Assembly: GCF_001488575.1 (NCBI RefSeq)
Contig: NZ_LN831302.1
Span: forward strand, 1,426,001 to 1,490,000
Direction of reading: 5' to 3'
Length of the DNA: 64,000 nt
Origin: Halobacterium hubeiense
Lineage (GTDB): Archaea > Halobacteriota > Halobacteria > Halobacteriales > Halobacteriaceae
Shown here: piece by piece, positions 1-64,000 of the stretch
Layout: every line of letters starts with the position of its first letter
Numbering within the stretch: the stretch's first letter is position 1
Made by a program: the position numbers and the translations under genes
The notes under the pieces: generated by a model
Database searches by the model: none
What the model saw: only the letters and a program-made list of their open reading frames with translations
What the model was told of the DNA's origin: nothing

Positions 1-1082
1 ACGACCCCGAGTTCGAGTCGCCGCTGTACCCGTGGATGCAGGCGTTCGGCGTCCTCAGCGGCGTCGTGTTGCTCACCCAGATGGGGTGGGTGCCGCTCGT
101 CGGCGCGGTCGTCATCACCGTCGGGAGCGTCGCGTGGTACTTCGTCTACGCTCGCTCGCGCATCCGCCGCGAGGGCGCCGCCACGGACGTCATCCGGCGG
201 CGGCTCGGCCGCGACGTGCTCACGGAGACCGAGGCGTTCGTCGACGGCGAGTTCGCCGACGATGAGACGCCGGAGGTGCTGGTCGCGCTCACCCGGGAAG
301 CCGACACCGAGCGGGAGCGCGCGCTCCTGTCGCTGGCCGCCGACCTCGTCCGGCCGGAGGGCGGCCGCGTCGTCGTCGTTCGCTTCGACGAGGTGCCCGA
401 CCAGGCGCCGCTGGACCACGCCGCGGAACTGCAGTCGCCCGCAGACGTCCGCTTCGAGGAGCAGACCGGCGACCTCGCCGACGAGTTCGACGTCGACGTC
501 GAGTACGGCGAAATCGTCAGCCACGACACCAAACACGCCATCGTGAACTACGCCGAGCACCGCGGCGTCGAGGCCATCGTCGCCGAGCACGAGCGCCTCC
601 GCCTGCGGTCGCGGCTGCTCGGCGACCCCATCGACTGGGTCGTCCGCCACGCCCACTGCGACGTGTTGCTCGTGGAGAACCGCGGCTACGACGACCCCCA
701 GCACGTCGTCCTCGAAGGGGACGGCGGGCCGTTCGACCCGGCTTCGGTCGTCGTCGCCGACGCGATTGCGGGCGAAACCGGCGGCCACGTCACGCTCCGC
801 TCCCCGCTGGGCGACGACCTGCCGGAGACGCGCACCGAGACGATTCGAGCCTACCAGAGCGAACTCGCGGGGCTGCTGTCCGCGCCGGTCCGAACGCGCG
901 ACCGGTCGGCCGACGGCACCGACCCCGACGTCGTGATTCGGACGGGCGTACAGAGCCGCGTCCGCGGCGGGCGCGGCGACTACTCGCCGAGCGCCGCCGA
1001 CTCCACCGAGGTCACGGTCTATCCCCGGGAGTCGCGACGGCCGGGGTTCGCGCGCCGGGTCGTCGAACGCCTCGTGTTCTGA
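1..1082 (+). CDS. APC-type permease C-terminus with two UspA-like domains (5' partial)
   Basis: The frame is open from base 3, so the gene starts before the window. The first visible residues finish a transporter: a Pro/Trp-containing loop, then a hydrophobic helix (VVLLTQMGW through VVITVGSVAWYF) and a basic cytoplasmic exit (RSRIRRE). After it come two universal-stress-protein-like domains. The first runs from PEVLVALTR to HCDVLLVENRG; the second, more degenerate, runs from HVVLEGDGG to EVTVYPRES. Haloarchaeal amino-acid permeases of the APC superfamily often carry such cytoplasmic Usp domains, which are thought to sense nucleotides or regulate transport. The substrate cannot be read from this fragment. 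The permease assignment is inference from architecture; the Usp domains are clearer. Confidence 0.75.
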   Translation, partial: DPEFESPLYPWMQAFGVLSGVVLLTQMGWVPLVGAVVITVGSVAWYFVYARSRIRREGAATDVIRRRLGRDVLTETEAFVDGEFADDETPEVLVALTREADTERERALLSLAADLVRPEGGRVVVVRFDEVPDQAPLDHAAELQSPADVRFEEQTGDLADEFDVDVEYGEIVSHDTKHAIVNYAEHRGVEAIVAEHERLRLRSRLLGDPIDWVVRHAHCDVLLVENRGYDDPQHVVLEGDGGPFDPASVVVADAIAGETGGHVTLRSPLGDDLPETRTETIRAYQSELAGLLSAPVRTRDRSADGTDPDVVIRTGVQSRVRGGRGDYSPSAADSTEVTVYPRESRRPGFARRVVERLVF

Positions 1083-1095
1083 CCGGCGCCGACAC

Positions 1096-1104
1096 GCTTT
1101 TTCC
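1096..1104 (+). promoter_or_regulatory. TATA-like box for the surE leader transcript
   Basis: The T-rich core GCTTTTTCC is centred about 28 bases before the ATG at 1128, the usual haloarchaeal spacing for a leaderless transcript. It therefore points to 1128, not to the surE start at 1157, as the likely 5' end. Confidence 0.45.
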
Positions 1105-1127
1105 CCGGCGGGGTGACTCCCCGCGTA

Positions 1128-1160
1128 ATGACAGACGCGCTGGGGGCCGCGTGGCGATGA
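1128..1160 (+). CDS. 10-codon leader ORF overlapping the surE start
   Basis: ATG at 1128 opens the peptide MTDALGAAWR and stops with TGA at 1158-1160. That stop overlaps the surE ATG (1157-1159) in an ATGA arrangement. A TATA-like box sits about 28 bases before 1128, so a leaderless transcript would begin with this mini-ORF. Translation of surE could then depend on termination and restart. This is inference from geometry; the peptide is too short to carry homology. Confidence 0.4.
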   Translation: MTDALGAAWR

Positions 1161-1933
1161 GCGAGGAACCCGAGATTCTGGTCACCAACGACGACGGCAT
1201 CGACGCGCCGGGGATTCGAGCGCTCGCGGAGGGCCTCGACGACGTCGGGAACGTGACGGTGGTCGCGCCGACGACGGACAAGAGCGCGACCGGCCGCGCG
1301 ATGTCCCGCGAGGTCACCGTCGAGGAGCACGAACTCGGGTACGCCATCGACGGGACGCCGACCGACTGCGTGGTCGCGGGGCTGGAAGCGCTCGGCCCGT
1401 ACCCGGACGTGGTGGTCGCGGGCGTCAACGAGGGCGCGAACCTCGGGATGTACGTGCTCGGGCGGTCGGGCACCGTCAGCGCGGCCGTCGAGGCCGCGTT
1501 TTTCGGCGTGCCCGCAATCGCGTCGTCGCTGTTCCTCACCGAGGCGGACTTCGGCGAGCCGACGGAGCCGTCGGACTACGAGGCCGCCGTCGAGGCGACC
1601 ACGTACCTCGTCGAGCACGCCCTCGACGCCGGCGTCTTCGAGCACGCCGACTACCTGAACGTGAACGCGCCCCACCCGGGCGCGGACGCGTCCGGCGAGA
1701 TGGTCGTCACCCGCCCCTCCCACGGCTACGACATGACCGCCGACCGCGACGGCGGCACCATCACGCTCCACGACCGGATGTGGGACCGGATGGACGAGGG
1801 CGACATCCCCGACCCGCCGGGGACCGACCGCCGCGCGGTCGTCGACGGCCACGTCTCCGTCTCGCCGCTCACCGCGCCCCACACCACCGAGCACCACGAG
1901 GCGCTGGACGCGCTCGCGGAGACCTACGACTAA
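1157..1933 (+). CDS. surE: 5'/3'-nucleotidase SurE
   Basis: SurE is a metal-dependent phosphatase that removes phosphate from nucleoside monophosphates. The N-terminal motif ILVTNDDGIDAPGI contains the Asp-Asp metal ligands. Further family motifs follow: VVAPTTDKSATGRAMS, GTPTDCV, and the metal-binding Asn region VVAGVNEGANLG. The product of about 258 residues has the usual family length. ATG 1157 is chosen because it gives the family-like N-terminus and overlaps the leader stop; GTG 1151 in the same frame is the alternative. The gene lies downstream of the permease gene on the same strand with its own promoter signal. Confidence 0.95.
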   Translation: MSEEPEILVTNDDGIDAPGIRALAEGLDDVGNVTVVAPTTDKSATGRAMSREVTVEEHELGYAIDGTPTDCVVAGLEALGPYPDVVVAGVNEGANLGMYVLGRSGTVSAAVEAAFFGVPAIASSLFLTEADFGEPTEPSDYEAAVEATTYLVEHALDAGVFEHADYLNVNAPHPGADASGEMVVTRPSHGYDMTADRDGGTITLHDRMWDRMDEGDIPDPPGTDRRAVVDGHVSVSPLTAPHTTEHHEALDALAETYD

Positions 1934-1992
1934 CCTTCCTCATTAACCCTCGCAGCCAGCTATTTACGCCGCGGGTGTGAATCACACGCTCG

Positions 1993-2559
1993 ATGTCGTC
2001 GCCGCCAGACGCGCTCCTGCCGCGCGTCACGGGACTGGCCCGCCGGCTCGTCGCCCGGTTCCGGCCCGAGCGCATCACGCTCACGCCGCCGCCGACGACG
2101 TTCACGGACGGCGAGGACCGCGAGGTTCGCGTGCGCGCCTACGACGAGCGGGACTTCGAGTCGCTGGTCGGGATGTACGACGACTTCGACCCCAGCCAGC
2201 GCGCGCAGGGGACGCCGCCGCTCGCCGAGGACGCCATCAGAGACTGGCTTGACGGCGTCCTCGACGGCCCGAACGTCGTCGCAGTCGCGGACGGCGAGGT
2301 CGTCGGACACGTGATGTTCGTCCCGGACGGCACCGGCCGCCACGAACTCGCCGTCTTCGTCCACCAGGACTACCAGCGCGCGGGCATCGGCACGCACCTC
2401 CTCGCGGTCGGCCTCGAACACGCCCGCCGCGAGGGCGTCGAGTACGTCTGGCTCTCCGTCGAGTCGTGGAAGCGCGACGCCCAGCGGCTCTACCAGCGCG
2501 CCGGCTTCTCGACGGTGAACCCGATGGGCGCCGCCCACCGCATGTCGCGGTACCTCTGA
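1993..2559 (+). CDS. GNAT-family N-acetyltransferase
   Basis: Predicted acyl-CoA-dependent acetyltransferase of 188 residues. The N-terminal 45 residues are basic and hydrophobic and probably an extension. The GNAT fold follows: beta strand VRVRAYDERDFESLV, substrate region, strand VVAVADGEVVGHVMFV, and the acetyl-CoA loop VHQDYQRAGIGTHLL (the Q/RxxGxG/A motif). The C-terminal YQRAGF is the usual motif B end. A TATA-like box (GCTATTTACG, 1958-1967) lies about 28 bases before the ATG. The acceptor substrate is unknown. Confidence 0.85.
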   Translation: MSSPPDALLPRVTGLARRLVARFRPERITLTPPPTTFTDGEDREVRVRAYDERDFESLVGMYDDFDPSQRAQGTPPLAEDAIRDWLDGVLDGPNVVAVADGEVVGHVMFVPDGTGRHELAVFVHQDYQRAGIGTHLLAVGLEHARREGVEYVWLSVESWKRDAQRLYQRAGFSTVNPMGAAHRMSRYL

Positions 2560-2621
2560 GCGGTCGCCGTACTCGCGTCCCGCCAGCTAGCATTTATGTG
2601 GACGTGAACGAGTCACTCGGT

Positions 2622-2858
2622 ATGGACGACGTCGACTTCGACGAACTCGTCTCGTCGCTGACGCCGCGCGAGGAGAACAGCGCGCTCAAGTCCTACCAGA
2701 ACACCGTCTCCGTCTCCTGTCCCGCCTGCGGCGACCCCTTCGACGACCTCGTCGTCTGCAAGGACAACCCCACGAGCCTGAACCTCTCGCGGCAACTGGA
2801 CCTCTGTGTCGGCGTCGACGACGGCCGCGCCGTCATCTTCACGCACAAGCCCCAGTAG
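2622..2858 (+). CDS. Small four-cysteine haloarchaeal protein
   Basis: A 78-residue acidic protein beginning MDDVDFDELV. It carries one CPAC pair (about residues 30-33) and two later single cysteines (VVCKD, DLCVG), enough to bind one zinc ion. The start is supported by a TATA-like box (GCATTTATG, about 2590-2598) 27 bases upstream; the frame also reads further upstream but that part overlaps the acetyltransferase. It resembles small haloarchaeal zinc proteins of unknown function (possibly the family I recall as DUF7385). No catalytic motif is visible. Confidence 0.75.
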   Translation: MDDVDFDELVSSLTPREENSALKSYQNTVSVSCPACGDPFDDLVVCKDNPTSLNLSRQLDLCVGVDDGRAVIFTHKPQ

Positions 2859-2876
2859 TCGCGAGCGCCGCCGCGC

Positions 2877-3518
2877 TCACCGCGCCTCGACGCTCACCGA
2901 GAGGTCGTCGACGTAGTGAGTCGCGTCGGCCTCCCAGATGACCGCCGTGCCGACCGCGAGGTACAGCGTGTCCGTGGACAGCTCCGGCGTGGTCCACTCG
3001 AAGTCGTACTCGTGCCAGCCGTCCGCCAGCCACAGCGGCTCCCGGAGGCCGCCGTACGGCGTCTCGCCCAACTCCGAGGTGTTGACGCCCGGCTGCGGGA
3101 AGTCCGCCTCGGCCGCGGGCGGCTCCGGGCCGAGGCGCATCACGGCGTCCCGAATCGTGTTGAACGACTCCGACTCGCTCCAGAACTGCCCCTCCACTTG
3201 GACCTCGTACGCCCGCCCGGACTCGACGGACACCGGGTGGACGGCCCACGTCACGCCGTCGTCGTAGCTCCCCTCGTTCCACACCCGCAAGGACTGGTCG
3301 CCGGCCGCCGCCTGCGCGTCCGAGACGCCGACCTCCCACTCGAACTCCGCGAGGTCCACCTCCGGGCCGATGGCCGCGTCCGCCTCCCAGTCGCCGAGAC
3401 CGTCCTCGAAGCTCTCGGCGAACGCCGCGTCGTCATCGTCGCCACCCGGCACGACACAGCCCGCGAGGCCAGCGATTCCAGCGGCTGCGCCCGCCCGGAG
3501 CACGTCTCGGCGATTCAT
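2877..3518 (-). CDS. Tat-exported lipoprotein, beta-sandwich-like
   Basis: The N-terminus MNRRDVLRAGAAAGIAGLAGC has a twin-arginine motif, a short hydrophobic core and a lipobox ending in Cys, so the product is probably Tat-exported and lipid-anchored outside the cell. The mature part is acidic, with Trp/Tyr-rich strands (SFEDGLGDWE, DQSLRVWNEG, WHEYDFEW, DTLYLAVG) reminiscent of carbohydrate-binding-module or CARDB-like folds. Start 3518 is preferred over an upstream in-frame ATG because it puts RR next to the N-terminus and lies 27 bases after a TATA-like box (about 3541-3549). Ligand unknown. Confidence 0.8.
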   Translation of the reverse strand: MNRRDVLRAGAAAGIAGLAGCVVPGGDDDDAAFAESFEDGLGDWEADAAIGPEVDLAEFEWEVGVSDAQAAAGDQSLRVWNEGSYDDGVTWAVHPVSVESGRAYEVQVEGQFWSESESFNTIRDAVMRLGPEPPAAEADFPQPGVNTSELGETPYGGLREPLWLADGWHEYDFEWTTPELSTDTLYLAVGTAVIWEADATHYVDDLSVSVEAR

Positions 3519-3561
3519 GGCGGAGGCTACTGCGGCCGACGCCATAACCGCTCGGGCGGCG

Positions 3562-4041
3562 TCACTCCCCCTCCCAGTAGTCCACGTCGTCGTCGATGCG
3601 GTAGTAGCCGTCCAGCGAGCGCACGCCCCGGCCGCCCGGCGCCGCGCCGACGAACACGCCGAACTTCTCGGAGTCCGGGTAGACGGTCACCTCGGGCTCG
3701 TTCATCGTGGAGACGACGAGGTACCGCAGCGGTCCCTCGGAGTCGTTGACGACCCTGTGCCCACCGGACTCGCCGGCGGGGAGCGCGACGTAGTCGCCCG
3801 CCCTGAGCGACCGCGCCTCGCCCGCGAGCCGCACCATCCCGCTCCCCGAGAGCACGTACAGCGCCTCCTCGTTGGCGGTGTGGTAGTGGTACGGCCACGA
3901 CGCCTCGCCCGCCGGGAGTTCGTAGAGGCTGCAGCCGAGGTCCTCGCTGCCCGCCGCCTCCCCCAACTGCTTGCGCCGCACCCGCATCTCGCCGTCGTCG
4001 ACGTCCGTCCAGTCGAGGTCGTCCTCGTTCACGAGTGGCAT
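3562..4041 (-). CDS. Cupin-domain protein
   Basis: A single-domain cupin of about 159 residues. Motif 1 reads WPYHYHTANEEALYVLSGSG with two His and a Glu as likely metal ligands; motif 2 ends GGHRVVNDS with the third His. The N-terminal MPLVNEDDLDW and the C-terminal YYRIDDDVDYWEGE are typical of haloarchaeal and bacterial cupins of unknown substrate, some related to phosphomannose-isomerase-type sugar enzymes. Start 4041 is chosen for its match to the usual N-terminus; an in-frame ATG at 4083 would add 14 residues. It follows the DUF47 gene on the same strand and could share its transcript. Confidence 0.85.
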   Translation of the reverse strand: MPLVNEDDLDWTDVDDGEMRVRRKQLGEAAGSEDLGCSLYELPAGEASWPYHYHTANEEALYVLSGSGMVRLAGEARSLRAGDYVALPAGESGGHRVVNDSEGPLRYLVVSTMNEPEVTVYPDSEKFGVFVGAAPGGRGVRSLDGYYRIDDDVDYWEGE

Positions 4042-4095
4042 GCCTGGCGCTACGGCGCGCTCCGCGTAGTTCCTTCGGCCCAACGGATGCGCCGC

Positions 4096-4806
4096 TCACT
4101 GCTGCTGTGGCTCGGCCGTGATCCACTGCTCGCTGCTGGAGAGCAACACGAGCTGGTCGGTCACGTCCTCCATCGCGTCCACGAGCCGGTCGAACAGGCA
4201 CGCGAACTCCCGGTACACCATCGGCTGATCGACGGTCTCGTCCGCGAACACGTCCGCCACGACGGCGTTGCGGACGTCGTCGCAGTCGCTCTCGGCGGCG
4301 CGAACCGTCGCCACGTGCTCGGCTATCGACCCCGTCTCCGTCGAGGAGGTCAGCAGGCGGACGAACTCGCGGACGGCGTCGTGGAGCGCGCCCATCGCCT
4401 CGGTCACGCGGCTGACCATCTCCCGGTACCGCCGGAAGCACGAGCGCCGCCGCGCCGGGGTAACCGTCACGAGCGCTTCGGCGATCTCCTCGGCGGCGTT
4501 CGGAATCTCGTCGAGCAACTGGTAGAGCCGCACCACCTGCTCGGCGTTGAGGTGCATCCGGGAGTTGCGGATGCCGAACTCCCGGACTGTCGTGTTCGTG
4601 ACGAGCGCGCTGATGCGCCGGCTCCGCCCGTCGCACTCGCTCTCGCGGGCTCGAATCTCCTCGACGAGCTGTCGGGCCGCGTCCCCCGCGGTGTACTCCT
4701 CGACGAGTTCCGCCAGCAGGTCCACGCACTCGCTGATGGTTTCGAGGTACGCGTCGGTCTGCTCGACGACCCGCCTTGAGAACTCCGGCGTGCCCTTGGA
4801 TGACAT
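4096..4806 (-). CDS. DUF47/PhoU-like protein
   Basis: A 236-residue all-helical protein of the DUF47 type, related to PhoU. Family members usually pair with PiT-type phosphate transporters or regulate phosphate uptake. Visible features are long amphipathic helices with regular Glu/Arg spacing (TDAYLETISECVDLLAELVEEY, RYREMVSRVTEAMGALHDAVREF) and a C-terminal helix (FDRLVDAMEDVTDQLVLLSS). No transporter gene adjoins it here, so a phosphate role is inference from the family. A CTCTTTGCG element lies about 28 bases before the start. Confidence 0.75.
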   Translation of the reverse strand: MSSKGTPEFSRRVVEQTDAYLETISECVDLLAELVEEYTAGDAARQLVEEIRARESECDGRSRRISALVTNTTVREFGIRNSRMHLNAEQVVRLYQLLDEIPNAAEEIAEALVTVTPARRRSCFRRYREMVSRVTEAMGALHDAVREFVRLLTSSTETGSIAEHVATVRAAESDCDDVRNAVVADVFADETVDQPMVYREFACLFDRLVDAMEDVTDQLVLLSSSEQWITAEPQQQ

Positions 4807-4982
4807 CAGTTCGAAGTCGGCGCCGGCAGTCGCAAAGAGGTTGATATGAGGGCTCCGTACCCCAACGTGGCCGACTATAGCTCGGCGCGGCCGTTCGGTC
4901 GGCGGTTCCCGCGCCGTCCGACCGCGTTCACGGAATCCACTACAGGAAGTAGCTTTTCACCTATCCGCGGCTGTGGTACGAC

Positions 4983-5201
4983 ATGGTGATGTCCCTCCGA
5001 GGATTCGGCGCAGCCCTCGTCGTCGGTGTCGCTGTCCTCTGTATCGGGGTGATTTCGCTGGGCTTCATCGTTCCCCAGCGGCTCTTCGAGAGCACTGTAG
5101 GACTCGTCGCCTTCTTCGCCGCCGTCCTCCTGATGGTCGTCTGCGCAGTCGTTGCGAACTACTACGACCTCAGAGCAGTCCTCCACGACGAGTTCGGCTA
5201 A
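4983..5201 (+). CDS. Small two-helix membrane protein
   Basis: A 72-residue protein with two predicted membrane helices, roughly residues 8-30 (AALVVGVAVLCIGVISLGFI) and 38-60 (TVGLVAFFAAVLLMVVCAVV), and a short acidic tail. No family is recognised. A TATA-like stretch (AGCTTTTCACC) lies about 30 bases upstream. Its stop overlaps the stop of the small gene on the opposite strand by 4 bases. The second Met (4989) is an alternative start. Confidence 0.6.
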   Translation: MVMSLRGFGAALVVGVAVLCIGVISLGFIVPQRLFESTVGLVAFFAAVLLMVVCAVVANYYDLRAVLHDEFG

Positions 5202-5350
5202 TCGCGCGCTGGCCGCTCGTGAACCGTGGTGACAGAATCGACGTCAACTTCGGACAGCCGACCGGAGAGCAGGTCACCGAGCTTCGCATCCTTCTCAGTG
5301 TCGTCGTCGTCGGATGGCCCGGAACTCGGGACTCTCGCTTTGCTACCCAT
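5198..5350 (-). CDS. Small acidic protein, 50 residues
   Basis: ATG at 5350 opens a 50-codon frame beginning MGSKARVPSSGPSDDDD and ending HERPARD. A clear TATA-like box (CTTTTACGCG, 5373-5382) lies 27 bases upstream, exactly where it would drive a leaderless transcript. The stop overlaps the convergent membrane-protein gene by 4 bases. The composition (Asp/Ser-rich start, helical centre KLGDLLSGRLSEVDVDS) is typical of real haloarchaeal proteins. No family or function is recognised. Confidence 0.6.
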   Translation of the reverse strand: MGSKARVPSSGPSDDDDTEKDAKLGDLLSGRLSEVDVDSVTTVHERPARD

Positions 5351-5372
5351 GGTCGAGAATTGCGCGTCTTCG

Positions 5373-5382
5373 CGTAAAAGGT
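5373..5382 (-). promoter_or_regulatory. TATA-like box of the 50-residue gene
   Basis: On the minus strand the bases read CTTTTACGCG, centred 27 bases before ATG 5350. It is the main support for that small gene. Confidence 0.5.
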
Positions 5383-5411
5383 TTGTTCGCCGACCGAGCC
5401 GAAAGCGCCGT

Positions 5412-5678
5412 CTACCGATTCTCGCGCTGTTCGACCTTGTTCAGTTCGATGAGTAGCCGGAAGATGGCCTTCACGAGGTTCGGGTCCACGTCGAAGGCCT
5501 CCGCGTTCTGGCCGGCGCGGTCCATCACCGCCTGCTCTTGGCCCTCGTCGGTCGTCGCCATCCCGCGCTCGTCTTTGACCTCCGCGATGGTCTCGGCGAC
5601 GTACGTGCGCCGCGCGATGAGGTCGACGATTTCGCGGTCGATGGACTCGATTTCCTCGCGCAGTTCCTCCAAGCTCAT
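5412..5678 (-). CDS. Chorismate mutase (AroQ class)
   Basis: Converts chorismate to prephenate on the route to Phe and Tyr. The 88-residue product is the usual length for a free-standing AroQ domain, all helical, with the motif LREEIESIDREIVDLIARRTYVAETIAEVK (helix 1 with the active-site Arg and Lys) and a conserved C-terminal helix LVKAIFRLLIELNKVEQ. ATG 5678 is chosen because it overlaps the shikimate kinase stop as ATGA, giving translational coupling; an in-frame ATG at 5741 would lie deep inside the upstream gene. The pair forms an aromatic-amino-acid operon. Confidence 0.93.
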   Translation of the reverse strand: MSLEELREEIESIDREIVDLIARRTYVAETIAEVKDERGMATTDEGQEQAVMDRAGQNAEAFDVDPNLVKAIFRLLIELNKVEQRENR

Positions 5679-6529
5679 GTCGTCCGGGCCCCGTCCAGCT
5701 GCGTCGTCGTCAGCCGGACTGTCCCCGGGTTCTCGTCCCATAGTGATTTCACCTCCTGTAGTGCGTCTTCCTCGCCGACCGCGACGTAGCTCGGGCCGGT
5801 ACCCGAGAGGGACGCCCCGTCGGCGTGCGGGAGGGCGTCCACGATTGGCTCGGTCGGGTGGCCGAGCGCCGCTGCGAACGCCAGCCCGTTGACCGTCATC
5901 GCGGTGCCGTACTCGCCGTCGGCCGCGAGGTCGGCGACGTGGTCGGCCATCGGCGCGACCCGCTGGCAGCGCTCGACGTCCGCGTCCGCGGAGAACGACT
6001 GCTCGGGCGGCGTCCACACGAGCGCCGCCCACTCGACTTCGTCGCGGAACAGCAGGTCGTCCTCGCGGTTGTCCGTCATCGTGAGCCCGCCGAGCATGCT
6101 CGCCGACGCGTCGTCGAACGCGCCCGTGACGGTGACGCCCACCTCGCGAGCGGCCTCGACGCCGAGACGCGCCGCGTCCTCGCGGGCGACCGACTCGGCT
6201 TCGCCGAGCGCGTCCAGCGTCGCCAGCACGGTCGCGTTCGCGGCCGCGCTCGAACTCTTCAGGCCGGACGCCAGCGGCACCTCGCTGTCCGTGTGGACGG
6301 TGCCGCCCTCGCCGTGCCCGTACTCGTCGGTCACCAGCGACACGCACCGCTCCACGAGCGCGGTGTCGGCGTCCGGGTGGTCGGCGACGCTGCCGGTGAC
6401 GCCGTCGGCAGCCGCGTCCAGCGACACCTCCGCTGTCACGTCGAAGTCGAGCGCGAACGCCGACCCGATGCCCGTCGCGAGCGCGTTCAACACAGTGCCC
6501 GCGGCTGGCGCTGCTGCACGGCCGTCCAT
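5675..6529 (-). CDS. aroK: Archaeal shikimate kinase (GHMP family)
   Basis: Phosphorylates shikimate with ATP. It is the archaeal, non-orthologous GHMP-superfamily form rather than the bacterial P-loop kinase. The GHMP ATP-binding motif is visible as PLASGLKSSSAAANA (about residues 85-99), and the C-terminal glycine-rich motif is ASLSGTGPSYVAVG. Length (284 residues) matches the archaeal family. Start 6529 lies about 26 bases after a TATA-like element (GTAAATACC on the minus strand) and gives the family-like N-terminus MDGRAAAPAAGTVLNALATG. It is followed by chorismate mutase in an overlapping operon. Confidence 0.95.
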   Translation of the reverse strand: MDGRAAAPAAGTVLNALATGIGSAFALDFDVTAEVSLDAAADGVTGSVADHPDADTALVERCVSLVTDEYGHGEGGTVHTDSEVPLASGLKSSSAAANATVLATLDALGEAESVAREDAARLGVEAAREVGVTVTGAFDDASASMLGGLTMTDNREDDLLFRDEVEWAALVWTPPEQSFSADADVERCQRVAPMADHVADLAADGEYGTAMTVNGLAFAAALGHPTEPIVDALPHADGASLSGTGPSYVAVGEEDALQEVKSLWDENPGTVRLTTTQLDGARTT

Positions 6530-6581
6530 GTGTTGACCTGCCACGGCCGGTATTTACGACTGGCGCTTCGGGCAAGGAGAG

Positions 6582-6789
6582 CGTGGGCGAGCGAAGCGAG
6601 CCCACGTTATGGCGAGCGGCGACCGAAGGGAGCCGCGAGCAGCGTGGCCGAACGTAGTGAGGCCACGTTACGGCGAACGGCGAGCACCGCGAGCCGCGAG
6701 CAGCGTGCTCGACCAACGGGAGAGCACGTCGAAGCGAACGCGGAGCGTAGCGATGCGTGAGCAGCGTGCCCGAGCGAAGCGAGGCCACG
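6582..6789. repeat. Array of seven covarying hairpins, 61-base period
   Basis: The 301-base gap between aroK and the next gene is filled by seven inverted repeats: 6582-6606, 6616-6636, 6643-6667, 6678-6696, 6704-6728, 6738-6758 and 6765-6789. Each has a stem of 4-7 pairs around an 11-base apex that begins GA and ends GA. Apex centres alternate 32 and 29 bases apart, so two hairpins make a 61-base unit. Odd members share CGTG...CACG outer stems with different inner pairs; even members have shorter GC stems. Stem changes are compensated on the other arm, and apex positions 3 and 9 covary as well. No coding function is seen. It is not a CRISPR array: there are no identical repeats separated by unique spacers. 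Confidence 0.85.
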
Positions 6790-6830
6790 CAAACGGCGGG
6801 CTTTTCCACGCCCACCCGCAAGCCACAGCT

Positions 6831-7268
6831 ATGAGCGCCCGCAACGACATCGCGCCGAGCACGCTCGGCGTCGAACTCGAAGAGGAGGGCGTCTACGTCG
6901 AGTACACGGACGGCCGCCGCACGTTCTACAACGGCGTCCCGGAGAAGGTCCACGGGACGGTGCGGTGCCGGCCGGGCAAGGACGTCCACGTCCTCGTCAC
7001 GGACCCGACGGAGACGGAGGGCGTCCTGGTCTACGTGAACGACCGCAAGACCCACGACGAGATTCTCGAATCGACGGGCGTCGGCCGCGTCCTGCTCGAC
7101 CCCGGCGAGGAAGAGGAGCTGTTCCCGGGCGTGACCGTGCGCGCGGACGGCTACGCGACGGAGGTCGAAGCCGACCCCGAGGAGGCCCGGGGTCGCGTGT
7201 TCGTCTTCGAGGAGGACGAACTCGGCGAGCGCTCGTTCGAGCTGTTCGCACCGGAGTCGGAGGAGTAG
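6831..7268 (+). CDS. DUF5796-type haloarchaeal protein
   Basis: A 145-residue acidic protein of unknown function, conserved across haloarchaea (probably the DUF5796 family). Recognisable stretches are GVYVEYTDGRRTFYNGVPEK, CRPGKDVHVLVTDPTETEGV, VYVNDRKTHDEILESTGVG and GEEEELFPGVTVRADGY, suggesting a beta-rich domain. The start is ATG 6831, 27 bases after a TATA-like box (GCTTTTCCAC). The frame is open further upstream through the hairpin array, but that part has no protein-like character. No catalytic residues can be named. Confidence 0.85.
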   Translation: MSARNDIAPSTLGVELEEEGVYVEYTDGRRTFYNGVPEKVHGTVRCRPGKDVHVLVTDPTETEGVLVYVNDRKTHDEILESTGVGRVLLDPGEEEELFPGVTVRADGYATEVEADPEEARGRVFVFEEDELGERSFELFAPESEE

Positions 7269-7280
7269 CGCCGGCGTCCG

Positions 7281-7415
7281 CTACTGGAGGTAGGAGGGGT
7301 CTTCGGCGTCACAGTTCTGTTCGTGCTGTTCGGCGTCCCCCTGGTCGTCGAACATCAGTCCGCACTCTTCGCAGCGGTACCAGAGCATGTCGTCGCGCTC
7401 AGTCTCCTCGACCAT
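7281..7415 (-). CDS. Small C2H2-like zinc finger protein, 44 residues
   Basis: The short product MVEETERDDMLWYRC... carries one zinc-finger-like unit: CEEC, then 10 intervening residues, then H-x4-C (EQHEQNC). It resembles the small haloarchaeal family I recall as DUF7128. The start is supported by a TATA-like box (GTTTTTAGC, 7437-7445 on the minus strand) about 26 bases upstream. It could bind nucleic acid or protein; nothing further can be said. It converges on the DUF5796 gene with a 12-base gap. Confidence 0.8.
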   Translation of the reverse strand: MVEETERDDMLWYRCEECGLMFDDQGDAEQHEQNCDAEDPSYLQ

Positions 7416-7564
7416 GTGTGCGTCTGCGTCGCCCGAGCTAAAAACCGTTGCCCCCGCCGAGACGCCGGATTCTCCCTCGACGGACGGCGTTTTCGCCGGG
7501 CACGTCCACCCGGTGACGCGGCAGCGGCCGCCCAGCCCCGGCGACGCGGACGCCCGGCGCTCGA

Positions 7565-8122
7565 CTAGGGCCGGATGCAGCGCTCGGGGTCGAACGGCAG
7601 TCCGAGGTGGTCGAAGACGTCGCGCCACCGACCGACGTCGTTCTCGTCGAGGATGCAGGGCGCGTAGCCGGCGTTCAGGAACAGCGCGAGCGCGGGATAC
7701 CGGTCGGTTCGGACGCCGACGCGCACGCTGTCGTAGCCGGCGTCGAGTAGCCGGCGGGTGGCCGCGGCGGCGAGCGCGCGCCCGAGTCCTTCGCGGCGGT
7801 GGGCGGAGTCGACGACGAGCGACGAGAGCGCGCCGCCGAACGGGAAGTAGTGGTCGCCGGAGTCCGGCTCGTGTATCGCCGAACACGTCCCGACGACGGC
7901 GTTGGTCGCGCGCTCGACGGCGACGAACGCGCCGTTCGGCAGCGCGCGGTCCCGGAGCGGAGCGACGCCGTCCTCCCAGCCGCCGGTTTCGAGCAAGCCT
8001 TCGACGGCCTCGCGGTCGCGCCCGGTCAGGCTGCTCGTGCGGAGCGCGTAGCCTTCCGGTACGTCGACGTCCGGCGGTCGCAGGCCGTCCGGCCACAGCA
8101 GGTAGCGCGTGTCCTCGCCCAT
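7565..8122 (-). CDS. GNAT-family N-acetyltransferase
   Basis: Predicted acetyltransferase of 185 residues. The acetyl-CoA signature is SLVVDSAHRREGLGRALAAAATRRLLDAG (about residues 100-128), preceded by the strand VVGTCSAIHEP and followed by LFLNAGYAP, the usual GNAT end. The N-terminus (YLLWPDGLRPPDVDVPEGYALR) resembles mycothiol-synthase-like GNATs that act on sugars or amines, but haloarchaea make gamma-glutamylcysteine instead, so no specific substrate is claimed. The start MGEDTRYLLW is the only in-frame ATG that preserves this region. Confidence 0.8.
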   Translation of the reverse strand: MGEDTRYLLWPDGLRPPDVDVPEGYALRTSSLTGRDREAVEGLLETGGWEDGVAPLRDRALPNGAFVAVERATNAVVGTCSAIHEPDSGDHYFPFGGALSSLVVDSAHRREGLGRALAAAATRRLLDAGYDSVRVGVRTDRYPALALFLNAGYAPCILDENDVGRWRDVFDHLGLPFDPERCIRP

Positions 8123-8217
8123 AGCTGCTGCTGGGGGCTGGCGCGTGGAACGCGTTGCGGTTCCGCGGGACCGTCGTCAGAGTAATCCGGCTGGTCGCCG
8201 TGTGTCTGGTAACTGCG

Positions 8218-8505
8218 ATGAGCACCGACACCGAACCGGCGGGGGTCGTCGAGGACGAGTCGTTCTTCCGGACGCTCGTCGAGAAACTGCTGGGGCTGTC
8301 GTCGTTCGGCGACCAGTCCCGCCAGTTCTTCGCGATCTCCCGGAAAATCGCGACGCTGGAGTCCGAGAAGCGCGCCTCCGAACTCGAGGACAACGACACC
8401 TACCGACAGCTCGTCGCGCGCCGCGAGGAACTGGACACCGACCTCGACGACGCCGTCGGCGGGATGGACGACGACGACCTCGAAGCCGCGTTCCGCGACC
8501 TCTAG
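8218..8505 (+). CDS. Hypothetical helical protein
   Basis: A 95-residue acidic protein beginning MSTDTEPAGVVEDESFFRTL. The centre is a predicted helical pair with charged heptads (AISRKIATLESEKRASELEDN and YRQLVARREELDTDLDDAV) that could form a coiled coil. No family is recognised. ATG 8218 is chosen over upstream in-frame ATGs because upstream residues are hydrophobic and unlike the rest. No clear promoter is seen at the usual distance. Confidence 0.6.
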   Translation: MSTDTEPAGVVEDESFFRTLVEKLLGLSSFGDQSRQFFAISRKIATLESEKRASELEDNDTYRQLVARREELDTDLDDAVGGMDDDDLEAAFRDL

Positions 8506-8600
8506 CAGTCCTTTTCGACGCGGGTTCTCCGCTCGGCGGGCGGGTGAGAACACCGCGACGTACAGCGGGTGTGTCTATCGCCTGTCACGGGCGCGTTGAC

Positions 8601-9077
8601 CTACTGTTCGAATCGTCCGGCATTGTCCGTCGTACTTATCGTCCACGAGAGCTCCCCCGATGCAGAGACGACGCCTCTCAGGAAGTTGTCGTACTTTCGG
8701 GTGGACGGATTGAACGGAACGCGCCCGGCGTTCTCGGGAACGTCGCCGTCGATTGTGAACTCGACCAAGTAGTACACGGATTCCGAGAAGATGTTTCTGA
8801 ACGTCTGTGTCTCACCGGGAGCGACCGACGACGAGGCAGTCAGTTCCCGTTGCTGGGGACGCACGGTCACGTCACCGGAGACGCTGTATCCATCAGCGTC
8901 CGCTCCTCCGTCGGTGCCGACGTCTACGACCGAGATTCCGACGACGTGTGGGAGGTCGTCCCGATTCTCGAACTGGAGGCTCCCGGCGGGGACGTCGCCA
9001 CTTTGGAAGACAGCACAGCCGGCGAGGCCCGAGAAGCCAATTACGCCGAGCGATGCGAGGAGGGCACGACGATTCAC
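8601..9077 (-). CDS. Tat-exported lipoprotein
   Basis: A 158-residue secreted protein. The N-terminus MNRRALLASLGVIGFSGLAGC has twin arginines and a lipobox Cys at position 21. The mature part is a small beta-rich domain (LQFENRDDLPHVVGISVVDV, VAPGETQTFRNIF, YYLVEFTIDG) like an Ig-like or FxLYD-type extracellular domain. The start codon is GTG at 9077, fixed by the RR motif and by a TATA-like box (ATACTTATCGG on the minus strand, about 9098-9108) some 26 bases upstream. Function unknown. Confidence 0.8.
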   Translation of the reverse strand: MNRRALLASLGVIGFSGLAGCAVFQSGDVPAGSLQFENRDDLPHVVGISVVDVGTDGGADADGYSVSGDVTVRPQQRELTASSSVAPGETQTFRNIFSESVYYLVEFTIDGDVPENAGRVPFNPSTRKYDNFLRGVVSASGELSWTISTTDNAGRFEQ

Positions 9078-9225
9078 AGCCTAGGTTCGGATAACTGCCG
9101 ATAAGTATCTTTTGCGAGTTTGAGAACTCGGATGGAAATAACCGGAACGTCCGCACTCTCGCTTACCGACGCCGACGCTCCGGTCCCGGATTCTGAGTAC
9201 CGAACTGCCCAGAAGCTACCGCTGA

Positions 9226-12054
9226 CTACCAGAACGCCTTGGTGCGGGCGTACTCGCGCTCGCGTTCGAGGATGTCCCGGTAGAAGTCCTCGTCGTTCTC
9301 GCGGTGGCGGTTGATGACGCGGGCGGCGTTCCGGGGGCCGACGCCGCGCGCGGACAGCGCGATGACCGCCTTCTTGCCGTGGCTCTGGACGATGCTGGCG
9401 TTCCGGAACACGCGCTCGGTGCGGTCGCGTTGCTCGTCGTCCTTGTCGTCGGCGCGCACCGCTTTCACCGCGTCGTCGGCCCACGGCGACAGCGCCGCGA
9501 TTCTGGTGGACCCGCAGTGCGGGCACTCGGGCTGGTCGCCGACGCGCCGGACTTTCGTCTCGTGCTCCCAGTCCTCGCAGTGCGTGCAGAACAGCTTCAC
9601 GCGGTCGTCCTGGATGCGCTCCTCGACTGCCTGCACGACGCTTGCGTCCGCGTTCTCGGGCGTGAGCAGTTCCGTCCCCGAGGACCGGCCCCCGACGCCG
9701 ACGGTCGTGCGCTCGCCGACGATGGCGACGTCGAGGTCGCCGGCCTGAATCGCGTCCAGCACCTCGCTCGCGCGCTCGACGTCGAGGTCCCTGTGGAATA
9801 CCTCGCGGACGGCCTCGTCGTAGACCGGCGTGTCTTCGAGCGCGCCGAGCAAGCGGGAGAGGCCGACGCCGTCCCGGCCCTTCCAGCGCTTGAGCGCGCC
9901 GAACTTCGCGGCGACCTGCGCGAGCGTGAACTTCAGCGTCTCGGACTGCTTGAGGCTCAACTCCAGCAGCGGCTCGACGTGCTCGGGGTCCGTCTCCCGG
10001 AGGAGGTCCACCACGTCGTTCGCGCTGATGCGCGCCGGCACGTCCAACTCGACGCGGTACGGGCCGACGTCCAGCCCCACCGAGGAGCCGGTGCGCTGGC
10101 CGAGCAGGGCCGAGAGCAGCCGACCCAAGGTCTCGTTGGCCTCGTGCCCGAGCGCCGCGTTCACGACGATTGTGCGGCCCTCCTGTTCGACGACGATGCG
10201 GTCGTCGCTGGGCATCGCGTGCCCGCCGTCGACGTGGTACTCGACCTGTTCGAGCGCCTCGCCGGCGGTGTACTCGTCAGTCGGGTAGCGCGCCGTGAAC
10301 TCCCGCGCCACTCCCTCGCGGGTCGCACCAGCGTCGAACTGGTCGGCCGCGACCTCGCGCATCTCCCCGACCTCCTGGGCGACCTCGTAGGGAACGGGAA
10401 TCTCCTGGCCCGTCCACGACGGCACCTCGCCCGCGGGGTCCTCGATGGGGGAGACGTTGACCTCCTCCTCCTCTTCGTCGATGTTCGTGATGCGCCACAT
10501 CTCCCCGCGCTGGACGAAGGTGGCGCCGGGCTCCGCGAAGTTCACGACGAAGCGCTCGTCCAGCGTCCCGACCTGCCGGCCGGCCGCCATGTCGTAGACG
10601 GCGTACGTCTCCTCGTCGGGAATCATCGAGAGGTTCGCGTAGTAGTACTGCCACGTCCCCCCGGACTTCGAGACGGTGTCGTCCTCGTCGTCCACGTAGA
10701 TTACGCGGTTGTTGTGCAGCTCCATCGCGACCTCGCGGAACGTCTCCTCGGCGAGGTCGTGGAACGGGTACGCCCGCGTCACAATCTGGTAGGCGTGGCG
10801 CGCGCTCGTCTCCCCGAAGTCCATCACGACACCCACAATCTGGTTCGCGACGGTGTCGAGGCTGCCGTGGTGAATCTGGGTCGTCTCCACGTCGCCCTCG
10901 CCGGCCCGCCGCGCGATGGCCAGCGCCTCGAACGTGTCGTCGGGACTGCCCGTGATGACGGTGCCGTGGCTCACCTCGTCGCGGCGGTGGCCCGCGCGCC
11001 CGACGCGCTGGAGCAGGCGCGCGACCTCGCGCGGCGACGAGTACTGGACGACGTGGTCGATGCGGCCCACGTCAATGCCCAGTTCCATCGAGGACGTGCA
11101 GAGCAGGCCGTCGAGGTCGCCGGCCTTGAACTGGTTCTCGACCTCGATGCGGGCTTCTTTCGAGAGGGAGCCGTGGTGGACGCCGATGTTGGCGTCCAGT
11201 TCCTTGAACCGCGAGCCCAGCGCCTCCGCGGTCTGGCGCGTGTTCACGAAGATCAGCGTGGAGTCGTGCTCCTCGACGAGTTCCCGAATCGTCCGGACGT
11301 GGCTGGCCATCGACGGCGACGTCATCAGCTCGTTGCTGAGGCGCTCGTCGCTGTCGGTGACCTCCGGCTCGCGCACCGAGAACTCGACTTTCGAGGTGAC
11401 GTCCACCTCGATAATCTCACAACCGCGGCCGCCCGTGAGGAACGCGCCGACCTCCTTCGGGTCGCCGACGGTCGCGGACAGCCCGATTCGCTGGAAGTCC
11501 CCCGCGAGTTCGACGAGCCGCTCCATCCCAATCGAGAGTTGTGCACCGCGTTTCGCGCCGGCGAGTTCGTGCACCTCGTCGACGACGACGTGGCGCACGT
11601 CCGCGAGGCCGTCCCGGAGCTTCTCCCCGGTGAGCATCGCCTGCAGCGTCTCGGGCGTCGTCACGAGCACGTCCGGCGGGTCGTCGGCCTGCTTCTTGCG
11701 CTGGTACTGGGTGGTGTCGCCGTGCCGCACGTCCACGTCGAGGCCCAGCGTCTCCCCCCACCAGTCGAGGCGCTCGCGCATGTCGCGGTTCAGCGCGCGC
11801 AGCGGCGTCACGTACAGCGCCGCGAACCCCTCGGGCGCGCCCTCCTCGACGATGCTGTTGAGGACTGGAAGCATCGCCGTCTCCGTCTTCCCGGTCCCCG
11901 TGGGAGCGACCACGAGCCCGTTCTTGCCGTCTGCGAGCGCGGGAATCGCGCGGCGCTGGGGCTCCGTCGGCGTCGTGAACCCGCGCTCGGAGAGCGCCGC
12001 CCGCACCTCGTCTCCGAGGTGCGCGAACGCGTCCATCCCCCGCGTCTCACTCAT
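9226..12054 (-). CDS. Lhr-type superfamily 2 DNA helicase
   Basis: ATP-dependent 3'-5' helicase of the Lhr-core type, 942 residues. Motifs in order: Q-like PTEPQRRAIPAL, Walker A VAPTGTGKTETA (about 49-60), motif Ia YVTPLRALNRD, Walker B VVVDEVHELAG, motif III GLSATVGDP, then the second RecA domain with FVNTRQTAEALG, SSMELGIDVG and QRVGRAGHRRD. A winged-helix and Lhr-core region follows. Near the C-terminus two CxxC-type pairs (FCTHCEDW, PECPHCGS) make a zinc site, then a helix-hairpin-helix-like segment (ARGVGPRNAARVI). Family members act in DNA repair and RNA:DNA-duplex unwinding. A TATA-like box (GCTTATTCGG) lies about 27 bases upstream. A second Lhr-type helicase lies at the right end of the window. 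Confidence 0.95.
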   Translation of the reverse strand: MSETRGMDAFAHLGDEVRAALSERGFTTPTEPQRRAIPALADGKNGLVVAPTGTGKTETAMLPVLNSIVEEGAPEGFAALYVTPLRALNRDMRERLDWWGETLGLDVDVRHGDTTQYQRKKQADDPPDVLVTTPETLQAMLTGEKLRDGLADVRHVVVDEVHELAGAKRGAQLSIGMERLVELAGDFQRIGLSATVGDPKEVGAFLTGGRGCEIIEVDVTSKVEFSVREPEVTDSDERLSNELMTSPSMASHVRTIRELVEEHDSTLIFVNTRQTAEALGSRFKELDANIGVHHGSLSKEARIEVENQFKAGDLDGLLCTSSMELGIDVGRIDHVVQYSSPREVARLLQRVGRAGHRRDEVSHGTVITGSPDDTFEALAIARRAGEGDVETTQIHHGSLDTVANQIVGVVMDFGETSARHAYQIVTRAYPFHDLAEETFREVAMELHNNRVIYVDDEDDTVSKSGGTWQYYYANLSMIPDEETYAVYDMAAGRQVGTLDERFVVNFAEPGATFVQRGEMWRITNIDEEEEEVNVSPIEDPAGEVPSWTGQEIPVPYEVAQEVGEMREVAADQFDAGATREGVAREFTARYPTDEYTAGEALEQVEYHVDGGHAMPSDDRIVVEQEGRTIVVNAALGHEANETLGRLLSALLGQRTGSSVGLDVGPYRVELDVPARISANDVVDLLRETDPEHVEPLLELSLKQSETLKFTLAQVAAKFGALKRWKGRDGVGLSRLLGALEDTPVYDEAVREVFHRDLDVERASEVLDAIQAGDLDVAIVGERTTVGVGGRSSGTELLTPENADASVVQAVEERIQDDRVKLFCTHCEDWEHETKVRRVGDQPECPHCGSTRIAALSPWADDAVKAVRADDKDDEQRDRTERVFRNASIVQSHGKKAVIALSARGVGPRNAARVINRHRENDEDFYRDILEREREYARTKAFW

Positions 12055-12146
12055 CTCCCGAACGTAGGGTTCGGACCCGAATAAGCGCGTTGCCGGGCGA
12101 CGGCGCCGCCGCTAATCCACGGAGAGCGAGGAGAGAAATCGAGCGG

Positions 12147-12956
12147 TCAGGCGGTCCCGTTGCTCGCTTCGGAGTACCAGTCCGGCCGCTCCACGGGGTC
12201 GCCCGTCGACTGCTCGAACGTCACGGTGCGCTCGACGCTGCGGTCGAACCGCTCGTAGGAGAGGTCCAGCGACCGGACCACGCCGTCCGCCGTGACCGCG
12301 GCGTCGAACTCGACGTTCTCGGCGGCCGCCTCGCCGATTTTCACGTCTGCAATCGTCCCGGAGACGCGGGCGGCCGCGTCGTCGCCGCGCTCGACAGTGA
12401 CGTTATCGCTGCCGAACAGCGTGTACAGGAGGTCGCGGTCGTACACCGACGACGGGAAGAGTTCTGCGGGCGGTATCGGCGGTGCGCCCGCGTCGTCGCT
12501 GACGCGCCGGACGCCGTACGAGGCGTTCCCGTCGCCGGCAATCACGGACAGGACGCGCTCCCCGTCGGCGTACAGGCCGAGCGTGCCGTTCGTGAGACCG
12601 TACGTATCGACTCCCGCTCGGGTCCAGTTCCAGTGGGACTCGTCGTCGTACTGGAACGTCGCGCGCCGGGACCCGTTCTCGGAGCTGTTCGTCCACTCGA
12701 CGCCGGCGTGCTTGACGAACGACCCGCTCCGGAGGGACTCCCTGTGGGCGTCCACGAGCGCGAGGGCGTCGGTCACTTCCTCCGTGGTCACGCCCGGCGC
12801 GAGCCGCTCGGCGGACGCGGTCTCGGTGGGCGAATCGGTCGTCGGTCGCTGCGTCGTCGCGGAATCGGTGGTCTGGTCGCCACCGAGCACGCCGGCGCAG
12901 CCGGCGCTGGCGACGAGGAGGGCGCAGACGAGAACCGTCAGTACTGGGCGGCGCAT
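12147..12956 (-). CDS. Lipoprotein with a Thr/Ser linker
   Basis: A 269-residue secreted protein. The signal peptide MRRPVLTVLVCALLVASAGC ends in a lipobox Cys; the spacing suits Sec or Tat export. A Thr/Ser-rich linker (about 28-50) follows, then a domain of alternating strands with several N-x-S/T sites (WTNSSENGS, LTNGT, GDGNAS, SDNVT) that could be N-glycosylated. The architecture recalls haloarchaeal lipoproteins with a LolA-like fold. It has a TATA-like element (AAATAATATG) about 30 bases upstream. No enzymatic motif is seen. Confidence 0.75.
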   Translation of the reverse strand: MRRPVLTVLVCALLVASAGCAGVLGGDQTTDSATTQRPTTDSPTETASAERLAPGVTTEEVTDALALVDAHRESLRSGSFVKHAGVEWTNSSENGSRRATFQYDDESHWNWTRAGVDTYGLTNGTLGLYADGERVLSVIAGDGNASYGVRRVSDDAGAPPIPPAELFPSSVYDRDLLYTLFGSDNVTVERGDDAAARVSGTIADVKIGEAAAENVEFDAAVTADGVVRSLDLSYERFDRSVERTVTFEQSTGDPVERPDWYSEASNGTA

Positions 12957-13087
12957 ACAGGAGAAACGTCACTACGCAGTCACATATTATTTGTGTGAAT
13001 ACTCGCCGCGTACGAACCCCCGACCGGGTCGGCTCCCACGTCGTGGAGCGTCGTGGCCCTCGCCGACCGGCGGCGCGCTGTGGCCGG

Positions 13088-13825
13088 TCAGACGTCCCGA
13101 TACCGGCCGAGCCGCGTGCCGTCCAGCAGGTAGAGTTCGGCGTCCGGGCACGCCCCGGGGAGGAACGGTGCGAGGAACTCCTGCCCCTCGACGTTCACCC
13201 ACGTTCCGCCGGAGAGGTCGTTGAACGCCGGGAACACCGCGAGGTCGCCCGTCACGTCGATGGCCTCGCTGTGGTGGGTCTCGAACGGCGCGGCGTCCAG
13301 CGGGCCGCGCAGCCACGCGCGCTCGACGCGCGCGCCGCCGACCTCGTCCTCCAACCGGACCGTGGGATGCTCGTGGCCGACGCAGATTGTCTCCGCTTCG
13401 AGCACCTCGGGCGCGGGCCACGTGTGGCCGTGCGCGAACCCGATGTCGCCGAAGCGCGCGCCCTCCGGCGGCGTCGCGTCGATGCCGAACTCGTCGGCGA
13501 GCCCGCCGTCGTGGTTGCCCACGACCAGCGTCACGGGCACGTCGAGCGCGTCGAACAGCGCTTCGAGTTCGTCGTATTCGGCGCCCTCCGGCGTGCCGAT
13601 GGCGTGCCCGAGGTCGCCGAGGAAGACGACGCGGTCCGCGCGCGTCTCCCGCACGAGGTCCAGCAGGCGCTCGCGGCGCCGCTCGGCCTGACTCTGGACC
13701 TCCAGCCCCTCGCGCCGCAGCGACACCTCGATGCCCGCGTGGTAGTCAGCGACGACGAGCGCCTGCTCGTCGCCGAGGTCGGCGACCGCGGCGGGCTCGC
13801 CGGGAATCGGCTCCACCAGCGCCAT
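13088..13825 (-). CDS. rpe: RPA-associated metallophosphoesterase
   Basis: Calcineurin-like phosphoesterase of 245 residues. Metal-binding motifs are D-x-H (VVADYHAGIEV), GDLGHAIG, GNHDGGLADE, and GHTW/GHEHP near residues 155-175. Its ATG directly follows the TAG stop of the upstream gene with no gap, in the third position of the rpa operon. In Haloferax volcanii a phosphoesterase gene (rpe) occupies the same place behind rpa1 and rpap1, so a role in single-stranded DNA metabolism is inferred from context. Its natural substrate is not established. Confidence 0.88.
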   Translation of the reverse strand: MALVEPIPGEPAAVADLGDEQALVVADYHAGIEVSLRREGLEVQSQAERRRERLLDLVRETRADRVVFLGDLGHAIGTPEGAEYDELEALFDALDVPVTLVVGNHDGGLADEFGIDATPPEGARFGDIGFAHGHTWPAPEVLEAETICVGHEHPTVRLEDEVGGARVERAWLRGPLDAAPFETHHSEAIDVTGDLAVFPAFNDLSGGTWVNVEGQEFLAPFLPGACPDAELYLLDGTRLGRYRDV

Positions 13826-15418
13826 CTAGATGGCTTTCAGGTGGTCGTCGCCGGACTCGTAGCAGCGCCCGCTCATCAGCGCCTCCTGGATGGCGTCCTC
13901 GATTTCGCCCTCGTCGGCGTCGCGCTCGTCGGCCGCCGTCGCGACAACGGTCTCGCGGAGCGCGCCGTCGCCGTCGTCGAGTTCGGCCATCAGCTCCACG
14001 ACGTAGTCTTCGAGGTCGAGGTCCATCTCCCCGGCCTCGGCGTCCTCGCTGTCGGAGTCAGGCTCGTCGTACTCGTCCTCCGTGAAGTCGTCGAGGTCGT
14101 CGGCGTCCTCCTGCGATTCGTCGAACGCCTCGTCGTCGGCGTCGAAGTCACCGAGGTCGTCCTCGTCGGTGGCTTCTCCGGCGGCTTCGCCCTCGTCGGG
14201 CTCGGGCACGTCGATGTCGGACTCGCCGGCGTCCGGGACTTCCGTGCCCGTCGAGAAGCCGACGTCGTAGTTCTCCTTGACCTCCTCGCGCTCCTCCTCG
14301 GAGAGCTCGTACATCTCGCCGTCCGCGGCCGCTTCGCCCTCCTCGGGCGCGGCCTCCGCGGCGACTTCGTCCGGCTCTGGCGTCTCGGCGGCCGGACCGG
14401 GTTCGCTCTCGGGCTCCGCCTCGTCGCCGGCCTCGTCGGCTTCCGGCTCTGCTGCTTCTGCCTCGGCCGGTTCAGATTCTCCGGCTTCCGGCTCTGTGCC
14501 GGCCTCCGACGCCGGTTCGGCTTCCTCGTCGTCGAAGCCCTCCGCCTCGGGCTCGTCCAGTGATTCGTCCTCGGCCGCCGCGCTGTCGGGCTGGTCCGCG
14601 CCGAACCCCTCGGACTCCGGCTCCGTGACCGGCTCGCCCTCGGTCTCCGACTCGTCCTCGCCGTCCTCGCTGGGCTCGCTGTCCACGTCGAGGTCCGCGG
14701 CGAAGGTCAGGTCGGCGTCGCCCTCGTCGCTCGGGGAGACGGAGAGGTCGCCGACCTCGTCGCGCTCGCCGGCGACGACTCGCGCGGCGTCGAGCGCGAG
14801 CGTGCGGACCGCGTCGAGGTACGCCGGCGTCGTGCCGTAGTGGTCCAGCGCCAGCGGGATGCCCGCCGCGAGCCCGTGCTGGACGCCCGCGCCCTCCAGA
14901 ATCTCGCGGAGCGTGTCACCGCGCTCGACGCGCTCGTGGGCGGCCGCCATCGTCGCCACGCGCTCGACGGTCTGCTCGGCCGTCGTGACGACCCAGCGGT
15001 CGCGGGTCTCCGCGTCCACCTCGCTGACCTCCTCCGGGCGGATGGACGTGTAGACGACGTCCGCGTCGTCGGGCTGGAAGGTCCGGGCCTTCCCCGTCAC
15101 CGCGACGAACGACGGCGTGTCCGCGGATTCGAGCGCGGCCAGCGCCTCGGGCTGGTACTGGCCGGCGTAGACGACGAACGCGCCCGTCGGGTCGACGACC
15201 CGCGCCCGGACGACGTCCTCGCTGACCTGCTCGACCTCGGTGAGTACGCCCACGACGAACACGCGGTTGACGCGCGCGCCGGTCGGCGTCACCACGTAGT
15301 TCGGCGCGCGCTCCTCGTCGCTCTCCGCGTAGCTGTAGTCGGCGTCCTCGAACTCCGCGGCGAACAGTCGGTAGGCGACCTCGCGGCGGTTGACCTCCTC
15401 GTCCTCCGACTGGCTCAT
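13826..15418 (-). CDS. rpap: RPA-associated protein (RpaP) with long acidic insert
   Basis: Partner of the single-strand-binding protein RPA, 530 residues. The N-terminal third is an OB-fold domain of the COG3390 type (NRREVAYRLFAAEF, VNRVFVVGVLTEVE, VYAGQYQPEALAAL, FVAVTGKARTF). From about residue 225 to 455 the chain is a low-complexity run of Glu, Asp, Ala, Pro and Ser. It ends in a helical acidic domain (DLEDYVVELMAELDD to LMSGRCYESGDDHL) with winged-helix character. The ATG overlaps the rpa stop (ATGA) and the stop abuts rpe, so the three products are probably made together. The insert looks longer than in many relatives, but that needs comparison. Confidence 0.9.
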   Translation of the reverse strand: MSQSEDEEVNRREVAYRLFAAEFEDADYSYAESDEERAPNYVVTPTGARVNRVFVVGVLTEVEQVSEDVVRARVVDPTGAFVVYAGQYQPEALAALESADTPSFVAVTGKARTFQPDDADVVYTSIRPEEVSEVDAETRDRWVVTTAEQTVERVATMAAAHERVERGDTLREILEGAGVQHGLAAGIPLALDHYGTTPAYLDAVRTLALDAARVVAGERDEVGDLSVSPSDEGDADLTFAADLDVDSEPSEDGEDESETEGEPVTEPESEGFGADQPDSAAAEDESLDEPEAEGFDDEEAEPASEAGTEPEAGESEPAEAEAAEPEADEAGDEAEPESEPGPAAETPEPDEVAAEAAPEEGEAAADGEMYELSEEEREEVKENYDVGFSTGTEVPDAGESDIDVPEPDEGEAAGEATDEDDLGDFDADDEAFDESQEDADDLDDFTEDEYDEPDSDSEDAEAGEMDLDLEDYVVELMAELDDGDGALRETVVATAADERDADEGEIEDAIQEALMSGRCYESGDDHLKAI

Positions 15419-16683
15419 GCTTCCACCTCCGCGAGGAAGGCCTGCGCACGCTCGGCCGGGTCGTCGGCGGACTCGCGGAACTCTAGGGTTTCGAGGTTCG
15501 CGCCGTAGTCGTCCACCGAGAGGTGGCCGCGGACCGTGTACTCGGAGCCGACGAGCTTCTCGGCGATGGTCTCGGCGACGACGGTCTGGTCCATCGCGTC
15601 GCGGGCCTGCTGGCGCGCGTCCTCGATGTCGCCGCCGTACACCTCCTCGGTGAGTTCGCGGTCGAGAATCACCGTGACGGTGTCCGTGCCGTCGTCGAGA
15701 ATCGCCTTCACGCGCAGGTCGTCCTCGCCCTCCACGTCGCCGTGCTGGCGGCACTGGCCCTTCTGGACGACGCGCCCGCACTCGGGACAGCGCTGGATGA
15801 GCCCGGAGCCGTCCCGGACCTCGATGACGTTCCCGACGAGTTCGACGTCGTACGCGCCGCCGCGCTCGACGGCCTCCCGAATCGCCATCCGGGTCGGGCC
15901 GCCCACCTCGACGGGCTCGTCGAGGGCCGTCACCGTCGAGAACTCCGAGACGTTCACGGAGGGGACGCCGCGGAACTCGCGGACGTAGACGTCTTCGAGC
16001 CGGACGGACGCCCCTTCCTCGATTTCGCTGTGGGGGTCCCAGTCGGTGAACGGGAGGCGGGCGCTCTCGTCGCCGAGCACGCCGCTCAGAATCTCGGTCT
16101 CGCCGTCCCGGCCGTCGATGGTCCGGGTCTCGACTTCGGTCACGCGCACCTCGACGTTCCGGCCGCGGTCGCCCGGCGAGAGGTCCGCGAGGTCGCGGTC
16201 GCCGCCCACGTCGTAGGGCACGTCGAGGTCCTCGGCCTTGCTCACGGTCGAGGACTCCCCGAAGTTGAGTTCGGGGTTCCCCTCGTACTCGCGGACGCTG
16301 GCGTTCCCGATGGTGACGGTGTCGCCGGGTTCGAGGCCGAAGTCCTCCCACGCCGTGTAGGAGATTTTCCCGGTCTCGTCGGCGAGTTCGCCCTCGCCGA
16401 TGACGTGGTCGTCGCCCTGGTAGCGAATCGAGCGCTTGCCCGCCGTCAGGACCTTCGCGGTCACGGTGACGTTGCCCGAGTCGGGGCCGACGTCCACGAT
16501 GTTCTCCGCGGTCGGGCCGCTGGAGCCGCCGCCCGACTCGTCGCCGAACTTCCGACGGAGGCTGCGCTTGGCCTCCTCGACGGGAACGCTGTACTCCACG
16601 AGGTTCTGCAGGTTCTCTTTGACCTCCGCTTTGTCTACACCGAGGTCGGAGGCGAGCTCCTCGGCGTGGTCGTCGATGTTCAT
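15415..16683 (-). CDS. rpa: Replication factor A (RPA), single-stranded DNA-binding protein
   Basis: Binds single-stranded DNA in replication and repair. The 422-residue chain has an N-terminal helical region (MNIDDHAEELASDLGVDKAEV), then repeated OB folds: first around VTVTAKVLTAGKRSIRYQ and GKISYTAWEDFGLEPGD, second around RNVEVRVTEVETRTIDGRDG and LPFTDWDPHS, third around YDVELVGNVIEVRDGSG. The third carries a zinc finger, CPECGRVVQKGQCRQHG. Start 16683 is 28 bases after a TATA-like box (CTTTTACGG). It heads the rpa-rpap-rpe operon, matching the haloarchaeal RPA1 operon. Confidence 0.96.
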   Translation of the reverse strand: MNIDDHAEELASDLGVDKAEVKENLQNLVEYSVPVEEAKRSLRRKFGDESGGGSSGPTAENIVDVGPDSGNVTVTAKVLTAGKRSIRYQGDDHVIGEGELADETGKISYTAWEDFGLEPGDTVTIGNASVREYEGNPELNFGESSTVSKAEDLDVPYDVGGDRDLADLSPGDRGRNVEVRVTEVETRTIDGRDGETEILSGVLGDESARLPFTDWDPHSEIEEGASVRLEDVYVREFRGVPSVNVSEFSTVTALDEPVEVGGPTRMAIREAVERGGAYDVELVGNVIEVRDGSGLIQRCPECGRVVQKGQCRQHGDVEGEDDLRVKAILDDGTDTVTVILDRELTEEVYGGDIEDARQQARDAMDQTVVAETIAEKLVGSEYTVRGHLSVDDYGANLETLEFRESADDPAERAQAFLAEVEA

Positions 16684-16706
16684 GCGTCCGTAGTTCGGAC
16701 TGCCTG

Positions 16707-16715
16707 CCGTAAAAG
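16707..16715 (-). promoter_or_regulatory. TATA-like box of the rpa operon
   Basis: The minus-strand core CTTTTACGG is centred about 28 bases before the rpa ATG and leaves almost no 5' leader. Confidence 0.5.
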
Positions 16716-16785
16716 GGTTCCCGCGAGCGGGCGCGCGTGAAGCGAACACGAAACGCGTTTCCCACCGCCGCCCCCTCCCCAGCGT

Positions 16786-17445
16786 ATGCACGTCGTCGTC
16801 AACGCCGCGATGAGCGCGGACGGCAAGCTCTCGACGCGCCGCCGCGAGCAGGTCGTCATCAGCGGCGAGGCCGACTTCCGGCGCGTGGACGAACTGCGCG
16901 CGAGCGTGGACGCCGTGATGGTCGGCGTCGGCACCGTGCTCGCTGACAACCCCTCACTGACCGTCGACGACTCCGACCTCGTCGCCGAGCGCGACCAGCG
17001 CGGCGACTCCCCCCAGCCGGCCCGCGTCGTCGCGGACTCCCACGCCCGCACGCCGCCGGACGCCCGCGTGCTCGACGGCGCCGCGGAGACGTACGTCCTC
17101 GTCGCCGAGGAGGAGCCCCGCGAGCACCGGCAGACGCTCGAAGACGCCGGCGCGACCGTCGTCGTCGCCGGCGAGAACCGCGTCGAACTCCCCGACGCCC
17201 TCGACCAACTGGAAGCCCACGGCGTCGAGGCGTTGATGGTCGAGGGCGGCGGCGAACTCATCTTCTCGCTGTTCGCCGACGACCTCGTGGACGAGCTCTC
17301 CGTATTCGTCGCGCCGAAGATTATCGGCGGCCGCGACGCCCCCACGCTCGCCGACGGCGACGGCTTCGTCCGCGACTTCCCGGAACTCGAACTGGCGGGC
17401 GTCGAGCGCATCGACGACGGCGTCCTCTTGGAGTACGACTGCTGA
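16786..17445 (+). CDS. arfC: 2,5-diamino-6-ribosylamino-pyrimidinone 5'-phosphate reductase
   Basis: Reduces the ribosyl side chain of the pyrimidine intermediate in riboflavin and deazaflavin (F420) synthesis, using NAD(P)H. The 219-residue chain is a RibD C-terminal/DHFR-like domain: VVNAAMSADGKLSTR at the N-terminus, VDAVMVGVGTVLADNPSL for nucleotide and substrate binding, PARVVADSHARTPP, and MVEGGGELIFSLF followed by VAPKIIGGRDAPT. All are hallmarks of the archaeal reductase. A TATA-like element lies about 28 bases before the ATG. It is divergent from the rpa operon. Confidence 0.93.
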   Translation: MHVVVNAAMSADGKLSTRRREQVVISGEADFRRVDELRASVDAVMVGVGTVLADNPSLTVDDSDLVAERDQRGDSPQPARVVADSHARTPPDARVLDGAAETYVLVAEEEPREHRQTLEDAGATVVVAGENRVELPDALDQLEAHGVEALMVEGGGELIFSLFADDLVDELSVFVAPKIIGGRDAPTLADGDGFVRDFPELELAGVERIDDGVLLEYDC

Positions 17446-17458
17446 GGGCGACCGACCG

Positions 17459-17890
17459 CTATTCGCCGCCCCGAGAGACGGGGACGGTCGTGACCTGTAC
17501 CTCGGCGCGCCGGACGACGCGCTCGGTGACGCTCCCGACGCTGAGGAACCGGTCGAGGCCGCTGCGGCCGTGCTTGCCCATCACCACGAGGTCCGCGCCG
17601 TAGTCGTCGGCCGCGTCCAGAATCTCCTCGTGGGGGAGCCCGGTTCGCAGGTGTTTCTCCACGCCCACGCCGGCCGCCGCGCCCTGCTCGCCGGCGGCGT
17701 CGAGCGCGCGCTCGGCCTCGGTCTCTGCTTCCTCGACGACGAGGTCGTAGTCCGTCGCGACGAACCGCTCGTCGACGACGAACAGCGCGTGCACCTCGGC
17801 GTCGAACCGCTCGGCTAACGCGAGCGCGACGCCGACTGCCTCCGACGCGCCCTCGCTGCCGTCCGTCGGCACGAGTATGGTCGAATACAC
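17459..17890 (-). CDS. Universal stress protein (UspA family)
   Basis: A single-domain Usp of 143 residues. It begins MYSTILVPTDGSEGASEAV, and the ATP-binding loop is VVMGKHGRSGLDRFLSVGSVTERVVRRAEVQVTTVPV (G-x2-G-x9-G-S/T type), so it probably binds ATP. The start codon is GTG at 17890, set by the family N-terminus and a TATA-like stretch about 28 bases upstream. It stands alone between arfC (converging, 13-base gap) and a small hypothetical gene. The regulatory role is unknown. Confidence 0.93.
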   Translation of the reverse strand: MYSTILVPTDGSEGASEAVGVALALAERFDAEVHALFVVDERFVATDYDLVVEEAETEAERALDAAGEQGAAAGVGVEKHLRTGLPHEEILDAADDYGADLVVMGKHGRSGLDRFLSVGSVTERVVRRAEVQVTTVPVSRGGE

Positions 17891-17955
17891 TCGCGGCTAG
17901 TCGGCGGCGTCGAAGAAAGGTACTTCGGCGGCGTCAGCGGCCCGTAGAAAACGAG

Positions 17956-18240
17956 TTAGTGCTGGTGGCCGGTCGCTTCCGCGTACGTCTGCCCGAAGCG
18001 CTCCTCGAACTGGTCGAGGGTGGCCTGCTCGACGTCCTGCAGTTCCTCGGTGGGCTCGCCCTCGCTGTGGTGGACGAGCGCGTGGGCGCGCTGTGCGAAC
18101 GCCATCAGCGCGATGTCGCCGACGACCTGCGCTTCGCTGTCGTCGTCCTCCTCGCTGAAGATCTCCACGAGTCGCGCGGGAATCGTGACCTCGTCGGTGT
18201 CGCCGTCCGGGTCCTCGATGGTGAACGTGGCTTCGTCCAT
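17956..18240 (-). CDS. Small acidic haloarchaeal protein
   Basis: A 94-residue protein beginning MDEATFTIEDPDGDTDEVTIPARLVEIF and ending in a His-containing tail (ATGHQH). A beta-hairpin start is followed by helices (VVGDIALMAFAQRAHALVHHSE, LDQFEERFGQTYAEAT). It resembles a conserved haloarchaeal family (perhaps DUF7545) without known function. A TATA-like element (GCATTTGAG) 27 bases upstream supports this start over an in-frame ATG at 18267. Confidence 0.75.
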   Translation of the reverse strand: MDEATFTIEDPDGDTDEVTIPARLVEIFSEEDDDSEAQVVGDIALMAFAQRAHALVHHSEGEPTEELQDVEQATLDQFEERFGQTYAEATGHQH

Positions 18241-18298
18241 GCCCGCACGGACGGGACCGCGACTCAAATGCGTGTGGTTACGGGAGCGGGGTGCTGGC

Positions 18299-19621
18299 TC
18301 AGTCGTCGGCGGGCGCGGCCTCGGTCCCTTCCGCGGCGCTCGCGCTCACTTCACTTTCGAGGTACTCGTCGGCGTCCAACGCGGCCTTACAGCCCATGCC
18401 CGCGGCGGTGACCGCCTGCTGGTAGTGGTAGTCCACGACGTCGCCCGCGCCGAAGATGCCCTCGACGTCGGTGAGCGTCTGCCCGCCGCCCTTGCCGCCG
18501 TGGGTGACGATGTAGCCCTCGTCGTCGAGTTCGACGCCGGTGTCTTCGAGGTACTCCGTGTTCGGCGTGTGGCCGATGGCGACGAAGAACGCGCCCACCG
18601 ACAGCGAGAACTGCTCGGTCTCCTTGTCGTCGAGCTTCGCGGTCGGGTGGCCCTCGGGGTGGCGCACGAGCGTCACGTCCTCGACGCCGTCCTCGGGCGT
18701 GCCGTTGACCTCGACGGCTTCCGTGTTCCACAGGACCTCCATGTCGCCGTCCTCGACGTGTTCGTCGATGCGCTCCTGCCAGTAGTCCTCCGCGCGGAGT
18801 TCGTCGCGGCGGTGGACCAGATAGACGGTGTCCGCGAACTTCGTGAGGAACGACGCCTCCTCGGCGGCCGCGTCGCCGCCGCCGACGACGACCATGTCCT
18901 CGCCCTTGAAGAACGCGCCGTCGCAGGTCGCGCACGTCGAGACGCCGTAGCCCATCAGCTCGTCCTCGCCGGGGATGCCGAGCGTGCGCGCGCTCGCGCC
19001 GGACGCCGCGATGACGGCGTCGGCGGTGTAGACGTCGCCGTTCGACAGCTCCACGCGGAACGGCCGCTGGGAGTCATCGACGCTCTCGACGACGCCGTGT
19101 TCGAGCTCCGAGCCGAAGCGCTTGGCCTGCTCTTTCATGTTGTTGATGAGGTCCGGCCCCGAGATGCCCTCCGGGAACCCCGGGTAGTTCTCGACCTCGG
19201 TAGTGAGCGTGAGCTGGCCGCCGGGCTCGTCGCCCTCGAACAGCAGTGGGTCGTTGTTCGAGCGCGCCGCGTAGATGGCCGCAGTCAGCGCCGCGATGCC
19301 CGTCCCGGTGATGATGAGCTTCCGGTGCTCGACCACGTCGTCAGCGCTGTCGTCGGCGATGCCGAGCTTCTCGTCGAGTTCGCCGCTCTGGTCGAGTTCG
19401 TGGGTGTCGTCCCAGCCGCCGATGAGTTCGTCGTCGATGAACACCTCGGGTGCGGTTTCGCGGCCGTTCGCGCGCTCTTTCATCTCCGCGAACAGCTCCT
19501 CGTCGCCCGTGACGTTGTACGTCACGTAGTCGACGCCCTTCTCGTCGAAGAGGTCTTTCGCCTTCTCGCAGTACGGGCAGTCCGTCTTCGTGTAGATTTC
19601 CACTCGGGGCTCGTCAGTCAT
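18299..19621 (-). CDS. Glutaredoxin-thioredoxin reductase fusion
   Basis: A 440-residue redox flavoprotein. Residues 1-80 form a glutaredoxin domain with the CPYC active site (TKTDCPYCEKAKDLF) and the cis-Pro region APEVFIDDELIGG. After a short acidic linker (GIADDSADDVVEH) comes a complete thioredoxin reductase: FAD motif ITGTGIAALTAAIYAA, the redox pair CATC (STCATCDGAFF), NAD(P)H motif VVVGGGDAAAEEASFL, and the second FAD motif GIFGAGDVVDYHYQQAVTAAG. The fusion suggests the reductase delivers electrons to its own glutaredoxin domain, possibly in gamma-glutamylcysteine or thioredoxin reduction; that is inference. The first FAD motif has Ile where most reductases have Pro. Confidence 0.93.
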   Translation of the reverse strand: MTDEPRVEIYTKTDCPYCEKAKDLFDEKGVDYVTYNVTGDEELFAEMKERANGRETAPEVFIDDELIGGWDDTHELDQSGELDEKLGIADDSADDVVEHRKLIITGTGIAALTAAIYAARSNNDPLLFEGDEPGGQLTLTTEVENYPGFPEGISGPDLINNMKEQAKRFGSELEHGVVESVDDSQRPFRVELSNGDVYTADAVIAASGASARTLGIPGEDELMGYGVSTCATCDGAFFKGEDMVVVGGGDAAAEEASFLTKFADTVYLVHRRDELRAEDYWQERIDEHVEDGDMEVLWNTEAVEVNGTPEDGVEDVTLVRHPEGHPTAKLDDKETEQFSLSVGAFFVAIGHTPNTEYLEDTGVELDDEGYIVTHGGKGGGQTLTDVEGIFGAGDVVDYHYQQAVTAAGMGCKAALDADEYLESEVSASAAEGTEAAPADD

Positions 19622-19740
19622 ACCTACTAGTCGGTGACCGCGGTGTTTGTACGTTGTGTTGGCCGGGAAGCTGGCCGGTGCTTCAAACGCGCGTTTGTCG
19701 CGTCCGAAGCTACACGTGCCGGGTCGCCCAACGGCGACCC

Positions 19741-20775
19741 ATGGACGCGTCACGTCGGAACCTCGCGCTCGCCGCAGTCGGCGGTGCGCTCTGGGCGGTC
19801 GTCCCGCCGCTGGACGGTACGGTGGCGTGGGTCTGGTCGGTCGCGCCGGTCGCCCCGGTGCTCGTCGCGTTCGGCGTCCTCGAGTGCTGGCGCCGCTACC
19901 GCGCGGACTGGGGGCGGGTCGGGCGAGCGGGCGCGGCGCTCTCGTGGATGGGACTCGCGCTCCTGACGGTCGCTGCACTCCTCCAGCAGGCGCTGGCGGG
20001 CCTCGTCGCGGTGTTCGCGGTGGCGCCCGTCGCGGTCAGCGGCGCGCTCGCGCTCTGGGCCGGGGCGGCGTTTCTCGCCGTCGTCCTCCGCCGCGCGGGC
20101 GTCGTGGACCGCGTCGGTGCGGCAGCGTTCGTTCTCGCGCTCCCGGCGAGCGCCGTCCTGAACGCCGTCCTCGGGCCGGCCGCGCTCGGTCTCGCGCCGG
20201 TGTCGCTCCCCGTCGGCCTCGGCCTCTACGGCGTCGCGTGGGTCGCGCTCCCCGTTCGCCTCTCGCGGACGAGTGAGTCGGCGGCTCGCGCCCCACCGTC
20301 CACCGCGGCGGCGAGCAGCGAGTCGGTCCTCGAGAGCCCGGAGCGCGTCGTCGCCGCTGCCGTCGGCCTCGCTGTCGGAGTGCTGACCGCGGCCGGCGTC
20401 GTCCCGTTCGGCGTCCCGGGCGGAACCCCGCTCACCGGAGAGACAGCGGTCCTCGACGCGATTCACGCGACCCTCGGCGTCGCGGGCGTCCTCGCCGCCG
20501 TCGCCGGGGCCCGGTACGCATCCTGGTACGACCGCCTCGGCGGTGTGGCGTTCCTCGCGCTCGCCGCGCTCCCCTTCTTCCCCGGCCAGACGCCGTTCGG
20601 ACTGGCCTTCGTCGACCTCGTCGTCTACGTCCCGGCTGCCGTGGTGACCCTCGGCGTCGCGGCCGCCGCGGCAGGCGGCGACTCACCGCTCCAGCTGTCG
20701 GGCGTGGACGACGGCGTACGCGACGGCGGCGAGGACGCCGACGGTGAAAACGGCCGCGCCGACCGGGAGCACTGA
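19741..20775 (+). CDS. Multi-pass membrane protein
   Basis: A 344-residue protein with about 8-10 predicted membrane helices, rich in Ala, Val and Leu; for example VAPVAPVLVAFGVLE, LALLTVAALLQQALAGLVAV and AAVVTLGVAAAAAGG. A Ser/Ala-rich loop (about 177-200) divides the two halves. The last 27 residues are hydrophilic and acidic, encoded where the gene overlaps a regulator gene on the opposite strand by 93 bases. No family is recognised. An adjacent regulator and shared 3' ends suggest, but do not show, a functional link. Confidence 0.7.
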   Translation: MDASRRNLALAAVGGALWAVVPPLDGTVAWVWSVAPVAPVLVAFGVLECWRRYRADWGRVGRAGAALSWMGLALLTVAALLQQALAGLVAVFAVAPVAVSGALALWAGAAFLAVVLRRAGVVDRVGAAAFVLALPASAVLNAVLGPAALGLAPVSLPVGLGLYGVAWVALPVRLSRTSESAARAPPSTAAASSESVLESPERVVAAAVGLAVGVLTAAGVVPFGVPGGTPLTGETAVLDAIHATLGVAGVLAAVAGARYASWYDRLGGVAFLALAALPFFPGQTPFGLAFVDLVVYVPAAVVTLGVAAAAAGGDSPLQLSGVDDGVRDGGEDADGENGRADREH

Positions 20776-21234
20776 GACGCCGTACCCGCCGAGGTGCTCC
20801 CCGCCGACGAACTCCGGGGCGGGCGCGAGCACTCGCTGCGCGACCACGCCGGCGACCGCGAACGCGGCGACGGCGCCCAGCGCACGCTCCAGCACGCGTT
20901 CCAGTTCGTCGCGGTCCGCGTCACCCGAGACGATGACCAGCGGGTCGCCCGCGGGTGCGTAGACGGCGGTCTCGCAGCCGGTCTCGTCGTCCACCGCGTC
21001 CACCGACGTTACCACGTCCGCAGCTTCGAGGTTGTCGAGGTGGTAGTGGACGTTCTGCGGACTGGTGTCGGTCACCTCGGCCAGCGTCGCCGCCGTCGTC
21101 GGCGACTCGCGGAGCCGGTCGAGGATGGCCCGCGCCGTTTCGGAGGACAGCGCGTCCACGGCCGCGCCGTCGTCTGCGCTCAGGTCGACGACGCGCGGCC
21201 CCGCGTCGGCGTGGGCGTCCTGCGGCGGAAACAT
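20683..21234 (-). CDS. ArsR-type winged-helix regulator with two membrane helices
   Basis: A 183-residue DNA-binding protein tied to the membrane. Residues about 25-75 form a winged helix-turn-helix (ETARAILDRLRESPTTAATLAEVTDTSPQNVHYHLDNLEAADVV), followed by a wing with YAPAGDPLVIVSGD. The C-terminus carries two hydrophobic segments (ALGAVAAFAVAGVVAQRVL and GAAVFTVGVLAAVAYAVV). This layout is common among haloarchaeal regulators. A TATA-like box (GAGTTACG) is about 28 bases upstream. Its last 31 codons lie antisense to the end of the membrane-protein gene. Confidence 0.85.
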   Translation of the reverse strand: MFPPQDAHADAGPRVVDLSADDGAAVDALSSETARAILDRLRESPTTAATLAEVTDTSPQNVHYHLDNLEAADVVTSVDAVDDETGCETAVYAPAGDPLVIVSGDADRDELERVLERALGAVAAFAVAGVVAQRVLAPAPEFVGGEHLGGYGVSVLPVGAAVFTVGVLAAVAYAVVHARQLER

Positions 21235-21325
21235 TCACGCACAACCACGACAGCCCGAGACGTAACTCTGTCGCCCGCGACGGCGCACCCAAGCGCTTAC
21301 GCCCCGCGTCGCCCCACACTCGGGT

Positions 21326-21610
21326 ATGGCCGCCGACCTCCACGAGAAGATGGACCGCTACGAGGGCCTGCTGGCCGAAGCGCTCGACGAGGCCGAGGCC
21401 GTACCACCCGCTGACACGCCGCTGGGCGAGGCCGCCGCCGAGTGCGAGGAGATGGCGCAGTCGTATCTGGACGACGGCCGCCACTTCCGCGAGCACGACG
21501 ACCCCGTGAACGCGCTCGCGGCGTTCTCCTACGGGCACGCGTGGCTGGACGCCGGCGCTCGCATCGGGCTCTTCGACGTGCCCGAGACTGGCCACCTGTT
21601 CACCGTCTGA
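21326..21610 (+). CDS. DUF357 family protein
   Basis: A 94-residue helical archaeal protein of the DUF357 family, function unknown. It reads as a helix pair with TPR-like character: LHEKMDRYEGLLAEALDEAEAV, then AAAECEEMAQSYLDDGRHFREHDDPVNALAAFSYGHAWLDAGARIGLF. A TATA-like CGCTTACGC is about 28 bases before the ATG. In other archaea this family often sits near translation or tRNA genes; here aIF2-beta is 1.5 kb away. Confidence 0.85.
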   Translation: MAADLHEKMDRYEGLLAEALDEAEAVPPADTPLGEAAAECEEMAQSYLDDGRHFREHDDPVNALAAFSYGHAWLDAGARIGLFDVPETGHLFTV

Positions 21611-21676
21611 GCCGGGAGCCGGCACGTCACGCGGTCTCGGGTAGTTTTACGGTACTGCGCCGCCTCGGCGTAGCCG

Positions 21677-21952
21677 ATGGAGGCCGCGCTCTGGTACGTG
21701 TTGACGGGGACGCGCGGCGGCCCGAACCGCGTCCGCCTGCTGCGGGCGCTCGCCGACCGGCCGCGAAACGCGAACCAGCTCGCGGAGGACCTGGACCTGG
21801 ACTACAAGACGGTCCGCCACCACCTCGACGTGCTCGTCGAGAACGACATCGTGCAGTCCAGCGGCGACGACTACGGCGCGGTGTACCTGCCGACCGACGC
21901 GGCCCGCGACAACTGGGACACCATCGAGGAAATCATCGAGGAGGTCGAATGA
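21677..21952 (+). CDS. Winged helix-turn-helix regulator
   Basis: A 91-residue single-domain regulator of the ArsR-like type. The HTH reads RVRLLRALADRPRNANQLAEDLDLDYKTVRHHLDVLVENDIV, with the wing SGDDYGAVYLPTD and an acidic C-terminal helix. A TATA-like box (AGTTTTACGG) is about 30 bases upstream. It is followed 73 bases later by a small membrane-protein gene with its own promoter; this regulator-membrane pair is frequent in haloarchaea. Confidence 0.88.
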   Translation: MEAALWYVLTGTRGGPNRVRLLRALADRPRNANQLAEDLDLDYKTVRHHLDVLVENDIVQSSGDDYGAVYLPTDAARDNWDTIEEIIEEVE

Positions 21953-22025
21953 TGCACGATCCTAGGGGAATACCGGCCGAATTTGGGAAAGCGTATAACT
22001 ACCGGTCTTGCCAACGGTGGTGTAG

Positions 22026-22328
22026 ATGACCGTCTGGGCGGACGTGACGCGGGCGGCGATGGCACTCAACGTCGTCGCGCTGCTCGCGCTCTGCGGCGTG
22101 TGGGCCCGCAACTACCGGCAGATACAGTCGAAACACGCGCTCGGCCTACTGGTGTTCGGCCTGCTGTTGCTCGGGGAGAACGCCCTCGGGCTCTACTACT
22201 TCGTGATGCACGCCAAACTGACGGCGTGGTTCAGCGGCCTCCCCTCGATTTCCGCGACCGCGATGATGGCGCTGCGGCTGCTGGAGACCGCCGCCATCGC
22301 GTTCCTGCTGTGGGTCACCTGGGACTGA
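22026..22328 (+). CDS. Three-helix membrane protein, partner of the preceding regulator
   Basis: A 100-residue protein with three predicted membrane helices: about 8-26 (AAMALNVVALLALCGVWA), 38-60 (HALGLLVFGLLLLGENALGLYYF) and 80-98 (MMALRLLETAAIAFLLWVTW). The loop RNYRQIQSKH and the Glu/Asn in helix 2 are characteristic of haloarchaeal small membrane proteins encoded beside winged-helix regulators. A TATA-like GCGTATAAC lies about 30 bases before the ATG. Function unknown. Confidence 0.75.
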   Translation: MTVWADVTRAAMALNVVALLALCGVWARNYRQIQSKHALGLLVFGLLLLGENALGLYYFVMHAKLTAWFSGLPSISATAMMALRLLETAAIAFLLWVTWD

Positions 22329-22398
22329 CGCCGGCCCGACGCACCGCCCGGGACGGCCACCAGTCATTTTTCGGCTGCGGGGGAACCCCTACACGTTC

Positions 22399-22791
22399 AT
22401 GAAACACGACGAGTTCGTCGGCGCGGTCCAGCACCGCGCCGAACTGGCCTCCCGCGGCGAAGCCATCCGAGCCACGCGCGCGGTCCTCACCACGCTCGGC
22501 GAGCGACTCCAGCCGGGCGAAGCGTCCGACCTCGCGGGCCCGCTCCCGATGGAAATCGACGTCTTCCTCCACCAGGCGGATTCCGGGCAGCTATTCGACT
22601 ACGACGACTTCGTCCAGCGGGTCTCCGAGCGCGCGAGCGCCGACTACGCCGACGCCGCCTACTACGCGCAGGTCGTGCTGGACGTCGTCGACGAGTCCGT
22701 GCCCGAGAGCGAACTGCAGGACGTCACCGCCCAGCTCCCCGGCGACTACGACGACCTCTTCGAGTTAGTCGGCTCCGACGACTACTACTGA
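22399..22791 (+). CDS. DUF2267 family protein
   Basis: A 130-residue acidic helical protein of the DUF2267 family. The N-terminal motif is MKHDEFVGAVQHRAELASRGEAIRATRAVLTTLGERL, with the conserved LPMEI turn and a second repeat of the helical unit (YDDFVQRVSERA ... LQDVTAQLPGDYDDLFELVG). Members occur in bacteria and haloarchaea, often in stress or biofilm contexts, without an assigned activity. A T-rich element (CATTTTTCGG) lies about 31 bases upstream. Confidence 0.85.
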   Translation: MKHDEFVGAVQHRAELASRGEAIRATRAVLTTLGERLQPGEASDLAGPLPMEIDVFLHQADSGQLFDYDDFVQRVSERASADYADAAYYAQVVLDVVDESVPESELQDVTAQLPGDYDDLFELVGSDDYY

Positions 22792-22840
22792 CCGAAACCG
22801 GGCCTCAAGCTTTTTCCCGGCAGCCGTTCGACTGGGGAGC

Positions 22841-23023
22841 ATGGCGCACGAGGCGTACGTGCAGTTGGTCTGTCCTGAATGTCAAAAGCAGTGGGAGAGC
22901 ACGCCGAGCGAGCTGCCCACCCACGACGAGAACTTCAGCTGTCCGAACTGTCACGCGACGCGGCGGACGGCGGAGTTCATGCGAACCGACCGCGACCTCG
23001 AGAACCTCAAGCGGCTCCAGTAG
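22841..23023 (+). CDS. Small zinc-ribbon protein, 60 residues
   Basis: Two CxxC knuckles (VCPECQKQW and SCPNCHATR) 23 residues apart form a zinc ribbon; the rest is hydrophilic. The start has a strong TATA-like GCTTTTTCCC 27 bases upstream. Its TAG stop directly abuts the stop of the aIF2-beta gene on the other strand, with no base between. Conserved haloarchaeal family of unknown role, possibly linked to translation or transcription. Confidence 0.82.
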   Translation: MAHEAYVQLVCPECQKQWESTPSELPTHDENFSCPNCHATRRTAEFMRTDRDLENLKRLQ

Positions 23024-23422
23024 TTAGACGACCGACCGCGCGCCACACGCCTCGCAGTGGAGGCGCTCGGTGTCGTCCTCGACTTCGAGATTCGTGTCCG
23101 GCAGCCCGCACTCGGGGCACGTGACGTACGTCTCGACGTACTCGTCGAGGACGTCCTCGACGCGGCGCTGGCGGAACTCGCCGGTGAACCGGGCGCGCCC
23201 GTTCTCGTCGATCTGCGCGCTGGTCCCGAGCTCGTTCTGGATGAACTTCAGCACGTGGTCCTGCTCGCGGCCGAGGCGGTCAAGCGTGTCCTGGAAGTTC
23301 TCGTACACCGTGACGTTGCCTTCCTCGCGGACGTTCGGCTCCGGAACCTCGAACCGGCTCTCGCTGCCCGCGACGTCGGGCTTCTGCTGCATCGCGCGGT
23401 CGAGTTGCTCCTCGTAGTCCAT
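23024..23422 (-). CDS. eif2b: Translation initiation factor aIF2, beta subunit
   Basis: Subunit of the heterotrimeric factor that brings initiator tRNA to the ribosome. The 132-residue product has the archaeal length. The N-terminal helix MDYEEQLDRAMQQKPDV contacts the gamma subunit in other archaea; the core reads DVLKFIQNELGTSAQIDENGRARFTG-like (here HVLKFIQNELGTS) and the C-terminal zinc ribbon has CPECGLPDTNL and HCEACGARS. Start 23422 gives the family N-terminus and is 26 bases after a TATA-like GCTTTTGTG; the longer frame upstream is not protein-like. Confidence 0.97.
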   Translation of the reverse strand: MDYEEQLDRAMQQKPDVAGSESRFEVPEPNVREEGNVTVYENFQDTLDRLGREQDHVLKFIQNELGTSAQIDENGRARFTGEFRQRRVEDVLDEYVETYVTCPECGLPDTNLEVEDDTERLHCEACGARSVV

Positions 23423-23558
23423 ACCCCGACGAAGGACCGGGCCGCACAAAAGCCTTTCAAAAGCCCGGGTCGCCCCGTATTTGGCCGGTTCTCGGGAGCG
23501 CCGTGGTAACACCTCTCAGGATAATACTATAACCCCGTGACCGTTAGAATTGGCTGCC

Positions 23559-23798
23559 ATGAAGAAGCAGGAGCTCATCCACCTCCACGGCCTCCTCGCA
23601 GAGGTCGGGAACTACTACGAGGAGTGCGAGGCAGACGAAATTTCTCTTGACGAGTACGAGGAACTCGGCGTACGACCGACATCCATTCACAAATCGAAGA
23701 CCGACCACAAAGCGGCTGTTTTCGCGCTCGCGGGCGGCATCACTTCGGCGATGGAAGAACCCGAAGAACAGGAAGCCGTCCCCGCTCAGGCCGACTAA
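23559..23798 (+). CDS. UPF0058 family protein
   Basis: A 79-residue archaeal protein of the UPF0058 family, starting MKKQELIHLHGLLAEVGNYYEE. The His-x-His and Glu/Cys residues in the first helix are thought to bind metal in this family; the centre SIHKSKTDHKAAVFALAGGIT is diagnostic. Function unknown. ATG 23559 is preferred over TTG 23550; a TATA-like ATACTATAAC lies about 30 bases upstream. Confidence 0.88.
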   Translation: MKKQELIHLHGLLAEVGNYYEECEADEISLDEYEELGVRPTSIHKSKTDHKAAVFALAGGITSAMEEPEEQEAVPAQAD

Positions 23799-23848
23799 CG
23801 TAGCGACACGCGACGCCTCCCTGCGCACCCAACTCGCCAGCGACAGCG

Positions 23849-24235
23849 TTACGCTCCGTCCGCGCGCTCTGACTCCCCGCTCTCCGCGTCCTCCTCGCTG
23901 GCTTCCTCCTCGACGGACAGCACCTCCAGCGGGATGTTCTCCAGCCGCTGGCCGATTTCCTTGCGCGCGATGCGGGAGGCGTGCTCGGCGCGCTCGACGT
24001 TGAACACGCTCATCTCCAGTTCGAGCGCGACGAGGCTCTCGTCGGCCGCGACGAACGCGGGGTCGAGTTCGTCCCCGCAGTGCGGGCAGGACCGCTCGCC
24101 CATGCTGATTTCGACGTAGTTGAGGTCGGGGTTCAGCAGCTCGCCGGTCTTCGAGATGGCGATGCGAACCGCCTCGTCGGGGGTCTCGACGTCGTAAACG
24201 GGGACCGCGGCCTCGACGACCACCCTACAGTCCAT
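23849..24235 (-). CDS. DUF555 (UPF0212) family protein
   Basis: A 128-residue archaeal protein of unknown function. Diagnostic parts are the N-terminal strand MDCRVVVEAAVPVYDVETPDEAVRIAISKTGELLNP, one CxxC knuckle (RSCPHCGDE), and FVAADESLVALELEMSVFNVERAEHASRIARKEIG. The C-terminus is a variable acidic tail. A weak A/T element lies 26 bases upstream. It is divergent from the glycosylase gene. Confidence 0.88.
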   Translation of the reverse strand: MDCRVVVEAAVPVYDVETPDEAVRIAISKTGELLNPDLNYVEISMGERSCPHCGDELDPAFVAADESLVALELEMSVFNVERAEHASRIARKEIGQRLENIPLEVLSVEEEASEEDAESGESERADGA

Positions 24236-24323
24236 GGCTACGTGGAACGTTCACACGCAATGTAGAAGAAGGTTGGCCCGGAACCGAACCCGTCTTCCCC
24301 GAGCGCCGCCAAGCCCGCCCGAG

Positions 24324-25214
24324 ATGGAGCGCGGCGCCATTCCGACCGACGAGATTGCGGGCGCGGTCGACGTGCAGGCCACCCTCGAGAGCGGACAGAC
24401 GTACCTCTGGTGGCGGCCCGACGGCACCACGTACGAGACCGACGGCGCCTCCGGCGGGCGCGCGTGGTACCGCACCGTCGTCGACGGCGACGTCGTGGAA
24501 GTCCGACAGACCGACGCCGCAGTCGAGTGGCAGTCCACGACCGACGCCGACCCGCTGGTCCGCGAACTGCTCGGCCTGAACGACGACCTCCACGAGATTC
24601 GCGCCGCCGCCACCGACGACGACCTCACGACCGCCGCGTGGGACGCCTACGACGGCCTCCGCATCGTCCGCGACCCGTTCTTCGGCTGTCTCGTCTCCTT
24701 TATCTGCTCGGCGCAGATGCGCGTCGAACGCATCTTCGCGATGCAGGAGTCGCTGCGCGAGCACTACGGCGAGCCGATCGAGTACGACGGCGAGACCGTC
24801 CACGCGTTCCCCGAGCCCGAGGCGCTGGCGGCCGCCACCGAGGAGGACCTCCGCGACCTGAAACTCGGCTACCGCGCGCCGTACGTCCAGCGCACCGCCG
24901 AGATGGTCGCTACCGGGGAACTCACCCGCCAGGACGTGGAGGGCCGCGCGTACGAACTCGCGCGTGAGACGCTCACCGACTTCGTGGGCGTCGGCGACAA
25001 GGTCGCTGACTGCGTGCTGTTGTTCTCGCTGGGCTACCTCGAAGCGGTTCCGCTGGACACGTGGATTCGCTCCGCCATCGAGGACCACTACCCGGACTGC
25101 GACTGCGGCAACTACGCCGACACCTCCCGCGCGATTCGGGAGCAGCTCGGCCCGTACGCCGGCTACACGCAGACCTATTTGTTCCACTACCTCCGGTCGG
25201 GCGGCGACGAGTAG
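24324..25214 (+). CDS. 8-oxoguanine DNA glycosylase (HhH-GPD)
   Basis: Base-excision glycosylase of 296 residues. The N-terminal domain (VQATLESGQTYLWWRPDG) is the OGG1-type beta domain. The helix-hairpin-helix reads LTDFVGVGDKVADCVLLFS, with the catalytic Lys in VGDKVADC, and the catalytic Asp is in VPLDTWIRSA. Residues FFGCLVSFICSAQMRVERI match the helix that lines the active site. It is expected to remove oxidised guanine and nick the strand. The start MERGAIPTDEIAG is preferred; an upstream in-frame ATG would add 30 unrelated basic residues over the divergent DUF555 start. Confidence 0.92.
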   Translation: MERGAIPTDEIAGAVDVQATLESGQTYLWWRPDGTTYETDGASGGRAWYRTVVDGDVVEVRQTDAAVEWQSTTDADPLVRELLGLNDDLHEIRAAATDDDLTTAAWDAYDGLRIVRDPFFGCLVSFICSAQMRVERIFAMQESLREHYGEPIEYDGETVHAFPEPEALAAATEEDLRDLKLGYRAPYVQRTAEMVATGELTRQDVEGRAYELARETLTDFVGVGDKVADCVLLFSLGYLEAVPLDTWIRSAIEDHYPDCDCGNYADTSRAIREQLGPYAGYTQTYLFHYLRSGGDE

Positions 25215-25252
25215 CGCGTAGATTTTTGTCGGACGCGGCCGCACGCAACCGC

Positions 25253-25531
25253 ATGAGCGACCGGACTCGCGCACGCGTGCTGGTCTCCGGGAAGGTACAG
25301 GGCGTCTACTTCCGCGCGAACACGCGCGAGCAGGCCCGCGAGCGCGGCCTCGACGGCTGGGTGCGGAACCTCCGGGACGGCCGCGTCGAAGCCGTCTTCG
25401 AGGGGCCCGAGGACGACGTCGAGGCGCTGGTGGAGTGGTGCCACGAGGGCAGTCCCGCCGCGAACGTCGAGGGCGTCGAAGCCGAGTACGGCGACCCCGA
25501 GGGCGTCGATGGCTTCGAGATTCGGCGCTGA
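25253..25531 (+). CDS. acyP: Acylphosphatase
   Basis: Small enzyme (92 residues) that hydrolyses acyl phosphates. Both catalytic residues are visible: Arg in the phosphate-binding loop VSGKVQGVYFRANTR and Asn in GWVRNLRDGRVEAVFEG. The length is canonical. A TATA-like GATTTTTGT lies about 28 bases before the ATG, so it has its own promoter despite the gap of only 38 bases from the glycosylase gene. Confidence 0.97.
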   Translation: MSDRTRARVLVSGKVQGVYFRANTREQARERGLDGWVRNLRDGRVEAVFEGPEDDVEALVEWCHEGSPAANVEGVEAEYGDPEGVDGFEIRR

Positions 25532-25570
25532 CGCGGAGTTTTTACGGCGGTCCCGGTCGAACGTTCGGAC

Positions 25571-27007
25571 ATGATTACCAGCGAGCGGATGGCCGCCGTG
25601 GACCGGAACGCGGCGGCGGTCGGCGTGCCGCGCAAGCAGCTGATGGAGTCCAGCGGGAACGCCGTCGCGCGAGCGGTCCGCGAGAGTGCCGACGCGGGCG
25701 CGAGCGTCGCCGTCGTCGCGGGCCGCGGGAACAACGGCGGGGACGCGTTCGTCGCGGCCAGATTCCTCGGCGAGTACGACGTGACCGTCCACCTGCTCGG
25801 GCGCCCCGAAACCATCACGACGGACATCAGCCGGGAGAACTGGGACGCGCTCCAGCAGGCCGAAATTCCCACCGAGGTCGTCAAGGACTCGGCGGCGTTG
25901 AACCTCGGGGACCCCGACGTCGTCGTTGACGCAGTTCTCGGTACGGGCGTCTCCGGCGCGCCCCGCGAACCCGAGGCAACGGCCATCGAGGCAATCAACG
26001 ACGCGGACGCGATGGTCGTTGCGGTGGACGTGCCCTCCGGGATGGACGTCGACACCGGCGAGACGCCGGGCGTCGCCGTCGAGGCGGACCGCGTGGTGAC
26101 GTTCCACGACACCAAGCCCGCGCTCGCGGACCGCGAGAACGTGACGGTCGCGGACATCGGCATCCCGGAGGCCGCCGAGCTGTTCGTCGGCCCGGGCGAC
26201 CTCCAGCAGCTCGAACGCGACCCCCACGCCCACAAGGGCGACTTCGGGCGCGTGCTCGTCGTCGGCGGCGGGCCCTACACGGGCGCGCCAGCGCTGAGCG
26301 CGCAGGCGGCGCTGCGGGCGGGCGCGGACCTCGCGTACCTCGCGGTCCCCGACAGCATCGCCGAGACGGTGCAGGGGTACAGCGAGAACCTCATCGTGGA
26401 CTCGTACGCCGGCAAGCGCCTGCTCCCCGAGCACGTCGACGAGATTCTGGAGCGCGCCGCGAACGTGGACGTGGTCGTCCTCGGGCCGGGGCTCGGTGAC
26501 GCCGACGAGACGCTCGCCGCGGTCCGGCAGTTCCTCGCCGCCTACGACGGCCGCGCGGTCGTGGACGCGGACGGGCTCGAAGTCGTCCCGGAGGTCGAGA
26601 CGGACGCCGACCTCGTCTGCACGCCGCATCAGGGCGAACTCCGGAAGATGGGGGGACGAGTAGACGAGGACTGGCGCGAGCGCGCCGAGGCGGTCGAATC
26701 CTTCGCCGCGGACCTCGGGCAGACCGTCCTCGTGAAGGGCGCCTACGACGTGATTTCGGACGGCGAGACGACCCGGGTCAACCGCACCGGGAACCCCGGA
26801 ATGACCGTCGGCGGCACCGGCGACGTGCTCGCCGGCGCGACGGCCGCGATGTTCTCCGCGCTCGACGCCGTGCCCGCGGCGAGCGTCGGCGCGTACGCGA
26901 ACGGCGCAGCCGGCGACCGGGTGGTCGACGAGCACGGCTACGGCCTGCTCGCCACCGACCTGCTGGATGCGCTCCCCGCGGCGCTGTGGGGTGGTGCTGA
27001 TGACTAG
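25571..27007 (+). CDS. nnr: Bifunctional NAD(P)HX epimerase/dehydratase
   Basis: Repairs hydrated NAD(P)H. The N-terminal YjeF domain (1-210) is the epimerase: MITSERMAAVDRNAA, VVAGRGNNGGDAFVAAR and VDVPSGMDVDTGETPG. The C-terminal ribokinase-like domain (220-478) is the nucleotide-dependent dehydratase: HKGDFGRVLVVGGGPYTGAPALSAQAAL, VVVLGPGLGD, CTPHQGELRKM, LVKGAYDVI and the GTGDVLAGATAAM anion hole with the catalytic Asp. Length (478) is usual. A GTTTTTACG box sits about 30 bases upstream. Its end overlaps moaC by 8 bases. Confidence 0.95.
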   Translation: MITSERMAAVDRNAAAVGVPRKQLMESSGNAVARAVRESADAGASVAVVAGRGNNGGDAFVAARFLGEYDVTVHLLGRPETITTDISRENWDALQQAEIPTEVVKDSAALNLGDPDVVVDAVLGTGVSGAPREPEATAIEAINDADAMVVAVDVPSGMDVDTGETPGVAVEADRVVTFHDTKPALADRENVTVADIGIPEAAELFVGPGDLQQLERDPHAHKGDFGRVLVVGGGPYTGAPALSAQAALRAGADLAYLAVPDSIAETVQGYSENLIVDSYAGKRLLPEHVDEILERAANVDVVVLGPGLGDADETLAAVRQFLAAYDGRAVVDADGLEVVPEVETDADLVCTPHQGELRKMGGRVDEDWRERAEAVESFAADLGQTVLVKGAYDVISDGETTRVNRTGNPGMTVGGTGDVLAGATAAMFSALDAVPAASVGAYANGAAGDRVVDEHGYGLLATDLLDALPAALWGGADD

Positions 27008-27491
27008 CGACGCTCCCGAGGACGACCTCACGCACACCACCGAGGAGGGGGACGTGCAGATGGTGGACGTCGGCGACAAGCCGGACACGGCGCGTCGCGC
27101 GGTCGCGCGCGGCGAGATTCACCTCTCCGCATCGACCGTCGAGGCGATTCGCGGCGACGAAATCGGGAAGGGCGACGTGCTCGCGACCGCGCGCGTCGGC
27201 GCCGTGCAGGCGGTCAAGCACACGTGGGAGACGATTCCGATGTGCCACCAGATTCCGATTACGAACGTCGAGACCGACTTCGACGTGCGCGAGGACCGCG
27301 TCGTGCTGGAGGTCGCCGTCGAGACCACCGGGAAGACGGGCTGCGAGATGGAGGCCCTGGAGGGCGTGACGACCGGCCTGAACGTCGTCTGGGACATGGT
27401 GAAGGCCGCGGAGAAAGACGACGACGGCCAGTATCCGGGCACCGCTATCGAGGGCGTCGAGGTCGTCAGCAAGGAGAAGCGGGAACTCTAG
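27000..27491 (+). CDS. moaC: Cyclic pyranopterin monophosphate synthase MoaC
   Basis: Second enzyme of molybdenum/tungsten cofactor synthesis; forms cPMP from the MoaA product. Diagnostic motifs: MVDVGDKPDTARRAVARG, KGDVLATARVGAVQAVKHT, the active-site IPMCHQIPIT and the GKTGCEMEALEGVTTGLNVVWDMVKAAEKD block. It has 163 residues, the family length. ATG 27000 overlaps the nnr gene by 8 bases, suggesting coupled translation. Its TAG stop shares the palindrome CTAG (27488-27491) with the stop of hflX on the other strand. Confidence 0.97.
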   Translation: MTSDAPEDDLTHTTEEGDVQMVDVGDKPDTARRAVARGEIHLSASTVEAIRGDEIGKGDVLATARVGAVQAVKHTWETIPMCHQIPITNVETDFDVREDRVVLEVAVETTGKTGCEMEALEGVTTGLNVVWDMVKAAEKDDDGQYPGTAIEGVEVVSKEKREL

Positions 27492-28795
27492 GCTTCCGCG
27501 ACGAGGTCGCTGGCTTTCGCGCGGGACTTCTCGACGACCGTGGGTAGTGCTTCGAAGTCGACGACGACCTGCTCGTCGCCGTAGTCGACGTCGCGGACGT
27601 GGGCGTGGTCGTGGACCCACGACACCACGCTCATCGTCTCGTCGGTCATCGGGAGCACGAGCGTCTCCCGCTCGCGAGGCGGCAGTTCGGCGTCGATGCG
27701 CTCGCGGAGCGCCGCGAGGTTGATGCCCTCCTTCCCGCTGACCGCGATGGGGTCCGGCGCGAGCGCCGACAGCGCCTCCATCTTCTCGGCGAGTTCGTCG
27801 TCGCCGACCTTGTCCACCTTGTTGAACACGGTGACGATGGGCGCCTCGTTGCGCTCGTAGAGCGTGTCGTGGCTCGTCACGAGCTTCTCGCGAATCTCGT
27901 CGATAGACTCGCTGGCGTCCACCACTAACAGGACGAGGTCCGCCTGGTAGACCGACTCCAGCGTGGACTTGAACGACTCCACGAGCCAGTGTGGGAGGTC
28001 GCTGATGAACCCGACCGTGTCCGTCAGCAGGACGTCCCGGCGGTCCATGTCCAGCCGCCGGGTCGTCGTCCCCAGCGTCGTGAACAGCTTGTCCTGCGAC
28101 TCGGCGGTGGTGTCGAGGTCGGGGTGGAGCTGCTCGTTCTCGTCGACGTCGAGGTCGTCGGCGAGCCGGCGCAGCAGCGTCGACTTCCCGGCGTTCGTGT
28201 AGCCGGCCAGCGCCACCAGCTCGAAGCCGGACTCGCGGCGCGTCTCGCGGCGCTGCTGTTCGGTCTTCTCGATGTTCGCGAGCTCGTCCCGGATGCGGCT
28301 AATCTGGGCCTTGATGTCCTGCTCGCGGCTCTCGTCGTACTCGCCCAGTCCCATGAAGCCGGGGCGCTCGTCGCGCTTCGCGAGGCTCGTCTTCGCTTCC
28401 GCGCGCGGCAGCTCGTAGCGAAGCTCCGCCAGTTCGACCTGCAGTTGGGCCTTCCGCGTGTTGGCGCGCTGGCCGAAGATGTCGAGGATGAGGCGGAAGC
28501 GGTCCACGACTTCCGTGTTCTCGGGGAGCTGCTTGCCGAGGTTGTACGTCTGGTAGGGGCCGAGGCGGTTGTCGAAGACGACGCGCTCGGCGTCGGTCTC
28601 CGCGACGAGCGCGGCCAGCTCCTCGACTTTCCCCTCGCCGAGCTGGAGGGCGGGGTCGGCCGTGCGCGTCTGGGTCACTTCGCCGCCGACCTCGTAGCCC
28701 GCGGCGCGGACGAGCTCCCTGATTTCGGCGGTGTCGGCCTCGCCGTCGTCGACGCGCTTGGCGACGACCGCCGTCTTCGTCGTTGTTCCGGTCAC
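27488..28795 (-). CDS. hflX: GTPase HflX
   Basis: Ribosome-associated GTPase that can split stalled ribosomes. The N-terminal HflX domain includes DNRLGPYQTYNLG and DIFGQRANTRKAQLQVELAEL. A coiled linker (SRIRDELANIEKTEQQRRETR) precedes the G domain: G1 GYTNAGKST, G3 DTVGFISDLPHWLVESF, G4 NKVDKVGD and a G5-like AVSGKEG. The product has 435 residues. The start codon is GTG at 28795, 28 bases after a TATA-like box (CTTAAGT), in a divergent promoter region shared with the FUN14 gene. Confidence 0.96.
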   Translation of the reverse strand: MTGTTTKTAVVAKRVDDGEADTAEIRELVRAAGYEVGGEVTQTRTADPALQLGEGKVEELAALVAETDAERVVFDNRLGPYQTYNLGKQLPENTEVVDRFRLILDIFGQRANTRKAQLQVELAELRYELPRAEAKTSLAKRDERPGFMGLGEYDESREQDIKAQISRIRDELANIEKTEQQRRETRRESGFELVALAGYTNAGKSTLLRRLADDLDVDENEQLHPDLDTTAESQDKLFTTLGTTTRRLDMDRRDVLLTDTVGFISDLPHWLVESFKSTLESVYQADLVLLVVDASESIDEIREKLVTSHDTLYERNEAPIVTVFNKVDKVGDDELAEKMEALSALAPDPIAVSGKEGINLAALRERIDAELPPRERETLVLPMTDETMSVVSWVHDHAHVRDVDYGDEQVVVDFEALPTVVEKSRAKASDLVAEA

Positions 28796-28820
28796 TTGTC
28801 ACGTGGTAGGCGCCGCTGGT

Positions 28821-28876
28821 ACTTAAGCCCCGGGCGCGGCCCACTCGTCACTCGGGCTGACAAAAGAGACTTACCG
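28821..28876. promoter_or_regulatory. Divergent promoter region, hflX / FUN14
   Basis: Two TATA-like cores face apart: CTTAAGT (28821-28827, minus strand) about 28 bases before hflX, and GACTTACCG (28868-28876, plus strand) about 26 bases before the FUN14 gene. GGAGG also precedes the FUN14 ATG. Confidence 0.45.
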
Positions 28877-28897
28877 GTCGCTCGCGGAGGAGCCAGC

Positions 28898-29215
28898 ATG
28901 GCGGACATCAACCTCACCTCGCTCGGGCTGGAGTTCGGGGGTGGCGCCGGCATCGGCGCCATCATCGGCTTCGCCGCGAAGAAGGTCGCGAAGCTCATCG
29001 CGGTCATCGTCGGCCTCGAGCTCGCGCTGTTCAAGTTCCTCGAATCGCGGGGCATCATCACCGTCGACTGGGACCGCCTCACCGGTGGCTTCCTCGACAT
29101 CACGCAGGCCGCCAACGGCGCCGCGCCGCCGTCGTGGGTGAACACCATCCTCTCGACGCTGTCGGTCAGCGCCGGCTTCACGGGCGGGTTCCTGCTGGGC
29201 TTCCGGAAGGGATAG
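28898..29215 (+). CDS. FUN14-family membrane protein
   Basis: A 105-residue protein of the FUN14 type. Two or three glycine-rich hydrophobic helices are visible: LEFGGGAGIGAIIGFAAKKVAKLIAVIVGLELALFKFLES and the C-terminal LSVSAGFTGGFLLGFRKG, with the family motif GxxGFAxKKxxK. Eukaryotic relatives are mitochondrial outer-membrane proteins; the archaeal role is unknown. Both a TATA-like box and a GGAGG site precede the ATG. It converges on the SBDS gene with one base between the stops. Confidence 0.85.
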   Translation: MADINLTSLGLEFGGGAGIGAIIGFAAKKVAKLIAVIVGLELALFKFLESRGIITVDWDRLTGGFLDITQAANGAAPPSWVNTILSTLSVSAGFTGGFLLGFRKG

Positions 29216-29216
29216 C

Positions 29217-29942
29217 TTACCGCGTGTCGAGTTCGTCCTTCTCCTTGATTATCGTCGTCTCGCCCTCGCCCTCCGAGACCTCGTTGACGAGGTCGTAGAA
29301 GTCGTTTTGCATCCCCGCGGGGAACGTCAGCACGCCCACCCACGAGCCGTCTGCTTGCCATTCCTCGCGGTCGAGTTCGCCGAACTCCCGAATCTTGGCC
29401 TGCCCGCTGCCGGCGTAGTCCGGCGGCAGATTGACGGCGACGGTCACCTCCTCGAAGCGAATCGGAATCACGGGCCGGAGCGCGTCCAGCGCGTCGTCGA
29501 CCTGGCTCTCGGCGGGCTCCATCGGGTCCACGGTGAACCCGGCTTCTTCGAGCGCGCTCTCGATGCGCTCGGGCGGGTGCGGCGCGTTGTCCATCTGGGG
29601 GTTGACGGCGTTCCGGGTGATGGTGTTGATGAGCTTGCGGCGCTTGCGCTCCTGCATCTCCTCGCGCTGCTCGGCGGTGATCTGAATCTCACCGCGCTCG
29701 ATGACCTCCGGGATAATCTCCATCGGCTCGGTCGTCCCGAACACCTCCTCTAGGTCCTCCTCGGCGGGCCGGTCGCCGCGGGAGGCGTTCTCGAAGACGT
29801 CCCGCGCCGCGATGACGTCCTCCAGTTCGCCCTCGAACTCGCCGCGTTTCATCGCGAGCGCGGCGTCGGGGTCGACCAGCACTTCGAATCGCTCGCCGTG
29901 CGTTTCGAGGCGCGCGGTCACCGCCTCGTCGAGAGATATCAT
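29217..29942 (-). CDS. Ribosome maturation protein SBDS
   Basis: Archaeal Shwachman-Bodian-Diamond protein, 241 residues. It works in the last steps of 50S maturation. Three domains are visible: N-terminal FYSH fold (ARLETHGERFEVLVDPDAALAMKRGE), a central helical domain (TAEQREEMQERKRRKLINTITRNAVNPQMDNAPHPPERIESALEEAG) and a ferredoxin-like C-terminal domain (FEEVTVAVNLPPDYAG). A TATA-like CTTTTAAGT lies about 26 bases upstream, so it has its own promoter, although psmA lies 58 bases further upstream on the same strand. Confidence 0.96.
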   Translation of the reverse strand: MISLDEAVTARLETHGERFEVLVDPDAALAMKRGEFEGELEDVIAARDVFENASRGDRPAEEDLEEVFGTTEPMEIIPEVIERGEIQITAEQREEMQERKRRKLINTITRNAVNPQMDNAPHPPERIESALEEAGFTVDPMEPAESQVDDALDALRPVIPIRFEEVTVAVNLPPDYAGSGQAKIREFGELDREEWQADGSWVGVLTFPAGMQNDFYDLVNEVSEGEGETTIIKEKDELDTR

Positions 29943-29963
29943 GCGTGTGACTTCGACGGGTGT

Positions 29964-29972
29964 ACTTAAAAG
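29964..29972 (-). promoter_or_regulatory. TATA-like box of the SBDS gene
   Basis: The minus-strand core CTTTTAAGT is centred about 26 bases before the SBDS start, between psmA and SBDS. Confidence 0.5.
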
Positions 29973-30000
29973 AGCTTTTCCCGGCGAACCGCGTCCGGGA

Positions 30001-30789
30001 CTACTCCTCGGTCGCGTCGTCGTCCGCGCCGTCGGCGTCGTCCGCGTCGCCCGCCGTCTCGTCACCGAGCAGGTCGTGCTCGACGAGGTACTCCCGAATC
30101 TCGTCGTTGGACAGCTCGATGAACGCGCCGGTCTCCGCGTCGATGGTCGCGACGCCGACGCCCTCCGGCTGGAGCGACTCGCGAATCTCGCCGAGCGCGC
30201 GCAGCGCGAGTTCGACGCCCTCGTCCAGCGGGAGCGACTCGTCGTAGTGGTCTTCGAGATAGCCCTGCACCGTCGAGCGGTCCTCGCCGATGGCGATGGC
30301 CTTCCACTCGTAGGGCGTCCCCGACGGGTCCGTCTCGAAGAGGCGGGGTTCGCCGTTCGTGACGCCGCCGATGAGGAGTGCGACGCCGAACGGGCGCGCG
30401 CCCCCGACCTGCGTGTACTGCTGGATGTGGTCGGTGATGTCCTTCGTCAGCGTCTCCACGCCGATTGGCTGGTCGTAGCGCACGCGCTCGACCTGCGCGT
30501 CGCGGCGCGCGAAGTCGATGAGCTGGCGGGCGTCGGCGACGTGGCCGGCGCTCGCGATGCCGACGTGGTTGTCCGCCTTGTGAATCTTCTCGACGGACGC
30601 CTCCTCCATCAGCGGCGAACTGATGCGCTTGTCCACGAGGAGGACGACGCCGCCGTCCGTGCGCACGCCGATGCTGGGCGTGCCTCGCTTGACTGCCTCC
30701 CGCGCGTACTCCACCTGATAGAGGCGGCCGTCCGGCGAGAAGATCGTGATACCGCGGTCGTAAGCCTGCTGTTGGTTCTGTCCTTGCAT
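30001..30789 (-). CDS. psmA: Proteasome subunit alpha
   Basis: Outer-ring subunit of the 20S proteasome, 262 residues. The alpha signature YDRGITIFSPDGRLYQVEYA (about 10-29) includes the Tyr-Asp-Arg gate motif. Next come VKRGTPSIGVRTDGGVVLLVDKR, HVGIASAGHVADARQLIDFAR and RPFGVALLIGG. Alpha subunits lack the catalytic N-terminal Thr, as here. The last 20 residues are a very acidic Asp/Ala tail. It follows rnp2 by 2 bases in the operon rnp3-methyltransferase-rnp2-psmA. Confidence 0.98.
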   Translation of the reverse strand: MQGQNQQQAYDRGITIFSPDGRLYQVEYAREAVKRGTPSIGVRTDGGVVLLVDKRISSPLMEEASVEKIHKADNHVGIASAGHVADARQLIDFARRDAQVERVRYDQPIGVETLTKDITDHIQQYTQVGGARPFGVALLIGGVTNGEPRLFETDPSGTPYEWKAIAIGEDRSTVQGYLEDHYDESLPLDEGVELALRALGEIRESLQPEGVGVATIDAETGAFIELSNDEIREYLVEHDLLGDETAGDADDADGADDDATEE

Positions 30790-30791
30790 GG

Positions 30792-31268
30792 TTAGCAGTC
30801 GAGGTCCGTCGCGCCCACGTACCTGTCCTCGCAGTCGACGTCGAGGCGGTCGCCCCGGCGGAGCGCCGGGCGGGTGTCCCCGGCGAACGCGACGCTGGCT
30901 TCGGCTGCGGGTTCACCCGGCCGTCCTAAATACTTTTCCTCAGCGGCGCGTATCGTGCCGGAGACGCCGCGTACCGCCACCCTGACTGCGTCGCCGCGGA
31001 CCTCGTCGACGCACGCCAGCGCCGCCCGCCCGCGCTCGACCTCGCCGTGGCGAACGCGGACGAGCGCCTCCCCGCTGCCGTCGTCGAAGGCGAACTGGAG
31101 CACGCGAAGGTCGGCGTCCGCGCTTCCCGCGTCCCCGTAGAGGTTCTGCGCGGCGAACCAGACGCTGCGCTGGAAGTCCCCCTGCGAGACGTCCGCGTCG
31201 GGCCACGCCTCCAGCTCGACGGCGAGGTACCGCCACCGCGGCCGGAGGTGCTTCGGGAGGTGTTTCAC
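30792..31268 (-). CDS. rnp2: RNase P protein component 2 (Pop5/Rpp14-like)
   Basis: Protein subunit of archaeal RNase P, which trims the 5' ends of tRNAs. The N-terminal motif KHLPKHLRPRWRYLAVELEAW and the sequence DFQRSVWFAAQNLYGDAGSADADLRVLQFAFDDGSGEALVRVRHG match the archaeal Pop5 fold. The last part (GRPGEPAAEASVAFAGDTRPALRRGDRLDVDCEDRY) is an extension found in haloarchaeal versions. Its ATG overlaps the stop of the methyltransferase gene as ATGA. Confidence 0.93.
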   Translation of the reverse strand: MKHLPKHLRPRWRYLAVELEAWPDADVSQGDFQRSVWFAAQNLYGDAGSADADLRVLQFAFDDGSGEALVRVRHGEVERGRAALACVDEVRGDAVRVAVRGVSGTIRAAEEKYLGRPGEPAAEASVAFAGDTRPALRRGDRLDVDCEDRYVGATDLDC

Positions 31269-31867
31269 CGCTTCTCGGCGACGAGCACGCCGACCTGCTC
31301 GTGGACCATCTCGACGGCCGTGAGCGCGTAGCCCTCGTCCGTGAACGCGTCCGCGAGCACGCCCACCGTCGCCGGGTCGTCGACCTCGGGGCTGTAGAAC
31401 GGCTCCTCGGGGTTCGGCTCCCCGAAGAACATCACGTCACCGAGCACGATTCGCCGCGGGCCGAGGCCGGCGATGACCGAGATGGCTTCGCGCTTCTCCG
31501 CGTCGCTGAGGTGGTGCATCGCGAAATTGGAGGTGACGATATCGACCTCGCCGTCGTAGTTCGGCTCGCGGAACTGGCCCTGTCCGAACTCCACGTTGTC
31601 GAGGCCGCGCTCGTCGGCCTTCCGGCGCGCCTCGTCCATCATCCCCTCGCTGATGTCGCGGCCGACGACGCGACCCGCCTGTTCGACGAGCCCGAGCGCG
31701 ATGGCGCCCGTCCCACACCCCAAGTCGAGAACGGTGTCGTCGCTGTCGGGGTTCGCATGCTCGAGGACGAGCGCGACGCACTCGTTGTACTCGGCGGACT
31801 TCTCCTCGTCGTAGTCGGCCGCGAGGTCGTCGAAGCGCGCGGCGTGCTCCTCAACTGTCTTCTTCAT
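31265..31867 (-). CDS. SAM-dependent methyltransferase in the RNase P operon
   Basis: A class I methyltransferase of 200 residues. Motif I is TVLDLGCGTGAIALGL, motif II region VVGRDISEGMMDEARRKA, and the post-I segments FGQGQFREPNYDGEVDIVTSNFAMHHLSD and GPRRIVLGDVMFFGEPN. The N-terminal KTVEEHAARFDDLAADYDEEKS is typical of UbiE-like enzymes. The substrate is unknown. The gene is wedged between rnp3 (17-base overlap) and rnp2 (4-base overlap), so it is co-expressed with RNase P proteins; a tRNA or RNA substrate is a guess from context only. Confidence 0.9.
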   Translation of the reverse strand: MKKTVEEHAARFDDLAADYDEEKSAEYNECVALVLEHANPDSDDTVLDLGCGTGAIALGLVEQAGRVVGRDISEGMMDEARRKADERGLDNVEFGQGQFREPNYDGEVDIVTSNFAMHHLSDAEKREAISVIAGLGPRRIVLGDVMFFGEPNPEEPFYSPEVDDPATVGVLADAFTDEGYALTAVEMVHEQVGVLVAEKR

Positions 31868-32555
31868 ACCTGCCGCGTTCGACCCCCGAGGTGATGAACT
31901 CCTCGGACGTGCGGTGGCGGTTGCGCTCCGCGAGGTCGCCCCACGCTTCCAACCCGGCTCGAATCTGGTCGCGGTCGAACCCGACCTCCTCGCCGACCGC
32001 GAGCAGTTCGCGGGGCGCGCGCAACTGGAGGTGGGATTCGGGGTCGGCGCTGACGACGTACGGCGCGTCGTAGTGGGCGACGAGCTCGCGGAGCTTCCGC
32101 AGCCCGCGCAGCGCCTGCACGCGCTCGCCGCCGCTGGCGCGCAACACCTTCGAGAAGTCGAACTCAACGTGGACGGCGTTGCGCTCGGCGGCCTTCACGA
32201 CGACGTGATTGACGTCGCCGCTCCCGCGCATCGGTCCAGCGAGCACGTCCACGCGCTCGGACTCGGCGACGAACCGGTTCAGCTCGGGCGTCCCGCCGCG
32301 CGCGACCAGCACGGTCGCCTGCTCGCGGAGGTTCGCGATGGCGCCGCTGGCCTGCGAGGTGTCCTCCGCGTCGAGTTCGACGCCCGACACCACGTCGATG
32401 CCGTACTCCTCGGCGACGGCGTCGTGGTCCACGTCCGGCCGCGCGTCCGAACGGCTCCGCACGACGACACCGTCGTAGCCGACGCTGGCGGCGGTCGCGG
32501 CGAACCGCGCGACGGTGCTGTCGCCGTCCGGGTGGGCGTGAACGGCCTCGTACAC
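31851..32555 (-). CDS. rnp3: RNase P protein component 3 (Rpp30-like)
   Basis: Second protein subunit of archaeal RNase P, 234 residues, TIM-barrel fold. Matching segments: YEAVHAHPDGDSTVARFAATAASVGYDGVVVR, GIDVVSGVELDAEDTSQASGAI, ATVLVARGGTPELNRFV, NAVHVEFDFSKVLRASGGERVQAL and APYVVSADPESHLQLRAPRELLAVG. The start codon is GTG at 32555, fixed by the family N-terminus and a TATA-like GTTTTTACC about 28 bases upstream. First gene of the operon that continues with the methyltransferase, rnp2 and psmA. Confidence 0.94.
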   Translation of the reverse strand: MYEAVHAHPDGDSTVARFAATAASVGYDGVVVRSRSDARPDVDHDAVAEEYGIDVVSGVELDAEDTSQASGAIANLREQATVLVARGGTPELNRFVAESERVDVLAGPMRGSGDVNHVVVKAAERNAVHVEFDFSKVLRASGGERVQALRGLRKLRELVAHYDAPYVVSADPESHLQLRAPRELLAVGEEVGFDRDQIRAGLEAWGDLAERNRHRTSEEFITSGVERGRYEEDS

Positions 32556-32578
32556 GACCGTTCGTTCGCGGGCGGACG

Positions 32579-32587
32579 GTAAAAACG
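32579..32587 (-). promoter_or_regulatory. TATA-like box of the rnp3 operon
   Basis: The minus-strand core CGTTTTTAC is centred about 28 bases before the rnp3 GTG start, in the short gap behind the membrane-protein gene. Confidence 0.5.
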
Positions 32588-32605
32588 CGTGCGTTCCCCG
32601 CCGGC

Positions 32606-34153
32606 TCAGTACGCGAACACGTCCCACGCCAGCTCGCCGAGCGAGCGCGACCCGAGCGCGGCCGGCCGGCGGGCGTCCACGCCGCGCCCGGTCTCGACGG
32701 TGTAGCCGACGTTTCGCACGAGCCGCGTGCCGTCCACGGTCGCGTTCAGACGCGCACGCCCGCCGAGGACGACGCCGCGCTCGGCGTCCACGCGCATCCG
32801 TATCCGCGCGGTCTCCGCGGTCACGCTCCCGGTGGTACTCCCCTGCAACGCCTCGAACACCGCCGCGTCGCCGGTGAGTTCGAGGGTCCGGGTGCCGCCC
32901 GCGCGCTCGACCGTCGTCCACGACCCGGTTCGAGCCGCGGGGAGCCCGTACCCGATTCCGACGCCCTCGGTGACGGTGTAGTCGTCGCTGACCTGCCAGT
33001 ACCCCGGGAGGGCGTGTGCGGTGTCGCCGTCCGCGGGAACCGCGCCGAGCCGGAAGAACCCGGGGGTGTAGCCGCGGAACTGGTAGGCGACACCGCTGTC
33101 CGCGTACCCGACGTCGGTTCGGTTCTCGTGGCGCAGTGAGGCCCTGAACTGGCGCGCCGAGCGCTCGACGACGGTCGTGGCGACGGCGCGGTCACCGTCC
33201 CACTGCTCGGTGGCGACGACGCGGTGGTCCGCCGCGCCGGTGTTGTCGAGGGCCGCCGCGTACGCGTCCGAGGCGTCCGCGGGAAGGGGCGACGCCGCCG
33301 TAGCGGTTCCGGGCCGCGTCTCGGTGACGCGGACCGCGCTCGCGCCGGCGACCAGTCCCGCGACGAGGAGCGCCGCGAGCGCGACCCGCCGCACGGGAAC
33401 AGAGCGCGGTTCCCGGGGCTCGGACGCGGCTAGGGCGACGTGCATCGGGTAGACGAACATGCCGAGGAGGACCAGCGTCCCCGCGCCCGCGCCGACCGTC
33501 GCGAGGAACGCGAGCGTCGCTACGTCCCGGGTCGCGTACTGGCCGCTCGCGAGCGCGCCGACGAAGAGGCCAGCGGCGAGGACGCACGCGGCGTGGAGGG
33601 CGAGCGCTGTGGCGGTCCGGCGTCGGTTCCCGGCCGCGTGCAGCGGTGCGGCGGCCGCCGCGCGGAGTCGGTCGCCGGCGACGACGCGTTCCACGGCGGG
33701 CGCGAGCACCGCCCACGCGAGGAGCGCTCCGGCCGCGACGCCGGCCAACGGCGCGACGAGGACCGTCGTGGGCGAGAGCGACCCGCCGGTCGCGTAGACG
33801 GCCGCACGGAGCGGCGTGTCCACGAGGAGGAACGCGGCCGTACCGAGCGCGAGCGCGACGAGGTGGCCGCCGACGGCGACAGCGAGGAGCCGCGGGGCGC
33901 GGTCGCGGAGCGTCGCGGCGGCTGTCCACTGCGGGGGCGCGTCGGGCGTTTCGAGCGCGGCGCGAACGGTCGGCGCGGCCGCGGCGAGCACCGGGAGCGC
34001 GACGACCGGCGGGAACGCGACTGTTAGCACCGGGTGGACGACGACGAGCGCGAGCCGGACGGCGGCCTCGCCGAGCAGCGCCGCGGCCGCGAGCGCGAAC
34101 ACGCGCGGTCGATTCAGGACGACGTGGAGGGCGTCGCGGAGCGTGGGGGCCAT
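32606..34153 (-). CDS. Multi-pass membrane protein with extracytoplasmic domain
   Basis: A 515-residue protein in two halves. Residues 1-280 hold about six or seven membrane helices (for example VFALAAAALLGEAAVRLALVVV, LVALALGTAAFLLVDT, AACVLAAGLFVGALA, VALAALLVAGLVAGASAV). The second half is soluble, Ser/Thr/Asp-rich and probably outside the cell, with strands such as VATEQWDGDRAVATTVVERS and RIRMRVDAERGVVLGGRARL. ATG 34153 is chosen from the TATA-like box (GTCTTTTGAG) 28 bases upstream; GTG 34162 is in frame. No family is recognised. Confidence 0.75.
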   Translation of the reverse strand: MAPTLRDALHVVLNRPRVFALAAAALLGEAAVRLALVVVHPVLTVAFPPVVALPVLAAAAPTVRAALETPDAPPQWTAAATLRDRAPRLLAVAVGGHLVALALGTAAFLLVDTPLRAAVYATGGSLSPTTVLVAPLAGVAAGALLAWAVLAPAVERVVAGDRLRAAAAAPLHAAGNRRRTATALALHAACVLAAGLFVGALASGQYATRDVATLAFLATVGAGAGTLVLLGMFVYPMHVALAASEPREPRSVPVRRVALAALLVAGLVAGASAVRVTETRPGTATAASPLPADASDAYAAALDNTGAADHRVVATEQWDGDRAVATTVVERSARQFRASLRHENRTDVGYADSGVAYQFRGYTPGFFRLGAVPADGDTAHALPGYWQVSDDYTVTEGVGIGYGLPAARTGSWTTVERAGGTRTLELTGDAAVFEALQGSTTGSVTAETARIRMRVDAERGVVLGGRARLNATVDGTRLVRNVGYTVETGRGVDARRPAALGSRSLGELAWDVFAY

Positions 34154-34199
34154 CGTCTCCACAAGCTCACACGACCCTCAAAAGACGGTCGGTGGGCGG

Positions 34200-34619
34200 C
34201 TACGAGAGGGCTTCGCGGGCGTTCTCGACGGCGGCCTCCTTCTTCGCGGGGTAGGCCTCGACTTTCGCGCGGAGCGCGATGCCGTCGCCCAGTTGGGCGT
34301 CGCCGAGGAACGCCTCCTGCTTGTCGAGGTGGACGAACAGCGAGCAGTTGTCGTCGACGCGCTGGTCCAATTCCTCACGGATGCGCTCGATGTCCGCGCC
34401 GTCGCGCAGTTGGCCTAGGACGTGTCGCATCTCGTCGGCGCGCTCGACGCGTGCGGAGAGCACGACGATGCGGTCGCCGAGGTGGCCTTCGCTCTCGGCG
34501 CGTTCGAGTTCGACCTCCTCGGGGAGGAAGTGCCCGAGCGCGTCGGCGACGCGGACCTCGTCCTCCGTGCCGTAGCAGAACGCCCGGAGGTCGACGTAGT
34601 GGAACGGAACCTCGCTCAT
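34200..34619 (-). CDS. COG1325-type RNA-binding protein
   Basis: A 139-residue protein of the archaeal family once predicted to be an exosome-associated RNA-binding subunit. Matching segments are VPFHYVDLRAFCYGTEDEVRVADALGHFLP, GHLGDRIVVLSARVERADEMRHVLGQL and DNCSLFVHLDKQEAFLGDAQLGDGIALRAKVEAYP. It belongs with the RNase P, proteasome and SBDS genes just to its left in the ancestral superoperon. A TATA-like GCTTTTACC is about 28 bases upstream. Its precise function is unknown. Confidence 0.85.
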   Translation of the reverse strand: MSEVPFHYVDLRAFCYGTEDEVRVADALGHFLPEEVELERAESEGHLGDRIVVLSARVERADEMRHVLGQLRDGADIERIREELDQRVDDNCSLFVHLDKQEAFLGDAQLGDGIALRAKVEAYPAKKEAAVENAREALS

Positions 34620-34753
34620 TACGCCGTCGTAGGACGCCCGGCGGTAAAAGCGTCGCTACTGGCGGTCGCCGCGCCCGCTGGCGGCTGAGGGTTCTACGAG
34701 GGTGCATTTCACCGATAGAACTACTTGAATCGACGTAGAAGCGCTACTGACTG

Positions 34754-35611
34754 ATGCAGGACCAGCGCTTCCTCGAGTCCGACTGGGACTACTGCGTGGT
34801 GCTCGACGCGTGTCGCTACGACGTCTTCAGCGAGCTCTACGACGACTACCTCGACGGTGACCTCGAGAAGCGCTGGAGTACGGGCTCGTCGACGCCGGAG
34901 TGGGCGTACCGGACCTTCGAGGGCGACCACGACATCGCGTACTTCTCCGGGAACCCGTTCATCAACAGCCTCGGCATCCCGCTGAACGAACTCAAGTGGG
35001 GCGCCAGCTGCGACTACGAGTGGAGCGCCGACGACCACATCAGCGAGGTCGTCGACGTCTGGAAGCACGGCTGGGACGACGACCTCGGGACGATTCCGCC
35101 CGAGAGCATGGCCGAGTCGTTCCGCGACAACCAGGGGCTCGTCGCGGACGCCGACCGCACGGTCGTCCACTACATGCAGCCCCACGCGCCGTACCTCTCG
35201 CGGGGCGGCGGGCAGAAGCTCAGGCAGATACAGAAGGGCATCAAGCGGCAGGGCGAACGCGCGGAACTCGGCGAGGACGGCGGCCTGCTGTCGGCGCTCG
35301 GGGACCGGGTGCGCCCGCGCGTCGAGAGCGTCCTCGACGACAGCAACCTCGCGATGAAAGTCGGGCTGTGGCTCGAAACCGGGCTCGGCGGCGTCCTCAC
35401 CGACGGCACGAGAACGACCGCGATGCGCTACTACGAGGAGAACCTCCGCATCGCACTCGAAGGCGTCGCGGAGCTCGTGGAGTCGCTGGACGGCGACGTC
35501 GTCGTCACCGCCGACCACGGCGAGGCGTTCGGCGAGGACGGCGTCTGGGAGCACCACATCGAGACCCACATCCCGGCGCTGATGGAAGTGCCGTGGCTGG
35601 AACTCGACTAG
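34754..35611 (+). CDS. Alkaline-phosphatase-fold hydrolase, short form
   Basis: A 285-residue protein with sulfatase/phosphodiesterase core motifs: the metal-binding start VVLDACRYDVFSEL, the middle DDDLGTIPP and VVHYMQPHAPYLS, and the metal-binding VVVTADHGEAFGEDGVWEHH. It lacks the C/S-x-P-x-R formylglycine motif, so it is probably not a true sulfatase; phosphodiester or phosphoglycerol-type chemistry on surface glycans is more likely but unproven. It closely resembles the gene at 37825-38757. Its TAG stop shares CTAG with the converging glycosyltransferase gene. Confidence 0.8.
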   Translation: MQDQRFLESDWDYCVVLDACRYDVFSELYDDYLDGDLEKRWSTGSSTPEWAYRTFEGDHDIAYFSGNPFINSLGIPLNELKWGASCDYEWSADDHISEVVDVWKHGWDDDLGTIPPESMAESFRDNQGLVADADRTVVHYMQPHAPYLSRGGGQKLRQIQKGIKRQGERAELGEDGGLLSALGDRVRPRVESVLDDSNLAMKVGLWLETGLGGVLTDGTRTTAMRYYEENLRIALEGVAELVESLDGDVVVTADHGEAFGEDGVWEHHIETHIPALMEVPWLELD

Positions 35612-36600
35612 TCGGCGCTGGCCGGCGAGTCGCTCCCGGTGGACGCCGCGTCCGGGAGGTACGACGCCGCGATGTCCGCGACGCGCTTCGCGCCGTTGGC
35701 GTGCGGTTCCGGCGGCTCCACGGCGTCGAGGAGCGCTTCCACGCCCGCAATCGAGTCCGCCGCGTAGAAGCCGGGCGTGTCCGCGAGCGCGTCCACGACG
35801 CCGCGCTGTTCTGACGTCGCCGGTAACACGATGCAGGGCGTGCCGGCGACCGCGGCCTCCATCACCGTGGAGTAGCCGCTGCAGATGACGAGGTTCGCGC
35901 CGGCGACGAACGGCTGCAGCGACTCCTGTAGCTCCCAGTCGTCGCCGCCGACGAGCGTCACGTCCCGGCCGCTCGCTTCGATGGCGTCCGCGAGGCGGTC
36001 GGGGTCCACGCTGAACTCGCTGGGCACGACGAGCACGTCCACGTCCGCGTCCGGCGCGTCGCCGACCGGCGCCATCGGCCCCACGTCGTCGGCGCCCGGA
36101 ATCGACGGGCCGCCGCTCCAGACCTTGGGGTGGAGGAACTGCTCGGCGCCGTAGCCCGCGATGCGGTTGCGGACCCACGCGCCGGCGCGCTCGACGGTCG
36201 TCGAGTAGAACGCCGCGGGGTCGTGGGAGACGTAGACGTAGCGCTGGCCGTGCAGGGTCGCGGCGATGGCCGCGGAGATGTCGTCGGTCACGAGGAGCGC
36301 GGGGGCTTCGTCGTCGAACCACCCGCGGTACTGCTTGACGCGCTCGGCGACCGCGGGCCCGCTGTTCCGGAGGACGTCCAGCAGGCCGCCGTTCTGGTAG
36401 TCGCCGACGAAGTCGAGGTCCAGCGGCTCGAACTCCGTGTAGCCGTTGGCCTCCACGAACTTCGTGCCGGGACCGCCGCCCGCGATGACCACGTCGTAGC
36501 CGGCGGCTTCCAGTTCCTCGACGACCGCCAGCATCCGGGTGGCGTGGCCGGCGCCCTCGCAGTAGTGGGCGACGGCGACCTTCGGGGGTGTCGCGGTCAC
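35608..36600 (-). CDS. Glycosyltransferase, GT-B fold (MurG/UGT-like)
   Basis: A 330-residue predicted sugar transferase. The N-terminal acceptor-side motif is VAHYCEGAGHATRMLAVVEELEAAGYDVVIAGGG. The donor half ends with the nucleotide-sugar region LVICSGYSTVMEAAVAGTPCIVLPATSEQ, the usual family 28-like HxG/S-E pattern with Ser for His. Start codon GTG at 36600, with a TATA-like GTTTTATACC about 32 bases upstream. It lies among flippase and hydrolase genes, so it probably builds a surface glycan or glycolipid. Donor and acceptor unknown. Confidence 0.85.
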   Translation of the reverse strand: MTATPPKVAVAHYCEGAGHATRMLAVVEELEAAGYDVVIAGGGPGTKFVEANGYTEFEPLDLDFVGDYQNGGLLDVLRNSGPAVAERVKQYRGWFDDEAPALLVTDDISAAIAATLHGQRYVYVSHDPAAFYSTTVERAGAWVRNRIAGYGAEQFLHPKVWSGGPSIPGADDVGPMAPVGDAPDADVDVLVVPSEFSVDPDRLADAIEASGRDVTLVGGDDWELQESLQPFVAGANLVICSGYSTVMEAAVAGTPCIVLPATSEQRGVVDALADTPGFYAADSIAGVEALLDAVEPPEPHANGAKRVADIAASYLPDAASTGSDSPASAD

Positions 36601-36654
36601 GTGTGCGTCACTGTCGGTGCGCGAGCGGTATAAAACACTCCGAACGGGCGCGGG

Positions 36655-37668
36655 TCACGAGCGGACGCCGAGCGCGCTGGTGGCGGCGGCGCCGACGGTC
36701 GTCGTCAGCAGGTAGCCGCCGACGCTGTGAATCGTGACGACAGCCGCGATGGTCGGCGCGCTCACAGCCGTCAGCAGCGTGAGCAGCGTGACGTTGATGG
36801 CTTCGGTCCCGCCGAGGCCGCCGGGCGTCGGGAGCGCCGACCCGACCTTCCCCAGCGGGAGCACGAAGAACGGGACGTAGACGGGGACGGAGGCGTCGAG
36901 CGCGAGGAACGTCACCCACAGGCCCAGCGCCTGGAACGCCCACCCGAGCGCCGAGCAGCCGACGGCCGCCACGAGGCGCTCGCGGGAGACGGCGACGCGG
37001 CCGAGCGCGTCCGTGAACCCGCTGATGCGGGCCGCGAGGTCCTCGGCGTCCGGGAGGGAGACGCGGGGAATCGCGCCGACGACGCGGTGGATGACCGCCG
37101 CGACCGTCCCGCCCGCGCGGCCACGAATCGCGGCCCGGTAGCGCCACACGACCGCCGCGAGGACCGGGAGGACCACGGCCGCGGTGATGACGGCGACCGG
37201 GAGCAAGCCGAGTTCCCCGTCGGTCTCCGTGGCGACGTAGTAGAGCGAGCCGACCGCCGCGAACGCCAGCGACGGCACGACGTTGATGGCGTCGAGGCTC
37301 GTGATGGACGCGAGGCTCACCTCGTAGTCCGTGCCCGCGGTCTGGGTGAGCAGCCACGCGGTCACGGGCTCGCCGCCCGCCTGCCCGAACGGCGTGACGT
37401 GGTTCGCGAACGCGCCCGCGGCGTTCACGAGCAGCGCCGTGTGGACCGGCACGCGGATGTCGAGCGCGCGCAGGACGTTCCACAGCGCCAGCCCCCACGA
37501 CACGTTCCACAGCAGTATCACGCCCGCGACGACCGCGAGCAACACGGGGTCCGCGGACCGGGCGGCCGCGAGCACCTCGCGGGCGTCCACGACCCAGAAC
37601 ATGACCGCGAACACGAGCGCTGCGCCCGCAACCCCGGCCACCGTCGCCAGCAGGTCCTCTCGCTGCAC
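36655..37668 (-). CDS. Flippase-like membrane protein (LPG synthase TM / UPF0104)
   Basis: A 337-residue protein with about eight membrane helices, of the family shared by the membrane part of lysylphosphatidylglycerol synthase and the C-terminal half of AglD. Diagnostic segments are GAFANHVTPFGQAGGEPVTAWLL, LPLGKVGSALPTPGGLGGTEAI and the final GGYLLTTTVGAAATSALG. Such proteins are thought to move lipid-linked groups across the membrane. GTG 37668 is chosen because a TATA-like GATTGATTC lies 26 bases upstream; TTG 37698 is in frame. Confidence 0.88.
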   Translation of the reverse strand: MQREDLLATVAGVAGAALVFAVMFWVVDAREVLAAARSADPVLLAVVAGVILLWNVSWGLALWNVLRALDIRVPVHTALLVNAAGAFANHVTPFGQAGGEPVTAWLLTQTAGTDYEVSLASITSLDAINVVPSLAFAAVGSLYYVATETDGELGLLPVAVITAAVVLPVLAAVVWRYRAAIRGRAGGTVAAVIHRVVGAIPRVSLPDAEDLAARISGFTDALGRVAVSRERLVAAVGCSALGWAFQALGLWVTFLALDASVPVYVPFFVLPLGKVGSALPTPGGLGGTEAINVTLLTLLTAVSAPTIAAVVTIHSVGGYLLTTTVGAAATSALGVRS

Positions 37669-37824
37669 GCCTCCGAGTGGCGGGCGGGCGTGAATCAATC
37701 CATCGAATCCCGCGGCCGGGGGTCGTCCCGTCGCCGGTCGAATGGGAGGTTTTTTCTCCGCCCGTCACGACCGGAGCACCGAGTACCTGCCCGGAAATGT
37801 TCGAGAAGACGCCCACACCGACCG

Positions 37825-38757
37825 ATGGTTGACGTGCCCGCTCAGGCGGCCAACGTCGCCCGCAACCTCCGCTACCGCGGCGCCGACGCCGTCCGCGAAC
37901 TCGCGTCGCTGGTGAAGTACTCGCGGCGCTCGACGACCGACGCCGACCCCGTGCTGGACGCCGACTGGGACGTTCTCGTCCTCCTGGACGCGTGCCGCGC
38001 GGACCTGTTCGCGGAGGCCGCCGCCGACGTCGACTACGACTTCCTCCCCGCGGACCCGGGGTCGCGGACGTCGCCCGCCAGCTCCTCCGTGGAGTGGCTG
38101 GAGACGGTGTTCGGCGGCGCCAGCGACGACGCGCTCGCGGACCTCGCGTACGTCACCGGCAACCCCTACTCCGCGTCGAAAATCGACCACGACCGCTTCC
38201 ACGGCGTCGAGGAGGTGTGGCGGTACGCGTGGGACGACGACCTCGGCACGATTCCGCCGCGGCCCGTGACGGACGTCGCCATCCGCACCGGCCGCGAGGC
38301 GGCCGCCGACCGGATGGTCGTCCACTACATGCAGCCGCACTTCCCGTCGGTCCTGGAGCGCGAGCAGCGAAGCGAGGGCGTCGAACTGGACGCTTTCGGC
38401 GACGACGAGATGTCCGTCTGGGACGACCTCCGCTTCGGCCGCCGGAGCGAGACCGACGCGTGGGAGACCTACCGCGAGAACCTCGAATACGTCCTCGAGG
38501 ACCTCGAACTGCTGTTCGAGAATCTGGACGCCGAGCGCGTCGTCGTCACCGCCGACCACGGCAACGCGTTCGGCGAGCACCACGTCTACGGCCACCCCGG
38601 GGGCGTCGATCTCCCCGTCCTCCGCGAGGTGCCGTGGTGCGAGACGACTGCGACCGACACGCACAGCCACGACCCCGACGCCGCGGGCCGCGACGACACC
38701 GGCGAGAGCGGCGACGTCGTCGAAGAACGACTCGAAGATCTCGGCTACCGAACCTAA
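37825..38757 (+). CDS. Alkaline-phosphatase-fold hydrolase, short form
   Basis: A 310-residue paralogue of the product of 34754-35611. It shares LVLLDACRADLFAEA (metal Asp), SSSVEWLETVF, YVTGNPYSASK, DDDLGTIPPRPVTD, VVHYMQPHFPS, and VVVTADHGNAFGEHHVYGHPGG with the Asp-His and His-x-x-x-His metal ligands. The C-terminal VVEERLEDLGYRT repeats the ending of the next gene's product (NERLEDLGYL). The downstream hydrolase gene starts two bases later, so they form an operon. Chemistry is inferred as phosphodiester or phospholipid-headgroup transfer. Confidence 0.8.
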   Translation: MVDVPAQAANVARNLRYRGADAVRELASLVKYSRRSTTDADPVLDADWDVLVLLDACRADLFAEAAADVDYDFLPADPGSRTSPASSSVEWLETVFGGASDDALADLAYVTGNPYSASKIDHDRFHGVEEVWRYAWDDDLGTIPPRPVTDVAIRTGREAAADRMVVHYMQPHFPSVLEREQRSEGVELDAFGDDEMSVWDDLRFGRRSETDAWETYRENLEYVLEDLELLFENLDAERVVVTADHGNAFGEHHVYGHPGGVDLPVLREVPWCETTATDTHSHDPDAAGRDDTGESGDVVEERLEDLGYRT

Positions 38758-38759
38758 CG

Positions 38760-39998
38760 ATGGACACTACCGACTCCCCGAACCTCCTGCTGGTCGTGGT
38801 GGACTGCCTGCGACAGGACTTCCTGCACCGCGACGCCGTGGACACGCCGTTCCTCGACGGGCTCCGCGAGCGCGGGCGGGAAGCCACCGATCTGTACGCC
38901 ACCGCGACCACGACGACGCCCGCGGTCGCGAGCCTGCTGACGGGCACGTACGGCGAGCGCAACGGCATCAAGTCGCTGCGCCGCGGCAGCCTCTCCGACG
39001 ACGTCGAGTCGATGCCCGAGATACTGGGCGACGCCGGCTACCACACCGAAGCGATGGCGACCGGTCCGCTCGTCCCCGAGACCGGCCTCGACAGGGGGTT
39101 CGACCGCTACGAGTGCCGGGACCGCGACGAGTCGATGTTCAGCGACTGGCGCGAGGACGGCCTCGATAGGCTCGCCAGTCTGCCGGAACCGTTCGCGGCG
39201 TTCGTCCACCTCTGGGAGATTCACGAGGACGTCCACGTCCCCGGCGAGTTCGACAGCGCGGAGTACGGGGAAACGCCGTACGGCCGCGCGCTCTCCGCGC
39301 TCGACCGCGAAATCGAGGCGCTCGTTGACGCGGTCCCCGAGGACACGGTGGTCGCGGTCGTCGGCGACCACGGCGAGAGCATCACCCACCGCAACAACCC
39401 CCTGCGCCTGCTCGCGAAGTCCCTGCGGGACGGCCTGAAATACTACGGCGGCGTGGACACCCGCGGCGCCGCCGAGCGCGTCAACCAGTACTGCGAGCGG
39501 TTCGGCCCCGACCTCGACGACCACTTCCTCGAGAACGGGCACGGCGAGAACGTCTTCGACTTCACCACGAACGTCCCGTTCGTGCTCGCCGGCCCCGGCG
39601 TCGAGCCCGCGACCGTGGACGCCCAAGTCCGGCAAATCGACATCCTCCCCACCTTGCTGGACGCGCTCGGCGTGGAGCGCGAGACCGACGGCGAGGTCGT
39701 CGAACCCGGAATCGAGGACCGCGTCGCGTACATGCGCGCCTGCGGTGCCTCGCTGCACGGCGAGCGCAACTGGGCGCGCGCCGTCCGGCACGACGACGCC
39801 AAGTACGTCGAGTACCCCGACCGCGACTGGGAGCCCGGCGTCTACGACCTCGCGGAGAACCCCCGGGAGCTGGAGCGCGCCGACGACCCGGAGCTCGAAG
39901 CCGAACTCCGGGAGCGGCTCCCCGAGCGCGGCGTCGACCCGACGGACGTCGAGATGCTGGAAATCAACGAGCGCCTCGAAGACCTCGGCTACCTCTGA
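38760..39998 (+). CDS. Sulfatase-fold phosphodiesterase/phosphotransferase
   Basis: A 412-residue full-length member of the arylsulfatase-like superfamily. Metal and nucleophile sites: LLLVVVDCLRQDFLHRD, the nucleophile region TATTTTPAVASLLTGTYGERNG with Thr where sulfatases have Cys or Ser, and AVVGDHGESITH. The C-terminal part has RQIDILPTLLDALGVE and a KYVEYPDRDW strand. The missing formylglycine motif argues for a phosphatidylglycerol- or phosphonate-type hydrolase/transferase. It is the last gene of the two-gene hydrolase operon. Confidence 0.85.
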   Translation: MDTTDSPNLLLVVVDCLRQDFLHRDAVDTPFLDGLRERGREATDLYATATTTTPAVASLLTGTYGERNGIKSLRRGSLSDDVESMPEILGDAGYHTEAMATGPLVPETGLDRGFDRYECRDRDESMFSDWREDGLDRLASLPEPFAAFVHLWEIHEDVHVPGEFDSAEYGETPYGRALSALDREIEALVDAVPEDTVVAVVGDHGESITHRNNPLRLLAKSLRDGLKYYGGVDTRGAAERVNQYCERFGPDLDDHFLENGHGENVFDFTTNVPFVLAGPGVEPATVDAQVRQIDILPTLLDALGVERETDGEVVEPGIEDRVAYMRACGASLHGERNWARAVRHDDAKYVEYPDRDWEPGVYDLAENPRELERADDPELEAELRERLPERGVDPTDVEMLEINERLEDLGYL

Positions 39999-40037
39999 AG
40001 CGGCGGCTACGCGGCGGGAAAACAGGAACGAGCGTCG

Positions 40038-40274
40038 TTACGCGTCGTCGCGCTCTTCGTCGTCGCCCTCGTCGGGGTCCTCCTCGCTCTCGTCGTCCTC
40101 GGCGAGTTCGAGGTTGTCCTCGGGGACGCCGGCCTCCTGCCCGTCGTCGAAGCTCACGGTGTAGTTGGGCTCGCCGAACATCGTGTCGACGACCTGCGTG
40201 ACGGTGCCGGTCTCGCCGTCGTACTCGCTGTGCTTGTCGTGGAGGACGACCTCGTCGTCTTCTTCGAAGCTCAT
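40038..40274 (-). CDS. Small acidic SH3/KOW-like protein
   Basis: A 78-residue protein. The first 55 residues form a small barrel-like domain (DDEVVLHDKHSEYDGETGTVTQVVDTMFGEPNYTVSFDDGQEAGVPEDNL), reminiscent of KOW or Tudor-type domains; the rest is an Asp/Glu tail. Conserved in haloarchaea without known function. The start is supported by a TATA-like GCTTTTGAATC about 27 bases upstream. Confidence 0.8.
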   Translation of the reverse strand: MSFEEDDEVVLHDKHSEYDGETGTVTQVVDTMFGEPNYTVSFDDGQEAGVPEDNLELAEDDESEEDPDEGDDEERDDA

Positions 40275-40408
40275 ACCCCAAGTTCCGCCGGCCGATTCAA
40301 AAGCGACCCGGTTTCGGGGCTGAAGCGGTGGCGAGTGCGCCCGGCCGTGTCCGCCGCGCCGACCGCGCTCTCGTAGCGCTTTTCTCGGTACTCCGCGTGC
40401 GTGCTGGC

Positions 40409-40870
40409 ATGGACGTACGCGTGCCGGCGGACAGCGAGCGGGCGGCCGTCGCCGACCGGCTGCTCCGGCCGGCGTACCGCGAGGCCGAAGCCCTCGACCC
40501 CGCGTTCAGCGACCTCGACGAGGCCGTCGTCGCCGAGGAGGACTGCTCGCGGTGGCTGGACGACGACGACCGCACGATGTTCGTCGCGTACGACCCCGAG
40601 CCCGTCGGCGTCGTCTCCGGCGGCGTCACGTCGTCGCCCGAGCTGTACACCCGCGGGAAGAACTGCTACGTGGACGGCCTCTACGTCGTCCCGGAGCGCC
40701 GCCGCGAGGGCATCGCGGGCCGCCTGCTCGACCGCATGAAGGCGTGGGGCCGCGAGCGCGACTGCGAGTACGCGAGCCTCTCCGTGCACGTGGACAACCA
40801 CGCCGCGATGGCGTTCTACGAGGATCACGGCTTCGAGCCGAAGTTCCGCAGCCTCCGTCAGCGGCTCTGA
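40409..40870 (+). CDS. GNAT-family N-acetyltransferase
   Basis: A 153-residue GNAT. The acetyl-CoA motif is VDGLYVVPERRREGIAGRLLDRMKAWGRERDCEYASLSVHVDNHAAMAFYEDHGFEPKF, a classic motif A/B. The N-terminus MDVRVPADSERAAVADRLLRPAYREAEAL sets the start, 29 bases after a TATA-like GCGCTTTTC; an in-frame GTG at 40328 would add a basic non-family extension. Its stop abuts the stop of the next gene with no gap. Acceptor unknown. Confidence 0.88.
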   Translation: MDVRVPADSERAAVADRLLRPAYREAEALDPAFSDLDEAVVAEEDCSRWLDDDDRTMFVAYDPEPVGVVSGGVTSSPELYTRGKNCYVDGLYVVPERRREGIAGRLLDRMKAWGRERDCEYASLSVHVDNHAAMAFYEDHGFEPKFRSLRQRL

Positions 40871-41698
40871 CTACTCCGGGCCGAACGATTTCCCCTCGCG
40901 CTCCTCGGCGTCCATCCGGCGGAGCGTGGCGCGGGCGTTGCTCGCTTCGTAGCCGAAGAACACGCCCTCGGTGTACTCCTCGACGACTTCAGTGGCGTGC
41001 ACCAGATTCTCGACCTCCACGTCGACGGCGTACAGCTCGACGCTGAACGGCGCGTCCAGCAGGTCCTCGAAGCCCGAGGCGATGGTCTCCAGCCAGTACG
41101 TCGTCCCGTAGCTGGTGTCGTACAGCGGGACGACGAATTCATCCACGTGTTCGGCGAGCGCCTCGACGTCGAGGCCCGCGCGCTCGTAGAGATGGCCCGG
41201 ATACGGGTCGGGGTAGAGCGTGAGGTACGTCGTCCCCGGGATGCGGTCGGCGGCCTCGGCGACGAACTCCGTGATGACGCTCGCGCGCCAGTCGTACCAG
41301 TCCTCGAAGTCGGATTCCGCGAACGCGCTCTCGCAGCGGTCGCAGTGGCAGTACTCCGCGCGCGGGAACCCCACGTCGTCGAGGCGCACGTCGCCGTTGA
41401 CCTCCGCGCACGTCTCGATGACCGTCAGGAGGCCGTTGCGGTAGTCCTCCGCGAGCGGGCAGATGTACGACCAGTCGAAGTACGGCCGCTCGCGGGTGGC
41501 CTCGTTGCCCTCGTCGTCCACGGGCACGAGGTCGGGTTCGGTGCCGGCGGTGGCGTTGTCCCCGAAGCAGGACACCATGCTGACGGCGTCCTCCAGCGGG
41601 TCGGTGTGGCGGCCGGTGACGTCTTTGACCTCGTAGAACGTGCGGTCGAACTCCGGCCACTCGACTTCCTCGGCGTTCCGCGTGACGACGCCGTACAT
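40871..41698 (-). CDS. Hypothetical protein with CHC-x2-C motif, TIM-barrel-like
   Basis: A 275-residue acidic protein. Features are YFDWSYICPLAEDYRNGLLTVIETCAEVNG, then VRLDDVGFPRAEYCHCDRCESAFAESDFEDWYDWRASVITEFV, and later TTYLTLYPDPYPGHLYERAGLDVEALAEHVDEFVVPLYD. The pattern of an invariant Asp-x-Gly-Phe-Pro-Arg followed by CHCDRCE recalls hypothetical glycoside-hydrolase-like TIM barrels with a small zinc site. Activity is not established. A TATA-like GACTTAGGC is 28 bases upstream. Confidence 0.65.
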   Translation of the reverse strand: MYGVVTRNAEEVEWPEFDRTFYEVKDVTGRHTDPLEDAVSMVSCFGDNATAGTEPDLVPVDDEGNEATRERPYFDWSYICPLAEDYRNGLLTVIETCAEVNGDVRLDDVGFPRAEYCHCDRCESAFAESDFEDWYDWRASVITEFVAEAADRIPGTTYLTLYPDPYPGHLYERAGLDVEALAEHVDEFVVPLYDTSYGTTYWLETIASGFEDLLDAPFSVELYAVDVEVENLVHATEVVEEYTEGVFFGYEASNARATLRRMDAEEREGKSFGPE

Positions 41699-41775
41699 GG
41701 ACGCGAGTTGGCCGGCGGGCCGCCTAAGTCGTTCGCTCTCGGCACGCGCGCAGAAAAGCGGGGACCGGGGACCGA

Positions 41776-41892
41776 CTAGTCGATGCGGTCTACTTCCTCG
41801 GGTTCGGGCGCTTCGTCGCCCCCGACGACGAACTTCCAGACGAGGGCGATGACGAGCAGTGCGGCGGCGGTCTTCACTAGTTTGCCTGCCAT
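41776..41892 (-). CDS. Single-helix small membrane protein, 38 residues
   Basis: A short gene encoding MAGKLVKTAAALLVIALVWK and then an acidic tail (GDEAPEPEEVDRID). Residues 8-23 form one membrane helix with a basic inside end. A near-perfect TATA-like box (GCGTTTAATG, 41913-41922) lies 26 bases upstream, and the pyrBI operon ends 78 bases further upstream on the same strand. No function is known. Confidence 0.65.
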   Translation of the reverse strand: MAGKLVKTAAALLVIALVWKFVVGGDEAPEPEEVDRID

Positions 41893-41912
41893 GACTGACA
41901 CTACTCGCGGAG

Positions 41913-41922
41913 TCATTAAACG
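41913..41922 (-). promoter_or_regulatory. TATA-like box of the 38-residue membrane protein gene
   Basis: The minus strand reads CGTTTAATGA in the 78-base gap below pyrI, centred 26 bases before ATG 41892. Confidence 0.5.
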
Positions 41923-41970
41923 CTTTGCGGGGTCGGCACGAATCCACGATTCCGCGCCGACACGTCGCGG

Positions 41971-42429
41971 TCACCCGCGGAGGTGTGCGGTGATGTCCTC
42001 GCGGACGAGCTCCCCGCAGTACTCGCAGCGCAGGCCGTCGTCCAGCACCGCGAACGTCGGCTCGACGGGCTCGCCGGCGTTCGTGATGCACTCGCGGTTC
42101 GGGCACACGAGCACGCCTCCGACTTCTTCGGGGCGCTCGACGCGGCGCTTGTCCACGACCTCGTAGTCGCGGATGATGTTGATGGTGGCCTCGGGCGCGA
42201 TGAGCGACAGCACCTCGGCCTCGCTGTCGCTGAGTTCGCGGCCCTCGACTTTCACGACGTCCTTGCGGCCGAGCCGGTCGGAGGGGACGTTCATGCCGAG
42301 GCTGACCGTCGTGCCCTCGGTGCCGTCGATGCCCAGCAGCTTGAGCACGTGCAGCGCCTCCCCGGCGGAGACGTGGTCGATGACGGTGCCGCTCTGAATC
42401 TTCGAGACGCGGAGTTCTGTGTCAGTCAT
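41971..42429 (-). CDS. pyrI: Aspartate carbamoyltransferase regulatory subunit
   Basis: Allosteric subunit of ATCase, 152 residues. The nucleotide-binding domain reads [29 protein letters not shown]; the C-terminal zinc domain has CPNREC and CEYCGE as the four Cys ligands. It overlaps pyrB by 8 bases and is translated after it. With PyrB it catalyses and regulates the first committed step of pyrimidine synthesis. Confidence 0.98.
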
Positions 42430-43333
42430 CGTCGAGGAGCAGGTCGAGGAGGGCCATCCGGACCGGGACGCCGTTGTGTGCCTGTTCGAAGTACGTCGCG
42501 TTGTCCGTCTCGTCGACCGCGGCCGAGATCTCGTCCACGCGGGGCAGCGGGTGCATCACCGCGAGGTCGTCTTTCGCGTCTTCGAGGGTCTCGGGCGTGA
42601 TGCTGTACTCGCCGGCGACGGCCTCGTACTCGTCCTCGTCGGGGAAGCGCTCGCGCTGGATGCGCGTGACGTACAGCACGTCGAGGTTCGGGAGGACGGC
42701 GTCCAGCGAGTCGTGTTCCTGCACCTGCGCGCCGGCCTCGTGGAGGTCGTAGCGCACCGAGCGCGGCAGTCGCAGCGACTCGGGGCTGACGAAGTGCTGG
42801 TGGACGTCGAAGTTCGTGAGCGCGTGCGCCAGCGAGTGGACGGTGCGGCCGTACTTCAGGTCGCCCATGATGCCGATGGAGATGTCGTCGAGGCCGGCGT
42901 GCTCGCGAATCGTGTAGAGGTCCAAAAGCGTCTGACTCGGGTGGTGGCCCGCGCCGTCCCCGGCGTTCACGACGGGGACATCGACGTGCTCGCTGGCCAT
43001 CTTCGCGGCGCCCTGCTTGGGGTGGCGGAGCACGATGCCGTCGGCGTACCCCTCGACGACGCGCACCGTGTCGGCCAGCGACTCGCCCTTCTTCACCGAC
43101 GAGGACTCCACGGAGCCCATGTCCACGACGTCGCCGCCGAGGCGTTTCGCGGCCGTCTCGAAGCTCATCTTCGTGCGCGTGCTCGGCTCGAAGAAGCACA
43201 GCGCCAGCAGCTCGTCGGCGTGTCGCTCGCCGGCGGCCGCCGGGTCGTCGTCGAAGGTCGCCGCCCTGTCGAGGACCGTCTCGATGTCGGCCCGCGAGAG
43301 CTGTTTGGCGGTGAGGAGGTGGTCGTGACGCAT
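42422..43333 (-). CDS. pyrB: Aspartate carbamoyltransferase catalytic subunit
   Basis: Condenses carbamoyl phosphate with aspartate. The 303-residue product carries the carbamoyl-phosphate motif [15 protein letters not shown], the [13 protein letters not shown] loop, [20 protein letters not shown], and the aspartate-binding [10 protein letters not shown]. The start [18 protein letters not shown] is canonical, with a TATA-like AGCTTTACG about 29 bases upstream. It heads the pyrBI operon. Confidence 0.98.
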
Positions 43334-43450
43334 CGGTTCAGTACGCGACCCCCGGAAGCGTAAAGCTCCCGGAGCGCACCCGCTCCGGGATGTGCCACCG
43401 CGCCCCACTCGTGCCGAGGTTCAAGTGCGAAGCCGCGACCACCTGCTCGC

Positions 43451-44059
43451 GTGCTGGCAGTCGCGGGCGGCAAGGGCGGCAGCGGCAAGACCACCACCGC
43501 GCTCGGGCTGGCGGGCGCGCTCGTCGAGCGGCGGCGCCGGCCGCTGGTCGCGGACTGCGACCTCGACGCGCCGAACCTCCACTTGCGCGCGGACGTCCCG
43601 CGGGACCCCGGCGCCGACGCCTCGACTCCGACCGCGGCCGTCCACGAGTCGGCGACCGTCCCGGGCGCGGACGTGCTCCCCGCGGGCGACGCGGACGGCG
43701 ACGACCTCGCCGCGGCACTCGACGCGCTGCCCGAATCGCGGCCCGTCATCTTGGACTGCCCCGCGGGCGCCAGCGAGGCCGCAGTCCGTCCCTTGCGCGC
43801 CGCTGACGCCTGCGTCGTCGTCGCGACCGACACCCGGGAGGGAATCGAGGACGCCGTCAAGACCGCCGCGATGGCGCGCGCGGTCGGGACACCAGTGCGT
43901 GTCGTCGCTGTCACCCGCACGGCCAGCGTCCCGGTCGGCCTCGCGGACGCGGCGGCCGCCGACGCCGTGCCGATTCCCGACGCCGCAACGCCGCTGGAAG
44001 CCCGAGAGACCGCCGCAGCGTACGCGACGTTCGCGGACTACGCGGAGCCCAATACTTAA
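43451..44059 (+). CDS. ParA/MinD-like ATPase
   Basis: A 202-residue P-loop protein. The deviant Walker A is VAGGKGGSGKTTTALGLA (residues 4-21) directly after the start, followed by the switch I-like DCDLDAPNLHL and Walker B-like VILDCPAGASEAA. It is shorter than typical MinD proteins. The start codon is GTG at 43451, 26-28 bases after a TATA-like GGTTCAAGTG. The KaiC-like gene follows 27 bases later with its own TATA-like element. The cargo or partner is unknown. Confidence 0.88.
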   Translation: MLAVAGGKGGSGKTTTALGLAGALVERRRRPLVADCDLDAPNLHLRADVPRDPGADASTPTAAVHESATVPGADVLPAGDADGDDLAAALDALPESRPVILDCPAGASEAAVRPLRAADACVVVATDTREGIEDAVKTAAMARAVGTPVRVVAVTRTASVPVGLADAAAADAVPIPDAATPLEARETAAAYATFADYAEPNT

Positions 44060-44086
44060 CCTCCGTCCGTCCCCTACAGTCGGTTC

Positions 44087-44713
44087 ATGCGCGAGCGGCT
44101 CTCCACCGGCGTGGACGTCCTCGACCGGGAACTCGGGGGCGGCGTGCCGGCCGGAACGGTCGTGGCCTACGAGGCCCCGCCCGCCAGTCAGGGAGAGCTA
44201 CTGCTGTACGAACTCACGCGCCCGCGGCCCACGCTGTACCTCACCACGAACCGCACCGAACAGGCCGTCAAGGACGCCTTCGAGGCGACGGACGCACCCA
44301 CCGGCGACCCCGAAGTAGGGTACATCCCGGGCGCGGACGCCATCGAGAACGCGCGCCGCGCGTTCCGCAGCGTCCCCCCGGAGTCGACGGTCATCATCGA
44401 CCCCGCGGACGCCCTCGAACGCGCGGACCGCGGCCGCTACGAGAACTTCGTCAACGAACTCGGCAACCACATGCGAAACGTCGGCGGCATCGCGGTCCTG
44501 CACTGCCTGGACACCGACCACGACCCCGAACTGCGCGGCACCACCGAGCACATGGCCGACGTCGTGTTCAAGCTCCGCGTCGAGGAGAACAACGACGAGG
44601 TCGAGACGCGGCTCACCGTCCCGAAGTTCCGCGGCGGCAACGCACTGGACTCCTCGATCAAGCTCAACCTCGGCGAGCGCGTGCAGGTGGACACCAGCCG
44701 CGACATCGCGTAG
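44087..44713 (+). CDS. KaiC/RadA-like domain protein without a Walker A lysine
   Basis: A 208-residue RecA-superfamily protein. It opens with the KaiC signature STGVDVLDRELGGGVPAGTVVAYE, but where a P-loop (GxxxxGKT) should follow it reads APPASQGELLLYEL, with no Gly-Lys-Thr. The Walker B-like strand STVIIDPADAL and the C-terminal GIAVLHCLDTD and HMADVVFKLRVEE are retained. It therefore probably does not hydrolyse ATP and may serve as a regulatory partner, perhaps of the ParA-like protein encoded just upstream. That partnership is inference. Confidence 0.85.
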   Translation: MRERLSTGVDVLDRELGGGVPAGTVVAYEAPPASQGELLLYELTRPRPTLYLTTNRTEQAVKDAFEATDAPTGDPEVGYIPGADAIENARRAFRSVPPESTVIIDPADALERADRGRYENFVNELGNHMRNVGGIAVLHCLDTDHDPELRGTTEHMADVVFKLRVEENNDEVETRLTVPKFRGGNALDSSIKLNLGERVQVDTSRDIA

Positions 44714-44778
44714 ACGGACCCCGAGCTACGGGTCGTACTGTTCTGCGATAAAATAGGCCGAGCGGCCGGGTTCGAGCG

Positions 44779-45705
44779 TTACGCGTCTTCGTCGACGTCG
44801 AGCTCCTCGACGATTTCGTCGGCGTCCACGTCGGCGTCTTCGAGGGCTTCCTCGACGTCACCGAGGCCTTCGCCGCCGCCCATGCCGCCCATGCCGCCCA
44901 TCATGCCGGGCATGCCAGCGGGCTGGCCGTCGATGATTTCCTGGACGATGACGCGGTCGATGTCCAGCATGTCGATGATCTGGTTGAGAATCTGGTCTTT
45001 GCCCATCATCCACTGCTGGTTGAACTGGAGCTGCGGGGACTGCTCGATGTAGAGGGTCTCCTTCTCGACGGTCTCGGTCGTGGTCTCGGTCTCGCCGTCG
45101 TCGGTCTCCTCGGTGACCTCCTCCTCGACCTCGTCCGTTTCGAGGTGCATGTCGAGCTCGGCGTCGAAGTACATCTGGAGCAGGCCGCGGGCCTTCTCGA
45201 CGGTGTCCTCGACCTGGTCAAGAATCTCGTACTCGTACTCGACGTCCTCGCCGGCGAGCGGGTGGTTGAAGTCCACGCGGGCGCGGCCGCCGATGACGGC
45301 TTCGACGTGGCCGTGCTCGCCGTCGATGTCGACGTGCGCGCCGGGGTAGCGCTCGTCCTCGGGAATCTTGTTCGCGGAGACCGTGCGGACCTCCTCGTCG
45401 TCGTACTCGCCGAACGCCTGCTCGACGACGACTTCGCCGGTGTCACCGACGTCCTTGCCGACGAGGTCGTCTTCGACGTCCTCGAAGATGTGACCCTCGC
45501 CGATGACGATGGTGCGCGGGGAGAACTCCTGCTCTTCGGTGTCGACGCCTTCCTCCTCGGCGACCTCCTCGTCGGTGGTGTCGACGAGTTCGCCGCTGTC
45601 GACCGTGTAGGCGGTGTAGGAGAGCTGCACGAAGTCGCCCTCCTGGAGTCCGCCCTGTTCTGTCTCGGATTCGTCGGCCGTCTCGGCCTCAGTTTCGTCG
45701 CTCAT
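44779..45705 (-). CDS. FKBP-type peptidyl-prolyl isomerase, SlyD-like
   Basis: A 308-residue cis-trans isomerase and likely chaperone. The FKBP core is DFVQLSYTAYTVDSGELVDTT through IVIGEGHIFEDVEDDLVGKDVGD, with the insert-in-flap domain GAHVDIDGEHGHVEAVIGGRARVDFNHPLAGEDVEYEYEIL typical of SlyD. The C-terminal half is a haloarchaeal extension: a Glu/Thr stretch, a helical QFNQQWMMGKDQILNQIIDML region, and a Met/Gly-rich MPGMMGGMGGMGGGEGLG tract. A TATA-like ATTCTTAAGG is about 28 bases upstream. Confidence 0.93.
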   Translation of the reverse strand: MSDETEAETADESETEQGGLQEGDFVQLSYTAYTVDSGELVDTTDEEVAEEEGVDTEEQEFSPRTIVIGEGHIFEDVEDDLVGKDVGDTGEVVVEQAFGEYDDEEVRTVSANKIPEDERYPGAHVDIDGEHGHVEAVIGGRARVDFNHPLAGEDVEYEYEILDQVEDTVEKARGLLQMYFDAELDMHLETDEVEEEVTEETDDGETETTTETVEKETLYIEQSPQLQFNQQWMMGKDQILNQIIDMLDIDRVIVQEIIDGQPAGMPGMMGGMGGMGGGEGLGDVEEALEDADVDADEIVEELDVDEDA

Positions 45706-45727
45706 ACCACTACGCACTCCCGTTCCA

Positions 45728-45739
45728 CCCTTAAGAATC
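45728..45739 (-). promoter_or_regulatory. TATA-like box of the FKBP gene
   Basis: The minus strand reads GATTCTTAAGGG, centred about 28 bases before the FKBP start. It marks the last chromosomal-backbone element before the accessory region. Confidence 0.5.
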
Positions 45740-45800
45740 ACGTTTCTCTGGTATTAATCGAATCGGAAGACTACTTCAGCGTCGGACTGCAAGGAACATT

Positions 45801-46721
45801 ATGGGGGAGAGACAAGTCAGTATACAAGAATGGGCAGAGGTGTTCAACAGGGACAACACCGACGTCACCACCAGAGAGTACAAGTCCTGGATAAAGCGCT
45901 TCGACGAGTGGATTGACCAGGAGCCGGACCTGTCCAGCCTCAGGGACTTCGACGCCGTTCTCCGCGACCCGGACGCAATCGCCGAACTCAAGAAAAATGC
46001 GGGCAGATTCACCGCTTGGAGCACCGCGCGGCCCCCAGATGACGGCTACTCATACAGCGCGCGCGTCAAAGCACTCTCCGCCGCGAAGTCCTGGCTCGCG
46101 TTCGCCCACGACGTCAGCTTCAACGGCGGCCCCGGCGACCTCGTCAACAACATCGCCAAGGGCGACTACAACGCCTTCGACCCCGAGATAGCCACACCGG
46201 AGCAGGTCGCCGACGTCCTGGACGACACCGCCGACTGCAACGCCGACTCCTGCCACGCGATGGCCCGCCTCTCCTACGACGCCATCCTCCGCGTCTCCGA
46301 GGTCGTCCGCATCGAGTGGGACGACGTCGACCTCGAGCGCGGCACCGTGTACGTGCGCGCCGCCAAGGGGAGCCAGAACCGGCACGTCGGCCTCTCCGAC
46401 CGCACGCTCGACGTGCTCGAGGACTACCGCGGCCTAGTCCGTGAGCGGTTCGACGACCCGGAGTGGCTGTTCTACGGCTTCTACCAGCACAACTGGAACA
46501 GGCCCTGGAAGGCGCACGCGTACTCCTCGCACTTCCAGCGCAACCACTGGGATGCCGGCCACCACTCCTTCGCGCGCCACTCCGCCATCACCAACCGGCT
46601 GCGGAACGGCGAGAGCCTCACCGACGTCAGCCAGCGAGCCAGGCACTCCTCGCTGAAGATGACGCAGAAGTACAACCAGTTCGCGCGCAACGGAGACACG
46701 GTCCCGCCGGAACTCCGATAG
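45801..46721 (+). CDS. Tyrosine recombinase/integrase
   Basis: Site-specific recombinase of 306 residues. An N-terminal SAM-like core-binding domain (1-125; for example REYKSWIKRFDEWIDQE and KALSAAKSWLAFAHDV) precedes the catalytic domain. Active-site residues visible: Arg164 in AILRVSEV, Lys189 in AAKGSQNRH, Arg259 in HHSFARHSAI, His282 in RARHSSLKM and Tyr291 in TQKYNQF. The usual H-x-x-R reads H-x-x-x-R here, with Ser at the normal His position. The operon on the other strand ends 31 bases after its stop. It may have integrated the region or act on chromosomal sites. Confidence 0.92.
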   Translation: MGERQVSIQEWAEVFNRDNTDVTTREYKSWIKRFDEWIDQEPDLSSLRDFDAVLRDPDAIAELKKNAGRFTAWSTARPPDDGYSYSARVKALSAAKSWLAFAHDVSFNGGPGDLVNNIAKGDYNAFDPEIATPEQVADVLDDTADCNADSCHAMARLSYDAILRVSEVVRIEWDDVDLERGTVYVRAAKGSQNRHVGLSDRTLDVLEDYRGLVRERFDDPEWLFYGFYQHNWNRPWKAHAYSSHFQRNHWDAGHHSFARHSAITNRLRNGESLTDVSQRARHSSLKMTQKYNQFARNGDTVPPELR

Positions 46722-46752
46722 CCCCGCGGCCTGATTTCGATGACGGCTTGAG

Positions 46753-47361
46753 CTATTCCCCCGTGTAGTCCCAGTATCTCTGGCTTGGACTCTTCCCGCG
46801 CAAGACCATAATGGCGTATACAACCCATAGAGCGGTGAGTGCCGCGAGGCCGTATGGGAAGTAGCTGAGCGCGTTCAAGAGCGAGAGGGACCCGTAGAGT
46901 ACGAGAACGCCATAGAAGTAGCCGAATACGCGCGGCCACCAAACCTCAACCGTGGTGTGCTTGATGTACGCGTGCGGTTCCTGCCCCTCCTTCAGCCGCG
47001 TCCATTCCATATTGAACGGGTCGAACGGAAGCTCCTCCGCCATCTCCCACATGACGCGGTACTTCCCGCTGTTCAGCTGTTTGTAGGAGAGAATGTGGAA
47101 GGACCACAGCACACAGAACGGCAGCCCCACGGCCCCGATAATGAGTATCCCTACGTCCGAGAAATACCCCAGCTTTGCCCCAATTCCTGCGATTCCGAGG
47201 AGTGCGATGAGGAGGCGGAGATAGAACCGATTGTTTCTGAGGCGGCGGTTACTAACGTTGAGCGTGGTCTGTCCGTAGAATTTCCACTGTTCCAGCGCGG
47301 CGTCCGAGTCAACACCCCCGTCATCCGTCGGGTCGTCGGATTTCTCCCCACCGCCACTCAT
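46753..47361 (-). CDS. Four-helix membrane protein, RipA-like
   Basis: Third gene of the TIR operon, 202 residues. An acidic N-terminus leads to an amphipathic region LEQWKFYGQTTLNVSNRRLRNNRFY, then two helices (about 48-64 and 69-90), a cytoplasmic segment LSYKQLNSGKYRVMWEMAEELPFDPFNMEW, and two more helices (about 142-164 and 168-187). The W-x2-Y...S-x-R-R...N-x-F start and the S-Y-x2-L-N-x2-K...E-x2-L-P...E-W loop match a family of small membrane proteins I recall as RipA-like. ATG overlaps the TIR stop (ATGA). Its position suggests a membrane effector or sensor for TIR signalling; that is inference. Confidence 0.75.
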   Translation of the reverse strand: MSGGGEKSDDPTDDGGVDSDAALEQWKFYGQTTLNVSNRRLRNNRFYLRLLIALLGIAGIGAKLGYFSDVGILIIGAVGLPFCVLWSFHILSYKQLNSGKYRVMWEMAEELPFDPFNMEWTRLKEGQEPHAYIKHTTVEVWWPRVFGYFYGVLVLYGSLSLLNALSYFPYGLAALTALWVVYAIMVLRGKSPSQRYWDYTGE

Positions 47362-47873
47362 GGCGCAAGGTCGCGGACGCCTTCGACCACCGAGTCGGTG
47401 TTCCAGCCAACCATCTCATCGGCATGCTGCTCGACGTAGTTCGAGGTCCGGTCGTTTCCCCACGGTTTCACACCGAGAATCGGCTTCCCTTCTTCCTCAG
47501 CGATGCGCACCTCCTTCCCAATCCAGTCGCTGTAAGTAGAGTACATCCCGGCCAGGACGATGACCACTGACGCGGACTTGATTTGCTTCTCCCGGAGGAC
47601 CTTCTCGAGCTCTTCGTCGGTGTCCGTATCGAACTTTTCCTCCTTCGGGACGCTGTAGTCCCGGAAGTCAAGCTCGTCGGATTCCTCAAGGAGGCGTACC
47701 AACCGCGCGTGCTCTTGGTCATAGTCCCAGGAGTGTGAGATGAAGAGTGCGTACTCCTGCCGGTCTTCGGACGACACCGCACCGCCTCCGCCACCACCCC
47801 AGGGCTTCCTGCTGCCTGACTCGGGTCGGCTACCGCTTCCATCTGCGCTCTTCGGAATGTGTCTGTTACCCAT
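47358..47873 (-). CDS. TIR-like domain protein (DUF1863 / Thoeris ThsB-like)
   Basis: Second gene of the operon, 171 residues. After a Gly/Ser-rich, probably disordered leader (1-38) comes a TIR-like domain of the kind found in Thoeris ThsB: YALFISHSWDYDQEHARLVRLL, DFRDYSVPKEEKF, IKSASVVIVLAGMYSTYSDWIGKEVRIAEEEGKPILGVKPWGN and ADEMVGWNTDSVV. Glu121 in SDWIGKE sits where TIR NADases keep their catalytic Glu. Such domains make ADP-ribose-derived signals from NAD in antiviral defence; activity here is inferred. Its ATG overlaps the upstream gene by 8 bases and its stop overlaps the membrane-protein gene by 4. Confidence 0.9.
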   Translation of the reverse strand: MGNRHIPKSADGSGSRPESGSRKPWGGGGGGAVSSEDRQEYALFISHSWDYDQEHARLVRLLEESDELDFRDYSVPKEEKFDTDTDEELEKVLREKQIKSASVVIVLAGMYSTYSDWIGKEVRIAEEEGKPILGVKPWGNDRTSNYVEQHADEMVGWNTDSVVEGVRDLAP

Positions 47874-48732
47874 TTTCGGTCACCTTTGTCGTGCTGAATG
47901 AATTGAGAAGCGCCTGACCGCTGCCGAGCTTTTCTTCGGTCCCGGCCTTCCACTCTGCGTGAGCCTTTGGCTCGTGTACGTCGTCCTCAAGGCCGCTCTG
48001 CTTCCTCCATCGACCACCTGCGGCTGCGACAACCTCCGGTGGTGCTCTCTTCAGGAACCGAACGGACTGCTGGCCGATGATGAGAATCCCCGATGGCTTC
48101 AGCTCAGTTACCAGCGTCTCGACGTCCGAGATTGGCTGGTGGACCCGTCCCTCGTATCCCGACGCGTAGAACACGACGAAGTCCTCTCCAAGCCGCTCCA
48201 TCGTGGGGCGGCATAGCCTGAAATGCCACGGCAACCAGCCCTTGGCTTGTACGAAGACGTGCGTGCGGTGGTTCTGGAGGCGTTCCGCGAACCACTCCGT
48301 CCCCATCATGCTGTCACGTATTGCCCGCAGCTGCTCCAACGGGGACATCGAGGGTTCGTACACCGAGTATTCCGTTGGGATGTGGAAGTCCGGGCCGAAC
48401 CGACGGACGATGTCCAGTTCCTCGCGCCAGTCTAGCTTCCGGAGAGTATCGTCGTGAACTGTCGTGGTCGTGATTACAGTCTGGTCCTCTCTGAAGTACG
48501 TCCGGGCGGTCTCGTCGTGGATGTCCGCCAGCTTCCGCGCGGAGTCGATAGACAGCATGACCGTCTCTATAGAGGGGTCTGCCAGCACCGCACTCCGCTC
48601 AACAGAGTTGGGGACCTTCACGCGATTAACCACTCCCGACACCGGGTAATCATCCCGGAGACGGGAGTCGTCCTCGGACGACGGTTCGTCTGGGTCTTTA
48701 GATGTATCTCCTGTTGGGTCTCGAAAACTCAT
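47866..48732 (-). CDS. Unrecognised protein, first gene of the TIR operon
   Basis: A 288-residue protein with no family I can name. Residues 1-40 are acidic and probably disordered. The core alternates strands and helices: SIETVMLSIDSARKLADIH, QTVITTTTVHDDTLRKLDW, RFGPDFHIPTEYSVYEPSMSPLEQLRAI, THVFVQAKGWLPWHFRLCRPTMERLG, FVVFYASGYEG and SGILIIGQQSVRFLKRAPPEVVAAAGGRWRKQ. That pattern suggests an alpha/beta barrel, faintly recalling tRNA-guanine-transglycosylase-like folds; this is a weak guess. The ATG follows a GGAGG site by six bases. It is translated ahead of the TIR gene and is likely a sensor, regulator or second enzyme of the system. Confidence 0.75.
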   Translation of the reverse strand: MSFRDPTGDTSKDPDEPSSEDDSRLRDDYPVSGVVNRVKVPNSVERSAVLADPSIETVMLSIDSARKLADIHDETARTYFREDQTVITTTTVHDDTLRKLDWREELDIVRRFGPDFHIPTEYSVYEPSMSPLEQLRAIRDSMMGTEWFAERLQNHRTHVFVQAKGWLPWHFRLCRPTMERLGEDFVVFYASGYEGRVHQPISDVETLVTELKPSGILIIGQQSVRFLKRAPPEVVAAAGGRWRKQSGLEDDVHEPKAHAEWKAGTEEKLGSGQALLNSFSTTKVTENG

Positions 48733-48738
48733 CCAGGT

Positions 48739-48743
48739 CCTCC
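48739..48743 (-). promoter_or_regulatory. Shine-Dalgarno site before the first TIR-operon gene
   Basis: GGAGG on the minus strand, six bases before ATG 48732. It fits the anti-SD end of 16S rRNA and marks this as a leadered transcript, unlike most genes in the window. Confidence 0.55.
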
Positions 48744-48805
48744 GGTCTCCGCTTGGTTTTCATGGGAGACAGTTAGATATCAACCTGCAGAAAGTTAAGC
48801 GTTCC

Positions 48806-48861
48806 CACGGCACAAAGTGTCAAAGGTGGTAGCCGTGCCTTACTGGTCAACGATTTATATA
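48806..48861 (-). promoter_or_regulatory. TIR-operon leader: TATA-like box and inverted repeat
   Basis: A strong A/T core (TATATAAAT on the minus strand, 48853-48861) lies about 125 bases before the operon's first ATG. Just downstream of the predicted transcript start is an inverted repeat, CACGGC (48806-48811) and GCCGTG (48832-48837), separated by 20 bases. It could be an operator or a 5' leader hairpin. The leader also contains a 19-codon frame (48763 down to 48703) that overlaps the first gene's start out of frame. Confidence 0.35.
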
Positions 48862-48894
48862 CTGCCGCGAAAACCCTCGGAGGAGTGCCGTCGT

Positions 48895-49059
48895 CTATTT
48901 CGAGGTGGTCTCTCGCGTCTCCGGCACTTCGTGCCGCTGCTCCAGGAGCTTCTTGACGCGCTGGGCCTTCCAACCGCTGAACGTCAGGTGGCGCGCGATG
49001 AGATCGTGGTCGAAGTACCGCTTGTTCTTCGAAGCGTGCTTGCGAATAAATGTCTCTAT
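48895..49059 (-). pseudogene. Fragment of a small basic protein lacking a start codon
   Basis: In the 363-base gap behind the operon (48733-49095), the minus strand has an open frame whose text looks like real protein: ETFIRKHASKNKRYFDHDLI, then RHLTFSGWKAQRVKKLL and a tail ending ETTSK, stop at 48895-48897. No ATG, GTG or TTG occurs between it and the upstream in-frame stop at 49096-49098. The codon where Met would fit before ETFIRKH is ATA (49057-49059). The frame may be a decayed small gene or the cut end of one. Nothing else gene-like was found in this gap. Confidence 0.45.
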
Positions 49060-49095
49060 CCTAATATAACAGGAACGGCGTCGCGGGTCGCGCGG

Positions 49096-49296
49096 TCAGC
49101 GGTGCTCGGCTAATGTGACGAGGGCGTCGGCGTCCACGGATAGCCATGCGGTGAGCCGCCGGTCGCCGTTGACGTCCGGCGGGGAGAGCGTGCAGCGGTC
49201 CGGCGTGTTCTGGTAACGGACGACGGTCGCCTCCAGCGGCGTCGTGTCGGCGTCGTCGCGCGACTGGGGGGCGCCACGGGTGGTGTCGGTGGACAT
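49096..49296 (-). CDS. Small haloarchaeal protein (DUF7511-like)
   Basis: A 66-residue protein. The conserved block VVRYQNTPDRCTLSPPDVNGDRRLTAWLSVDADALVTLAEHR matches a widespread haloarchaeal family of unknown function (I recall DUF7511). The N-terminal 23 residues are Thr/Asp-rich and variable. It is the first backbone gene to the right of the accessory region. Confidence 0.82.
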   Translation of the reverse strand: MSTDTTRGAPQSRDDADTTPLEATVVRYQNTPDRCTLSPPDVNGDRRLTAWLSVDADALVTLAEHR

Positions 49297-49413
49297 CGTG
49301 ACTCGGGTCGGACTTCGAGAGACCGCGGGATAACGCCTGCTAAGAACCCCACGTAGCACTATTGAGCACTCTGAAACGCCGTGTTTTTCCGGGGTCGCCG
49401 CGAGCAGTCGTGC

Positions 49414-50034
49414 ATGTACGAAGTGGAGGTGAAGGTGCCGGCGGACCACGACGCGGTCCGCGCGGCGCTCGCCGACGTCGACGCCGAACGCATCGGGACG
49501 GTGGCACAGGCGGACACGTACTTCGACGCGCCGCACCGCGACTTCGCGGAGACCGACGAGGCGCTGCGAGTGCGGCGCGTCGCGACCGCGGCCGCGTCCT
49601 TCGAGCGCGATGCAATCGAGGGCGGGCTCACAGACGCCATCGACGCCGTACTGGACGGCGAGTACCGCGCCGAGGGCGAGTCCCGCGTGACGTACAAGGG
49701 GCCGCTGCTGGAGGCCGAGTCGAAGTCCCGCGAGGAGTTCGAGACCGGCGTGGAAAGCGGCGCGGAGATGCGCGAGATTCTCTCGCGGCTCGGGTTCGAC
49801 CCGGCGGCGACGGTGCGCAAGCTCCGCGAGACCCACCACGTCGAGGCGTTCGAAGTACTGTTGGACGCCGTCGAGGGCGTCGGCGAGTACGTCGAGGTCG
49901 AGACCGAGGTCGAGTCCGACAGCGAGGTCGAAGCCGCCCGGGAGGACGCCTACGACCTCCTGGGGCGGCTCGGGCTCGACCCCGACGACCAGATTCGGAC
50001 GTCGTACCTCGGCCTCAAGCTCGCTGACGCCTGA
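49414..50034 (+). CDS. CYTH-domain protein (class IV adenylate cyclase-like)
   Basis: A 206-residue member of the CYTH superfamily, which binds triphosphates in a beta-barrel tunnel and includes thiamine-triphosphatases and class IV adenylate cyclases. The signature E-x-E-x-K is at the start (MYEVEVKVPADH). Further charged strands follow: ALRVRR, SRVTYKGPLLEAESKSREEFE, TVRKLRETHHVEAFEVLLDAVEGVGEYVEVETEVES. The reaction in this organism is not known. ATG 49414 is 27 bases after a TATA-like GTGTTTTTCC; a longer frame upstream is rejected. Confidence 0.92.
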   Translation: MYEVEVKVPADHDAVRAALADVDAERIGTVAQADTYFDAPHRDFAETDEALRVRRVATAAASFERDAIEGGLTDAIDAVLDGEYRAEGESRVTYKGPLLEAESKSREEFETGVESGAEMREILSRLGFDPAATVRKLRETHHVEAFEVLLDAVEGVGEYVEVETEVESDSEVEAAREDAYDLLGRLGLDPDDQIRTSYLGLKLADA

Positions 50035-50081
50035 CGAGTATATGCGCGGTAGACATATTCGCGCTCGCCGTGCTTTTCGCA

Positions 50082-50090
50082 AGTTATAGA
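50082..50090 (+). promoter_or_regulatory. TATA-like box of the SAM synthetase gene
   Basis: AGTTATAGA is centred about 30 bases before ATG 50116. No SAM riboswitch-like leader fits in the short leader. Confidence 0.45.
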
Positions 50091-50115
50091 AGCGGAGACG
50101 GGCAACACTTGCGCA

Positions 50116-51336
50116 ATGACCGAGCGGAACATCCAAGTGCAGTCTCTCGACCGCGGCGCGGTCGAGGACGAGGACGTCGAAATCGTCGAACGAAAGGGGC
50201 TCGGCCACCCCGACTCTATCTGCGACGGCATCGCCGAACACGTCTGCGAGCGCCTCGCCCGCGAGTACATCGACCGCGTCGGCGAAGTGCTGCACTTCAA
50301 CACCGACGAGACCCAGCTCGTCGCCGGCACCGCCGCGCCCGCGTTCGGCGGCGGCGAAGTCGTCGATCCCATCTACATTCTCGTGGTCGGCCGCGCGACC
50401 AGCCACTACGTCGCCGACGACGGCACCGAGTACCACATCCCCGTGGAGTCCATCGCGCTGGAGGCCGCCCGCGACTACCTCCGCGAGCACTTCCCGAACC
50501 TCGACCTCGAAACCGACGTCGTCGTCGACGTCAAGCTCGGCGAGGGCTCCGGCGACCTCCAGGAGGTCTTCGTCGAGGACGGCCCCGACGTGCCGATGGC
50601 AAACGACACGAGCTTCGGCGTCGGCCACGCCCCCCTCACGGAGACCGAGCGCATCGTCTACGAGACCGAGCAGTCACTGAACGGCCCGTACGGCGACGCC
50701 CACCCCGCCATCGGCGAGGACGTCAAGGTGATGGGCAAGCGCGAGGGCGACCACATCGACCTCACGGTCGCCGCCGCGCTCGTGGACGCCCACGTCGAGG
50801 ACCTCGAGGACTACAAGGCCGAAGTCGAGGCCGTCCGCGAGCACGTCCACGACCTCGCGACCGACCACACCGACCGCGATGTCGCCGTCCACGTCAACAC
50901 CGCCGACGACTACGAATCCGGCTCCATCTACCTCACGACCACCGGCACGAGCGCCGAGCAGGGCGACGACGGCAGCGTCGGCCGCGGCAACCGCGCGAAC
51001 GGCCTCATCACGCCGAACCGCTCGATGAGCATGGAAGCCACCTCCGGGAAGAACCCGGTCAACCACATCGGGAAGATATACAACCTCGTCTCCACGGAAA
51101 TCGCCGAGAGCATCGTCGACGAGGTCGAGGGCATCCGCGACCTGCGCGTCCGCCTGCTCTCGCAAATCGGCCGCCCCATCGACCAGCCCCACGTCGCCGA
51201 CGTCCACGTCGTCACCGAGGACGGCCTCGCGGTCGCCGACGTCGAACCCGACGTCGAGCAAATCGTGGACGCCGAGCTCGCGAACATCACCGACGTCACG
51301 CAGCGCGTCATCGACGGCGAACTCGACACCTTCTAG
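50116..51336 (+). CDS. mat: S-adenosylmethionine synthetase, archaeal type
   Basis: Makes S-adenosylmethionine from ATP and methionine. The 406-residue protein is the archaeal MAT, distant from bacterial MetK. Hallmarks are [29 protein letters not shown] near the N-terminus, [97 protein letters not shown] and the end DIDLT-like strand (here [10 protein letters not shown]). The gene is monocistronic and is followed by hairpin repeats. Confidence 0.98.
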
Positions 51337-51349
51337 GGCACGTTTTGCG

Positions 51350-51410
51350 CTGCGGGCGCGTACGCTCACTCGCTGCTCACGGCTCGCTACGCTCGCCGTT
51401 CGCATATCCC
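51350..51410. repeat. Second, degenerate copy of the GA-hairpin repeat
   Basis: In the 249-base gap behind mat, the minus strand repeats the array pattern of 6582-6789. Stem ACGGC/GCCGT (51379-51383 and 51395-51399) encloses the apex GAGCGTAGCGA (minus strand), identical to the sixth apex of the array. Next to it is the same 10-base linker GTGAGCAGCG (51371-51380), then a decayed second hairpin. It shows the unit is dispersed in the genome. Confidence 0.65.
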
Positions 51411-51512
51411 GGGGGCTCGCACTTCGCGCCTCGCTGTGGTCGTTCGCGCAGTGAGTCGGACACCTCGGGCTCTTCGAGCCGTCCTCAGAACGCGAAGCTT
51501 CTGATGGGCTGT

Positions 51513-51531
51513 GCAAGAGATTCGCTCTTGC
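51513..51531. repeat. Perfect 7-bp hairpin behind mat
   Basis: GCAAGAG (51513-51519) and CTCTTGC (51525-51531) pair perfectly around a 5-base loop, in the stretch before the convergent lipoprotein gene. It could aid 3'-end formation of either gene; there is no long T tract. Confidence 0.4.
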
Positions 51532-51585
51532 GAACGCTCGGCGTCCGAATGCTAACGGCTGCCGGCTGCCGAGTCAGTCGCAGTT

Positions 51586-52158
51586 CTAGGTCTCTACTTC
51601 GGAGACGACGTTCAGGCTGAACCTCCAGCCTTCGCCGAGATAGTTGTCGTCCTCGAAGCGGTACGTTCCCGTCGGATGGCATTCCTCGCTGTCGTGGGCG
51701 GCGAGCACGTGGAATTCGCGGCTGGCGGTCTCGCCGGGGTCGAGCGTCTCCTCGCGCATCACGGCGGGGAGCGCGACGCCGTCGGTCGCCTGCCAGCAGT
51801 CGTCGCTCGGTTCTTCTGGTGTGACGCCGGCGTCCGGTGAGAGCAGCAGCGTCGCCTCGCCATCCTCGCGCGTGCCGCGAATCGCGTCCCACGGGACGAG
51901 CGACCCGAACGTGAACGTTCGGGCGTCGTCGGCGTCGTTCGTGAACGCGACCTCGAGGCGCGCGGGGTGGTCAGTCGTGAACTGCGCGGTGACGGTCACG
52001 TCGATAGTGGCGTTCTCGACCGGCGGGTCGTCGGTCTGGACGTTCGTGAGCGTGTACGGGAAGTCACTCGTGTCGTCCGGGGTGTCGCCGGCGGGCGCGC
52101 CCGTGCAGCCCGCGAGCGCGGCGGCCGCCAGCGTCCCGAGGTAGGTGCGGCGGTTCAC
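51586..52158 (-). CDS. Tat-exported lipoprotein
   Basis: A 190-residue secreted protein. The N-terminus MNRRTYLGTLAAAALAGC has twin Arg and a lipobox Cys at 18. The mature part is a beta-sandwich-like domain with Thr-rich strands (IDVTVTAQFTTDHPARLEVAFTND, TFTFGSLVPWD) and two conserved-looking Cys (DDCWQATD and SEECHPTG) that may form a disulfide. The start codon is GTG at 52158, 27 bases after a TATA-like GAGTTTAAC. Function unknown. Confidence 0.82.
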   Translation of the reverse strand: MNRRTYLGTLAAAALAGCTGAPAGDTPDDTSDFPYTLTNVQTDDPPVENATIDVTVTAQFTTDHPARLEVAFTNDADDARTFTFGSLVPWDAIRGTREDGEATLLLSPDAGVTPEEPSDDCWQATDGVALPAVMREETLDPGETASREFHVLAAHDSEECHPTGTYRFEDDNYLGEGWRFSLNVVSEVET

Positions 52159-52232
52159 GTGTACCCGGACGAACGCCTTTGTTAAACTCTTTCTCCGGAC
52201 TCAAAGAACAGTTTTAGCGCGCCGACCGACCG

Positions 52233-53393
52233 CTAGAAGACCGCGTCCAGCGCCTGCTGGAGGTCGGCCTCGAGGTCATCGACGTGCTCGATGCCGATGC
52301 TCGCGCGGATGAGCGGGTCCGTCAGGCCCGCTTCCTCCCGTTCTTCCTTGGGGATGGCGGCGTGGGTCATCGCGGCGGGCTGCTCGATGAGCGACTCGAC
52401 CCCGCCCAGCGATTCGGCGAGCGTGAACACTTCGGTTTCAGCGACGAACTCGCTTGCCTCCTCGAGGCTGGCGTCCAGCTCGAAGGAGAGCATCCCGCCG
52501 AAGTCGTCCATCTGCTCGGCCGCGAGGTCGTGGTCCGGGTGGCTCTCCAGTCCCGGGTAGAAGACGTGCTCGACGCGGTCGTGGGCGTCCAGCCACTCGG
52601 CGAGCTCCTGGGCGTTCGCGCAGTGGCGGTCCATGCGCACGCCGAGGCTCTTCGTCCCTCGAAGCACGAGGAAGCAGTCGAACGGGCTCGGGGTGGCGCC
52701 GACGGAGTTCTGGTAGAAGCCGAGGCGCTCGTCGAGGTCCTCGTCGTCCGTAATCAGCGCACCCGCCACGAGGTCGGAGTGGCCGCCGAGGTACTTCGTG
52801 AGGCTGTGGCAGACGAGGTCCGCGCCCAGTTCCAGCGGGCGCTGGAGGTACGGCGTCGCGAACGTGTTGTCCACGGCGCAGAGCGCGTCGTACTCGTGGG
52901 CGACGTCCGCGAGCGCGCTGATGTCGTTGACGTTCATCAGCGGGTTCGTCGGCGTCTCCACCCAGAGGAGTTCCGTGTCCTCGCCCATCGCCGCCCGGAC
53001 CTCGTCGTGGTCGGTGGTGTCCACGAAGTCGAACTCGAGGTCGTACTCCTCGTAGACCTGGGTGAAGATGCGGTGGGTGCCGCCGTAGACGTCGTTGCCC
53101 GCGACGACGTGGTCCCCAGATTCGAGGAGGTTCATCACGGTGTTGATGGCGCCCATCCCCGAGGAGAACGCGCGGCCGTAGTCGCCGCCTTCGAGGCTGG
53201 CGAGGTTCGCTTCGAGGTCGGTCCGGGTCGGGTTCCCCGTCCGGCTGTACTCGTAGCCGCGGTGGTCGCCGGGCGCGTCCTGCTCGTACGTGGAGTTGGC
53301 GTAAATCGGCGTCATCAGCGCGCCCGTCTCCTCGTCGGGCTCCTGCCCGGCGTGGATGGCGCGCGTCTCGAAGTGTTCGTCGTCGTCGCTCAT
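52233..53393 (-). CDS. Cystathionine gamma-synthase-like PLP enzyme
   Basis: Cys/Met-metabolism PLP enzyme of 386 residues, type I fold. PLP-site motifs: FSSGMGAINTVMNLLESGDHVVAGNDVYGGTH, LLWVETPTNPLMNVNDI, CAVDNTFATPYLQRPLELGADLVCHSLTKYLGGHSDLVAGAL (Lys of the Schiff base in SLTKYLGGHSD), and the C-terminal FTLAESLGGVESLIEQPAAMTHA. It could be cystathionine gamma-synthase, gamma-lyase or O-acetylhomoserine sulfhydrylase; sequence alone does not separate them. A TATA-like CCTAACTCG is 29 bases upstream. Confidence 0.92.
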   Translation of the reverse strand: MSDDDEHFETRAIHAGQEPDEETGALMTPIYANSTYEQDAPGDHRGYEYSRTGNPTRTDLEANLASLEGGDYGRAFSSGMGAINTVMNLLESGDHVVAGNDVYGGTHRIFTQVYEEYDLEFDFVDTTDHDEVRAAMGEDTELLWVETPTNPLMNVNDISALADVAHEYDALCAVDNTFATPYLQRPLELGADLVCHSLTKYLGGHSDLVAGALITDDEDLDERLGFYQNSVGATPSPFDCFLVLRGTKSLGVRMDRHCANAQELAEWLDAHDRVEHVFYPGLESHPDHDLAAEQMDDFGGMLSFELDASLEEASEFVAETEVFTLAESLGGVESLIEQPAAMTHAAIPKEEREEAGLTDPLIRASIGIEHVDDLEADLQQALDAVF

Positions 53394-53518
53394 GTTCGGA
53401 GCGTCGGCCGCACGCGAGTTAGGTCTGTTCGTTAGGGGCCGGCCCCGCCGCGTCCGGGATACCCGCAGAAACGGGCGGAAAGGCGTCTTTTTTGCCAGTC
53501 TAGCGGCTGGTCGGCGGT

Positions 53519-54796
53519 ATGTCCGGACCAGTCAGCACCGCGTGGCAGCGATACCGCTCGGTCCCGCTCATCGCGCGCATCTTCGTCGCGTTCCTCCTCG
53601 GGTCGGCCGCGGGCGTCGCGTTCGGCGAGCGAATGACCGTCGTGCAGCCGCTGGGCGACCTCTTCCTGCGGCTGCTGAACATGCTCGTCATCCCCATCAT
53701 CGTGTTCACGCTCCTGACGGGGATTCGCCAGCTCTCGCCCGCGCGCCTCGGGCGCATCGGCGGCGTGACCGTCGGCCTGTACGCCGTCACCACGACCATC
53801 GCGGGCCTCATCGGGCTGGCCGTCGCGAACCTCCTCCAGCCCGGCCGCGGCGTCGAGTTCACGGGCGGCGAGGCGCAGTCGCAGGCGCCGCCGTCGCTGA
53901 CCGAAGTGGTGCTGGGCATCGTCCCGAACAATCCGGTCGCGGCGATGGCCGACGGCAACCTCCTCGCGACCGTCTTCTTCGTCATCGTCTTCGGCATCGC
54001 GCTGACGTACGTCCGCGCGCGCAACGACGAACTCTCGGACAGCGTCGACTCCGTCTTCGAGGCGTTCGAGGTCGGCGCGGAGGCGATGTTCGTCGTCGTG
54101 CGCGGCGTCCTCGAGTTCGGCGTCGTCGGCGTGTTCGCGCTGATGGCCGCCGGCATCGGCACGGAGGGCGTCGGCGTGTTCTCCTCGCTGGGCGAACTCG
54201 TGCTCGCGGTGGCTATCGCCGTGGTCGTCCACATCGCGTTCACGTACCTGTTCGTGCTGATGCGGCTGGTCGTCGGCGTCTCGCCGCTGTCGTTCCTCTC
54301 GGGCGCGAAGGACGCGATGGTCACCGCGTTCGCCACGCGGTCGTCCAGCGGCACGCTCCCCGTGACGATGCGCAACGCCGAGGAGGACCTCCGCATCTCC
54401 GAGCGCGTGTACTCCTTCGCGCTCCCGGTCGGCGCCACCGCGAACATGGACGGCGCGGCGATCCGGCAGGCCATCACGGTCGTCTTCGCGGCGAACGTCG
54501 TCGGCCAGCCGCTCGCGCCCACCGAGCAGGTGCTCGTGCTCGTGGTCGCCGTCCTCATCAGCATCGGGACGGCGGGCGTGCCCGGGGCCGGCCTCGTGAT
54601 GCTGACCGTCGTCCTGAATCAGGTCGGCCTGCCGCTGGAGGTCGTCGGCTTCGTCGCGGGCGTGGACCCGATTCTGGGCCGCATCGCCACGATGAACAAC
54701 GTCACCGGCGACCTCGCGGTCTCGACGGTCGTCGGGAAGTGGAACGACGCGCTCGACCTCGACGGCGGCGTCTGGAGCGCCGTGACCGACGACTGA
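53519..54796 (+). CDS. Dicarboxylate/amino acid:cation symporter (GltP/GltPh family)
   Basis: A 425-residue secondary transporter of the DAACS family, taking up glutamate, aspartate or C4-dicarboxylates with Na+ or H+. About eight membrane helices plus two re-entrant hairpins. Diagnostic: FLRLLNMLVIPIIVFTLLTGI, the HP1 tip RSSSGTLPVTMRNAEED, the helix 7 region FALPVGATANMDGAAIRQAI, and HP2 IGTAGVPGAGLVMLTVVLNQVGLP followed by DPILGRIATMNNVTGDLAVSTVV. It has a TATA-like CTTTTTTGC about 30 bases upstream. The substrate is not resolved. Confidence 0.95.
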   Translation: MSGPVSTAWQRYRSVPLIARIFVAFLLGSAAGVAFGERMTVVQPLGDLFLRLLNMLVIPIIVFTLLTGIRQLSPARLGRIGGVTVGLYAVTTTIAGLIGLAVANLLQPGRGVEFTGGEAQSQAPPSLTEVVLGIVPNNPVAAMADGNLLATVFFVIVFGIALTYVRARNDELSDSVDSVFEAFEVGAEAMFVVVRGVLEFGVVGVFALMAAGIGTEGVGVFSSLGELVLAVAIAVVVHIAFTYLFVLMRLVVGVSPLSFLSGAKDAMVTAFATRSSSGTLPVTMRNAEEDLRISERVYSFALPVGATANMDGAAIRQAITVVFAANVVGQPLAPTEQVLVLVVAVLISIGTAGVPGAGLVMLTVVLNQVGLPLEVVGFVAGVDPILGRIATMNNVTGDLAVSTVVGKWNDALDLDGGVWSAVTDD

Positions 54797-54799
54797 CGC

Positions 54800-55084
54800 T
54801 CAGATGACGTCGTCGGGGTCGTGGGCCTCGCGCATCCGCTGGGCCTCCGCGGCGTACTGCTCCACGAGGTCGGGGTCGCCGGTTTGCCCGAGGTTCCCGG
54901 GGTCGGCGTCCACGGCCGCGGTCGTGTCCCGTACGTCCGAGAAACTGGTGAGCGCGCGCTCCTTGCGGAAGTACCGCTCGCCGTCCGGGGTCGCGTACGT
55001 GAGGATGATGATGTTCTGCTCGTCGTCCGAGTACGTGCGTTCGACCAGCCACACCCGCACGGACTCGTCGCCGTCGTCGCTCAT
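54800..55084 (-). CDS. Hypothetical acidic protein
   Basis: A 94-residue protein: a short beta domain (VRVWLVERTYSDDEQNIIILTYATPDGERYFRKERALTSF) and an acidic helix (PDLVEQYAAEAQRMREAHDPDDVI). Conserved in style with haloarchaeal hypothetical proteins; no family is assigned. A TATA-like GTTCTTTCC is 25 bases upstream. It converges on the symporter gene with a 3-base gap and is divergent from the Dna2-like gene. Confidence 0.75.
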   Translation of the reverse strand: MSDDGDESVRVWLVERTYSDDEQNIIILTYATPDGERYFRKERALTSFSDVRDTTAAVDADPGNLGQTGDPDLVEQYAAEAQRMREAHDPDDVI

Positions 55085-55166
55085 ACCGGCCAGTTAGCGC
55101 TCGCGCGGAAAGAACGTACTGGCGGACAGCGACAGGGTTTTTCGCGGTGCGCTCCACACGTCTCCC

Positions 55167-57878
55167 GTGAACGTACGGGGCGAGGTGACCGACGTCGACG
55201 AGGTGCGGTCCGTGAACACGCAGTACGGCGACCGGGACGTGCTCGACGTCCACGTCCGGCCTGACGCGGACAGCGACGCGGCCGCCGACGACCCCGGGGC
55301 GTCCGTGCGCGTGACGCTGTGGGGGAAGTGGACGGAGACCGTCCAGTACCTCGAATCCGGGATGGAGTTGCTGGTGACCGAAGCCGAAGAGGACGAGTGG
55401 AACGGCGAGGTCCAGTATTCGACGAGCAAGCAGTCGTACGTCGTCGTCGAGCCGGACTTCCTCGTGGACGTGACGAACATCCGGTCGTTCGTGCAGTGTC
55501 CGCGCCTCTACTACCTGAACAAGCTCTCCGGGCTCCCCCTCAAGTACCCGGTGACGAAGGGGACCATCGTCCACGAGGTGTTCGGCGACCTCCTCCGAGG
55601 ACGGGACCTCGACGAGTCCGTCGCGGAGCGCGTGGCTGACGCCGGCCTCGAACTCGGCCTACTCGGCCGGGACCGCGAGGAAGTCGAAGCCGACGTGCGC
55701 GCGAACGCGTCGGCCATCGAGGGGTGGCTGAAGCAGGGCCACCTCTCCGGGGACGGCGGCACCACCGAGGACACAGCGGAGGGCTGGCGCGCGGGCGACG
55801 ACTGGCGCTCGGAGTACACCCTCATCTCGGAGACGTTCGGCATCAAGGGGCGCTGCGACGCCATCCGACGGGGGATGCCCGTCGAACTGAAGACGGGGAA
55901 GAACACGAACCGCGACCCGCGCTTCCACGACAAGGTGCAGGCGGCCTGTTACGCGCTGATGCTCGAAGACCGCGGCGTGAACGCCGACACCGGCACCTTG
56001 CTCTACACGAAGAACGCCGCAGTGGACCGCAGCGAGGAGTCCGGCGACCTCTCGCCCGCCAAGGAGTTCTCCATCGGGAAGGGCTTCCTCGACTTCGTGG
56101 TGCGCCAGCGCAACCACCTCGCGGCAATCGAGTACGAGGGGAGTCCGCCGACGGGCTTCGAGGCGGACGCGAAGTGCGAGTACTGCTTCGAGCAGGACAC
56201 CTGCATGGTCGTGTCGGGCCGCCTCGACCAGGAGTCGAAGGCCGGCCAACTCGGCGAGCCGCTCCCCGACGAGGAGCGCGCGTACTTCGACGACATCTAT
56301 GCCGCAATCGAGCGCGAGCGCGGCTCCGTCCACGACGAGTACCGCAAGCTCTGGGAGCAGACCGCCGCCGAGCGCGCCGACGACGACCGCGCGGTCGTGG
56401 ACCTCGAACCCGCGGGCCAAGAGGAACTGCCGGACGGCCGGTGGCGGCTGACCGCAAAGCGGCCGACCGCCGCGGCCTCGAAGATTCGACAGGGCGACCG
56501 CGTGCTCGCCTCCGACGGCGACCCCGTGCGGGGGACCGCGGAGATGGCGCGCGTGGAGACGCTGGCGCCCGACCGCGTCGTCGTCACCGCCGACGAGCCC
56601 GTCGAACTCCGGCGGCTCGACGTCTACCCCTCCGAGTTGAGCGTCGACCGGATGATCACCGCGCTCCACGACGCGCTCCTGAAGGGCGACCAGCGCCGCA
56701 AGGACGTGCTCTTCGACCGCGCGAGCCCCGAGTTCCGGGACGACGAGCACACCGTCATCGAGAACAACGACGCGCAGAACGACGCCGTCAGCAAGGCGCT
56801 GAACGCCGAGGACTTCGCGCTCGTCCACGGACCGCCCGGCACCGGGAAGACGTACACCATCGCGACCCTCATCCGGGAGTTCGTCGACCGCGGCGACCGC
56901 GTGCTGTTGTCGGCGTTCACGAACCGCGCCGTCGACAACGCGCTCGAAGCTCTACGAGAACAGGGCCACGAGGACATCGTCCGCGTCGGGACGTCCACGG
57001 GCGTCCGCGAGGACATGCAGGACCTCCGCTTGAACCAGTCCGGCGACCCGGCGGAGTGCGCGCGAGCGCTCCAGACCGCCGACGTCGTCGCCGCCACCAC
57101 GGCGACCTGCGGCTCTCGCGTGATGCGCGAGCAGGAGTTCGACGTGGTGCTGGTGGACGAGGCCAGCCAGCTCACCGAGCCGGACACGCTCGCGGCAGTC
57201 AACCGCGGCGAGCGCTTCGTGCTCGTCGGCGACCACGAACAGCTCCCGCCGGTCGTGCGCTCGGGCGGCCGGCTCTCCAAGTCCCTGTTCGAGCGCCTCC
57301 ACGACACCCACCCGGAGGCGTCGGTGATGCTCGACCAGCAGTACCGGATGAGCCAGCGCATCCAGGCGTTCTCCTCCGAGGAGTTCTACGACGGCCAGCT
57401 TCGCCCCGCGACGGGAGAGGTCGCCGCGCAGACGCTCGCGGACCTCGGCGTGGAGACGGGTGGCGCGGTCCAGAACGGGGTCACATTCCACGACGTGCCC
57501 GGAACGAGCGACGCGCACGTCGACCCCGCGGAGGCCGAGCGCGTCGGCGAGGTCGTCCGCGAGTACGTCGAGGCCGGCGTGAATCCCGAGGACGTCGGCG
57601 TCATCGCGCCGTTCCGCGCGCAGGTCGCCGAAATCGGGCGCCGGGTCCCCGAGGGCGTCGCCGTGGACACCGTAGACCGCTTCCAGGGCTCTTCCAAGGA
57701 GGTCATCGTCGTCTCGTTCGTCGCGACCGGGAGCCTCGACGGCCCCATCTTCGAGGACCACCGGCGCGTGAACGTCGCGCTCACTCGCGCGAAGAAGAGC
57801 CTCGTGCTCGTCGGCGACGAGGCGGCGCTGCGCTCGGAGTCGCTGTACGACCGGATGGTCGAGTGGGCGTCGCTGTGA
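55167..57878 (+). CDS. Dna2-like nuclease-helicase
   Basis: A 903-residue fusion. Residues 1-105: OB-like domain (VRVTLWGKWTETVQYLESGMELLV). Residues 105-350: PD-(D/E)xK nuclease of the Cas4/AddB type with a four-Cys iron-sulfur site (Cys111 in FVQCPRLYYLNK; Cys337, Cys340 and Cys346 in CEYCFEQDTC) and catalytic segments VHEVFGDLLRG and MPVELKTGKN. Residues about 520-903: superfamily 1B helicase with Walker A GPPGTGKTYTI, VDEASQLTEPD, VGDHEQLPPVV, DQQYRMSQRIQ, DRFQGSSKEV and NVALTRAKK. Expected to act in DNA end resection or flap processing. GTG start at 55167, 27 bases after a GGTTTTTCG box. Confidence 0.93.
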   Translation: MNVRGEVTDVDEVRSVNTQYGDRDVLDVHVRPDADSDAAADDPGASVRVTLWGKWTETVQYLESGMELLVTEAEEDEWNGEVQYSTSKQSYVVVEPDFLVDVTNIRSFVQCPRLYYLNKLSGLPLKYPVTKGTIVHEVFGDLLRGRDLDESVAERVADAGLELGLLGRDREEVEADVRANASAIEGWLKQGHLSGDGGTTEDTAEGWRAGDDWRSEYTLISETFGIKGRCDAIRRGMPVELKTGKNTNRDPRFHDKVQAACYALMLEDRGVNADTGTLLYTKNAAVDRSEESGDLSPAKEFSIGKGFLDFVVRQRNHLAAIEYEGSPPTGFEADAKCEYCFEQDTCMVVSGRLDQESKAGQLGEPLPDEERAYFDDIYAAIERERGSVHDEYRKLWEQTAAERADDDRAVVDLEPAGQEELPDGRWRLTAKRPTAAASKIRQGDRVLASDGDPVRGTAEMARVETLAPDRVVVTADEPVELRRLDVYPSELSVDRMITALHDALLKGDQRRKDVLFDRASPEFRDDEHTVIENNDAQNDAVSKALNAEDFALVHGPPGTGKTYTIATLIREFVDRGDRVLLSAFTNRAVDNALEALREQGHEDIVRVGTSTGVREDMQDLRLNQSGDPAECARALQTADVVAATTATCGSRVMREQEFDVVLVDEASQLTEPDTLAAVNRGERFVLVGDHEQLPPVVRSGGRLSKSLFERLHDTHPEASVMLDQQYRMSQRIQAFSSEEFYDGQLRPATGEVAAQTLADLGVETGGAVQNGVTFHDVPGTSDAHVDPAEAERVGEVVREYVEAGVNPEDVGVIAPFRAQVAEIGRRVPEGVAVDTVDRFQGSSKEVIVVSFVATGSLDGPIFEDHRRVNVALTRAKKSLVLVGDEAALRSESLYDRMVEWASL

Positions 57879-58466
57879 CTACTCGACGGTCAGCACGCCG
57901 TCTCTCGTCACGTCGCCGTTGACGTTCACGGAGACGTCGTACTCGCCGGCGGACGCCGGGTTCCGGACGTCCGAGACGTCGAGGACGAGCCAGTCGCCGG
58001 CCTCGACGTCGTGGTTCCCGCCGAACGTGACAGCGAGCGTGCTGCCGTCGTTGCTCGTCGAGAGCCCACTCAGGTCGACCATCGCGTCGGTTTCGAGGAC
58101 GCCGTCGCCGTCGCTGTCGATGCCGATGCGCTCGATGTCCGACCCGCTGACGTTGCTGACGTCGGCCGAACTCGGGTACGTGACCTGTAGCTGGTTCAGG
58201 GAGTTCCCGACGGCGTCCGAACCCTCCTCGACGTGAACGCGAACGTAGTGGTCGTCGGTGTCGCCCGGCTCACCGTCGGCTGCGTGGATGAGTTCGGTCT
58301 GTACCTCGTCGGCCGCTCCGCCGTCCGTTTCGCCGTCCGCGAACGACGGCATCTCGATGTCGCCGACGGCCGGCACGGCGACCAGCACCGTCCCAGCCAG
58401 CACGACGGTGATGGCCACCATGAGCGCGACCCCGACGACGGGACTGACTGCCCGTCCAGCGCGCAT
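57879..58466 (-). CDS. Archaeal type IV pilin
   Basis: A 195-residue pilin precursor. The N-terminus MRAGRAVSPVVGVALMVAITVVLAG is the haloarchaeal PilA-type signal, with prepilin peptidase (PibD) cleavage expected just before AVSPV. The mature part is Asp/Ser/Gly-rich and beta-like (HYVRVHVEEGSDAVGNSLNQLQVTY, GDWLVLDVSDVRNP). It is probably assembled into an adhesion pilus or a pilin-like surface protein. No pilus assembly genes are near. Its stop abuts the helicase stop. A TATA-like GCCGTTTTCC is about 26 bases upstream. Confidence 0.9.
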   Translation of the reverse strand: MRAGRAVSPVVGVALMVAITVVLAGTVLVAVPAVGDIEMPSFADGETDGGAADEVQTELIHAADGEPGDTDDHYVRVHVEEGSDAVGNSLNQLQVTYPSSADVSNVSGSDIERIGIDSDGDGVLETDAMVDLSGLSTSNDGSTLAVTFGGNHDVEAGDWLVLDVSDVRNPASAGEYDVSVNVNGDVTRDGVLTVE

Positions 58467-58563
58467 CACCGGAGAGACTCGCGGCCCGCGGAAAACGGCG
58501 ATGGCCGTTCCGTTACACGTTGCGACCAGTAGGCGTTCGACGCGACGACGAATATCGCTGCTC

Positions 58564-59577
58564 TCAGGGCGTGACGACGAGCTTGCCGACCGTGTCGCGG
58601 TCCTGCATCGCGGCGAACGCCGCACCCGTCTCCGCCAGCGGGTAGGTGTCGGCGACCTCCGGCGCGAGGTCGCCGGCCGCCACGAGGTCGACGAGCCGCT
58701 GGAGGTCCTGCTGGGTGCCCATCGTGGAGCCAATGACTCGCTTGTGCCCGAGGAAGAGGTCCGGAACGTCGATTTCCGAGCGCCCGCCCGCCGTCCGGCC
58801 ACAGATTACCATGCGGCCGCCGCGCCGGAGCACCGTCTGTCCGAGTTCCGTGTACTCGCCGCCGAGGTGGTTGAGCACGGCGTCCGGCTCCCCGACGGCC
58901 TCAACCTCGGCCCGAATCTCCTCGGGGTCGGTAGACTGAATCGCGTGGTCCAGTCCCAGTTCGGTCACGCGGTCGAGCTTCTCCCGCGAGGACGACGTGC
59001 CGACTGTCTCCGCGCCGAGGACGTCTGCGAGCTGGACGGCGGCGACGCCGACGCCGCCCGTGACGCCAGGCACGAACACGAGGTCGGTCGGCCCGACCTC
59101 GGCGCGCCGGAGCATGTGGTAGGCGGTCATGTACGCCGTCGGCAGGGCCGCAGCGGCGGTCGCTCCGATTTCGTCCGGGAGCGCGACGAGCCGGCTGGCG
59201 TCCACGCGCGCCTGCTCGGCGAGGCCGCCGTGGAACAGCGAGAACTCCTCGCAGAGGTTCTCCGGCCCCTCGCGGCAGAACCGACACGTCCCACAGGTCT
59301 CGTTCGGACACAGCAGAACGCGGTCGCCGGGCTCGACGCCCGTCACGCCGTCCCCGACGTCCCGGACGGTGCCGGCGACGTCGAGCCCGCTGACGAACGG
59401 GAGGTCGTCGGCCGCGACCATCGCGGAGTCGCCCTCCAGAATCCAGAGGTCGTGGCGGTTGATGGCGCACGCTTCCACGTCTACGACGGCGTCGCCGGCA
59501 CCCGGTTCGGGGGTCGGCTGGTCGACGACGCCGACGCCGTTCGGTCCGGTCAACTCGGTGAATGCTGCGGCACGCAT
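58564..59577 (-). CDS. Zinc-binding NAD(P)-dependent oxidoreductase
   Basis: Medium-chain dehydrogenase of 337 residues. The catalytic domain holds VDVEACAINRHDLWILEG and GLDVAGTVRDVGDGV; the structural zinc lobe has the four Cys CPNETCGTCRFCREGPENLC. The Rossmann domain has FVPGVTGGVGVAAVQLADVLGAETVGTSSS. The pattern is between alcohol dehydrogenases and quinone oxidoreductases/acryloyl-CoA reductases; the substrate is unknown. A TATA-like element (TATGCCTATC) lies about 29 bases upstream. Confidence 0.9.
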   Translation of the reverse strand: MRAAAFTELTGPNGVGVVDQPTPEPGAGDAVVDVEACAINRHDLWILEGDSAMVAADDLPFVSGLDVAGTVRDVGDGVTGVEPGDRVLLCPNETCGTCRFCREGPENLCEEFSLFHGGLAEQARVDASRLVALPDEIGATAAAALPTAYMTAYHMLRRAEVGPTDLVFVPGVTGGVGVAAVQLADVLGAETVGTSSSREKLDRVTELGLDHAIQSTDPEEIRAEVEAVGEPDAVLNHLGGEYTELGQTVLRRGGRMVICGRTAGGRSEIDVPDLFLGHKRVIGSTMGTQQDLQRLVDLVAAGDLAPEVADTYPLAETGAAFAAMQDRDTVGKLVVTP

Positions 59578-59664
59578 CGCGTCGTCGTTCGGCCGACGCC
59601 CGGATAGGCATACGGGTGGTCGTCGCCTCTGCCTTTATCTCGGTGCGCAGCGAACCTACACGGG

Positions 59665-60177
59665 ATGCAGACTCTCGCAGTCGCGGCGACGCTGGTAGCG
59701 CAGGCGGGCTCTGGGCTCGACGTCGACGTCACGCTCGGGCAGGGGCTCGTCGGCGGCGCGGTCGGCGCGTTCCTGACGACGCTCGTGGTCGGCGCCATCG
59801 CGGTGGCGGTGTTCCCCGAGCGCACCGAGCGCCTGATGGCGCGCGTCCTCGACGACCCCGTGAACTCGTTCGCCTACGGCCTGTTCAGCGTCCTCGCGCT
59901 GTTCGTCGTGGCGATACTGCTCGTGTTCACCGTCGTCGGCATCGTCGTCGCGCTCCCGCTGGTGCTGGTCGCGTACGTCGTCTGGGCGGTCGGCGCCGCC
60001 GTCGCGTACCTCGCCGTCGCCGACCGGCTGGTCGGCCACGAGGACGGCTGGCTGAAGGCGCTGCTCGTCGCGGCGACCATCAACGGCGCGCTCGCGGCGA
60101 CTGGCGTCGGCGGCCTCCTCGCGGTCGTCGTCGGCATCACTGGCTTCGGCGCCGTCCTCCAGCCGTACCTCGACTGA
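59665..60177 (+). CDS. Multi-helix membrane protein
   Basis: A 170-residue protein with about four hydrophobic helices (GGAVGAFLTTLVVGAIAVAVF, YGLFSVLALFVVAILLVFTVVGIVVALPLVLVAYVVWAVGAAVAYLAV, ATGVGGLLAVVVGITGFGAVL). The motif FPERTERLMARVLDDPVNSFAYGL between helices recalls the membrane anchor region seen in bactofilin-associated or DUF8173-like haloarchaeal proteins. Function unknown. A TATA-like GCCTTTATC is about 30 bases upstream. Confidence 0.7.
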   Translation: MQTLAVAATLVAQAGSGLDVDVTLGQGLVGGAVGAFLTTLVVGAIAVAVFPERTERLMARVLDDPVNSFAYGLFSVLALFVVAILLVFTVVGIVVALPLVLVAYVVWAVGAAVAYLAVADRLVGHEDGWLKALLVAATINGALAATGVGGLLAVVVGITGFGAVLQPYLD

Positions 60178-60182
60178 CGCGC

Positions 60183-61289
60183 TCACCGGGCGCGGGCGAC
60201 GAGTCGCTCCCAGACCCCCGGCTCGGCCGTCGCGTCCGGCAGTCGGAACCTGACCGTGGTGCCGTCGCCGTCGTCGGCGAACTCCACGCTCCCGCCCGAC
60301 TCCCGCACCGTCCAGTAGACCAACCAGAGCCCGAGCCCGCTGGCGTGCGAGAGCGTCGTCTCCTCGGGCTGGTCGAGGACGTCGTACTCGCGGCCGGGAA
60401 TCCCCGAGCCGGTGTCCGCGACCTCCACGACCACGTCGTCGCCCGGCGGGTTCCGAACCGACGCCGTGATGCGAACGCTCTCGTCGTTGTGTTCGACGGC
60501 GTTCGCCAGCACCTCGTAGAGCGCGTCCTCCAGCGCGGCGTGGGCCGACACCGCCGCGTCCTCGGTGGCCGCGATTTCGACGTCGGCGCCCGGGTACTGC
60601 TGGCGGAGCCGCTCGACGGCGTCCGCGAGGACGGCGCCGGCGTCCTGCTCGCGGCAGTCGCCGCTCTCCCAGATGTCGAGGATGCGGCGCGTGCGCTCGC
60701 TGTTCTCCAGTAGCTCGTCGACGTGGTGGCGCGCGACCGCGACGTCCTCGTCGCCGGCGCCGAGCCGCGTTTCGAGGTTCTGAAGGTGGCCGTCCACGAC
60801 CGCCAGCTCGTTGCGGAGGTTGTGCCGAAGGACGCGTTGGTTCATCGTGAGCAGCTTCACGAGGTCCGCGAGCCGCGTGCGTTTCTCCTCGGAGACGACC
60901 GCGTAGAGGCTCGCCTGCGCGCCGACCGCGAGCCCGAGCCACATCGCGAACACCACCATGAACTCGACGTCGACGACCGGGTGCCCCTTCAGCAGCCAGA
61001 TGAGCGCGACCGCGACCGCCAACAGCGCGAAGCTCACGCCCGTCAGCGTGGTCAGTCTCGCCGCCCGCACCAGCCCGGGCTGGCTCACGTCCCGGCCGCG
61101 CGCGTCGGTACCGGAGTAGACGAGCGTCCCCGACAGCGCGAGCAGAATGAGCGTCTCCAGCGTGACGGCGAGCGTCCACCCCACGTGGAAGCCGTACGCG
61201 ACGGCGACGACGTACCCGAGGGCGGCGTACGCGTAGAACCACCAGTGCGCGGCTGGCTTCGTCGCCCGCTCGCGCACGCGTCCGAGCAT
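60183..61289 (-). CDS. Sensor histidine kinase
   Basis: A 368-residue membrane histidine kinase. The N-terminus holds about four membrane helices (WWFYAYAALGYVVAVAYGF, WTLAVTLETLILLALSGTLVY, ATLTGVSF-like segment, FMVVFAMWLGLAVGAQASLYAV). The phosphoacceptor H-box is QRVLRHNLRNELAVVDGHL. The ATPase domain has N-box LANAVEHNDESVRI, G1 VADTGSGIPGREYD and G2 HASGLGLWLVYWTVRESGGSVEF. The RHNLRNEL box is the common haloarchaeal type. No response regulator gene adjoins it; the signal is unknown. TATA-like GCATTAACG is 28 bases upstream. Confidence 0.93.
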   Translation of the reverse strand: MLGRVRERATKPAAHWWFYAYAALGYVVAVAYGFHVGWTLAVTLETLILLALSGTLVYSGTDARGRDVSQPGLVRAARLTTLTGVSFALLAVAVALIWLLKGHPVVDVEFMVVFAMWLGLAVGAQASLYAVVSEEKRTRLADLVKLLTMNQRVLRHNLRNELAVVDGHLQNLETRLGAGDEDVAVARHHVDELLENSERTRRILDIWESGDCREQDAGAVLADAVERLRQQYPGADVEIAATEDAAVSAHAALEDALYEVLANAVEHNDESVRITASVRNPPGDDVVVEVADTGSGIPGREYDVLDQPEETTLSHASGLGLWLVYWTVRESGGSVEFADDGDGTTVRFRLPDATAEPGVWERLVARAR

Positions 61290-61334
61290 AGCTGACGTTT
61301 CCGGTGGCGCACCGTTAATGCGTCGGCGACCCAG

Positions 61335-64000
61335 TCAGTCGTCGACGTGCTCGCGGACGCGCTCGTGGAACGCCCGCAGCACCGCGTCCTCGTCGTCCGC
61401 CAGCACCACGTCGCTGGCCGACAGCGTCGCCAGCCCGAACGACAGCGGGGACGGCGACTGCAGGGTCGTCTCGGCTATCTCGACGTCGCCCGCCCGGATT
61501 TCCGACAGCACCTCGCGGACGCCCGCCAAATCGAGCTTGTCCTCGATGAGTTCCCGATAGGTCTCGTCCAGTACCGCGAAGTCCGCTAAGTCCTCGGCGA
61601 ACCCGAGCAGCATCTCGCTTGCGACCTGTTGCTTGCTCGCGGACTTCTCGCGGCCCTTGTAGCGCTTCAGCACCATCAGCGCGCGCGTCGCGTCGATGCG
61701 GAAGTACCGCTGGAGGAGGTCCGTGCCGTCCAGCGCCGCCCGGAGCGTCTCGCGGGCGTCGTCGGGGTCGGTCTGCCGCAGTAGCTCCGCGACGTCCACC
61801 TTGCGGTTCAGCGGCATTGCGAGCGTGAAGCCGTTGTCCGCGACGGAGACGGCGACGTTCGCGTTCGCCTCGTTCGCGCACCGGTACGCCAGCAGGCGCG
61901 AGAGGCCGTCGTTGAACCGCCGGCCGTACGGCGTGCGGACGTGGTAGCGGCGGCGGTACTCGTCGCGGTCCTTGACCTCCTCGATGGCGATTCGCTCGGT
62001 CGTGCTGACGCTCTCCTCGCCGGCGTACCGAATCTGGTCGTCGTACATCCGCGCGAGCGCCCGGACCGCGTTCGCGCCAATCGGGAACTCGCGGAGCCAG
62101 CGCCGCACGGCCGCCGCGCCGCCGTCGTCGTACTTCGCGAGGAGGTCCGTCTGGAAGCGCGCTATCTCCCGCCCGAGGTCGTAGGACAGCGGCAGGCGCT
62201 CGGAGAACCACGACGGGACGGTCGCGCGCTCGCTCGTGCGGTCGACGTACACCTTCGACCCGCGGCGGTAGCGGTACGCGAACCGGTCGCCGCCCAGCAC
62301 GAACACGTCCCCCGCTTCCAAGGTGTCGAGGTAGCTCTCGTCGAGCTGGCCGACCCACTCGTCGTCGCCGCGCACGTAGACGTTCACCGTGAACGAGTCG
62401 GGAATCGTCCCGAGGTTCTGGAGGAGAATCGGGCGCGCGAGCCGCCCGCGCTTCCCGATTAGTCGCTCGCCGACCGCGAACTCGGGGTAGTGGTGGGTGC
62501 CCGAGGTGGGGTCGTCGGGGTCGCCGTCGTCGCCGCCCGGCGGGTCGTTCTCGTCGCGCCAAATCTTCGCGTACACGTTCCGGTCTTCGAGGCCGTCGTA
62601 CTCTGCCGTGAGGTAGCGGAACAGCGACTCGAAGTCGTCGTCCGCGTACTCGCGGTAGGGGTACGCAGCGCGCAGCGTCTCGCGGACCTCCGCTTCGGGG
62701 AGCGGTCCCTCGATGGCCATCCCGTAGACGTGCTGCGCGGCGACGTCGTGGGCGCGCTCGGGGATGTGCACGCGGTCCACGAACCCCTGTTCGGCCTGCC
62801 GGAGCATCACCGCACACTCCACGAGTTCGTCGCGGTCGAGCGCGATGACCCGGCCCGTCACGGTCCTCCCGGGGCGGTGGCCCGCGCGCCCGACGCGCTG
62901 GAGCAGGCTCGCCACCGACTTCGGCGACCCCACCTGCACCACGAGGTCGATGTGGGGCATGTCGATGCCGAGTTCGAGGCTCGTGGAGGTCGTGGTCACT
63001 TTCAGCGACCCCTCCTTGAGTTGCCGTTCGACCTCCTGCCGGCGGTCCTTCGACAGCGAGCCGTGGTGGCACGCCGACTCGTCCTCGCCGACGACGCCGC
63101 GCTCCCGGAGATTCTCCAGCACGCGCTCGGCGCCCGAGCGCGTGTTCGTGAACACGAGCGTGCTGTCGTTCGCCTCGATTAGCTCGCTTAGCTCCGCGTA
63201 GAACGCGTCGTTGACCGCGCCCGTCGAGGCGTTCACGAGGTCCGGCGTCGGACACGACAACTGGAGGTCGTAGTCCCGCGCGAACCGCGCGTCCACGATT
63301 TCGCAGTCTCTCGCTTCACCATCCTGAAATCCGACGAGGTAGCTCGCGATGTCCGACAGCGGCTCCACGGTCGCCGAGCAGCCGATGCGCGTGAAGTCGC
63401 CGGCGAGCCGCTGGAGGCGCTCCAGACTCACCGAGAGGTGCGTGCCGCGCTTCGAATCCGCGAGGCTGTGAATCTCGTCCACGACGACGTACTCGACGCT
63501 CCGGAGCTTCTCCCGGAACTTCGGGGAGTTCAGCAGAATCGCCAGCGTCTCCGGCGTCGTGTTCAGGATGTGCGGCGTCTGTTCGAGCATCTGCTGGCGC
63601 TCGTAGTCGGAGGTGTCGCCGTGCCGAATCGCCTGCCGGACGTCCGTCTCCACACCGCGCTCGGCGAGGCGCTCGCCGATGCCGTCCAGTGGCTCCGCGA
63701 GGTTGCGCTCGATGTCGTTCGCCAGCGACTTCAGCGGCGACACGTACAGGCAGTACACCTCGTTGTCCAGCCCGTCGGCCCGCTCGCGCTCGAACAGCTC
63801 GTTCAGAATCGCCGTGAACGAGGCGAGCGTCTTCCCGGAGCCCGTCGGCGCCGCCACCAGCGCGTTCTCGCCCGCGTGAATCAGCGGAATCGCCTCGCGC
63901 TGGGGCGGCGTCAGACAGCCGCCGTCCTGCTCGGGACGCCCGAACCGCTCGACCCACCACTCGCTGACCGCGGGGTCGAGGCTGTCCAGAATCTCGCGGT
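61335..64000 (-). CDS. Lhr-type superfamily 2 helicase (5' partial)
   Basis: The frame runs off the right end of the window, so the N-terminus is missing. Visible from 64000 leftwards: Q-motif-like LTPPQREAIPLIHAGENALV, Walker A AAPTGSGKTLASF, YVSPLKSLANDIERNL, Walker B VVVDEIHSLADSKRG, GCSATVEPL, FTNTRSGAERVL, STSLELGIDMP and QRVGRAGHRPGRTVTG. The winged-helix and Lhr-core parts follow. It lacks the C-terminal zinc finger of the other Lhr-type protein (9226-12054) and is closer to the canonical Lhr core. Expected 3'-5' DNA translocase in repair. About 890 residues are visible. Confidence 0.94.
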   Translation of the reverse strand, partial: REILDSLDPAVSEWWVERFGRPEQDGGCLTPPQREAIPLIHAGENALVAAPTGSGKTLASFTAILNELFERERADGLDNEVYCLYVSPLKSLANDIERNLAEPLDGIGERLAERGVETDVRQAIRHGDTSDYERQQMLEQTPHILNTTPETLAILLNSPKFREKLRSVEYVVVDEIHSLADSKRGTHLSVSLERLQRLAGDFTRIGCSATVEPLSDIASYLVGFQDGEARDCEIVDARFARDYDLQLSCPTPDLVNASTGAVNDAFYAELSELIEANDSTLVFTNTRSGAERVLENLRERGVVGEDESACHHGSLSKDRRQEVERQLKEGSLKVTTTSTSLELGIDMPHIDLVVQVGSPKSVASLLQRVGRAGHRPGRTVTGRVIALDRDELVECAVMLRQAEQGFVDRVHIPERAHDVAAQHVYGMAIEGPLPEAEVRETLRAAYPYREYADDDFESLFRYLTAEYDGLEDRNVYAKIWRDENDPPGGDDGDPDDPTSGTHHYPEFAVGERLIGKRGRLARPILLQNLGTIPDSFTVNVYVRGDDEWVGQLDESYLDTLEAGDVFVLGGDRFAYRYRRGSKVYVDRTSERATVPSWFSERLPLSYDLGREIARFQTDLLAKYDDGGAAAVRRWLREFPIGANAVRALARMYDDQIRYAGEESVSTTERIAIEEVKDRDEYRRRYHVRTPYGRRFNDGLSRLLAYRCANEANANVAVSVADNGFTLAMPLNRKVDVAELLRQTDPDDARETLRAALDGTDLLQRYFRIDATRALMVLKRYKGREKSASKQQVASEMLLGFAEDLADFAVLDETYRELIEDKLDLAGVREVLSEIRAGDVEIAETTLQSPSPLSFGLATLSASDVVLADDEDAVLRAFHERVREHVDD

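Follow-up and report, generated by a model that had tools for sequence, protein, structure and literature searches.

A haloarchaeal family of dispersed hairpins that keep a tandem GA/GA step and triloop while their stem sequences change

The intergenic array at 6580–6789 of the window, the whole 64,000-nucleotide stretch of the Halobacterium hubeiense genome analysed here, belongs to a family of hairpins with a specific shape: a stem, a C-G pair, a tandem G-A/A-G mismatch, two pairs and a triloop, which is GNA in 77%. Across copies the stems differ on both arms, and the shape stays the same. The copies lie dispersed through intergenic DNA of the main chromosome and occur throughout the order; the array at this locus varies in number, type and orientation among sister species and is absent in some; and within this clade it is common for the end hairpin to abut a core promoter at a conserved position. 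We consider it probable, from sequence comparison, that the family is a chromosome-dispersed short palindromic DNA repeat of haloarchaea, similar to bacterial REP/BIME elements, whose GA-bearing strand would fold when single-stranded or in a cruciform. The family appears to be undescribed: the hairpins have no match in Rfam, permissive thresholds included, and an earlier description was not found in the open-access papers searched (one elsewhere is possible).

The array alternates hairpins of two types, A and B, between two divergent genes, and one solitary copy lies elsewhere in the window:

5678–6544, minus strand: GHMP-kinase gene of the archaeal shikimate-kinase-like kind, probably starting at the ATG at 6529 (PF00288, E=3e-15)
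6546–6558, minus strand: TAAATA on the minus strand, probably the TATA element for the GHMP kinase gene, from direct reading of the sequence
6580–6789, no strand: 61-bp tandem unit, hairpins in the order A-B-A-B-A-B-A with 32 nt from A to B and 29 nt from B to A (TRF period 61, 3.4 copies)
6582–6606, plus strand: hairpin 1, type A, CGTGGGC.GA.GC[GAA]GC.GA.GCCCACG (match to covariance model R1, 34.2 bits)
6612–6640, plus strand: hairpin 2, type B, with second GA/GA (outer GA/GA rule), GC.GA.GCGGC.GA.CC[GAA]GG.GA.GCCGC.GA.GC (R1 match 6614–6638, 33.8 bits)
6643–6667, plus strand: hairpin 3, type A, CGTGGCC.GA.AC[GTA]GT.GA.GGCCACG (R1 match, 31.2 bits)
6673–6701, plus strand: hairpin 4, type B, GC.GA.ACGGC.GA.GC[ACC]GC.GA.GCCGC.GA.GC, one A-C mismatch, non-GNA loop (R1 match 6675–6699, 23.2 bits)
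6704–6728, plus strand: hairpin 5, type A, CGTGCTC.GA.CC[AAC]GG.GA.GAGCACG (R1 match, 27 bits)
6734–6762, plus strand: hairpin 6, type B, GC.GA.ACGCG.GA.GC[GTA]GC.GA.TGCGT.GA.GC, G-T beside the GA step (R1 match 6736–6760, 22.2 bits)
6765–6789, plus strand: hairpin 7, type A, CGTGCCC.GA.GC[GAA]GC.GA.GGCCACG, one C-C mismatch (R1 match, 22.7 bits)
6799–6808, plus strand: CTTTT, about 27 nt upstream of the DUF5796 ATG, a probable TATA-like element of that gene, from direct reading of the sequence
6831–7268, plus strand: DUF5796 gene, 3′ of the array (PF19109, E=3e-70)
51377–51401, minus strand: solitary type B hairpin of the array's family (R1 match, 34.1 bits, E=1.8e-7)

Sequence reading, TRF and the covariance model all agree with the original prediction of seven hairpins with apices alternately 32 and 29 bases apart. 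The model, built from 45 units that include hairpins 1, 2, 3 and 5 of the array, recovers 7 of 7, all on the plus strand, at spacings of 32, 29, 32, 29, 32 and 29. The positions x and x′ flanking the inner C-G pair covary as had been described (G/C, C/G, A/T, G/C, C/G, G/C, G/C), and apexes 1 and 7 contain GCGAAGC exactly, again as had been read. Type A has the form CGTGnnC.GA.xC[NNN]Gx′.GA.GnnCACG and type B the form GC.GA.RCGGC.GA.xC[NNN]Gx′.GA.GCCGY.GA.GC, in which another tandem GA/GA lies five pairs below the first; this step and the GC/GC beyond it, outside the five-pair stems of hairpins 2, 4 and 6, had been overlooked. One stem position is imperfect in each of hairpins 4 (A-C), 6 (G-T) and 7 (C-C), and 2 of the 7 triloops (ACC and AAC) are not GNA.

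The DUF5796 gene has orthologues in 13 of 13 genomes of the genus Halobacterium. On the other side, a chorismate mutase gene (PF01817) adjoins the GHMP kinase gene, which, from this neighbour and general knowledge, we take to be probably an archaeal shikimate kinase gene. The TATA-like elements of both flanking genes probably lie at about −27, outside the array, which thus separates two divergent core promoters. Leaderless mRNAs are common in haloarchaea, and if those of the flanking genes are leaderless the array is in neither mRNA.

Several lines of evidence support a specific shape. First, it is more frequent than expected at random. In the window, 6 GA/GA hairpins have a stem of at least 5 pairs, against a mean of 0.12 (maximum 1) in 60 order-2 Markov simulations, and the array segment holds 5 with a stem of at least 4, against a mean of 0.0015 in 2,000 shuffles. 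The array also folds better than its shuffles, both as RNA (z = −4.8) and as DNA (z = −2.3). In 800 kb of the same genome, a census admitting any 2×2 internal loop, on a stem of at least five pairs and below two inner pairs and a triloop, found GA/GA to be the sole mismatch enriched without a GA-favouring filter. Among intergenic hairpins of the family geometry there, GA/GA accounts for 35 and the next class, CG/CG, which is itself paired and is counted on both strands, for 10. When loop lengths of 3–5 and 1–9 inner pairs were scanned, only two pairs plus a triloop was enriched, with 90 GA/GA against 6 AG/AG; an apparent second hairpin class, with a five-base loop or an inner length of 13, was set aside, as it arose from the way loops were defined or, probably, from coding periodicity. 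The copies are not placed at random inside coding genes without pairing, the arrangement that the original prediction had named as speaking against it: 81% of strict GA/GA hairpins in the 800 kb are intergenic, compared with 17% of the DNA.

Second, pairing is seen where it was not selected for. Stem covariation in the set chosen for pairing is partly present by construction, and the unbiased evidence consists of the x-pair count and the pairing test on GANCNNNGNGA sites only. Intergenic GANCNNNGNGA sites, taken with pairing not required, fall into two groups, and x is paired in 35 of the 36 with all five stem pairs; coding GANCNNNGNGA sites and eight control motifs pair mostly at about 0.2–0.4 per position, with no such split. 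In 56 hairpins picked without regard to x, x and x′ form a Watson-Crick pair in 52 (C-G 22, G-C 18, A-T 12, other 4), and x is never T. A second GA/GA follows 21 of 28 five-pair stems, usually with a C-G pair after it. The 169 distinct matches of the model, which favours GA/GA, carry GA/GA in 166, a C-G closing pair in 165 and a GNA loop in 130, and 51 of their 845 stem cells are non-Watson-Crick (G-T 17, A-C 14).

Stems that are nearly always perfect would also be expected of a mutational by-product, in which intrastrand template switching perfects quasi-palindromes and yields paired arms without selection; such correction does give exact paired changes on both arms. It would, however, erase the GA/GA step, which is kept in those 166 of 169 copies (found by a model that favours it) and is the only mismatch enriched in the filter-free census, and we regard this origin as very improbable.

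Third, stems are compensated at orthologous loci, where the position of the end hairpin is kept at promoters and stem letters change on both arms with pairing kept. At one orthologous promoter our genome has CGTGGCC/GGCCACG and genome G012 has CGTGGGC/GCCCACG; at another, ours has CGTGGGC/GCCCACG versus CGTGGCC/GGCCACG, and at a third, CGTGCCC/GGGCACG versus CGTGGCC/GGCCACG. At the window locus the variable stem letters are GGG in our genome, GGC in G011 and GCT in G009. Such changes probably arise by exchange between members of the family. The unbiased pairing test, the mismatch specificity and these compensated stems together strongly support the earlier proposal that selection keeps a folded structure and not a sequence.

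The array itself is variable. Its site between the GHMP kinase and DUF5796 genes is readable in 11 of 13 Halobacterium genomes (all but loci L044 and L052). There is no hairpin at L046, L047, L048, L049, L051 or L053, one at L043, two intact plus a third on the opposite strand at L042, an expanded mixed array at L045 and an A-B-A array in inverted orientation at L050. No consistent target duplication, such as MITEs often show, marks the window locus, where GCAA is possible, and the few readable insertion polymorphisms involve mostly larger composite elements. The solitary window hairpin at 51377–51401 is missing from the orthologous region of G009.

Fourth, the family is dispersed. All 104 model matches in our genome lie on the 2.51 Mb contig (the main chromosome), with none on the 0.62 Mb outside it, where about 21 would be expected if they were evenly spread. 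Elsewhere, 2 of the matches listed in G009 lie outside the main contig, and none in G004. Within Halobacterium the copy number ranges from 5 (H. salinarum, G006) to 120, with 49–81 hairpins in G002, G004, G007 and G012; since H. salinarum has so few, whatever the hairpins do is dispensable there. Run against haloarchaeal genomes, as had been suggested, the covariance model finds copies in 26 of the 31 sampled genera of the order, and in other orders of the phylum scattered single weak matches at about noise level. This genome- and order-wide dispersal, together with the empty sites, bears out the suggestion of a nonautonomous repetitive element.

Hairpins of the family's form were also seen in viral contigs of 36–40% GC (L289, L297, L308, L316 and L330). 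Of the type B matches in all viral contigs, 23 of 23 retain a paired x; a generic test based on a single fixed stem showed no x-pair excess overall there (0.30 for GA versus 0.33 for AG), and its paired GA cases favour GNA loops. To go by these sequences, the shape may exist outside haloarchaea, in other lineages.

Gene context was read over stretches covering about 1.4 Mb of our genome with a home-made gene caller. Its 63 clusters lie between tandem genes (27), divergent genes (17) or convergent genes (11), or inside predicted genes (8). Hairpins within an array are nearly always on the same strand, and along the chromosome strands are random (runs test on the full set, P=0.71), which led us to reject replication polarity of the KOPS or Chi type. 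In a subset of clusters the end hairpin, mostly type A and mostly antisense, is centred 45–62 bp before the start codon and lies directly against the core promoter. Of 24 near start-facing edges, about 11 fall 51–57 bp from the start codon (about 53 bp), mostly antisense, in a distance window picked after inspection of the data. The peak recurs in G012, partly at orthologous genes, and is absent in 40 loci from other species, so that a general promoter-distance rule was dropped in favour of a type A feature of the clade. A local effect of the arrays on promoters is plausible from these positions. Upstream regions at four of our clusters (G000:C1 518302, 1498508, 1899946 and 2322081) carry plain triloop palindromes without GA steps (for example, CGTGGCGCGCCGGCGGCGCGCCACG) at the promoter-abutting spot; at 518302 and 1899946 the plain palindrome stands where G012 has a GA hairpin.

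These positions also bear on whether the hairpins are a resident chromosomal site for a structure-reading protein (a nucleoid protein, topoisomerase, recombinase or regulator), with arrays recruited to promoters, as with the protein-binding BIMEs of bacteria. Restriction to the chromosome in our genome, with the distributions in G009 and G004 given above, the position kept at orthologous promoters despite changed stem letters, and the clustering of start-facing edges would fit such a site. Indeed, conserved positions and a lack of plasmid copies are more easily reconciled with a resident functional element than with a mobile repeat. The lack of replication polarity, a copy number of 5 to 120 within one genus and an array locus that is empty in several sister species count against it, and we judge a protein site unlikely as the explanation of the family.

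Because the opposite strand carries TC/TC and the GA step is present on only one strand, the meaningful form would be single-stranded or cruciform DNA, or RNA. If it were RNA, the hairpins would serve transcripts as terminators or processing signals, or constitute a small RNA, and selection would be on RNA pairing. The RNA folding of the array, far better than that of shuffles, is in line with this, as are Haloferax hairpins upstream of 3′ ends with one hairpin terminator (PMC7237163), and clusters between convergent genes are mildly over-represented (11 of 55 intergenic clusters versus about 8–10% of intergenic space). Sense-strand bias is, however, absent (9 sense and 18 antisense among clusters between tandem genes in our genome), and many copies lie upstream of start codons or between divergent promoters, outside any leaderless mRNA. 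There is no excess of RNA-type wobble, G-U over A-C, among the 169 distinct matches (G-T 17 versus A-C 14), and the loop is a GNA triloop on two pairs, not a GNRA or UNCG tetraloop. The RNA counterpart of the GNA mini-hairpin is far less stable. No T-run follows the array hairpins on direct reading of the sequence, a U-tract is thus missing, and an intrinsic terminator was rejected for the lack of T-runs after the window hairpins and for the 17 of 63 clusters between divergent genes. With Rfam also empty, we favour the DNA form; the structured RNA that the original prediction had listed as an option is thereby disfavoured, and an RNA element seems to us improbable.

As a DNA repeat, the family can be set beside known systems. 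Bacterial REP/BIME elements with RAYT (Y1) transposases are short imperfect palindromes with more than 100 copies per genome, mostly intergenic and in composite, regularly spaced arrays (PMC2817692). The haloarchaeal family resembles them in being short palindromes in 104 copies, largely intergenic (the 81% of strict GA/GA hairpins) and in regularly spaced arrays, but in the units inspected it lacks the GTAG-type foot of REPs, stem and foot both varying; its hairpins keep one orientation per array whereas REPs alternate; and its stems vary in sequence, the core mismatch and loop being the conserved part. An association with Y1/RAYT was rejected, as PF01797 has 0 matches in G002, G004, G007 and G012, with their 49–81 hairpins, and 2 in H. 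salinarum, with its 5. One with TnpB was also rejected, 12 of 20 TnpB genes lying outside the main chromosome, where hairpins are absent. Haloquadratum has transposase-free short repeats of two kinds, PATEs and SMRs, which bear palindromes or inverted ends. The near-terminal palindromes of PATEs are also found in IS605-type transposons, and SMRs, of 80–110 bp with inverted ends, mostly target PATEs or IS605 and are absent from the large plasmid PL100 (PMC3119063). Our family is likewise transposase-free, short, haloarchaeal and, in our genome, absent outside the main chromosome. Its distribution does not match that of TnpB or Y1, and it is set beside PATEs by distribution, not by termini; unlike SMRs, it consists of independent 25–29-nt units, 1 to 7 per locus, with a common structure and not a common sequence. 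DNA mini-hairpins of the d(GCGAAGC)/GNA kind are extraordinarily stable (Hirao 1994 and Yoshizawa 1997, as cited in PMC6479982 and PMC10527192). The family apex GC[GNA]GC is exactly such a mini-hairpin; those that these citing papers describe are model oligonucleotides, whereas here the motif caps a tandem GA/GA on a longer stem in a genomic repeat. The tandem G-A pairs, presumably sheared, recall kink-turns and box C/D motifs, but the defining three-nucleotide bulge is absent and the stems run unbroken into the GA step, and a kink-turn was rejected.

For the dispersed DNA repeat that we favour, the following course can be proposed. The GA steps would form sheared G-A pairs, and the GA strand would fold into its hairpin when single-stranded or in a cruciform, with replication or negative supercoiling as the occasion. 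Arrays would grow and shrink in A-B (61-bp) steps through slippage or recombination, and new copies would spread by a mechanism other than Y1/RAYT, perhaps inside larger palindromic elements. Most speculatively, promoter-proximal copies may be retained because a cruciform or hairpin insulates or tunes the neighbouring promoter. We conclude that the shape itself is kept; what retains it may be the spreading of the repeat, or else an effect at promoters that is topological or exerted by a protein. A further reading, rather unlikely in our view, is a DNA-structure code, in which GNA mini-hairpins capping tandem sheared GA steps would serve the order as a signal specific to the chromosome, read by shape and not by sequence and set against core promoters, insulating or tuning transcription; the shape might then recur in non-haloarchaeal lineages.

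Known prokaryotic palindromic repeats are defined by sequence, and the conserved object in this family is a non-canonical DNA shape. The GNA hairpin has so far been mainly a chemist's model; here a family keeps it over an archaeal order while the stem letters are replaced. The family offers a route to ask whether DNA folds into hairpins or cruciforms inside cells whose internal salt is molar, and whether these act on promoters. It also accounts for the ‘GAGCGAAGCGAG’ filler that recurs between genes and may be misread as coding.

Larger elements accompany the hairpins in places. Quasi-palindromic elements of about 250–300 bp with a four-way-junction layout occur at L146:18100–18480, L024:19420–19800, L151:14900–15400 and in G009 near C1:1518690; each consists of outer arms CCTCGAAAGCCCC/GGGGCTTTCGAGG, a CCTTTCAGTCCGCCC...GGGCGGATTGAAAGG palindrome at the centre and a pair of variable side arms, often with GA hairpins, and the one tested had no Rfam match. 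The hairpins may be carried by such elements. Two related ones, of 277 and 297 bp and with GA hairpins, in the G009 regions C1:1402881 and 1620131 (L181 and L192), are cleanly absent in our own species (G000), the former having GGCGACG on both flanks. Inside a gene at L192:18656 (G009), a 48-bp in-frame difference from G000 comprises two hairpins, one of GA type, which the orthologue lacks. At G000:C1:1354999 and 1382675–1382981 (L140 and L141), GA hairpins are mixed with duplicated fragments resembling tRNA 3′ ends, perhaps as integration scars, and in G009 they are repeated in tandem.
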